This document shows, piece by piece, positions 1 to 33,236 of a DNA stretch of 33,236 nt. The stretch is from Treponema sp. (GTDB taxonomy: Bacteria; Spirochaetota; Spirochaetia; Treponematales; Breznakiellaceae), in the NCBI GenBank assembly GCA_009782495.1, contig WRIX01000004.1, positions 18,033 through 51,268 on the forward strand, written 5' to 3'. The translations under genes were made by a program, and so were the position numbers. Position 1 is the stretch's first letter. The number at the start of each line of letters is the position of its first letter. The notes below the pieces were generated by a model. That model saw only the letters and a list, made by a program, of their open reading frames with translations, ran no database searches and had not been told where the DNA came from.

Positions 1-3000
1 TCGACAAATTCAGGACAGATCGATTTATTAGGAACTGCCGGAATTACCGGTTCAGGTAGTATTAACACCGGAGCCGGGGCGGCAATCAATTTAACGTCAA
101 GTGGCGGAGCAGTGAACGAAAGCGGTATATTGACGGGAACAGCGCTAACGGTAAATGCTAACGCCGGTATAATACTTGAAGGAAATAATCTAATAAACGG
201 AACGGCCTCGTTAAATAATACCACTGGATTGCCACTTGCAGGAGATATTAGTTTTAATAATACAATTTCCACTGGGACACTTCAGCTAACAGCAGCCAAT
301 AATACCGCAAATGGGAATATAGGAGTAACTAACAAAAATCCTCTTACTACAGGTGTTATTATTGCCGGTTCTGTGGGTTCACGCGGTAATGTGGATATTA
401 CTAATGAGAATACCATTATTGTAAACGGAAATATAACAGCGGACGAAGTAACGCTAATAACTGACAATGACTCCGGCGATTTAATTAATAACATAACGAT
501 TTCTGATGATATTAGCGGAATTGTTTCTAAACTTACCATTATTTCCGGTGATCTATATGGCGCATATGATTACTGCGGGACAGTTACTATTAGCAATCCT
601 ATTACCTTGACTGATGGTGCGGCAGAAATTGAAATATCTGCAGGTGTAATTACCGGCAGTGGAAACCTAAGCGCCGCCGGCGGTGTTTCTTTTTTACTGG
701 ATGAGTTCAATACTTACACAGGAAGTATTTCAGATTCATTTTCCATTGGGCCGCGCCACAGAGCTGATCTTATTTATTATACAACACTCCCATCTCTCCT
801 GGGTACTCATCTTCCTGCTGATGCAGTTCAGGTTTCTTCCAGCGCTTATAGCGGTGATTTTAATTTTACAGATTTCACTAATGTGTATCTGGTTAATGTA
901 AGTGATAGTAATGTTGGCAGAACTGTGACAGTAAACGCCTCAGGTATTATTGAATTTTACGATAGTTATACATACAATCCTGTTACTCCGAGTCCCAATC
1001 CTCATTTAAATTTAACTGGCAATGGAGGTATACGAACTTATCACCCTGATACAATTACTCCTGGTACTACTGTAATTAATATTAATACTCCTTTTACAAC
1101 AAATACTCCATTAGACGCTACACAGCCTCTTACAATTTCCGCCGGACACCTTTCAATCAGTGCAAATGGAATTATCTTGGGAGGTAATGTAAATGGGGCT
1201 CCCGCTAGCGTCCATAACCTTCTCCTTGATACGACCAGAGCTGCTGGGTATGCTATTAATGTTGTAGGAAATATAGGTAATGTCAACCCTTTGGGTAATA
1301 TTGAAGTCCGAAGTATAAATCCAAGCAATACCACTACACCCACAATTTCCTGGGGGGTATATTTTGGCGGTACGATAACAGCAAGAAGTTACAAACAAAC
1401 CGGAACAGGTGGGACAGGCGGGAACGGTTCAACTTACATTAATGGAACTCAGAGTTACAATCCTGTAAGCGGCAACGCATTTGAGTTTGAAGGATATGAT
1501 TTAACTGTCATCAGTACCATGGGTACAACTGGCACTCCAATAGGCCCCATCTTGATTAACAATGCGAATGTTGTCCAGTTTGATGACGAAATCTGGGCTG
1601 GTAGTTTCACTCAAAGTGCCGCAAACATAACAACCGGTGCTACAAGTTTTGACAGTACCCAAACTTATTCCGGGAATTTTACCTTTACCGGAAGAGTATT
1701 AAATGTAAATAACAGTCTTAATACCGGCGGGGATATTACCATAACCAATTCCGGAACGTTTACCAAAGGTGTATCGACAACACAACATATTGTTGCAACC
1801 GGAGTATTTTTGCAGAATGGTGCGGGAGAAAACACTATAGGTGCAAATATTACCGCCAGCGCGATTACATTTAGCAATCTTGTTGAATTGAGCGCAAATG
1901 CTGTATTTGCAACTACAGGTAACGGTAATATTGTCTTGTCTGGAAACAGTACAGGGACAGTAGCAACTGCCGACACTTCAGGTGCAGACAGAAATCTGAC
2001 GCTCACTGCCGCAGGAACTGGTACTATTACCTTGGGTTCGCCATCGGCCCCATCAACAGGAAATACTGTTGACCTGGGAACCGGTACCTTGACTGTAACG
2101 GCATCTACGGTAACAACTGCAGCTGCTGTACCGCTGAACATCGGCACCGGAATAACCACTGCAACCAACCTGACCATCAACAACGGAACTAGTTTTGATC
2201 CCAAAGAGGTACTGACCGTGTGGGGAGATACTACCAACAACGGTACGATTAATGCGGCGACTCCTTCTTCTGGCAACGACAGTATTTTCTTTAACGGAGA
2301 TTACAATGGTTCAAGCGGTACAATTGTTGATACTGGCAACTCAAATAGAATAGTTTTTAACGGTGAAATTGCTGCAGTAGGAACCTTTAACAACACTACC
2401 GATACACTAGTGTTAAAAGGGCAGTATACCCCATCTGGAACCGATCAAGAGTTCAGCCACAATACAAGTACACCTTTATATATTGTTAGAATAGAGAACA
2501 GAAACAGTACCAGTACAGGTATTAATACCGTTCGATTGGAGTCCGATGTTGTTCAAACGGACAATGGCACAGGAGGGGAGTTGTATTTTGACATGACTCC
2601 AAATACATCGGCCGGCCCCAAGCTCTACACCACTGCCAATTACACATGGCGAATGGGAACAGGTACACCTCCTACAACTCCATCTCCCCCAGCGCCTTTT
2701 GGTTATGGCTTTGTAAATTATAAAGGTGAAGTTGTTTTTGATCCGGGGAGCGAGCTTCATACTCAGGATTTTCTGGCTCCTCAAACAGGGTCGCCATCGC
2801 CATACACCTATACCTTTAATGGGCCCGCATCAATATGGGCTGCCGGAAATGTTGATATTCGGGATGATAATCCCGGCAATGTTTTTATTACCACCGCACC
2901 AGATGAACTGAATATCTTTACCCTGGTTATGAACGGCGGAGGGTCTGTGCAATCCCTCCATTGTGAGCAGATAGGTAGTACCTCACATGCGGCTATCGGT

Positions 3001-5772
3001 TCGCTCCGCCTTACAGGATCTGCCCAGGTGAGAATAATAAACAGCATCGAAATTCAGGGGGATGTGCTTATTGAACCTGGTACGACTTTATTTGCAGGAT
3101 ACCCTGGAAACAGTATTACTATTCATGTTACTGGCTACCATAATCCAGCCGCCAAAATCGATCGGGGAGCAAATTGGTTCCAAACACTTCCTGTTGTAGT
3201 GGATCCCGGCCCGCCGGAAGAAGTTGTTTTAGGTATTGGACCAAGTGGTACTTTTGTACCATATAACAGTACAGTAGAATTCGGTTCCAAAACTTCAACC
3301 ATTCCTCCAAGTTGGGATGGGAGGACATTTAGAATAAGCGGAAATACAACCTGGTATAATTTATTCTGTTATGAACCCAAGGCGGACTTGCTCTTTTCCA
3401 ATTATGGTGTGACCGATTTGCATGAACATACTATACATAATAGATTTGAAGTGGAGCCCCGGCGCGCTAACGGTGATCTTTACGGTTCGGCTGGTGATAT
3501 CACCAATATGATTAAAATTTCAAGACTTACCTTTACACAACTTACACCTGTTACCAATAATGTAATCGGAATTTATGGTCCTCCTACGATTCCAAATAAT
3601 GATTTCTGGTACTTTAGGCTGGGTCCCGGAGCGGAACTGTTCTTTAATTTTGTGTTTCTTAATTACAGCTATTCACAGCGGCGCATTCCTCTTCCTTACG
3701 GGGATCCGGCGCAATTTTTGGTAATTGCCACCCCTTACTATAATCGTGATCCGGATAATTCCAATCTGTACGATCCCCGGGTTCCGGGCGGCAACCTCAT
3801 CACAGCAGGAGAATATTCCTATTATAACGTTAACTGGTTTGTGGCCAATAACTTTTTCTACAGTTTTACGGAAGATTCCACCGGAAACGGCAAAATTGAC
3901 CGCATCCGTGCACAGGCTGCCTTTGAACTTATGGACGGAAGTGATACATCACCGGAAACGGGCTACGAAGCATTCCAGTATTTTAAAGTAATCGTGGACG
4001 GATACGAAATTGATACATCCCGGGGTTATAACAATACAGGTTATGACCGGGTACCGGGCGCCACAGACTGTATCTATATATATGTTAAAGAAAAACCTTC
4101 TTCCGATGGCGGGGAAACCCCAACCTGGCGAATAGAAAGAAACCAAAGCCTTATGGATGCTACTACTAAATCCATATTCATTGGAGAGCCTGCTCACGGT
4201 GATCATCAAACATCCGATACGGTACCTCCCAGAATCAATTATGCCTTTGCTCTGCCTGGACATACGGAACAGTTTTTCCAGTTATCCGAACTGGTGAACA
4301 ACGGTGATATTACGTCATCCATAAATAGTGGGACTTTGACGCCTCTTGGGCGGGGAGAATTCCTTGTCGATATTTCGGCTTATGACCTTAACCAACTTGT
4401 GACAGGGAACGAGTCTTTTGACCTGGATAATGTACGGGATAGGGCGGGTTTTATCAGAGACAGACGATCCGAGCCGGGAGTCCTCTATGCATATCAGTAC
4501 CCTTCTCCCAAATATCCGAAGGACTGGGATTATTCGGATTATATAGAAGTTCGGGGCTGGTACGATCAGGTCAATATGGGGAACAGTGTTTCGTTTATGC
4601 CGATTACAAATGACCCGGGCGATCTGCCTCCGATCAGGGAGTGGTATTATGATGCTGCTAACCCCAATAATAGCAGTTATCCCTCTTACTCTTCCTCCTT
4701 TGTTGGACCCGATCCGAAACTGGGAAACAGGATGTTTGGAAAAACAAATGGTTTAACCGCTGCTGCTGCTGATTATGGAAAGGGACGGCACCGGGTAACG
4801 GACATGCTTATTTCCATTCCGCCCAATAATCTGGGTGATACCGCACAACATGATTATTTCTTTATTTGGCCTCTTTGGGCAAAATATGCATCTGAGGGTT
4901 CCAATCTTGATGATTTGCTTGGGAATACACTGCATCCCGGTTACGGTTATATGGGACATGACGGCAGTAACATTATTGATTCCTCGATTATCTGGGATTT
5001 TACCGGCAAACGTTTTCTGGAAAGGGATGATATTGTAATGCAATCCAGGATAAGCGATGGTTTTTCTGCCGCAGTCTCTCCCGTAACAATATTCTATAAT
5101 ACCGGTCCTTCCGATTACTACAGAGCTACAACTGTTCATGGTTCCGTAGGTCTTTGGCATCCGTATCAAGGTCTGTTGACTCCGCCGCTTTCTAAATCAT
5201 ATATTGAATTCTTTAACATGGTTCCCTATACCTTTCCTAATAAGAATAGCCCTTCTCCTGATGACGTTGGGAATAATTTGTTCAACCATTCCTTTGATAA
5301 GTCTTATTTTCCCGGCAATGCTACAGTAGAATTCTATTATCATCTGGATGTGAGTGATGAGAATCTTCTGGCAGCCCGCCTTGATGTACCGCCGGGAACC
5401 GATCCATCTACATTAAAAGGTCAACCCTGGTACCGCTGGGTTCGGCCCTTCACCTTCGGCATCCACGACATTACCCGACAGCGCGGCGGTGTAACGATAC
5501 TTAACAATGTAATCAACTCCAACAACCGCGAAAGGGTTTATGTGGATTATAAACCGGAAAGCTCAGGCCGGGTTACAATTCAGGTCTTTACCCTGGACGG
5601 AAACCTGGTCAAAATTCTAAAGAGGGGATCTGAAACCGCAGACGGTAAATACCACCGTGTCTCCTGGGACGGTACCAATGAGGGCGGCCGTCCTGTAGCA
5701 CGGGGCATGTACTTTATCCGCGTTGTAGCGCCCGGCATCGACGAGATCAGAAAGGTTATGGTGGTTAAGTAA
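1..5772 (+). CDS. Large repetitive surface/adhesin-like protein (5' end outside window), N/T/G-rich beta-helix-type repeats followed by a FlgD-Ig-like C-terminal domain
   Basis: Frame 1 is open from base 1 (STNSGQIDLLGTAGITGSGSINTGAG...) through the listed ORF to tandem TAA TAA stops; repeated GDITITN/GNIxxxN-type strands; C-terminus GRVTIQVFTLDGNLVKILKRG...HRVSWDGTNEGGRPVARGMYFIRVVAPGIDEIRKVMVVK is FlgD/T9SS-CTD-like. Confidence 0.85.
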   Translation, partial: STNSGQIDLLGTAGITGSGSINTGAGAAINLTSSGGAVNESGILTGTALTVNANAGIILEGNNLINGTASLNNTTGLPLAGDISFNNTISTGTLQLTAANNTANGNIGVTNKNPLTTGVIIAGSVGSRGNVDITNENTIIVNGNITADEVTLITDNDSGDLINNITISDDISGIVSKLTIISGDLYGAYDYCGTVTISNPITLTDGAAEIEISAGVITGSGNLSAAGGVSFLLDEFNTYTGSISDSFSIGPRHRADLIYYTTLPSLLGTHLPADAVQVSSSAYSGDFNFTDFTNVYLVNVSDSNVGRTVTVNASGIIEFYDSYTYNPVTPSPNPHLNLTGNGGIRTYHPDTITPGTTVININTPFTTNTPLDATQPLTISAGHLSISANGIILGGNVNGAPASVHNLLLDTTRAAGYAINVVGNIGNVNPLGNIEVRSINPSNTTTPTISWGVYFGGTITARSYKQTGTGGTGGNGSTYINGTQSYNPVSGNAFEFEGYDLTVISTMGTTGTPIGPILINNANVVQFDDEIWAGSFTQSAANITTGATSFDSTQTYSGNFTFTGRVLNVNNSLNTGGDITITNSGTFTKGVSTTQHIVATGVFLQNGAGENTIGANITASAITFSNLVELSANAVFATTGNGNIVLSGNSTGTVATADTSGADRNLTLTAAGTGTITLGSPSAPSTGNTVDLGTGTLTVTASTVTTAAAVPLNIGTGITTATNLTINNGTSFDPKEVLTVWGDTTNNGTINAATPSSGNDSIFFNGDYNGSSGTIVDTGNSNRIVFNGEIAAVGTFNNTTDTLVLKGQYTPSGTDQEFSHNTSTPLYIVRIENRNSTSTGINTVRLESDVVQTDNGTGGELYFDMTPNTSAGPKLYTTANYTWRMGTGTPPTTPSPPAPFGYGFVNYKGEVVFDPGSELHTQDFLAPQTGSPSPYTYTFNGPASIWAAGNVDIRDDNPGNVFITTAPDELNIFTLVMNGGGSVQSLHCEQIGSTSHAAIGSLRLTGSAQVRIINSIEIQGDVLIEPGTTLFAGYPGNSITIHVTGYHNPAAKIDRGANWFQTLPVVVDPGPPEEVVLGIGPSGTFVPYNSTVEFGSKTSTIPPSWDGRTFRISGNTTWYNLFCYEPKADLLFSNYGVTDLHEHTIHNRFEVEPRRANGDLYGSAGDITNMIKISRLTFTQLTPVTNNVIGIYGPPTIPNNDFWYFRLGPGAELFFNFVFLNYSYSQRRIPLPYGDPAQFLVIATPYYNRDPDNSNLYDPRVPGGNLITAGEYSYYNVNWFVANNFFYSFTEDSTGNGKIDRIRAQAAFELMDGSDTSPETGYEAFQYFKVIVDGYEIDTSRGYNNTGYDRVPGATDCIYIYVKEKPSSDGGETPTWRIERNQSLMDATTKSIFIGEPAHGDHQTSDTVPPRINYAFALPGHTEQFFQLSELVNNGDITSSINSGTLTPLGRGEFLVDISAYDLNQLVTGNESFDLDNVRDRAGFIRDRRSEPGVLYAYQYPSPKYPKDWDYSDYIEVRGWYDQVNMGNSVSFMPITNDPGDLPPIREWYYDAANPNNSSYPSYSSSFVGPDPKLGNRMFGKTNGLTAAAADYGKGRHRVTDMLISIPPNNLGDTAQHDYFFIWPLWAKYASEGSNLDDLLGNTLHPGYGYMGHDGSNIIDSSIIWDFTGKRFLERDDIVMQSRISDGFSAAVSPVTIFYNTGPSDYYRATTVHGSVGLWHPYQGLLTPPLSKSYIEFFNMVPYTFPNKNSPSPDDVGNNLFNHSFDKSYFPGNATVEFYYHLDVSDENLLAARLDVPPGTDPSTLKGQPWYRWVRPFTFGIHDITRQRGGVTILNNVINSNNRERVYVDYKPESSGRVTIQVFTLDGNLVKILKRGSETADGKYHRVSWDGTNEGGRPVARGMYFIRVVAPGIDEIRKVMVVK

Positions 5773-5796
5773 TAATTGTTATTCTTTGATCAACAA

Positions 5797-6759
5797 ATGA
5801 ATACCGATCCCAGTCCCAAAAAAGCTGCTTTTGTTACTCTTCTGGGCCGTCCGTCTTCAGGCAAGTCTACACTGGTAAACCGGCTGTGTGGAGAACGGGT
5901 TGCCATTGTAAGTCCCGTACCGCAAACCACGCGTAACGCAATCCGCGGTATTGTGAACAGCGGGCAGGGTCAGTTGGTGCTGGTAGATACGCCGGGGATA
6001 CATCAATCCACCAAAAAATTTAATCAACATCTTACCGGCACTGCATTTCGTGCTGCATCCGAATCCGATCTGATTCTCTATGTACTGGACGCTTCCCGTG
6101 CTCCAGGTCCCGAAGAAGAAGCAATAGCAGAAAGGTGCCGGGCGCTTGTTTTGGAAACAGATAACCGGATACCGCTTGTAGTTACGGTAACTAAAATGGA
6201 TCTGGATTCTTCTGATTTGGAACGTGCCCTGGAATTTCTGAATGTCCGGTTTCCTCTGCTGGAAAAGAAATACATAATTCCCATATCGGCTCAACAGAAC
6301 GAAGGAATGGACAGGCTCCTTTCTGCACTCCTGGAACTTGCTCCTGCGGGTGAAGCTTTTTACCCCGAAGACTGCTATACCGATCAGGAAATTGATTTCC
6401 GCATTGCCGAAATTATCAGAGGGGCGGCAATACGTTTTCTGCATCAGGAATTGCCGCATTCGATATATGTGGAAGTAGCGGATCGGGAGCTGCGTTCGCC
6501 GGAAAAAAGCAACGGTGATAACAGTGACACACAACGTACAATGCGTTTGTGGGTGCGCGCCTTTATAATCTGTGAACGGGAATCGCAGAAAGGAATGATT
6601 GTCGGAAAGGGCGGAAAAATTATCAAGGCCATTGGCGAGATATCCCGCAAAGAGTTAAACCGTATCTTTGACTGGAAAATTGATCTTGACCTGCGGGTAA
6701 AGACCGGTAAAGACTGGCGCCACAATGACAGGATACTGCAGAAAATACTCGACAGATAG
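5797..6759 (+). CDS. era: GTPase Era
   Basis: GRPSSGKST (G1), PQTTRNAIRGI, DTPGIHQ (G3), TKMD (G4), C-terminal KH domain with VGKGGKIIKAIGEISRKEL. The track start at 5776 is TTG; ATG 5797 is more likely. Confidence 0.92.
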   Translation: MNTDPSPKKAAFVTLLGRPSSGKSTLVNRLCGERVAIVSPVPQTTRNAIRGIVNSGQGQLVLVDTPGIHQSTKKFNQHLTGTAFRAASESDLILYVLDASRAPGPEEEAIAERCRALVLETDNRIPLVVTVTKMDLDSSDLERALEFLNVRFPLLEKKYIIPISAQQNEGMDRLLSALLELAPAGEAFYPEDCYTDQEIDFRIAEIIRGAAIRFLHQELPHSIYVEVADRELRSPEKSNGDNSDTQRTMRLWVRAFIICERESQKGMIVGKGGKIIKAIGEISRKELNRIFDWKIDLDLRVKTGKDWRHNDRILQKILDR

Positions 6760-6775
6760 ATCTTTTTTGATATTT

Positions 6776-6879
6776 TCTCGCAGAGGCGCAGGGAACGCAG
6801 AGTAGAATTTTAAGTAAAAAGGATTATCTATTTCTTATTTCTCTTTCCTTCTTTGCGTTCTCCGCGTCTCCGCGTGAGA
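6776..6879. repeat. Imperfect inverted repeat between convergent genes (REP/MITE-like or bidirectional terminator)
   Basis: Left arm tctcgcagaggcgcagggaacgcagag (6776-6802) is near-complementary to right arm ctttgcgttctccgcgtctccgcgtgaga (6851-6879). Confidence 0.75.
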
Positions 6880-6883
6880 TAAT

Positions 6884-7549
6884 TTACGAGGGTGTTAAAA
6901 AACGGTCAATTTCCCGTAATAGTTCATCGTAAGTGTCAACGCAGGGAAGGTCGGCACATTCGTTTCGTATTGTTTCCGGTGCGCGGAAAAGACAGCCTGC
7001 TTTAGCTTCTCTTATCATTGCAAGGTCGTTAAAGGAATCCCCTGCGGCAAATATTTCCATATTAAGAGAAGCAAGCGCCCGGACTGCGGATTGCTTGCCG
7101 TTTTTTTGTCTGAGTTTATAGCCTGTTATGTTTCCGTCTGCGGAACATTCAAGACTGTTGCAAAACAGCGTAGGATAATGGAGTTTTTTCATCAAAGGTT
7201 TGGCAAATTCTTCGTAGGTGTCGGAAAGGATGATAAACTGCGTTCGTTCACGGAGTTTTTCGGTAAATTCCAGCGCCCCCGGAAGAACGTCCATTTTGTC
7301 GATTACGTTTTGAATATCGTGCAGCTTTAAACCTTTCTTTTCCAGTAAATCAAGCCTGAAGCGCATGAGTTTGTCGTAATCGGGCTCGTCCCTTGTCGTC
7401 CGCCGCAGTTCGGGAATTCCCGTAGCTTCGGAAAAGGCAATCCAGATTTCGGGAACCAGTACGCCTTCAAGATCAAGACACACTAAATGCATATATGTAC
7501 TGTAGCACAAAGTAAAAAACATGTATACATTTTTATCTGATGGATACAT
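6884..7549 (-). CDS. thrH: HAD-family phosphoserine phosphatase / homoserine phosphotransferase, ThrH-like
   Basis: MHLVCLDLEGVLVPEIWIAFSEATGI...DEPDYDKLMRFRLDLL...ILSDTYEEFAKPLM...AAGDSFNDLAM. The likely start is the internal Met of MHLVCLDLEG (about 7492), not 7549. Confidence 0.85.
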   Translation of the reverse strand: MYPSDKNVYMFFTLCYSTYMHLVCLDLEGVLVPEIWIAFSEATGIPELRRTTRDEPDYDKLMRFRLDLLEKKGLKLHDIQNVIDKMDVLPGALEFTEKLRERTQFIILSDTYEEFAKPLMKKLHYPTLFCNSLECSADGNITGYKLRQKNGKQSAVRALASLNMEIFAAGDSFNDLAMIREAKAGCLFRAPETIRNECADLPCVDTYDELLREIDRFLTPS

Positions 7550-8382
7550 TACAGATCAACAATCCCTTCGGCGCTCCGGTATACTGCAAACAAACAGTAA
7601 CCAGCACCATGGACGAAGCCCGTTTGCTTACAGAGGAAAAATCCGGTACGGTTATTGCCGCCGACAAGCAAAGCGCAGGCAGAGGCAGGTCGGGCCGTTA
7701 CTGGAGTATGAACAAGGGCGAAAACCTGTCTTTTACAATTAAGCTTTGTTACAGGTCTGTCGAAACAATTCCCCGCTGCCTTACGCTACGAACCGGCCTT
7801 GCCGTTGCCTGTGCTATCGAAGATTTTGCAGCTTTTGCTGCGGATTCGCGCAATTCACCGCTTGCCGGGAGGGTTTTTGTAAAATGGCCGAATGATGTTA
7901 TGCTGCTGGACAGGGAAGGACGGGGACGGAAAGCTGTTGGAATCCTTACAGAAGCCGAAAGCGGCAATGTGTATATCGGAATCGGGGTGAATGTTGCTCA
8001 AAGAACTTTTCCTCCGGAACTGGCTCAAAAAGCATGCAGCATCGGACAAGCGCTTTCGGAAGAAAATGATTATACTGATTTGGCGGCAGAACAACTTTCT
8101 GAAAAACGATTTGTCCTGCTGGAAAATATACTGATCCGTTTATTTGACGAATTAAAGACCACCGCAGGTGAATCTGATTGGCGGAAAAGACTGGAAGAAA
8201 AACTTTATATGAAAGACAGTAAAATAAACTTTATTCCGGGTGTGCCTGAAGAGCTGTCAAACAAACCGGTACAGGCCGTAAAAGGAACCCTGCTGGGAAT
8301 AGGGAAAGAAGGTGAAATCAGAATTTTGGAGGATACAGGGGAAGTAGTTTCTTTTTCTACCGGAGAACTGATGTTTATATGA
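7540..8382 (+). CDS. birA: Biotin--[acetyl-CoA-carboxylase] ligase, no N-terminal HTH
   Basis: TVTSTMDEARLL...QSAGRGRSGRYWSMNKGENLSFTI...KWPNDVML...GIGVNV motifs. Confidence 0.9.
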   Translation: MDTLQINNPFGAPVYCKQTVTSTMDEARLLTEEKSGTVIAADKQSAGRGRSGRYWSMNKGENLSFTIKLCYRSVETIPRCLTLRTGLAVACAIEDFAAFAADSRNSPLAGRVFVKWPNDVMLLDREGRGRKAVGILTEAESGNVYIGIGVNVAQRTFPPELAQKACSIGQALSEENDYTDLAAEQLSEKRFVLLENILIRLFDELKTTAGESDWRKRLEEKLYMKDSKINFIPGVPEELSNKPVQAVKGTLLGIGKEGEIRILEDTGEVVSFSTGELMFI

Positions 8383-8427
8383 TTATATCCCCTTGTTGTA
8401 ACTCATACACTCAGGTAAAATAAAACT

Positions 8428-9711
8428 ATGCTGGACTATCGTTTTATTGTAGACAATATTGATGCGGTAAAGCAAAATATCGCCGATCGTTATATGAAGG
8501 CCGATGCCGATGAAGTGGTGCGGCTTTTTGCCAAACGGACGGAGCTGGTTACATCTCTTCAGAATCTTCAGCAAAAACGAAACGCCAATGCATCGGCAAT
8601 GAAAGGCAAACTGGAAGCGGACGAACGGCAGGCACTGATAGAAGAAGGCAAAAAACTCAAGGATAGTATTGCCCGGGCCGAAGCGGAACTGGCAAGAATC
8701 GAAACCTCTCTGGAAGAAGAAGGACGGCGTATTCCCAACATGGCTCATCCCGATGCTCCCCGGGGCCGGGAAGACAAGGACAACCTGGAAGTCAGCAGGG
8801 TAGGGGAACCGGTTACATTCAACTTTGAACCTTCCGATCATGTAAAACTCGGGCAGGACCTGGACATCATTGATTTTGATTCGGCAACCAAAGTATCGGG
8901 GACCAAGTTTTACTATCTTAAAAACGAAGCTGTTTTTCTTGAACTGGCGCTTGTCCGCTATGCCCTGGATATTTTACAAAAGCGGGGTTTTACTCCATTT
9001 ATTACACCCGATATAGCCAGGGAAGAAATTCTAACCGGTATCGGGTTTAATCCGCGCGGAGAAGAATCCAATGTATATACCCTGGAAGGAGAAGATGCCT
9101 GTCTTGTAGGAACAGCGGAAATAACCCTTGGCGGTTATTATTCCAATACTGTGTTGGCAAAGGAAACACTGCCCCTGCGCATGGCGGGACTTTCTCACTG
9201 TTTCCGCCGGGAAGCGGGTGCGGCGGGGCAATTCAGCAAGGGTCTGTACCGGGTTCATCAGTTTACCAAACTGGAGATGTTTGTATATTGCCTGCCGGAA
9301 GAATCGGGCGCTTTCCATGAAGAGCTTCGCTCTGTTGAAGAAGAGATTTTTAAAGGCCTGGAAATTCCTTTCCGTGTTGTGGATACCTGTACCGGCGATC
9401 TGGGTGCGCCGGCGTACCGTAAATGGGATCTGGAAGCCTGGATGCCGGGAAGAAACGGCGGCGAATGGGGAGAAGTTACCTCAACCTCCAACTGTACCGA
9501 TTATCAGGCCAGACGTCTTAATGTTAAGTATAAAGACGATGACGGAAAAAACAAATTTGTTCATATGCTGAACGGAACCGCTGTTGCAGTTTCCAGGGCG
9601 ATCATCGCCATACTGGAAAATTTTCAGCAAGCGGACGGTTCGGTAAAACTGCCTAAGGCTCTTGTGCCCTATTGCGGTTTTGAAACAATAAAACGCCGCC
9701 TGACCGTTTAA
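8428..9711 (+). CDS. serS: Seryl-tRNA synthetase
   Basis: N-terminal coiled-coil MLDYRFIVDNIDAVKQNI; class II motifs GTAEITL, CFRREAGAAGQFSKGLYRVHQFTKLEMF, E-V-TSTSNCTDYQARRL, HMLNGTAVAVSRAI. Confidence 0.97.
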   Translation: MLDYRFIVDNIDAVKQNIADRYMKADADEVVRLFAKRTELVTSLQNLQQKRNANASAMKGKLEADERQALIEEGKKLKDSIARAEAELARIETSLEEEGRRIPNMAHPDAPRGREDKDNLEVSRVGEPVTFNFEPSDHVKLGQDLDIIDFDSATKVSGTKFYYLKNEAVFLELALVRYALDILQKRGFTPFITPDIAREEILTGIGFNPRGEESNVYTLEGEDACLVGTAEITLGGYYSNTVLAKETLPLRMAGLSHCFRREAGAAGQFSKGLYRVHQFTKLEMFVYCLPEESGAFHEELRSVEEEIFKGLEIPFRVVDTCTGDLGAPAYRKWDLEAWMPGRNGGEWGEVTSTSNCTDYQARRLNVKYKDDDGKNKFVHMLNGTAVAVSRAIIAILENFQQADGSVKLPKALVPYCGFETIKRRLTV

Positions 9712-9734
9712 AGTGATCGGGCAAGGAGAAAATC

Positions 9735-10616
9735 ATGAAAAAAGTATTTAAGTCAATTTTGCAGACAGCGGCGCTTATTGCTGTTGTTGTGACGCTTGGA
9801 ACCTGCGAATCATTGTCTAAAGCGGTCAGTGAACCGTCGGTTTCCTTTGATTCGGTAAAGATGACAGGTTTAAGTTTTAACGGGATCGACATGATGGCCC
9901 GGATAAAAGTGCAGAACGACAACTCTTTTTCCATACCTTTTCCTGAAATAAGCTGGAAACTTTTTGTTATCGACAATTCATTTCTTAATGGCGTAATAAA
10001 AAATAATAACAAAATTGCAGCCAATGCCAGTACTATGGTGGATCTTCCCTTTAGGGTTGACTTTGAAGGGCTTTATCAGGCGGTGTCGGGTTTATTGAAC
10101 AGTGATGAAGCGCCTTTCCGTCTTGATCTTTCTGCCTTGTTTAATATTCCGGTGCTGGGGGCCAAAACCTTTAACACTTCCTTTAGCGGTTCCATACCAA
10201 TGCTTAAAGCTCCTTCGCTTTCGTTCAGCGGTGTCAAGTTCAATTCACTTTCCATTAATAAGGTTGAATTTGTTCTTACATGGCTTGTGGACAACAAAAA
10301 TGCTTTTGCCGTTAATCTGGACAAGCTGGATTATAATTTTGCGGTAAATAATGCCAGCTGGTCTCAGGGATCGGCTCCGCGTATTTCCCTTCCCGCACGC
10401 AGAGCGACACAGGTTCCGGTAACGGTGAACATCTCTTCTCTTTCCATGATTCAGGAAATAGTCGCAATGGCCGCATTGGGAAGATCAGCTAACTTTATAT
10501 GCTCCGGCGAAGCGGCGTTAAGTCCTGTACTGAATCAGAGTTTTCCGGGCCTGGAAAGCGTAGCTGCCTTGCGCCTTCCTTTTACATACAGCGGAAGTAC
10601 CAATCTAAGACCGTAA
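9735..10616 (+). CDS. LEA type 2 (WHy-domain-like) lipoprotein
   Basis: Signal sequence with lipobox-like LGTC; repeated SLSFSGVKFNSLSINKVEFVLTWLVDNKNAFAVNL pattern typical of LEA2; SD aaggag upstream. Confidence 0.7.
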   Translation: MKKVFKSILQTAALIAVVVTLGTCESLSKAVSEPSVSFDSVKMTGLSFNGIDMMARIKVQNDNSFSIPFPEISWKLFVIDNSFLNGVIKNNNKIAANASTMVDLPFRVDFEGLYQAVSGLLNSDEAPFRLDLSALFNIPVLGAKTFNTSFSGSIPMLKAPSLSFSGVKFNSLSINKVEFVLTWLVDNKNAFAVNLDKLDYNFAVNNASWSQGSAPRISLPARRATQVPVTVNISSLSMIQEIVAMAALGRSANFICSGEAALSPVLNQSFPGLESVAALRLPFTYSGSTNLRP

Positions 10617-10617
10617 C

Positions 10618-11475
10618 GTGCTGAGTAAAGACAAGTATTCGGCTTGCGCTGAGTTTAGCCCGGAAGCTCTGAAAAAAGTTATCCGGGGGGCGCATCCCGA
10701 AGACTCTGTAGTTTCTATAGGAACGCACGCTATTGGCGGCGGTGTACTGGGAGTAATTGCCGGCCCCTGTGCTGTTGAGAACGAAAAGCAGATTATCGCC
10801 ATTGCAAAAACAGTAAAGGCTGCAGGCGCTTCATTTCTCCGGGGCGGTGCATTTAAACTCAGAACCAATCCTTACAGTTTCCAGGGTATAGGCAGTAAGG
10901 GGATAAAACTTCTGGCTGCTGCAAAAAAAGAAACCGGTTTGCCCCTGGTTTCAGAAATTACCGAAATACGGCAGTTTGAATATTTTGATGGCATTGACAT
11001 TATTCAGGTTGGCGCACGGAATATGCAGAACTTCAGCCTGCTGAAAGAATTGGGAAAATGCGGTAAACCAGTTTTACTGAAACGCGGCCTTGCTTCTACG
11101 GTAACCGAATTACTTATGGCGGCGGAATACATCATGGACGGAGGGAATGTAAATGTGATCCTCTGCGAACGGGGTTTGCGGACTTTTGAAACTTTTTCGC
11201 GGAGTACTCTGGACATAGCCGCCGTTCCCTGGCTTAAACAAAGAACACACCTTCCGGTAATTGTTGATCCGAGCCATGCCGCCGGCGATGCTTCACTGAT
11301 TCCTGCCGTTGCCAAAGCCGCCGTTGCCGCCGGAGCGGACGGCCTTATGATCGAAGTTCATAACGATCCGGAACATGCCTTGTGTGACGGCGAACAATCC
11401 CTGACACCGGATGCTTTTTCGGCTCTGATGATCGCCTTAAAAAAATATGCGGAACTGGAAGGAAAGCGCCTGTAA
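10618..11475 (+). CDS. aroF: 3-deoxy-7-phosphoheptulonate synthase (DAHP synthase, type I beta)
   Basis: GVIAGPCAVENEKQI, GASFLRGGAFKLRTNPYSFQG, QVGARNMQNFSLL, KPVLLKRG, PVIVDPSHAAGD; GTG start 1 nt after the upstream stop. Confidence 0.93.
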   Translation: MLSKDKYSACAEFSPEALKKVIRGAHPEDSVVSIGTHAIGGGVLGVIAGPCAVENEKQIIAIAKTVKAAGASFLRGGAFKLRTNPYSFQGIGSKGIKLLAAAKKETGLPLVSEITEIRQFEYFDGIDIIQVGARNMQNFSLLKELGKCGKPVLLKRGLASTVTELLMAAEYIMDGGNVNVILCERGLRTFETFSRSTLDIAAVPWLKQRTHLPVIVDPSHAAGDASLIPAVAKAAVAAGADGLMIEVHNDPEHALCDGEQSLTPDAFSALMIALKKYAELEGKRL

Positions 11476-11479
11476 AAAA

Positions 11480-12111
11480 ATGGATATTACCGAAAAGACA
11501 TACCTTGCACACGGCGATCCTTCCCTGGAAATTTCCGATAAAGAACTGGATGATCCCGTAAAGTAAACGTAAACATTGTGGAAAAAAGTATTCAAAAAGC
11601 CGTTGTCTATTTGGCGCCGGAAGAATTCCGCAGTACCTGGCTGGGGAACAAGGCAATTTACCGTACCCGGATGGCTATGGCGGAAGGAGGAGAACTCCTT
11701 ATCCTTGCGCCGGGCCTGGAACGTTTTGGCGAAGACAGAAGCGTGGACGCCTTGATTCGCAAACACGGCTACAGACCAAAGACGGAGATCATGGACAGAG
11801 CCTCTGCTGACGCCGAACTGGGGGATAACCTATGCGCTGCCGCTCACCTGATTCACGGATCAAGCGAAGGCCGCTTTACCATCCGGTACTGTCCCGGTAT
11901 CGTGAACGATAGTTCTCGCTGTCTGTCGCAAAAAGAAGTTGAGTCCGTTGGCTTTGAATGGGGCGATTTGCAGACAGAAGCATCCCGTTATGATATTACA
12001 AAACTGCGTCTGGGCTGGAACCTTCAATCGAATGGTGAAAAGATTTTCTTTATTCCAAACCCCGCCCTTGGTCTTTGGACGGAAAAGCAACATAACGCCG
12101 AACGGCGTTAG
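11480..12111 (+). pseudogene. Remnant of a D-mannonate epimerase / LarA-like (DUF2088) gene with internal deletion and frameshift
   Basis: 28-codon ORF MDITEKTYLAHGDPSLEISDKELDDPVK* (11480-11566) looks like the N-terminus; a different frame from 11578 encodes VEKSIQKAVVYLAPEEFRSTWLGNKAIYRTRMAMAEGGELLILAPG...LCAAAHLIHGSSEGRF...IPNPALGLWT, the conserved C-terminal part. Confidence 0.65.
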
Positions 12112-12154
12112 GCGGGACTGCGGTTTGAATACTGTAATAACAGATTAATTAAAA

Positions 12155-12183
12155 TTGACAAATAAATGAATAAATAATAAAAT
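12155..12183 (+). promoter_or_regulatory. Sigma70-type promoter upstream of the AsmA-like gene
   Basis: TTGACA (12155-12160), 17-nt spacer, TAAAAT (12178-12183) in a very AT-rich stretch. Confidence 0.55.
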
Positions 12184-12229
12184 ACTTACTGATAATTTTA
12201 TAAAAAATTTAAAAAAAACAGAGGCTATC

Positions 12230-15028
12230 ATGTCAAAAAATGTAAAAATGCGGAAAAAAATATTATTAATATCATTAAGCACCCTGTTGGTGATTATTTT
12301 GGCTTTGATAATCACCCCATTCCTCTTTAAGAATCAAATAATGGAACTTGCCAAAACAGAGTTGAACAAGATGTTAATGGCAAAGGTCGATTTTAAAGAT
12401 TTAAAGATTTCGTTTATCCGCAATTTTCCGGATGCCTACGTAGCCCTGGAAGGTTTGGAAGTAACCGGAATAGATGATTTTGAAGACGAGCTGCTGGTAG
12501 CTTTTGACAGGTTCAGCGTAAATGTGGACATTATGAGTGTGATCAGGATGAAGAATATAGAAGTAAAATCTATACTGCTTGACCGGGCGCGTCTTAATGG
12601 CCACATACTGGAGGATGGACGCGCGAACTGGGATATAATAAAGCCCGGCGAAGAAAAAAAAGAGATTAAAAAGGAAGACACTGCTCCATCTGCATTCAAA
12701 GTGGCGCTGAAAAAATTTGAAATTCGCAATATGCAAATTACCTTTCGTGATGAAGTAAATAATATAACTGCAGAAGTCCAATCCCTTAACTACATCTTGC
12801 GCGGAGATATGACGCAGGACAATGCAGATTTAAACATGGAACTGGGGATTGACGGAATAGATTTCCGGATGGGCGGTATCCGCTTGGCAAATAAAGTAAG
12901 TGTGGGTTTTGTTTCAGAAATTGCCGCCGATCTTAAAAACATGTTCTTCTTAATCAAAGACAACAAATTCAATCTGAATGAAATTGTGTTAAAATTTGAC
13001 GGTTCAGTTGGATTGCAGGAAGATGATATTAATGTAGATGTTACATTTGCAACTGATAAGACAGATTTTAAAAGCCTCTTGTCACTCGTTCCGGCTATTT
13101 ATATGAATGACTTTGACGATCTAAAAACAACCGGAAGCCTTGCTTTGAACGGTGAGATTAAAGGAACCTATAACGAAAAGACAATGCCAAGCGCAAATGT
13201 AGCCCTGTCTGTCGAAAATGCAATGTTCAGCTATCCTGCTCTTCCCAAATCAGTAAATAATATCAATATTGATGTTAAGGCGCACTATGACGGAGAAGTA
13301 TTCGATCGCAGTACTGTTGATGTGGACAGGCTAAACTTTGTAATGGCAGGCAATCCTTTTAATGCGGAACTTCATGTAAAAACACCTGAAAGTGATATGC
13401 AGATTGCAGCAAGGCTGGCCGGAAGAATAGATTTTGATTCGGTGGCTGATATCGTTCATTTGGATGATATAACTTTGAACGGTTTACTGGAGTGTGATAT
13501 TTCACTTGCGGGAAGGCTGTCTACGCTCGAAAATGAACGATACGAAGATTTCTATGCAGACGGACATCTGAAAGTAAGCAGATTCATTTTCGAGAGTCCG
13601 GATATTCCGCAAAGAGTAAATGTCAAAAGTGCCCAGCTTCATTTTACGCCGCGAAGGGTTGATCTTGTTAATTTCGATGCCATAATAGGCCGCTCGGATA
13701 TTGAGATGAATGGTTCGCTTGAAAATTTTATACCTTTTATTTTTAGAAATAAAACAATTAGGGGAACGCTTGCACTAAATTCGAATACTATCGATTTTAA
13801 TGAATTTATGGGCGGCGAGCCGAAAGAAACTGCCGCAGTCCAGGCAGATGATACGCAGTTGAGCGTAATTGAGGTTCCCAAAAATGTTGACTTTGAAATG
13901 GATGTTAATATCGGTACTATTCTTTTTGACAAGCTGACGATAACTGATACCGCAGGCGCGGTATTGGTGAAAGACGGCAGACTGGTAATGCAGGATCTTA
14001 AAATGAATTTATTGGAAGGAAGCATGGCGCTTAACGGTGAATATAATACCCAAAACATTGCCCTTCCGTTTGTAGATTTCGATATGAACATAAATCAGTT
14101 TGACATTGGTTCCGCGCTCTCATCATTTTTAATATTCGAAAAAATACTGCCTGAACCGCAAAACTATGCCGGTAAAGTATCAGCTTCAATGACTCTGCAC
14201 AGCGTACTCAATGAACATCTTTCACCTGTATTGGACAAGGTAGCTTCAAAAGGCCGGCTGCAGACACAAAATCTGGAAATACGCAATTCAAAACTTTTTG
14301 GAGCTATGGCAGATTTTTTAAAAAATGAAAGCTGGCGTACCCCTGCTCCCGGCAATATTAATATTGGATACGAAATAAAAGACGGGCGGTTATGGATGGA
14401 AGACCCGGTAGCAATGAATATGCCGCCGGCCAAAGTGGAAATTATAGGAGATATAGGTCTTGATACGACATTACATTACAGGATGGATGCCATTATGCCT
14501 GCTTCGGCCATTGGCGCCGGCGCAACCAATCTTTTAAGCAGTTTACCCGGAGGTTCGAATGTAAAAGAGATCAAAGTAACAGGACTGGTCAGGGGAACTG
14601 TTAAGCACCCCGATATCAGTCTGAGCGTTGCCGACACGGCCAGTGCAATTGCCGAGGCAGTGAAAGAAGATATAACAGACACGATAACCCATAAAGTGGA
14701 AGAAATCAGAACTCAGGTTAATGAAGAAATAAACCGACAGATAGATGCAATAATGGCCGAAGCACAAAAACAGGCGGACAATATTCGCAATACTGCGAAA
14801 CAGGCTGCCGACAGGGTACGAAGAGAAGCCAACACGGCAGCGGATAAACTGATAAGTGACGCCGCAGGAAAAAATCCCATTGAAAGAGGATTAGCTCAAA
14901 CCGCAGCTAATGCACTGCGCAGCGAAGGTGAATCAAGCGCCAGAAAACTGGAACAAGAAGGCGAAAATCAGGCGCAGGCAGCCATGACAGCAGCACAAAA
15001 AAAAGCGGATGAACTGAGAAGAAATTGA
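12230..15028 (+). CDS. AsmA-family / intermembrane lipid-transport-like protein with Ala/Lys/Glu-rich C-terminal helical tail
   Basis: N-terminal TM, then KVDFKDLKISFIRNFPDAYVALEGLEVTG...ANWDI; repeated beta-strand blocks; C-terminal IDAIMAEAQKQADNIRNTAKQAADRVRREANTAADKL. Confidence 0.85.
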   Translation: MSKNVKMRKKILLISLSTLLVIILALIITPFLFKNQIMELAKTELNKMLMAKVDFKDLKISFIRNFPDAYVALEGLEVTGIDDFEDELLVAFDRFSVNVDIMSVIRMKNIEVKSILLDRARLNGHILEDGRANWDIIKPGEEKKEIKKEDTAPSAFKVALKKFEIRNMQITFRDEVNNITAEVQSLNYILRGDMTQDNADLNMELGIDGIDFRMGGIRLANKVSVGFVSEIAADLKNMFFLIKDNKFNLNEIVLKFDGSVGLQEDDINVDVTFATDKTDFKSLLSLVPAIYMNDFDDLKTTGSLALNGEIKGTYNEKTMPSANVALSVENAMFSYPALPKSVNNINIDVKAHYDGEVFDRSTVDVDRLNFVMAGNPFNAELHVKTPESDMQIAARLAGRIDFDSVADIVHLDDITLNGLLECDISLAGRLSTLENERYEDFYADGHLKVSRFIFESPDIPQRVNVKSAQLHFTPRRVDLVNFDAIIGRSDIEMNGSLENFIPFIFRNKTIRGTLALNSNTIDFNEFMGGEPKETAAVQADDTQLSVIEVPKNVDFEMDVNIGTILFDKLTITDTAGAVLVKDGRLVMQDLKMNLLEGSMALNGEYNTQNIALPFVDFDMNINQFDIGSALSSFLIFEKILPEPQNYAGKVSASMTLHSVLNEHLSPVLDKVASKGRLQTQNLEIRNSKLFGAMADFLKNESWRTPAPGNINIGYEIKDGRLWMEDPVAMNMPPAKVEIIGDIGLDTTLHYRMDAIMPASAIGAGATNLLSSLPGGSNVKEIKVTGLVRGTVKHPDISLSVADTASAIAEAVKEDITDTITHKVEEIRTQVNEEINRQIDAIMAEAQKQADNIRNTAKQAADRVRREANTAADKLISDAAGKNPIERGLAQTAANALRSEGESSARKLEQEGENQAQAAMTAAQKKADELRRN

Positions 15029-15053
15029 TTATAATACGGCTAACCGGCCTGTA

Positions 15054-15082
15054 ATGCGCCTTCCATTTGCAGACAGGCGCAT
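15054..15082. terminator. Hairpin between convergent genes, possible bidirectional terminator
   Basis: Perfect 8-bp stem ATGCGCCT (15054-15061)/AGGCGCAT (15075-15082); no clear T-run. Confidence 0.4.
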
Positions 15083-15096
15083 ACATAACCGGAATG

Positions 15097-16356
15097 TTAC
15101 GGGAAAATGCCGCGGGTCTTATAAGCGGTAACGAGTTTTTGCAGCGCTATCATATAAGCGCTGGTACGCAGGGTTGTTTTTTTCTCTGTGTGCATCTCAT
15201 AGACGGCATCAAACGCCTTGCGCATTTTAACGGCAAGTTTTTGGTTGACTTCATCCTCTTCCCACATAAAAGACTGGAGGTTCTGCACCCATTCAAAATA
15301 GGAAACCACGACGCCGCCCGCATTGGCAAGTATATCGGGTACTACAATGATATTTTTGCTGTCCAGGATTTTGTCTGCTTCCACAGTTGTCGGGCCGTTT
15401 GCCGCCTCAATGATCACCTTGGCTTTGATGTTCGCGGCATTTTCGGCATTGATTTGATTTTCCAGAGCGGCAGGAATCAAAACATCTGTTTCGAGGGTTA
15501 GCAGTTCCTCATTTGTTACGCGTTTTGCGCCGCTTTGCTCGTAGTCTTTAAGCAGATTGCCTTTCTTTGCCGAAAGAAAACGGAGGATGTCGGACATGTC
15601 CAGACCGGATTCCTTGTAAAGACAACCGGAAACATCTCCGACTCCGATAATTGTAGCTCCCAGTTCGTTGATCAGCTTGGCAGAGATACTGCCGACATTG
15701 CCCATGCCCTGAACAACAACCCTGGCTTTTTCGATGGGCATATTCAGCTTTTTGAGTATTTCCTGGGTGATAATCGAAACACCGCGGCCTGTAGCTTCTG
15801 TACGGCCCAGCGATCCGCCAATGTCTATTGGTTTACCGGTAACAACGCCGGGAATTACATAGCCTTTCAGCATACTGTAGGTGTCCATTATCCAGCCCAT
15901 CATTTCTGCGTTGGTATTTACATCCGGTGCAGGAATGTCGCGCTCCGGGCCGATTATCGGCGTAATCATTGCCGCAAAACGCCGTGTTACACGTTCAAGT
16001 TCCGAAGGGGAGAGCGTAAAGGGATCAACTGTAACGCCGCCTTTTGCGCCGCCGTAGGGAATGCCTACTACCGCACACTTAAAGGTCATCCAGGCTGCCA
16101 GCGCCTTGACTTCGTTTTCGTCTGTATCCTGATGAAAGCGAATACCGCCCTTACAGGGACCACGCGCGCTGGAGTGCTGCACCCGGTAGCCTTCAAACAC
16201 CCTGACAGAGCCGTTGTCCATGCGAACAGGAAACGAAACTTTTAACTCCCGTTCAGGATACATACTGATAATATAGTCGCTTTCCTCCAGCCCCAGTTTT
16301 CCGGCGGCATTGCGAATGGTTGCTTTTACATTTTCGTATGGATTGTATGTGCTCAT
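15097..16356 (-). CDS. gdhA: NAD(P)-dependent glutamate dehydrogenase (Glu/Leu/Phe/Val dehydrogenase)
   Basis: YRVQHSSARGPCKGGIRFHQD, MTFKCAVVGIPYGGAKGG, DIPAPDVNTNAEMMGWIMD, VVQGMGNVGS, EAANGPTT, VVPDILANAGGVVVSYFEWVQN. Confidence 0.96.
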   Translation of the reverse strand: MSTYNPYENVKATIRNAAGKLGLEESDYIISMYPERELKVSFPVRMDNGSVRVFEGYRVQHSSARGPCKGGIRFHQDTDENEVKALAAWMTFKCAVVGIPYGGAKGGVTVDPFTLSPSELERVTRRFAAMITPIIGPERDIPAPDVNTNAEMMGWIMDTYSMLKGYVIPGVVTGKPIDIGGSLGRTEATGRGVSIITQEILKKLNMPIEKARVVVQGMGNVGSISAKLINELGATIIGVGDVSGCLYKESGLDMSDILRFLSAKKGNLLKDYEQSGAKRVTNEELLTLETDVLIPAALENQINAENAANIKAKVIIEAANGPTTVEADKILDSKNIIVVPDILANAGGVVVSYFEWVQNLQSFMWEEDEVNQKLAVKMRKAFDAVYEMHTEKKTTLRTSAYMIALQKLVTAYKTRGIFP

Positions 16357-16380
16357 TGTAATTCTCCTATGCTATATTTT

Positions 16381-16408
16381 TTTATAATTATTCAGCCAGG
16401 TATGTCAA
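16381..16408 (-). promoter_or_regulatory. Sigma70-type promoter for gdhA
   Basis: Minus strand TTGACA (16408-16403), 16-nt spacer, TATAAA (16386-16381); SD ggaga before the ATG. Confidence 0.5.
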
Positions 16409-16463
16409 GTAATGTTTTAGACAGTATTATATAAACCACTTTTTTTTGATATACCTGTGATAG

Positions 16464-17378
16464 ATGGAAAAAAAATCTGAAAATGTCGAGCGCCTTACAG
16501 ATATAATTGTCCGGTCTCTTGATATATGTACAAAGTACTTAAGCGATGATGTATTTGCCAGACTAAAAGAGATGCAGGACCAGGCAGGGAGTTATCCCGA
16601 TGGAGGAGGGGGGTTAGAACAGCGCATTTACGATGCCATGTTTAAAGACCTTACAATGGCGGAAAAACTCAACCGGCCTTGCTGCCAGGATACAGGGGTG
16701 ATTCAGTTTTTTGTTGAGGCGGGAACGGCTTTTCCTTTCCTGGCAGAACTGGGAAGCTGTCTGAGGGAAGCTGTGATTCGGGCGACTGCTTCGGTTCCCC
16801 TGCGGCCAAACGTAGTGGAAATTTTTGATGAAAAGAATACCGGTGATAATACGGGAAAACATATCCCCTGGATTGATTGGGAAATCGTTTCCGGTTCGGA
16901 TAAAATCCGCCTTTATGTATATTTGGCCGGCGGAGGGTGCAGTTTGCCGGGTTTTGCCAAAGTGTTTATGCCTCTGGAAGGGTACGAAGGAGCCGTTAAA
17001 GCCGTGTTTGATCAGATAGTCGCCCTGGGACCTAATGCCTGTCCGCCCTTGCTTGTGGGCATTGGTCTGGCAGGCCAGGCGGACGTGGCGGCGAAGCTTT
17101 CCAAAAAAGCCCTGCTGCGTTTTATCAGAACACGGAATCCAAATCCAAAAGCGGCGGAACTTGAGGATAAATTGCTTGGCACTCTGAATAGCATAGGCAT
17201 GGGACCGGCCGGATTTTCGGGTAGTAATTCAATAATGGCGGTCCATATAGAGGAAGCAGACCGCCATACCGCCACGTTTGCCGCTGCTCTTTCCACAGGC
17301 TGTTGGGCCCACCGGCGCGCAGTGATCGAAATGAATGCGGATTTAAGCTATAAAGTTGTTTCGCACAAGCGGCTGTAG
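16464..17378 (+). CDS. Class I fumarate hydratase / L(+)-tartrate dehydratase alpha-subunit-like protein
   Basis: RPCCQDTGVIQFFV, ACPPLLVGIGLAG, GMGPAGFSGSNSIMAVHIE, STGCWAHRRA; three candidate Fe-S cysteines retained. Confidence 0.82.
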   Translation: MEKKSENVERLTDIIVRSLDICTKYLSDDVFARLKEMQDQAGSYPDGGGGLEQRIYDAMFKDLTMAEKLNRPCCQDTGVIQFFVEAGTAFPFLAELGSCLREAVIRATASVPLRPNVVEIFDEKNTGDNTGKHIPWIDWEIVSGSDKIRLYVYLAGGGCSLPGFAKVFMPLEGYEGAVKAVFDQIVALGPNACPPLLVGIGLAGQADVAAKLSKKALLRFIRTRNPNPKAAELEDKLLGTLNSIGMGPAGFSGSNSIMAVHIEEADRHTATFAAALSTGCWAHRRAVIEMNADLSYKVVSHKRL

Positions 17379-17420
17379 TGCAACCCTCAATTATTGTTAA
17401 AATGCGGATCTGCCCGTTCC

Positions 17421-17693
17421 TTACCTTCTTGCCCTCGATGCATCAAAAGCCCGGGCGCTTACTTTACAATCCTTCAACCGCGGCTGACCATCACTTCCCA
17501 TATAAAGGCCGCTTTTGTGATTACCCTGAAGTCTTGCACGTATCATATTATCTTTGATTGGACACGCCGCGCATAGCTTGTTAACCGTAGCTCTCCCGAT
17601 CTTAAGTTCAGCCTTTTTTATTATTATCACACATTCGGCACCGCCATGCGTTCCGCCTTCGTAAACATTTTCGTTCTTCTTAAAAATTCCCAT
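17421..17693 (-). CDS. Small Cys-containing hypothetical protein
   Basis: 90-aa ORF with LCAACPIKDN and a basic C-terminus; no confident family. Confidence 0.35.
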   Translation of the reverse strand: MGIFKKNENVYEGGTHGGAECVIIIKKAELKIGRATVNKLCAACPIKDNMIRARLQGNHKSGLYMGSDGQPRLKDCKVSARAFDASRARR

Positions 17694-17759
17694 TACTCAT
17701 AATACCACGAAAAAAGCAAATAAAATATTAAATGGCAATAAAAACCATTAAAAATATAC

Positions 17760-18617
17760 TTAAAACCTTGCAAGACGAAAGCCAATGCCGCGGCCCCGGT
17801 AGCCCGGTGTACGGTGACTAAACCGGTTTGCCGAATTACAGTTCTCGGCCGTACTCCACCAGCCTCCGCCGCGGTACGTGCGGAAAAACCCGGAAGGAAC
17901 ACCCGCCGGATCGGTTTCTGCGCCGCTATATGGTCCATGCCAGTCCCAGCACCACTCATACACATTTCCATGCATATCGTATAAACCCCACGCATTGGCT
18001 GTCTTTTTTCCAACCTCATGCGTCTTTCGGTTAGCGTTAGCGCCGTACCATGCCGCAGCCTGAAATGCCGAATCCTCCGTATCACCCGTATTCCATGCCG
18101 TGGTTGTTCCCGCACGGCACGCATACTCCCATTCTGCTTCCGTGGGCAGCCGGTATCCGTTTTTGCTCCAGTCCGCCGTTACCGTTGCACTGGTTATTGG
18201 ATGCCCACTCCCCGGAATTCTGTCAGTTATGGTATAGACCTTTTTCAGTCCTTCCTTTTCGCTCAGCTTATTACAGAATTCCACAGCATCATACCAGGTT
18301 ACCTGTTCTACAGGACGCTTACCCTGTACTTCTCCCGGATCAGCGTCAGTTGAAAAACTACTGGGGTTATTTCCCGTTATCGCCGAATATTGATCCTGCG
18401 TTACCGCATATTTCCCCAGGTAAAACCCTTTGGTCAGCGTTACATGATGAACCGGTTCTGCAATATCTGCCTGCCCCATGCTGAAGGTAAAAGGCGGCGT
18501 ACCGGCTTCGGGTATCCATACCATATCCACTTCAGGGCCGCTTCGGTTCCTGCAGCCGGTAAAGGCCATGATTATCATCAAAGCTGCCGGCACAACGGCA
18601 TTTTTTTGCATTTTCAT
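17760..18617 (-). CDS. SUMF1/FGE-sulfatase-modifying-factor-domain lipoprotein
   Basis: Lipobox-like AFTGC; VTQDQYSAITG, PVEQVTWYDAVEFCNKLSEKEGL, YRLPTEAEWEYACRAGT, GLYDMHGNVYEWCWDW, GGGWW, GIGFRLAR. Confidence 0.92.
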   Translation of the reverse strand: MKMQKNAVVPAALMIIMAFTGCRNRSGPEVDMVWIPEAGTPPFTFSMGQADIAEPVHHVTLTKGFYLGKYAVTQDQYSAITGNNPSSFSTDADPGEVQGKRPVEQVTWYDAVEFCNKLSEKEGLKKVYTITDRIPGSGHPITSATVTADWSKNGYRLPTEAEWEYACRAGTTTAWNTGDTEDSAFQAAAWYGANANRKTHEVGKKTANAWGLYDMHGNVYEWCWDWHGPYSGAETDPAGVPSGFFRTYRGGGWWSTAENCNSANRFSHRTPGYRGRGIGFRLARF

Positions 18618-18640
18618 AAAGCAATCTCCTGTTGCTTTAT
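18616..18640 (-). promoter_or_regulatory. SD-in-loop hairpin overlapping the start codon of the SUMF1 lipoprotein gene
   Basis: Minus strand ATAAAGCAA-CAGGAGA-TTGCTTTATG: perfect 9-bp stem, SD GGAG in the 7-nt loop, first two bases of AUG in the stem. Confidence 0.6.
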
Positions 18641-18707
18641 ATACTATCCGTATTTAACACAGAAAAACGAATCAAAAGTATTATATTCGGCTAATGAACC
18701 AAAAGTA

Positions 18708-19607
18708 TCATTTTAATGTATCTGATACAGGAAACAACCATTCCATTTTACAGTACGTACCGTTATAGGCGCTTATGTCCAACCATTCGATAAAATAATT
18801 CGTTTGCGCTGTATATCTTGTCTGCCCGGAAAAAAAAGAATGTATCTTGTTATAGGTACTTCTTGCGGTTACCATAGTTATTTCTTCGTAATGATGTTCG
18901 CCTATATAACGGAACCGGACGCATTGATGCATGGGAATGGTCATACCTTTAAAGCCGTTTGGCACACAGGACAGATTGTCAACCAGAACGGAAGGCATAT
19001 ATTCCACATTTTCTATATTGTTTATCTTTGACAACACATTGATATACCCGATATATATTACGGGAATTATCATATTCGGAATACAGTTTTCTGCTTCTTT
19101 GGCAAAATTAACCGCCAGCTTATTTGGTTCGAGCGCATCTCTTCGATCGTTAAAGTCCGTGAATACATGAGGTTTTCCGATTATGTTAAAAGACGGCATC
19201 ATAACAATCTCCGGCCCGTAAATAATACCTTTACCAAGAGATTGCAGGTCTTTGGGATTAATACGTTCTCTGACGGGTAAAATTAATTTTGCTTTCCGGG
19301 CCTGTCCCGGTGTAGATCCGAATTCCTTAATAAACGCCCGAATGTAGGATTGCTCATGCTGAAATCCGTACTCGTTCGCAATATCTATTATGTGCAAATC
19401 AGTGTTAAACAATGTATCCAGACTATGAGCAAGTTTTCGTCCGCGGATATATTCCATAATCGGCTGTCCTGTGGTCATTTTAAATAATCTTTGCAGATGT
19501 GATCCGGAAAGACGAAACCGCCTGGATAACATATCAATGGACATTTTATCTGACTTGTCACTTTCAACAAGCGTTAATAGTTCTTTTAAGTGATTAATTG
19601 CCTTCAT
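18708..19607 (-). CDS. AraC-family transcriptional regulator with GyrI-like/effector-binding C-terminal domain
   Basis: HTH region LSRRFRLSGSHLQRLFKMTTGQPIMEYIRGRKLAHSLDTLFNTDLHIIDIANEYGFQHEQSYIRAFIKEFGSTPGQARK; C-terminal small-molecule-binding type region. Confidence 0.88.
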   Translation of the reverse strand: MKAINHLKELLTLVESDKSDKMSIDMLSRRFRLSGSHLQRLFKMTTGQPIMEYIRGRKLAHSLDTLFNTDLHIIDIANEYGFQHEQSYIRAFIKEFGSTPGQARKAKLILPVRERINPKDLQSLGKGIIYGPEIVMMPSFNIIGKPHVFTDFNDRRDALEPNKLAVNFAKEAENCIPNMIIPVIYIGYINVLSKINNIENVEYMPSVLVDNLSCVPNGFKGMTIPMHQCVRFRYIGEHHYEEITMVTARSTYNKIHSFFSGQTRYTAQTNYFIEWLDISAYNGTYCKMEWLFPVSDTLK

Positions 19608-19641
19608 AAGATATATTTATTATATGAAAAATTGGGAATTA

Positions 19642-19670
19642 TTGACAATATAGTTTTAAGATTATAGTAT
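19642..19670 (+). promoter_or_regulatory. Sigma70-type promoter for the GNAT gene
   Basis: TTGACA (19642-19647), 17-nt spacer, TAGTAT (19665-19670). Confidence 0.5.
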
Positions 19671-19687
19671 GAATATTCGGAGAAAAC

Positions 19688-20236
19688 ATGATTACATTAT
19701 TTACAGAAAGACTGCTGATAAGGGATTATGTAATTGATGATTTAAATAATCATCATAAATTATTATCCGATGCTGCTGTAATGTATTATTTACCGGATAT
19801 AAAAACAGAAACTATTGAGCAATCAAAAGAAAATTTGTTAAAAGTTATTAATGATCAGGGATCGAATGAAAGGAAATTGTATCATTTTGTAATTGAAAGC
19901 AAAAATACAAATGAATTTATCGGCGGTATTGGTTATACGGTATTGGATAATACACCTTATGGGAAATTGGTGCATGTGGGATATTTTATTTTAAAACATT
20001 ATTGGAATAAAGGATATACAACAGAAGCATTAAAAAGGATAATAGAATTTGCATTTAATGAAAACAATGTATACAGAATACATACAGGGTGTTTAAAGGA
20101 CAATGTATATTCAGAAAAGATAATGCAAAAATGCGGTTTTATAAAAGAAGCGGAATTTATTGAATATGCATTTCATGATGGAAAATTAAAAGACAGAGTA
20201 GAATACAGAATGTTAAAAAATGACCTTATAAAGTAA
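19688..20236 (+). CDS. GNAT N-acetyltransferase, RimJ/RimL-like
   Basis: MITLFTERLLIRDYVIDD...GGIGYTVLD...GYFILKHYWNKGYTTEALKRIIEFAFNENNVYRIHTGCLKDNVYSEKIMQKCGF. Confidence 0.9.
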   Translation: MITLFTERLLIRDYVIDDLNNHHKLLSDAAVMYYLPDIKTETIEQSKENLLKVINDQGSNERKLYHFVIESKNTNEFIGGIGYTVLDNTPYGKLVHVGYFILKHYWNKGYTTEALKRIIEFAFNENNVYRIHTGCLKDNVYSEKIMQKCGFIKEAEFIEYAFHDGKLKDRVEYRMLKNDLIK

Positions 20237-20999
20237 CGCAAGGTACAATAACAAGCTTTGGGCAGCGTTTTTTGATTTCGCGGGCTTGTTTTTTGGGAAT
20301 TCCATCATCGGTAATAATAATGTCAAACTCTTCGGTTGCAGCATGGCGGGCAAAAAAACGCTTGCCAACTTTTGAAGAGTCAGCAAGGAGCACCGTTGTT
20401 TCTCCCGCTTCCAGCAAGGCCCGCTTAACTATGGCGTCACGGGAGGAAGGGACTGTTGCTCCGTAGTCCGGGTCCAGTCCCTGGGTGCTGATAAAGACAA
20501 AGTCTGCATTAAAATTCCGGTAAAAGTCTGCGGTCATGGTACTGACCACTCCTGCGGAAAGCTCATCGTATTCTCCGGGGGCCAGGATAAGCTTTATTTT
20601 CCTGTTCCCGTGAAGATAGCCAACGGCAGACCATGCTCCGGTAACAATTGTTATGTTGTTGTTTTTAATGCATTTAAAGATTTCGGCAGTACTGGTTCCG
20701 CAGTCAACGATGATCGTATTGCCGTCTTTAATAAGCGCTGCCGCCGCTTCTGCAATATTATGTTTTGCTGCAGCCATGATGCCCTGCTTAAGGGCAAAGC
20801 CCGGCTCAACGCCGGCTCCCCGGTTAAGGTAAGCGCCGCCGTAGTTAGTCGTAACCAGCCCCTGGCTTTCAAACAACTGAAGGTCGCGTCTAATGGTCAT
20901 TGTGGAAACATTAAAACGCTCTGCCAGATTGTTTACTTCAACAGAGCTTAATTCTTCGAGCAGCTGGTAAATCTCCATTCTTCGCTGGGCTGCGTTCAC
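20226..20999 (-). CDS. DeoR-family transcriptional regulator
   Basis: RRMEIYQLLEELSSVEVNNLAERFNVSTMTIRRDLQLFESQGLVTTNYGGA; IVDCGTSTAEI; LLADSSKVGKR. The track start (21239) overlaps the activase; GTG at 20999 is more plausible. Confidence 0.9.
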   Translation of the reverse strand: MNAAQRRMEIYQLLEELSSVEVNNLAERFNVSTMTIRRDLQLFESQGLVTTNYGGAYLNRGAGVEPGFALKQGIMAAAKHNIAEAAAALIKDGNTIIVDCGTSTAEIFKCIKNNNITIVTGAWSAVGYLHGNRKIKLILAPGEYDELSAGVVSTMTADFYRNFNADFVFISTQGLDPDYGATVPSSRDAIVKRALLEAGETTVLLADSSKVGKRFFARHAATEEFDIIITDDGIPKKQAREIKKRCPKLVIVPCVTL

Positions 21000-21000
21000 A

Positions 21001-21795
21001 TTACCCTCCAACTGTAACAGTAAAGCCCCTGCGTTCGGCTTCGGCAACTGCTTCTCCGGTAATTTCTTTCGGGCAGTCTTTTGCCCCTTCCATAGGATCG
21101 GGTATGCCAAGAGCCTTGTATTTCCCTGCGCCCAGTCTGTGCATGGGAAGTATATCGACTTGGCAGATCGCTTTTCCAAGGGACTGTACAAAATCAAGTC
21201 TGTTTTTAAAATCATCTCCGTCATTATAGGCCGGAACAAGTATCAGCCGTATACAAATGCTTTTATTCATGCTGGCCAGGCGTTCAGCATTTTTCAGGAT
21301 AAGCGAGTTGGAAACACCGGTACACCGGCGGTGTATTTCTTCATCAAAAGCTTTTATATCGTACAAAATCAAATCGGCGTTTTCAGCGGCTGTTTGAAGC
21401 ATTTCCCACGGTACATTTCCTGCGGTATCCAGGGCAATGCGGATGTTTTCCTTTTTCAGAAGAGCTGCCGTTTCCGCAGTAAATTCACTTTGCAGAGCCG
21501 GTTCGCCTCCGGAAAACGTGACACCTCCGCCGGATTGATCGTAAAACACTTTGTCCCGAACAAGCTTTTGTACCAACTCTTGTGGGGTAATTGTCTGCCC
21601 GATTGTTTCGGTTGTGTCCTTGTAATAAAGGGTTTGTTCTTTACTTTCGATAAGTTCGGGGTTTGCGCACCACAGGCAGCGCAGGTTGCATCCGGCACAA
21701 AAAACAGTGGAGCGTATTCCCGGACCGTCCTTTGTCGAGTACCCCTGTATTTTGGAGATAAACCCTGCATGGTTGTTTTGACCAGGTGATTCCAT
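21001..21795 (-). CDS. Glycyl-radical-enzyme activating enzyme (radical SAM)
   Basis: GYSTKDGPGIRSTVFCAGCNLRCLWCANPE (CX3CX2C), VFYDQSGGGVTFSGGEP, DTAGN, LYDIKAFD. ATG at 21795, directly after the GRE stop codon. Confidence 0.92.
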   Translation of the reverse strand: MESPGQNNHAGFISKIQGYSTKDGPGIRSTVFCAGCNLRCLWCANPELIESKEQTLYYKDTTETIGQTITPQELVQKLVRDKVFYDQSGGGVTFSGGEPALQSEFTAETAALLKKENIRIALDTAGNVPWEMLQTAAENADLILYDIKAFDEEIHRRCTGVSNSLILKNAERLASMNKSICIRLILVPAYNDGDDFKNRLDFVQSLGKAICQVDILPMHRLGAGKYKALGIPDPMEGAKDCPKEITGEAVAEAERRGFTVTVGG

Positions 21796-21796
21796 T

Positions 21797-24208
21797 TCAG
21801 TTCCAGTTGAGTTCTGTCCGTTCAATGATTGCATCCTGGGCTTCGGGCATAAGAGTGGAAAAGAGTGCGCAATAACCCGCAACCCGGACCATAAGGTCAG
21901 GATACAATGCGGGATTTTCTTTTGCAGCGCGGAGCATTGCAGAATCCGCAATGTTAAACTGATTGTGAAAAATGTTTTTGTGTCTTCCTGCTTCGATAAA
22001 GCAGGCGAATTTTTCCAGGTTTTCTTCCCCTTCCAGAGCGCCCGGAGAGAACCGCATATTAAGAAGCTGTCCTCCCGCGATACGATCGTTTGGTAATTTG
22101 GAGATTGAATTAATTACCGCAGTCGGTCCTTCTTTGTCCGCACCCAGGCAGGGTGAAGCCCCTTCGTTAAGAGGCTTCCCGGCGAGCCGCCCGTCGGGTG
22201 TTGCGCCGACATCAAAGCCATTGGGAACATAGCTTGTGATATTGGAAGTAGACATCGTGTATCCGCATCCAACAGGGCCGCATCCTGCCCTGTCGGTTTT
22301 GTAATCAGGCAGCAATTCCAGATAGGAATTGTATACATCGGCGACAATCAGATCCGCATAATCGTTATCGTTGCCGAACTTCGGAGCATTGCGGCAAAGA
22401 GAACGGATTTTTTGTCCTTGAGGTCCTTCAAAGTTATCGTTGAGCGCTTGTTTAAGTTCTGCCATAGATAGCACTCTGTCTTCAAAAACAAGTTTTTTTA
22501 CCGCAGCAAGACTGTCACCGACCACTGAAGGGCCTATGTTGGACTGGCTTACATAGTCGTAACGTGCGCCGCCGTTTTTCAGTGTCTTTCCCCGTTCCAG
22601 GGCACAATCAACAGTTGCGGAAGCAAAAGGATCGGCATCGTGGTACTTAAGTGATTGATCGCAAATCAAGTCGCAATCAACGGCATGCTTAAAATAAAAT
22701 GCCAGTGCTTTTTTCCAGGCTGCCCATAATTCGTCATAATTCTGAAATTCCTTTTTTCCAAAATCAATAAGCTGTATTCCGCTTGCGGGGTCTTTTCCGT
22801 TGTTCAGCACTATCTCAAATACTTTGCCAAAGTTGATATATGTCATTCCGGTAGCCCGGTGTCCCCATTTGCCCGGTATGGCAGTTTCTACGCATCCCAT
22901 TGACGCATAGTCTCTGGCAGTTGCAAGATCCATGTCCAGCGTCATCATTGCCTTAACTACTACTTCGTCACAAAAAACAGAAGGCATACCAAAACCTTTC
23001 CTGATAAGCTTTGCGGAATCGAGGATCAGGCTATGAGGTGTCTTTTCCCAAAAACGTACACTAAGGTTCGGTTCGGGCAGACGTGAAAGACTCATTGCTT
23101 CCAGGCACAGGTAGGAGAGATCGTTGGTTCCGTCAGTTCCGTCGCTTTTAACGCCGCCGACCATAAGGTTGGAATAAAGTGGATATCCGCTCGAATACTG
23201 AGTATGATCCCAGGGACGAAGTTTATTAAGCGAATTGGTCATAATAAAAAAATGGGTAATGATTTCCAGCGCTTTTTCTTTGGATATAATTCCTTCGTCC
23301 AGGTCTTTTTTGTAATAAGGATAAATATACTGATCAAAGCGGCCGAACGAAAAAGAATGGCCGTTGCTTTCAATCATCATTAAGAGGTGAGTCATATAGA
23401 CGGTTTGTACCGCTTCGTGGAAATTACGTGCGCCTTCTTCCATAAAAGTTGTAAACATTACAGAAAGGTTTTGCAGTTCCGCTTTTCGTTTAGGGTCGTT
23501 TTCTTTTTCAGCGTCTGTTGCTGCCGCTTTTCCAAGACGTTTTATGTAATGGAGCGCACCTTCCATTGAAATAATTACGGCCTTGTAAAAATTTTTCTGT
23601 TCTGCGCTTAACCCATCCTGAGAAAGTTTTTTATTAGCAATTTCCGCAAGACCTCTGTAGCCTTCTTTTAGTACCAGACTGTGTTCTGGAATAATATGGC
23701 CGTCACCGGACATGGAAATACCGCCGCGGTGGAGTACTCCCTGTTTTTCCGCCTGGCGGTTTATGTCAGGCAGTTTGGACAGGACGTTATCTTTGTGCGT
23801 TTTCCCTTTCCAGTAACTTTCCAAAGCACGAAGCCGGCTTTTTGTATCGCCGGTTATCGTAAAATAATCACCGGAACGTCCTTCAAATTCATCCAGTTCT
23901 TTTATTACCCAATCAAACGAATATTCGGGAAAAACCGGTGCGGCAAAATTACATCGTGCCTGATTTCCCGCAATAAGGGTGTTTTCTTCTATGTATACAG
24001 TCATATTGGCAAGTATTTCGGCTAAAGCCCGGGCTCTGCGTATTACTATTGGTTCGCCTTCTGTCTTTTGGTAGCTGGCAGTGATAATTTCCGCCCGTTC
24101 CGGACAAATGCCGGGTTTTCTTGCGTTCATGTGCTGCTGCAAACGCTTGATCCTTTCAAAATCGCAATCGTTGTTTTGGGGAATAAAACTTAAAAGTTCG
24201 TCAATCAT
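21797..24208 (-). CDS. Glycyl radical enzyme, PFL2/dehydratase-like (GCVE active site), substrate unknown
   Basis: Active site YASMGCVETAIPGKWGHRATGM; SNGHSFSFGRFDQYIYPYY; C-terminal glycyl motif VRVAGYCALFSTL. Confidence 0.93.
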   Translation of the reverse strand: MIDELLSFIPQNNDCDFERIKRLQQHMNARKPGICPERAEIITASYQKTEGEPIVIRRARALAEILANMTVYIEENTLIAGNQARCNFAAPVFPEYSFDWVIKELDEFEGRSGDYFTITGDTKSRLRALESYWKGKTHKDNVLSKLPDINRQAEKQGVLHRGGISMSGDGHIIPEHSLVLKEGYRGLAEIANKKLSQDGLSAEQKNFYKAVIISMEGALHYIKRLGKAAATDAEKENDPKRKAELQNLSVMFTTFMEEGARNFHEAVQTVYMTHLLMMIESNGHSFSFGRFDQYIYPYYKKDLDEGIISKEKALEIITHFFIMTNSLNKLRPWDHTQYSSGYPLYSNLMVGGVKSDGTDGTNDLSYLCLEAMSLSRLPEPNLSVRFWEKTPHSLILDSAKLIRKGFGMPSVFCDEVVVKAMMTLDMDLATARDYASMGCVETAIPGKWGHRATGMTYINFGKVFEIVLNNGKDPASGIQLIDFGKKEFQNYDELWAAWKKALAFYFKHAVDCDLICDQSLKYHDADPFASATVDCALERGKTLKNGGARYDYVSQSNIGPSVVGDSLAAVKKLVFEDRVLSMAELKQALNDNFEGPQGQKIRSLCRNAPKFGNDNDYADLIVADVYNSYLELLPDYKTDRAGCGPVGCGYTMSTSNITSYVPNGFDVGATPDGRLAGKPLNEGASPCLGADKEGPTAVINSISKLPNDRIAGGQLLNMRFSPGALEGEENLEKFACFIEAGRHKNIFHNQFNIADSAMLRAAKENPALYPDLMVRVAGYCALFSTLMPEAQDAIIERTELNWN

Positions 24209-24217
24209 GTTAATTGT

Positions 24218-24246
24218 ATTATATCACATTTAACAAAAAGAAGCAA
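24218..24246 (-). promoter_or_regulatory. Promoter of the GRE operon, with overlapping inverted repeat
   Basis: Minus strand TTGCTT (24246-24241), 17-nt spacer, TATAAT (24223-24218); CACATTT (24225-24231)/AAATGTG (24251-24257) inverted repeat overlaps it. Confidence 0.5.
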
Positions 24247-24350
24247 TTATAAATGTGTTTTTTTGTTGTTTTTGGCGAGCAGGAATGATTGATAGTAGTT
24301 ATTATATGCTCTTATGGGGTAATCTTATCGCATAATGGGTTGCTGACGTA

Positions 24351-24869
24351 TTGGATGGGGTGAGTAATTTTAAAAATTTGCGGGTATTTTTACGTGCTAA
24401 ATTAATGTCACTCTCGGCGGGCGAGTTGTTGATTTCATTTTTATGGGGATCGGGATTATCTTCGTTGTTCGGGCCGATTGGCTGGTTAGCAGGTTTTTTT
24501 ACGCCGGCTTTTAATACAATTGTCGGCCTTGGTATAATTACATTATTTAAAGGCAAAGTTTCGACTGATGGTATTACAACCAATGTAATAATAAAATGGA
24601 AAAAAATGCGGGGCAGAGCGGCTTGTCTTGGAAGTGTTGTGCTGGGAGATGAGGATCTTCACGGTATGCATCTTCCGCATGAACAAGGTCACTTTGTACA
24701 ATCGCTGCTGCTTGGGCCGCTGTATTGGTTTGTTATAGCGATTCCGAGTTTTACAAGGGCGACCCTGATAACAGCAGGTGTCCTGAAACTTCCTGCCGGT
24801 ATGAATTACCATGATTATTACCACAGTTTTTATACGGAAAAATGGGCGGATTCGTGGATGCTGAAATGA
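24351..24869 (+). CDS. Small membrane protein with HExxH (HEQGH) motif, uncharacterised
   Basis: Hydrophobic segments around residues 20-65; LPHEQGHFVQSLLLGPLYWFVIAIPS; YYHSFYTEKWAD near the C-terminus. Confidence 0.65.
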   Translation: MDGVSNFKNLRVFLRAKLMSLSAGELLISFLWGSGLSSLFGPIGWLAGFFTPAFNTIVGLGIITLFKGKVSTDGITTNVIIKWKKMRGRAACLGSVVLGDEDLHGMHLPHEQGHFVQSLLLGPLYWFVIAIPSFTRATLITAGVLKLPAGMNYHDYYHSFYTEKWADSWMLK

Positions 24870-24929
24870 GGCTCCCCGCGGCAAGCCGCGAGGTATCTGT
24901 AAACGATACATAATCTGCCAGGGAGCCTC
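24868..24929. repeat. Multi-branched inverted-repeat element (predicted three-way-junction-like fold)
   Basis: Outer stem GAGGCTCCC (24868-24876)/GGGAGCCTC (24921-24929) encloses CGCGGC-AA-GCCGCG (24877-24890) and GTATC-tgtaaac-GATAC (24893-24909). Confidence 0.75.
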
Positions 24930-24953
24930 GTTCGATAGGAAATTTATTATACC

Positions 24954-25017
24954 GTCTGGTTTAATACCATACACGCTCATACTTTAGTCCTTTCAGTTGC
25001 GGGGTATTAAACCAGAC
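24954..25017. repeat. Perfect 15-bp inverted repeat with 34-nt loop upstream of the GH20 gene
   Basis: GTCTGGTTTAATACC (24954-24968) and GGTATTAAACCAGAC (25003-25017) are exact reverse complements. Confidence 0.85.
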
Positions 25018-25064
25018 TTTCGAATGATCATACTTTTTTGTAATATTGGTATTATAATAATCCC

Positions 25065-26660
25065 ATGAAAGAAACAACGTTATCAATTATCCCGCTGCCG
25101 GTTTCCTGCCAATTTACGGATGGTTTTTTTCTATCCCGGGGTCTGCCAACAATCAAGGGAGACGGAATGTTCCGTAACGAAATTGATACGGTTAATGGGC
25201 AGTTGCGTGAGGATCTGGAAAGAATGGGTCTTGCGTATATACAAGACAGGGAAGGCAAGGCTGTTATTTGTCAGATGGAAAACAACCCGCCAGCTTCGCC
25301 GGCGCCTTCTGTAATGCCCGCTTTACTTCTTAATAACGAAGGGTACAGAATTACTATTACAAAAGAGAACATTACCATTAACGCTGCCTCGGGCAAGGGC
25401 ATGTACCACGGACTGCAAAGCTTTCGTCAGCTTGTGTTGTCAGAGTACAAGGGCTTTCAGGAAGAAGGCCGTTTTAATGAATCAAATTTTTCGTTATCCT
25501 GCGGAGAAATCATCGACTATCCCCGCTTTCCCTGGCGCGGTTTTATGCTGGACTGTTCCCGGTATTTTTATTCAATTACTTTTATAAAACATATTATTGA
25601 TGTACTTTCGCTGCATCATATTAATCGCTTTCATTGGCATTTGAGTGACGATCAGGGCTGGCGTCTTCCCGTGCCGGAATATCCGCTGCTTACCGAAACC
25701 GGTTCCCTCAGGAAAGATCACAGGATGCCGTGGATTCCTTTTACCGGCGGTTTTTACAGCGAAGAAGCAATCCGCAATCTGGTTGAGTATGCAGCCAAAC
25801 GGCATATTGATGTAGTTCCCGAGATTGATTTGCCGGGCCATGCAAGCGCGATCCTGGCTGCTTATCCTGACCTGGGTTGTACCGGCGGGCCGTATCATGT
25901 CGAAGATCGTTTTGGTATTTTTGAAGATGTACTGTGCGCCGGCAATAATCGCATTTTTGATTTGATTGCCAAAGTTTTTGATTCCCTTGTCTGGCTTTTT
26001 CCGTCGTCCTATGTACATATAGGCGGGGACGAAGTGCTTTTTAACCGCTGGAAAGCCTGTCCCAAATGTCAAAAAAGGCTTTCTGAGCTTGGCCTTAAAA
26101 AACCCAAAGAGCTGCAAAGCTGGATTACCCAGCGGCTTGTAACAATGCTTGCAGAGCGGGGTAAAACTGCGATTGGCTGGGACGAAGTACTGGAAGACTC
26201 GCAGCAGTTCCGCCTTCCAAAAGAAACTGTGGTTATGTCCTGGCGGGGAAGCAAGGGAGGAATAGCGGCAAGCAAACGCGGCCATCCTGTGATCATGGTT
26301 CCCAATACAGAAGGGTGTTATTTGGATTATAAACACATTGACGATCCCGAAGAGCCCGGGCAAACGTTTAACATCATATCCACAGTTTACAAGAGTTACT
26401 GCATGAATCCCGTTGCACCGCAAATGACAGAAGAAGAGTCTTCGCAAATTCTTGGAGGGCAGTGCAATCTGTGGTCGGAGCTTATCTATGCGGGAAAAAT
26501 TGCCGAGTACATGATCTTTCCCCGGCTCTGCGCCGTTGCGGAGGCTGTCTGGACTCCTCCCGAAAATAAAAACTTTGATGATTTTTCCCGCCGTCTGATT
26601 ACACATCAAAAACGGCTGGATCTGCTCGGTCTGCTGCAGTACCGCGGGCCATTAAGATAA
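25065..26660 (+). CDS. Beta-N-acetylhexosaminidase, GH20, apparently cytoplasmic
   Basis: DYPRFPWRGFMLDCSRYF, INRFHWHLSDDQGWRLPVPEYP, VPEIDLPGHASAILAAYP, VHIGGDEV catalytic Asp-Glu, WDEVLE; no obvious signal peptide. Confidence 0.95.
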   Translation: MKETTLSIIPLPVSCQFTDGFFLSRGLPTIKGDGMFRNEIDTVNGQLREDLERMGLAYIQDREGKAVICQMENNPPASPAPSVMPALLLNNEGYRITITKENITINAASGKGMYHGLQSFRQLVLSEYKGFQEEGRFNESNFSLSCGEIIDYPRFPWRGFMLDCSRYFYSITFIKHIIDVLSLHHINRFHWHLSDDQGWRLPVPEYPLLTETGSLRKDHRMPWIPFTGGFYSEEAIRNLVEYAAKRHIDVVPEIDLPGHASAILAAYPDLGCTGGPYHVEDRFGIFEDVLCAGNNRIFDLIAKVFDSLVWLFPSSYVHIGGDEVLFNRWKACPKCQKRLSELGLKKPKELQSWITQRLVTMLAERGKTAIGWDEVLEDSQQFRLPKETVVMSWRGSKGGIAASKRGHPVIMVPNTEGCYLDYKHIDDPEEPGQTFNIISTVYKSYCMNPVAPQMTEEESSQILGGQCNLWSELIYAGKIAEYMIFPRLCAVAEAVWTPPENKNFDDFSRRLITHQKRLDLLGLLQYRGPLR

Positions 26661-26681
26661 GCTTTTTTCTTATGATGTAAT

Positions 26682-27863
26682 TCAGGAAATTACATTTTTG
26701 ATTGCTTCTGCCGCACTTGTAATATTTTCTTCCGGAGTGTCCAGAAGATTCCATGACAGAGCAAACCCCCGGATTCCGGTGTCTGCAAATACCTTTATTG
26801 TTTCTTCTATATAGTCGGGGTGAGCATCGGCAAGGTTTTTCTTTCTGTTGATCTCTATGCCTGCATGGACAGGGCAGGCCGAAGAAGCGCTTAAGTTCTG
26901 TAATTCATTAACGGAAAAAACCAAATCAAAGGGTTTTCTGGCCGGGTTAATATTCATCAGATCATAATAGTTCTTTCTGTTGATTGTATTTGCGCTAGTC
27001 TCCCGCAGCAAGGCTTCCAATTCAAACGGGATCCCGGCAGGAGCGCTGGTAGCACGGTACATCATTGGCTTAATAAAATCACACAGACCGGAAAGAGAAA
27101 CCAAATCCTGGCCGACAAAAGGAGATAAAAACGGTGCAAACACATCAAAACCAACACCGAGACCTTTTTCCTTAAAAAACCGGCATATCCTGGAAAGACT
27201 CCTGTAAATAATACCGGCCTTTAACCTGAAAAAATCGGAAATGATTGAATCTTCAAATGTATAATTTCCGTTTCCCGAATAACCGGTTATTCCAAGCGGC
27301 GGGGAGGTTTGAAAGGAAATAGCTTCTTTTAATTGATCTACGTTAAAGTTTTCTTTTTCATAGTATTCCAGGCAGTAAGGACAGAAGCAGGCGAAAACAT
27401 TCCGAAACCCGTATCCAAATCCCTGCCCGTTGGCAAATGAAGAATAACGGATCCTGTCAAGAAATATACCGGTAAAAGGAATGGAACTGTACTGTTGTTT
27501 GAATTTATCAAGAATTTTTTCTGTGTTTTGCTCATTGTTGGGGCAACAAAAGATAAAATCTTCATCCCAATGTTCTCCGCGGCTGCGGGTATGTTCGCCT
27601 TTGTAATCTATTAATGGCCCCAATTTCATCAGAGCGCTGTTTTCCGAAAACACGGGAAACCATAGATAGAAATCAATGTTTCTCTTTACCAGATACGAAG
27701 CGGTTTTCTCATAAAGATACGGATCCGGCGACCAGCCCATGATCACTTTATTTACAGCCAGCCGGGACAGGGCAAATTCCAGTTTTTTTTCTATCTGTTT
27801 CCAGGAAGCCGTTTCTTCCAAAAAACTGCCGGAGAAAATTTGCACGGTAATTTCATAATTCAT
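26682..27863 (-). CDS. Uncharacterised putative TIM-barrel glycoside-hydrolase-like protein
   Basis: MNYEITVQIFSG...GWSPDPYLYEKTASYL...FTGIFLDRIRYSSF...CFCPYCLEYYEKENF...FIKPMMYRATSAPAGIPFE...GFALSWNLLDTPEENI. Start taken at the ATG 3 nt after the chbP stop; the track start lies inside chbP. Confidence 0.6.
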   Translation of the reverse strand: MNYEITVQIFSGSFLEETASWKQIEKKLEFALSRLAVNKVIMGWSPDPYLYEKTASYLVKRNIDFYLWFPVFSENSALMKLGPLIDYKGEHTRSRGEHWDEDFIFCCPNNEQNTEKILDKFKQQYSSIPFTGIFLDRIRYSSFANGQGFGYGFRNVFACFCPYCLEYYEKENFNVDQLKEAISFQTSPPLGITGYSGNGNYTFEDSIISDFFRLKAGIIYRSLSRICRFFKEKGLGVGFDVFAPFLSPFVGQDLVSLSGLCDFIKPMMYRATSAPAGIPFELEALLRETSANTINRKNYYDLMNINPARKPFDLVFSVNELQNLSASSACPVHAGIEINRKKNLADAHPDYIEETIKVFADTGIRGFALSWNLLDTPEENITSAAEAIKNVIS

Positions 27864-27865
27864 GT

Positions 27866-30331
27866 TTATACGCTCATTATAACAGTAATCTGATTTTCGC
27901 TGCCGGCATTCTGAACGGGAATTTCCGCTCCCGTACTGCCGCAGGTAACGGCCTGGCCGTTTAACAGGCACTCCCCGACACCCTTGCTGATCCCCCGGGG
28001 ATTTTCCACGGTAATAGTATAAACCGCTCCGCGCCATACCCGGCGGACACTGAAAGAAGGCCACGAAGGGGGTATGCAGGGATCGATTTTCAGACTGTCA
28101 AAATCAGGCCGGATTCCCAGAAGATAGCGGGTGGCGGCAAAATAACTCCACCCTGCGGAGCCGGTCATAAAGGGATGGTGAGCCCTGCCAAATGCGCTGT
28201 GATCCGGTCCGGCGATAAACTGGCAGTACATATAAGGTTCCGCCTTGCGGACTTCGATCGTGTCGTTTTGATTGTAAGGACAAAGCGCATCGTAAAATTT
28301 CATTGCCCGGTCCCCCCGGCCAAGAATTGCCTCTGCAGCCCAGGCCCAGGGATTGGGGTGGCTGAATATGGCGGCGTTTTCTTTAAGGCCCTTGTAGACT
28401 CTGGTAACAAAACCAACTTCGTCATCCGGTTCGCTGTAGGCAGGATCGCAGAGTTTAAGACCGTAGGGAGTATAGAGGAATTGATCCACCGCATCCATTG
28501 CCGCCCTGCCATGTTCCGGCGAAGCAGCGCCGGAAAGAACCGCCCAGGTATTGGATTCCATAAATACCCGGCCTTCTTTGCAGTCCGGCGAACCTACGGC
28601 CCTGCCGGATGCGGTAAAACCTCTGGTATACCAGGAACCATTCCACAGTTCCCGTTCACAGCTTTCCCGGACTTTGGCTGCAAGTTCTTCATAACGGGCC
28701 GCATCCCGGCCCAGGCGATGGGCCAGGGCGCAGAAGTGGGTAAGAGCCCAGTGGTGGAGAAACGACACTATAGCGCTTTCACCGCCTCCCAGATTAAGGC
28801 AGTCGTTCCAGTCCGCCCGCAGCCCTTTGCAAATCCCGTGAGGGCCTATTTCTTTGGCGGAAAAATCAAGAATCCGCTTCATGTGATCGTAGACTGTTTC
28901 GTTTGTCCCCTCTCCGGTATCCGGATCAAAGGTATCCGCATAGGGATATTCTTCATCGGCAAAATCAAGGTCTCCGGTTTCCCGAATGTACTCTACTATA
29001 GAAGGAATTAACCACAGTGCATCATCGGCGCAGGTATCGGCAATTCCGTGAATCCGCTGAGATTTTGGTGGAAGGGGTACTACCGTAGGACTTTTAAAAG
29101 CCGGCGCAGCCTGTTTTTCAAACCATTCGGGGCTGAAAAGGTGAATGCCGAAACCGGCGCTGGTAAGTCCCTTAATAAGCTGGACAATCCGTTCCCTGCT
29201 TTTTTCCGGGTTTGAATGGGGGATCATCATGGCATCCTGAGCAGTGTCCCGGTATCCCAGGCCGGTCCGGCCTCCCACTTCGATGAACGAGGCAAAACGG
29301 GAAAAAATCACATTAATTTCCGCCTGATAGAGGTTCCAGATGTTAAGCATGGTGTTCATCCCTTTGTTGGGGGTGGAAACCGACAGCTTTTCCAGTTTTT
29401 GTTTCCAGAAATCTCCCAGGGCATTAAAGGCAGCATCTACCGCAGAAAATGCATTGCTTCCGTACTTGGTTCGCATCCTTTTTCCCGCTTCTCGGTTTCC
29501 TTCGCCCAAAAGAAAGATCAGCCGGGTTTCTTTGTCTGGTTCCAGTTCAACCGTCTGCCGGATGCCGCCGCAGTGGTTTCCTCCCAGTTCGGATGAACCG
29601 GAACAGGCGCCTTTTTCCACGGCAATGGGGTTGGTTTCGCTCCGGTAAGGGCCGATAAAGGCATCCCGAAGACAGTCGAAGCAAGAGGGATCATTGGAGC
29701 TGTCTGTACACTGTCCGTTACAATCCGCTGCAGAGGTAAAATACTGGAAACCTTCGGCTTCGTAAAATAAATCTACTTCTATAATACCGTCTTTGTATGA
29801 TGAGCCAGAGGAATAGAGGCTCATTTGTAAATTCTGATTGTCAATCTGAATATGATGGAAGGAAAATTCCGCATAGCCGAACACACTGAGTTTTCGTTTG
29901 CGATCCGAATTGTTGCGGAGCCGGACATCCCAAATTTCTACCGGGTCTTCCAGTGGTATAAAAAGGGTCTGTTCCCCCCGAATGCCATTATATTCACACT
30001 GATATTTAATGTACGAAAGACCGTGACGGCAGGTATAACGGGCCGAATCGGGGCTTTTGCCCACCGGCTGCCAGGAAAGTGTCCAGTATTCTCCGCTGTC
30101 ATCGTCCCGGATGTAGACATAATGACCGGGCCTGTCCGCTGGGATCCCGTTTGGCCGGAAACGGGTAATCCGGTGGAATTCCGGGCTTTTATAAAAAAGG
30201 TAGCCTCCGGCAGTGTGGTTAAAAACCCCGCATAGTTCCTTAACGCCGATATAGTTAGTCCATGAAACAGGTACATCAATCCGGTCTATTACATATTCCT
30301 GACTGGTTTGATCAAAATAACCGTATTTCAT
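27866..30331 (-). CDS. chbP: N,N'-diacetylchitobiose phosphorylase-like GH94 protein
   Basis: MKYGYFDQTSQEYVIDRIDVPVSWTNYIG...RFASFIEVGGRTGLGYRDTAQDAMMIPH...CKGLRADWNDCLNLGGGESAIVSFLHHW...GFVTRVYKGLKENAAIFSHPNPWAWAAEAILGRGDRAMKFYDALCPYNQND. This resembles the characterised Vibrio enzyme as recalled. Confidence 0.9.
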   Translation of the reverse strand: MKYGYFDQTSQEYVIDRIDVPVSWTNYIGVKELCGVFNHTAGGYLFYKSPEFHRITRFRPNGIPADRPGHYVYIRDDDSGEYWTLSWQPVGKSPDSARYTCRHGLSYIKYQCEYNGIRGEQTLFIPLEDPVEIWDVRLRNNSDRKRKLSVFGYAEFSFHHIQIDNQNLQMSLYSSGSSYKDGIIEVDLFYEAEGFQYFTSAADCNGQCTDSSNDPSCFDCLRDAFIGPYRSETNPIAVEKGACSGSSELGGNHCGGIRQTVELEPDKETRLIFLLGEGNREAGKRMRTKYGSNAFSAVDAAFNALGDFWKQKLEKLSVSTPNKGMNTMLNIWNLYQAEINVIFSRFASFIEVGGRTGLGYRDTAQDAMMIPHSNPEKSRERIVQLIKGLTSAGFGIHLFSPEWFEKQAAPAFKSPTVVPLPPKSQRIHGIADTCADDALWLIPSIVEYIRETGDLDFADEEYPYADTFDPDTGEGTNETVYDHMKRILDFSAKEIGPHGICKGLRADWNDCLNLGGGESAIVSFLHHWALTHFCALAHRLGRDAARYEELAAKVRESCERELWNGSWYTRGFTASGRAVGSPDCKEGRVFMESNTWAVLSGAASPEHGRAAMDAVDQFLYTPYGLKLCDPAYSEPDDEVGFVTRVYKGLKENAAIFSHPNPWAWAAEAILGRGDRAMKFYDALCPYNQNDTIEVRKAEPYMYCQFIAGPDHSAFGRAHHPFMTGSAGWSYFAATRYLLGIRPDFDSLKIDPCIPPSWPSFSVRRVWRGAVYTITVENPRGISKGVGECLLNGQAVTCGSTGAEIPVQNAGSENQITVIMSV

Positions 30332-30379
30332 AAGTACAATGTATCATGTTTTTTCATTTTTTGTGTTATAATTATTGCA

Positions 30380-30408
30380 TTGACAGCCAAATGATGAAAG
30401 ACTATAAT
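30380..30408 (+). promoter_or_regulatory. Consensus sigma70 promoter for the ABC sugar importer
   Basis: TTGACA (30380-30385), 17-nt spacer, TATAAT (30403-30408); SD GGAGG at 30427-30431 before ATG 30438. Confidence 0.8.
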
Positions 30409-30437
30409 TCGACAAAACAAATTTATGGAGGAATTGA

Positions 30438-31784
30438 ATGAATAAAACTGCAAAGTCACTTATCGGTGTTCTTCTTGTCCTGTTGCTGGCGGCAAGCTTT
30501 GTTGCCTGCGGCGGCGGTAAAAAAGACGATGGCATTATTGAACTCACGGTCTTAAACTACATGGACCTGAGCAACCCCGGTTCTATTAACGAAATGAACG
30601 ATGTATGGGAGCGGTTCGAAAAGGCTAATCCGGATATTAGGATTGTCCGTGAAGACCTTTTTGACGAACCATTCCATCAAAAAACGGAAGCTTATGCTGC
30701 TGCCGGCCAAATTCCCGATGTTATCCAATGCTGGCCTTCCGGACGTTCCACCACGCTTCATACCCAACGCCTTTTGAAAGATTTGGCGCCCTTTGTTGCC
30801 AGAGACGGTTTGGCTTCCCAATATACCCCTGTATCTCTGGATCCTTCACAACAGGCAGCAGGCTATCTGGGGATGATCACCCGCGGTATGACAGCAACCA
30901 ATGCGGTTTTTGTAAACATGGAAGTGCTTAATGACTGCGGACTCCAGCCCGCCAAAACCTATTCCGAGCTAATAGCCCAGATGCCGATCCTCAGGGCCAA
31001 AGGGTATGATACGCTTGTAATGTCCACAAATCAAACGTGGGTAATGCAATCCTGCCTTTTCTCTGCAATTGCGGGGCGTTTCTGCGGCGAGGGCTGGGAT
31101 CAGAGGATCCACTCCGGTCAGGCAAAATTTACCGACCCGGATTTTGTGGCAGCCCTGGAATTTGTTAAAAGGATGTATGACGATGGCCTGCTGACTCAGG
31201 CAATGTTTGCTATTGATTACACAGCTGCACCTGCAGACTTAGCCAACAATAAGGCAGCCTACTTAATCGACGGAGACTGGCAGACCGGCGCCTTTATTTC
31301 TACCGGTATGGACTTGCTTACTCCTGAACAACAGAAAAAACTCTTCGTTACCGTATTCCCCGAAATTGATATTCCCGGAGTAAAGATACCGGCCCGGACC
31401 AATACTGTAGTACTGGCCACCGGTTGGGGTATGAACGCCAATATTCCTGCTGGTTCTGCAAAAGAAGAAGCTGCCTGGAGACTGGTTAAATGGCTGGTCG
31501 GCAAAGAATGTGTAAGCTTCTTCCTTGAAAACGGAACCTTTGCTGCCGGTTCCAGGACCGATATTGATGCATCAAGCCTTAAGCTGGAACCTGCGCAGAT
31601 AGCAACCTCAAAACTTGGCGGTGAATATGACGTATCTACGGTAGTTATTGATGCCGCCTTTGAAGGGCCGGTTTACACCCCGCTTAACGATGGCCTGGCA
31701 GCCATTGGTATGGGAACCATGACCCCTCAGCAAGTAGCCTCCGTTACCCAGGCTGCATTTGACAACTGGAAAGCCAGCCAGTAA
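30438..31784 (+). CDS. ABC transporter extracellular sugar-binding lipoprotein (family 1)
   Basis: Lipoprotein signal LLAASFVACGGGKK; LTVLNYMDLSN...VWERFEKANPDIRI...AAGQIPDVIQCWPSG...YLIDGDWQTGAF. Confidence 0.94.
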   Translation: MNKTAKSLIGVLLVLLLAASFVACGGGKKDDGIIELTVLNYMDLSNPGSINEMNDVWERFEKANPDIRIVREDLFDEPFHQKTEAYAAAGQIPDVIQCWPSGRSTTLHTQRLLKDLAPFVARDGLASQYTPVSLDPSQQAAGYLGMITRGMTATNAVFVNMEVLNDCGLQPAKTYSELIAQMPILRAKGYDTLVMSTNQTWVMQSCLFSAIAGRFCGEGWDQRIHSGQAKFTDPDFVAALEFVKRMYDDGLLTQAMFAIDYTAAPADLANNKAAYLIDGDWQTGAFISTGMDLLTPEQQKKLFVTVFPEIDIPGVKIPARTNTVVLATGWGMNANIPAGSAKEEAAWRLVKWLVGKECVSFFLENGTFAAGSRTDIDASSLKLEPAQIATSKLGGEYDVSTVVIDAAFEGPVYTPLNDGLAAIGMGTMTPQQVASVTQAAFDNWKASQ

Positions 31785-31801
31785 AACATTACATTAATGG
31801 A

Positions 31802-31838
31802 TATGTCCGAAGACCGAAGTTCCGGTTTTTCGGACATA
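31802..31838 (+). terminator. Strong intercistronic hairpin between binding protein and permease genes
   Basis: TATGTCCGAA (31802-31811)/TTCGGACATA (31829-31838) perfect 10-bp stem, extended by GACCG/CGGTT with a small bulge. Confidence 0.7.
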
Positions 31839-31863
31839 CCCATTGTTCAGGGGCGGTGTGTGC

Positions 31864-32760
31864 ATGACCAAAAGAAGTGAAGAAAAATTTTCGTATGCCG
31901 TACTGGTTTTACCGGCATTGCTTATTTATCTGGCGGTTGTTACCTTTCCCATTATTTTTTCTATTTTATTGAGCCTTACCAACTACAACGGAGGCAAGGT
32001 TTTTGGAAACCCCAATTTAAAATTTGTTGGTCTTAAAAGTTATATATTTATGCTGACCGAACCAACCGGCGGCTTTTATACCGCGTTAAAAAACAATATG
32101 TTTATCGTTGCCGTATCCGTTTTTGGTCAGATTCCCCTGGGCTTTTTTCTGGCATATTTTCTTAATCAAAAAATGATTAAAGCAAAGAACCTTTTTCAGG
32201 CATTAATATACCTGCCCAATGTAATTTCTCCTATTATTATTGGAATCCTTTTTAGAAGTATTTATTATGGTCAGAATTCGGTTTATATGGATATTGTTCG
32301 TATTTTTAAACCCGAAGCCAATTTTGCTATCAGCAGCCAGCCCATAATTCCCGTGCTGGTAGTAATACTCTGGATGTACACAGGGTTTTATATGATTATC
32401 TTTCTGGCAAACATGCAGCGCATCGATCCGCAAATTCTCGAAGCCGCCAGAATTGACGGCGCTAAAGAAGGGCAGATTCTCACACATATCATATTGCCTG
32501 CACTTTTCGGGGTGATTGTTACCTGCTCAATACTTGCTATTACCGGGTCGCTCCGGGCCTTTGATTTAATTTATGCAATGACCAGCGGAGGCCCGGCAGG
32601 TCTGACACGGGTGCTTTCGCTCTACATGTATTCTATGGCCTTTACAGGAGCGCCAAATTACCCGCTGGCTAATGCCATTTCCACAGTGATGATCCTTATT
32701 AGTTTTATCCTGATAATTGTTGTCAGGGTGGTGGAAAAATTCGTCAGTGTAAAGGAATAG
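31864..32760 (+). CDS. ABC sugar transporter permease (MalF-like)
   Basis: Six-TM profile with EAA-type motif RIDPQILEAARIDGAKEGQILTHIILPAL. The track start 31843 is TTG; ATG 31864 is preferred. Confidence 0.93.
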   Translation: MTKRSEEKFSYAVLVLPALLIYLAVVTFPIIFSILLSLTNYNGGKVFGNPNLKFVGLKSYIFMLTEPTGGFYTALKNNMFIVAVSVFGQIPLGFFLAYFLNQKMIKAKNLFQALIYLPNVISPIIIGILFRSIYYGQNSVYMDIVRIFKPEANFAISSQPIIPVLVVILWMYTGFYMIIFLANMQRIDPQILEAARIDGAKEGQILTHIILPALFGVIVTCSILAITGSLRAFDLIYAMTSGGPAGLTRVLSLYMYSMAFTGAPNYPLANAISTVMILISFILIIVVRVVEKFVSVKE

Positions 32761-32762
32761 GT

Positions 32763-33236
32763 ATGGACGACCGTAATGTTTCTCCGATATTTAAATTTGT
32801 TATTTATTTGATAATGGTATTGTTTGCGATCCTGGCGGTATATCCCATTTTCTGGCTGATCATCCAGTCTTTTAAAACCACCCAGGAATATCTTCTTACA
32901 AATAAATTATCTTTTCCCAAGACATGGTATTTCGCCAACTACCCTTATATCTGGAGGGTGGGGAAGTTTGGCACACTTTTTTTAAACAGTGTATTTTACT
33001 CTTTTGTTACGGTAGGTTCGGTGGTTGTTCTGGCACTTATGGCGGGATTTGCCTTTGCCAAGCTAAATTTTAAAATTACACCGTTTTTGCACGGTCTTTT
33101 TATTATTGGTATACTCCTTACCCTTCAGTCGATCATGGTGCCTCTGTTTCTTATGGTAAACGCTGTAAAGCTTTACAATACCAGGATCGGTGTGCTTATT
33201 CCCTATATCGGCCTGGGGCTTCCCATGGGGGTCTAC
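32763..33236 (+). CDS. ABC sugar transporter permease (MalG-like), truncated by window end
   Basis: Not in the supplied track. ATG 32763 after SD aagga opens MDDRNVSPIFKFVIYLIMVLFAILAVYPIFWLIIQSFKTTQEYLLTNKLSFPKTWYFANYPYIW... with no stop to 33236. Confidence 0.9.
   Translation, partial: MDDRNVSPIFKFVIYLIMVLFAILAVYPIFWLIIQSFKTTQEYLLTNKLSFPKTWYFANYPYIWRVGKFGTLFLNSVFYSFVTVGSVVVLALMAGFAFAKLNFKITPFLHGLFIIGILLTLQSIMVPLFLMVNAVKLYNTRIGVLIPYIGLGLPMGVY

Follow-up and report, generated by a model that had tools for sequence, protein, structure and literature searches.

Gene content of the locus

The window, that is the whole stretch of 33,236 nucleotides from Treponema sp. which was analysed, contains on its reverse strand an open reading frame (21797-24208) encoding an oxygen-sensitive glycyl radical enzyme (GRE) of 803 amino acids. 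This gene and the features discussed with it are the following:

21797..24208, reverse strand: GRE, 803 aa, sister clade of YbiW; Cys439, Glu441, Gly778
22862..22897, reverse strand: active-site motif GCVETAIPGKWG, residues 438-449; begins the loop KWGxRxTGM, common to YbiW
21872..21889, reverse strand: glycyl radical loop VRVAGY, residues 774-779; RVAGY holds Gly778
21001..21795, reverse strand: GRE activase, radical SAM, 264 aa from the inferred ATG; Cx3Cx2C in CNLRCLWC
20226..20999, reverse strand: DeoR-family regulator, GTG start inferred; closest NCBIfam model AgaR, below cut-off
25065..26660, forward strand: GH20 beta-N-acetylhexosaminidase, upstream neighbour on the opposite strand; context only
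27866..30331, reverse strand: GH94 N,N'-diacetylchitobiose phosphorylase; 1068 bits to 1v7v against 466 for the best cellobiose phosphorylase
30438..31784, forward strand: ABC sugar-binding protein, context; followed by a permease at 31843

The activase most plausibly starts at the ATG at 21795, one base past the GRE stop, which gives 264 aa compared with 316 aa for the raw open reading frame; the GTG start of the DeoR gene lies one base past the activase stop. Because of these single-base gaps, the three genes form a tight operon, as proposed in an earlier sequence-only reading, whose range (21001-24208) comprises the GRE and its activase, with the DeoR gene just outside it.

The GRE matches the Pfam domains PFL-like (638 bits) and Gly_radical (87 bits). 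Its membership of the GRE superfamily is shown by a PFL-like barrel and a glycyl-radical domain with RVxGY (Pfam; Foldseek TM 0.88-0.90), the active-site Cys439 and the cognate radical SAM activase (21001-21795); the GCVE and VRVAGY motifs named in the earlier reading are confirmed. The active site has one Cys, in GCVE, and the Cys-Cys pair is absent. PFL activity is rejected on this ground and by the score against TIGR01255 (151 bits, cut-off 994), so the enzyme had rightly been assigned to the dehydratase/lyase type. CutC, HypD, HpsG/HpfG and isethionate lyase share the superfamily and a similar overall fold; CutC, HypD and HpsG/HpfG are rejected at 472-529 bits against NCBIfam equivalog cut-offs of 1000-1100, whereas isethionate lyase reaches 364 bits against the window GRE, compared with 587 for YbiW. 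TIGR01774, a broad NCBIfam subfamily, is the one model whose cut-off is passed; all equivalog cut-offs are missed, in agreement with the statement that the GRE had no assigned substrate.

Among those ORFs of the window that were scanned (part of the total), no shell protein, aldehyde dehydrogenase or phosphorylating partner (PTS or kinase) was seen; the first two absences had already been noted. The claim that there is no substrate-specific partner holds in the window for fructose-6-phosphate aldolase (FSA) and PTS genes, but the nearby GH94 protein is a chitobiose phosphorylase, and in relatives FSA, NagA, NagB and PTS genes adjoin the GRE. Concerning an operator common to the GRE operon and GH20 or GH94 in the window, shared words of 9-10 bases only and no convincing motif were found. 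At 112-5772 (forward strand) there is a protein of 1886 aa, in which Pfam recognises nothing but an FlgD Ig-like domain at the C-terminus. The genome of the window also contains a second, very distant GRE (L002; G000 contig 123, about 1871-3847) with its own activase-like neighbour and the motif GCLENTMVGND.

Phylogenetic placement

Relatives were sought by a scan of one genome per species and by whole-genome searches. Six were found, which are 83% (L097/L098), 76% (L137), 73% (L003 and L099) and 69% (L004, interrupted in its assembly) identical to the window GRE. Below these there is a gap, followed by YbiW-type proteins at about 40% identity; L138, at 44%, is an intermediate or outlier. In the best-supported tree, the window clade and L138 are sister to the YbiW clade and L141 (support 100/99). 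In the PDB, YbiW proteins score highest by sequence (587 bits), ahead of glycerol dehydratase 1r8w (565 bits), diol dehydratases and PflD; the identity is 39% to YbiW and 38% to glycerol dehydratase. The window GRE lies outside the YbiW clade on a long stem (0.56) and is a member of an uncharacterised sister family of YbiW. The sequence-only reading had named clustering inside a characterised subgroup as the outcome that would count against it; the position found is instead beside the YbiW clade, with the long stem and fixed substitutions of its own.

Members are found in Bacillota, in Actinomycetota and in the phylum to which the window belongs, which makes past movement of the gene between lineages probable. 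In one genome (G400; L089, L090) a window-type GRE occurs together with a YbiW-type one, whose gene has one in-frame TGA in this assembly.

Pocket residues and predicted structure

Comparison of fixed residues gave seven that both the window clade and the YbiW clade have and that no other GRE in the comparison has, among them G163, H335 and S339. S339 corresponds to Phe333 of glycerol dehydratase and G163 to its Asn156, which we take to be a substrate contact in that structure. An eight-residue signature (G163, H335, S339, K447, R451, M455, D526 and S554) was obtained from the shared seven by leaving out I657 and including K447 and R451, which belong to the KWGxRxTGM loop; its basis is the alignment and not contacts with a ligand. 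Seven or eight of these residues are found in 20 GREs (the two clades, L138 and L141) and at most three in 74 others; the window GRE has all eight and PflD has none, though its substrate is the epimer of that of YbiW. Since the signature is common to both clades, at most partly present elsewhere and absent in PflD, the pocket of the window GRE is, judging from the alignment, of the YbiW type. The RxGxGPxG insertion is also shared with YbiW.

There is also a difference between the two clades: 42 positions are fixed differently, some of them in pocket-forming stretches (F412, H450, S561/V562, N656 and Y660). Two further residues are found in all window-clade GREs: Met323, which is Lys in YbiW, PflD, GDH and HypD-like proteins of the compared alignment, and Thr430, which is Asp or Glu in the other GREs there.

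Among the PDB hits of the predicted window model, the highest query-normalised TM-score is that of 8id7 (title: YbiW with 1,5-anhydroglucitol-6-phosphate, AG6P), with TM 0.90 and rmsd 3.3; the AlphaFold model is a modest one (mean pLDDT 77, 9 aligned sequences), in which the pocket is unreadable around 334-341, 452-454 and 656-703.

Gene neighbourhoods

Amino-sugar genes stand near the GRE in five of the six independent window-clade loci, and those of the kinds searched in none of 11 YbiW-clade loci (Fisher p about 0.001, an optimistic value, as the clade itself supplied the reference genes and the loci are of unequal length). Four of the six have PTS genes close to the GRE, and in two (G399 and G405) FSA is just upstream of it. 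A ROK sugar kinase, present in 9/11 YbiW-clade loci, is absent from those of the window clade, where amino-sugar and PTS genes take its place.

Looking at each locus separately, G405 contains the single run nagA-nagB-FSA-GRE-activase-deoR, upstream of which are HPr, mupG, murQ and a lactose/cellobiose-family PTS. G400 has nagA, a mannose-family PTS and nagB-GRE-activase-deoR-glmM. In G399, FSA-GRE-activase-deoR is found with enzyme I, a mannose-family PTS and a SIS isomerase; no amino-sugar gene of the searched kinds is beside the GRE there, and an FrlD-like kinase and an FrlC-like epimerase, judged by reading the sequences only, are near the operon. G255 and G385, the genomes of the two nearest relatives of the window GRE, have a divergent GH4 at the GRE locus, and G255 also a MupG-like gene, a GlmU-like gene and a PTS. 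A BadF-type kinase gene, with a MurNAc/GlcNAc kinase as best PDB match, lies 15 bp upstream of the GRE in G954. A PTS or kinase gene, a candidate for phosphorylating the sugar, is found near the GRE in relatives.

An upstream block, TATCATAATTTAwCTTGACTwTATGwTAAATGATGTTATAyTATA, is shared by L003 (7173-7217, forward strand) and L099 (16583-16627, reverse strand), standing before FSA in G399 and before nagA in G405; because FSA and nagA share this promoter block, it supports nagA-nagB-FSA-GRE as one unit in G405. Searches for FSA and transaldolase found neither in the genome of the window (86% complete), in G255 (83%) or in G385 (68%), which counts against one uniform pathway across the clade. 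Taken together, the neighbourhoods of the window clade suggest amino-sugar catabolism, for example of sugars from chitin or the bacterial cell wall.

Activase and a homologue with an altered glycyl loop

Most activases of lyase-type GREs carry a ferredoxin-like insert, whereas the PFL activase does not. The window activase (21001-21795) is without the entire insert, and those of the 83% identical relatives keep it with only part of the usual cysteines; the window activase has lost its ferredoxin insert.

L138 (9346-11769, forward strand; G1165 contig 29) is a GRE homologue of full length, placed as sister to the window clade, in the gene order deoR-PfkB kinase-GRE-FSA. Its glycyl loop is RVAAY (Gly to Ala; codons GTC GCC GCC TAC) and its active site GCVTP (Glu to Thr), with the Cys retained; no activase was found within the 20-kb locus. 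As predicted from these residues, this protein, a single example, cannot carry the usual glycyl radical. First-look GRE candidates number 17 in G1165 and 21 in G1192, against at most six in each other genome searched with them; in G1192, two GREs (L140 and L142) lie in tandem.

Proposed reaction and alternative substrates

YbiW-type lyases act by a radical mechanism, and an FsaA/FsaB aldolase step follows YbiW and PflD; in agreement with this step, fsaA adjoins ybiW-ybiY in E. coli and fsaB is close to pflD. PflD (8id0), a GRE of like chemistry on a separate branch of the tree, is also encoded beside PTS genes in E. coli. YbiW and PflD cleave AG6P and 1,5-anhydromannitol-6-phosphate (AM6P), respectively, to 1-deoxyfructose 6-phosphate after phosphorylation by a PTS (review PMC12441222); the primary YbiW paper is Ma et al. 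(J Am Chem Soc 2024;146:26187), as referenced in PMC12507026.

Based on the shared signature and the sister relationship, we lean towards the window GRE being a C-O lyase that opens the ring of a phosphorylated 1,5-anhydrohexitol. The activase neighbour, and the FSA neighbour in some relatives, are further likenesses to the YbiW system; the PDB sequence matches, the 8id7 hit, the PTS genes in four of six loci and the amino-sugar kinase-like gene of G954 also count in favour. The activase would generate a radical on Gly778, which would pass to Cys439; the thiyl radical would then abstract the C2 hydrogen of the ring-closed 1,5-anhydrohexitol 6-phosphate. Glu441 would accept a proton from the C2 heteroatom, cleavage of the C1-O5 bond would open the ring, and Cys439 would return a hydrogen to C1. 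The predicted product, a 1-deoxy-ketose 6-phosphate, could be split by an aldolase of the FSA kind into hydroxyacetone and glyceraldehyde-3-phosphate. Counted against the lyase proposal are the 39% identity to YbiW, the 42 fixed differences, Met323, the missing FSA or transaldolase in the genome and in those of the two nearest relatives, the 38% identity to glycerol dehydratase, and the lack of a PTS gene among the scanned ORFs of the window. The carbohydrate-derived substrate suggested earlier is plausible, and the wider range of polyols, amino acids or sugar acids is narrowed by the YbiW sisterhood and pocket signature to the prediction of a phosphorylated 1,5-anhydrohexitol; the observation of the sequence-only reading is sound, and its interpretation is narrowed, not overturned.

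AG6P itself and an amino-sugar derivative are sub-cases of the lyase proposal and not exclusive of it. That the GRE is a divergent AG6P lyase with the substrate of YbiW, its amino-sugar neighbours being mere other sugar-use genes, is a tentative option: the eight-residue signature is fully common with YbiW and FSA adjoins the GRE in two relatives, but the stem of 0.56, the 42 fixed differences, the presence of both GRE types in G400 and the missing ROK kinase argue against it; the substrate is probably related to AG6P yet not identical. An amino-sugar anhydrohexitol, such as 2-amino-1,5-anhydroglucitol 6-phosphate, is possible at a similarly low level of confidence. NagA would deacetylate, the GRE would open the ring, the imine would lose ammonia and FSA would split 1-deoxyfructose 6-phosphate. 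The run from nagA to deoR in G405 beside murQ-mupG-PTS genes points in this direction, as do nagB-GRE and nagA in G400, the MurNAc/GlcNAc-kinase-like gene in G954, the MupG-like gene in G255, the chitobiose phosphorylase and GH20 in the window, and the lack of such genes in the 11 YbiW-clade loci. However, NagA and NagB also function in the ordinary use of GlcNAc, G399 is without the searched amino-sugar genes beside its GRE, the neighbour comparison relied on reference genes chosen from the clade itself, and we know of no abundant natural 2-amino-1,5-anhydrohexitol. The complete route, in which the GRE releases ammonia from an amino-sugar 1,5-anhydrohexitol 6-phosphate with NagA acting before it and FSA after it, is doubtful; no description of a radical route for amino sugars or of amino-sugar GREs was found in the literature searched.

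The same amino-sugar neighbours, and the FrlD-like kinase and FrlC-like epimerase of G399 (sequences read only), would also fit an enzyme whose direct substrate is one of the common amino-sugar phosphates (GlcN-6-P, MurNAc-6-P or an Amadori product), attacked through another kind of radical elimination. This is improbable, as the same loci encode NagB and MurQ, which already perform these reactions, and the pocket signature matches an anhydrohexitol-phosphate enzyme. Even less probable is that the GRE is a dehydratase of glycerol or 1,2-propanediol. The B12-independent dehydratases (1r8w, 5i2a and 9rco) share the C-x-E site, the His/Ser pocket (NGHS or SGHS) and the fold; 1r8w is the best non-YbiW sequence match (565 bits) and dehydratases are among the top Foldseek hits. 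Nevertheless, key substrate-contact positions are replaced in the window GRE (Gly for Asn156, Ser for both Phe333 and Tyr640, and no equivalent of Asp447 in the loop that follows GCVE), on which ground this activity is rejected, and the window GRE branches outside the dehydratase clade. The preferred reading is the ring-opening lyase of a phosphorylated 1,5-anhydrohexitol.

Significance

According to reviews, many abundant GREs are without known function (PMC11574389). An orphan group of GREs is now placed beside a characterised enzyme, which gives a short list of testable substrates. The clade also provides two natural experiments: an activase minus its ferredoxin domain and a sister protein minus the radical glycine. 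If the substrate is an amino-sugar derivative, the family would provide an anaerobic radical pathway from the sugars of chitin or peptidoglycan to glycolysis.
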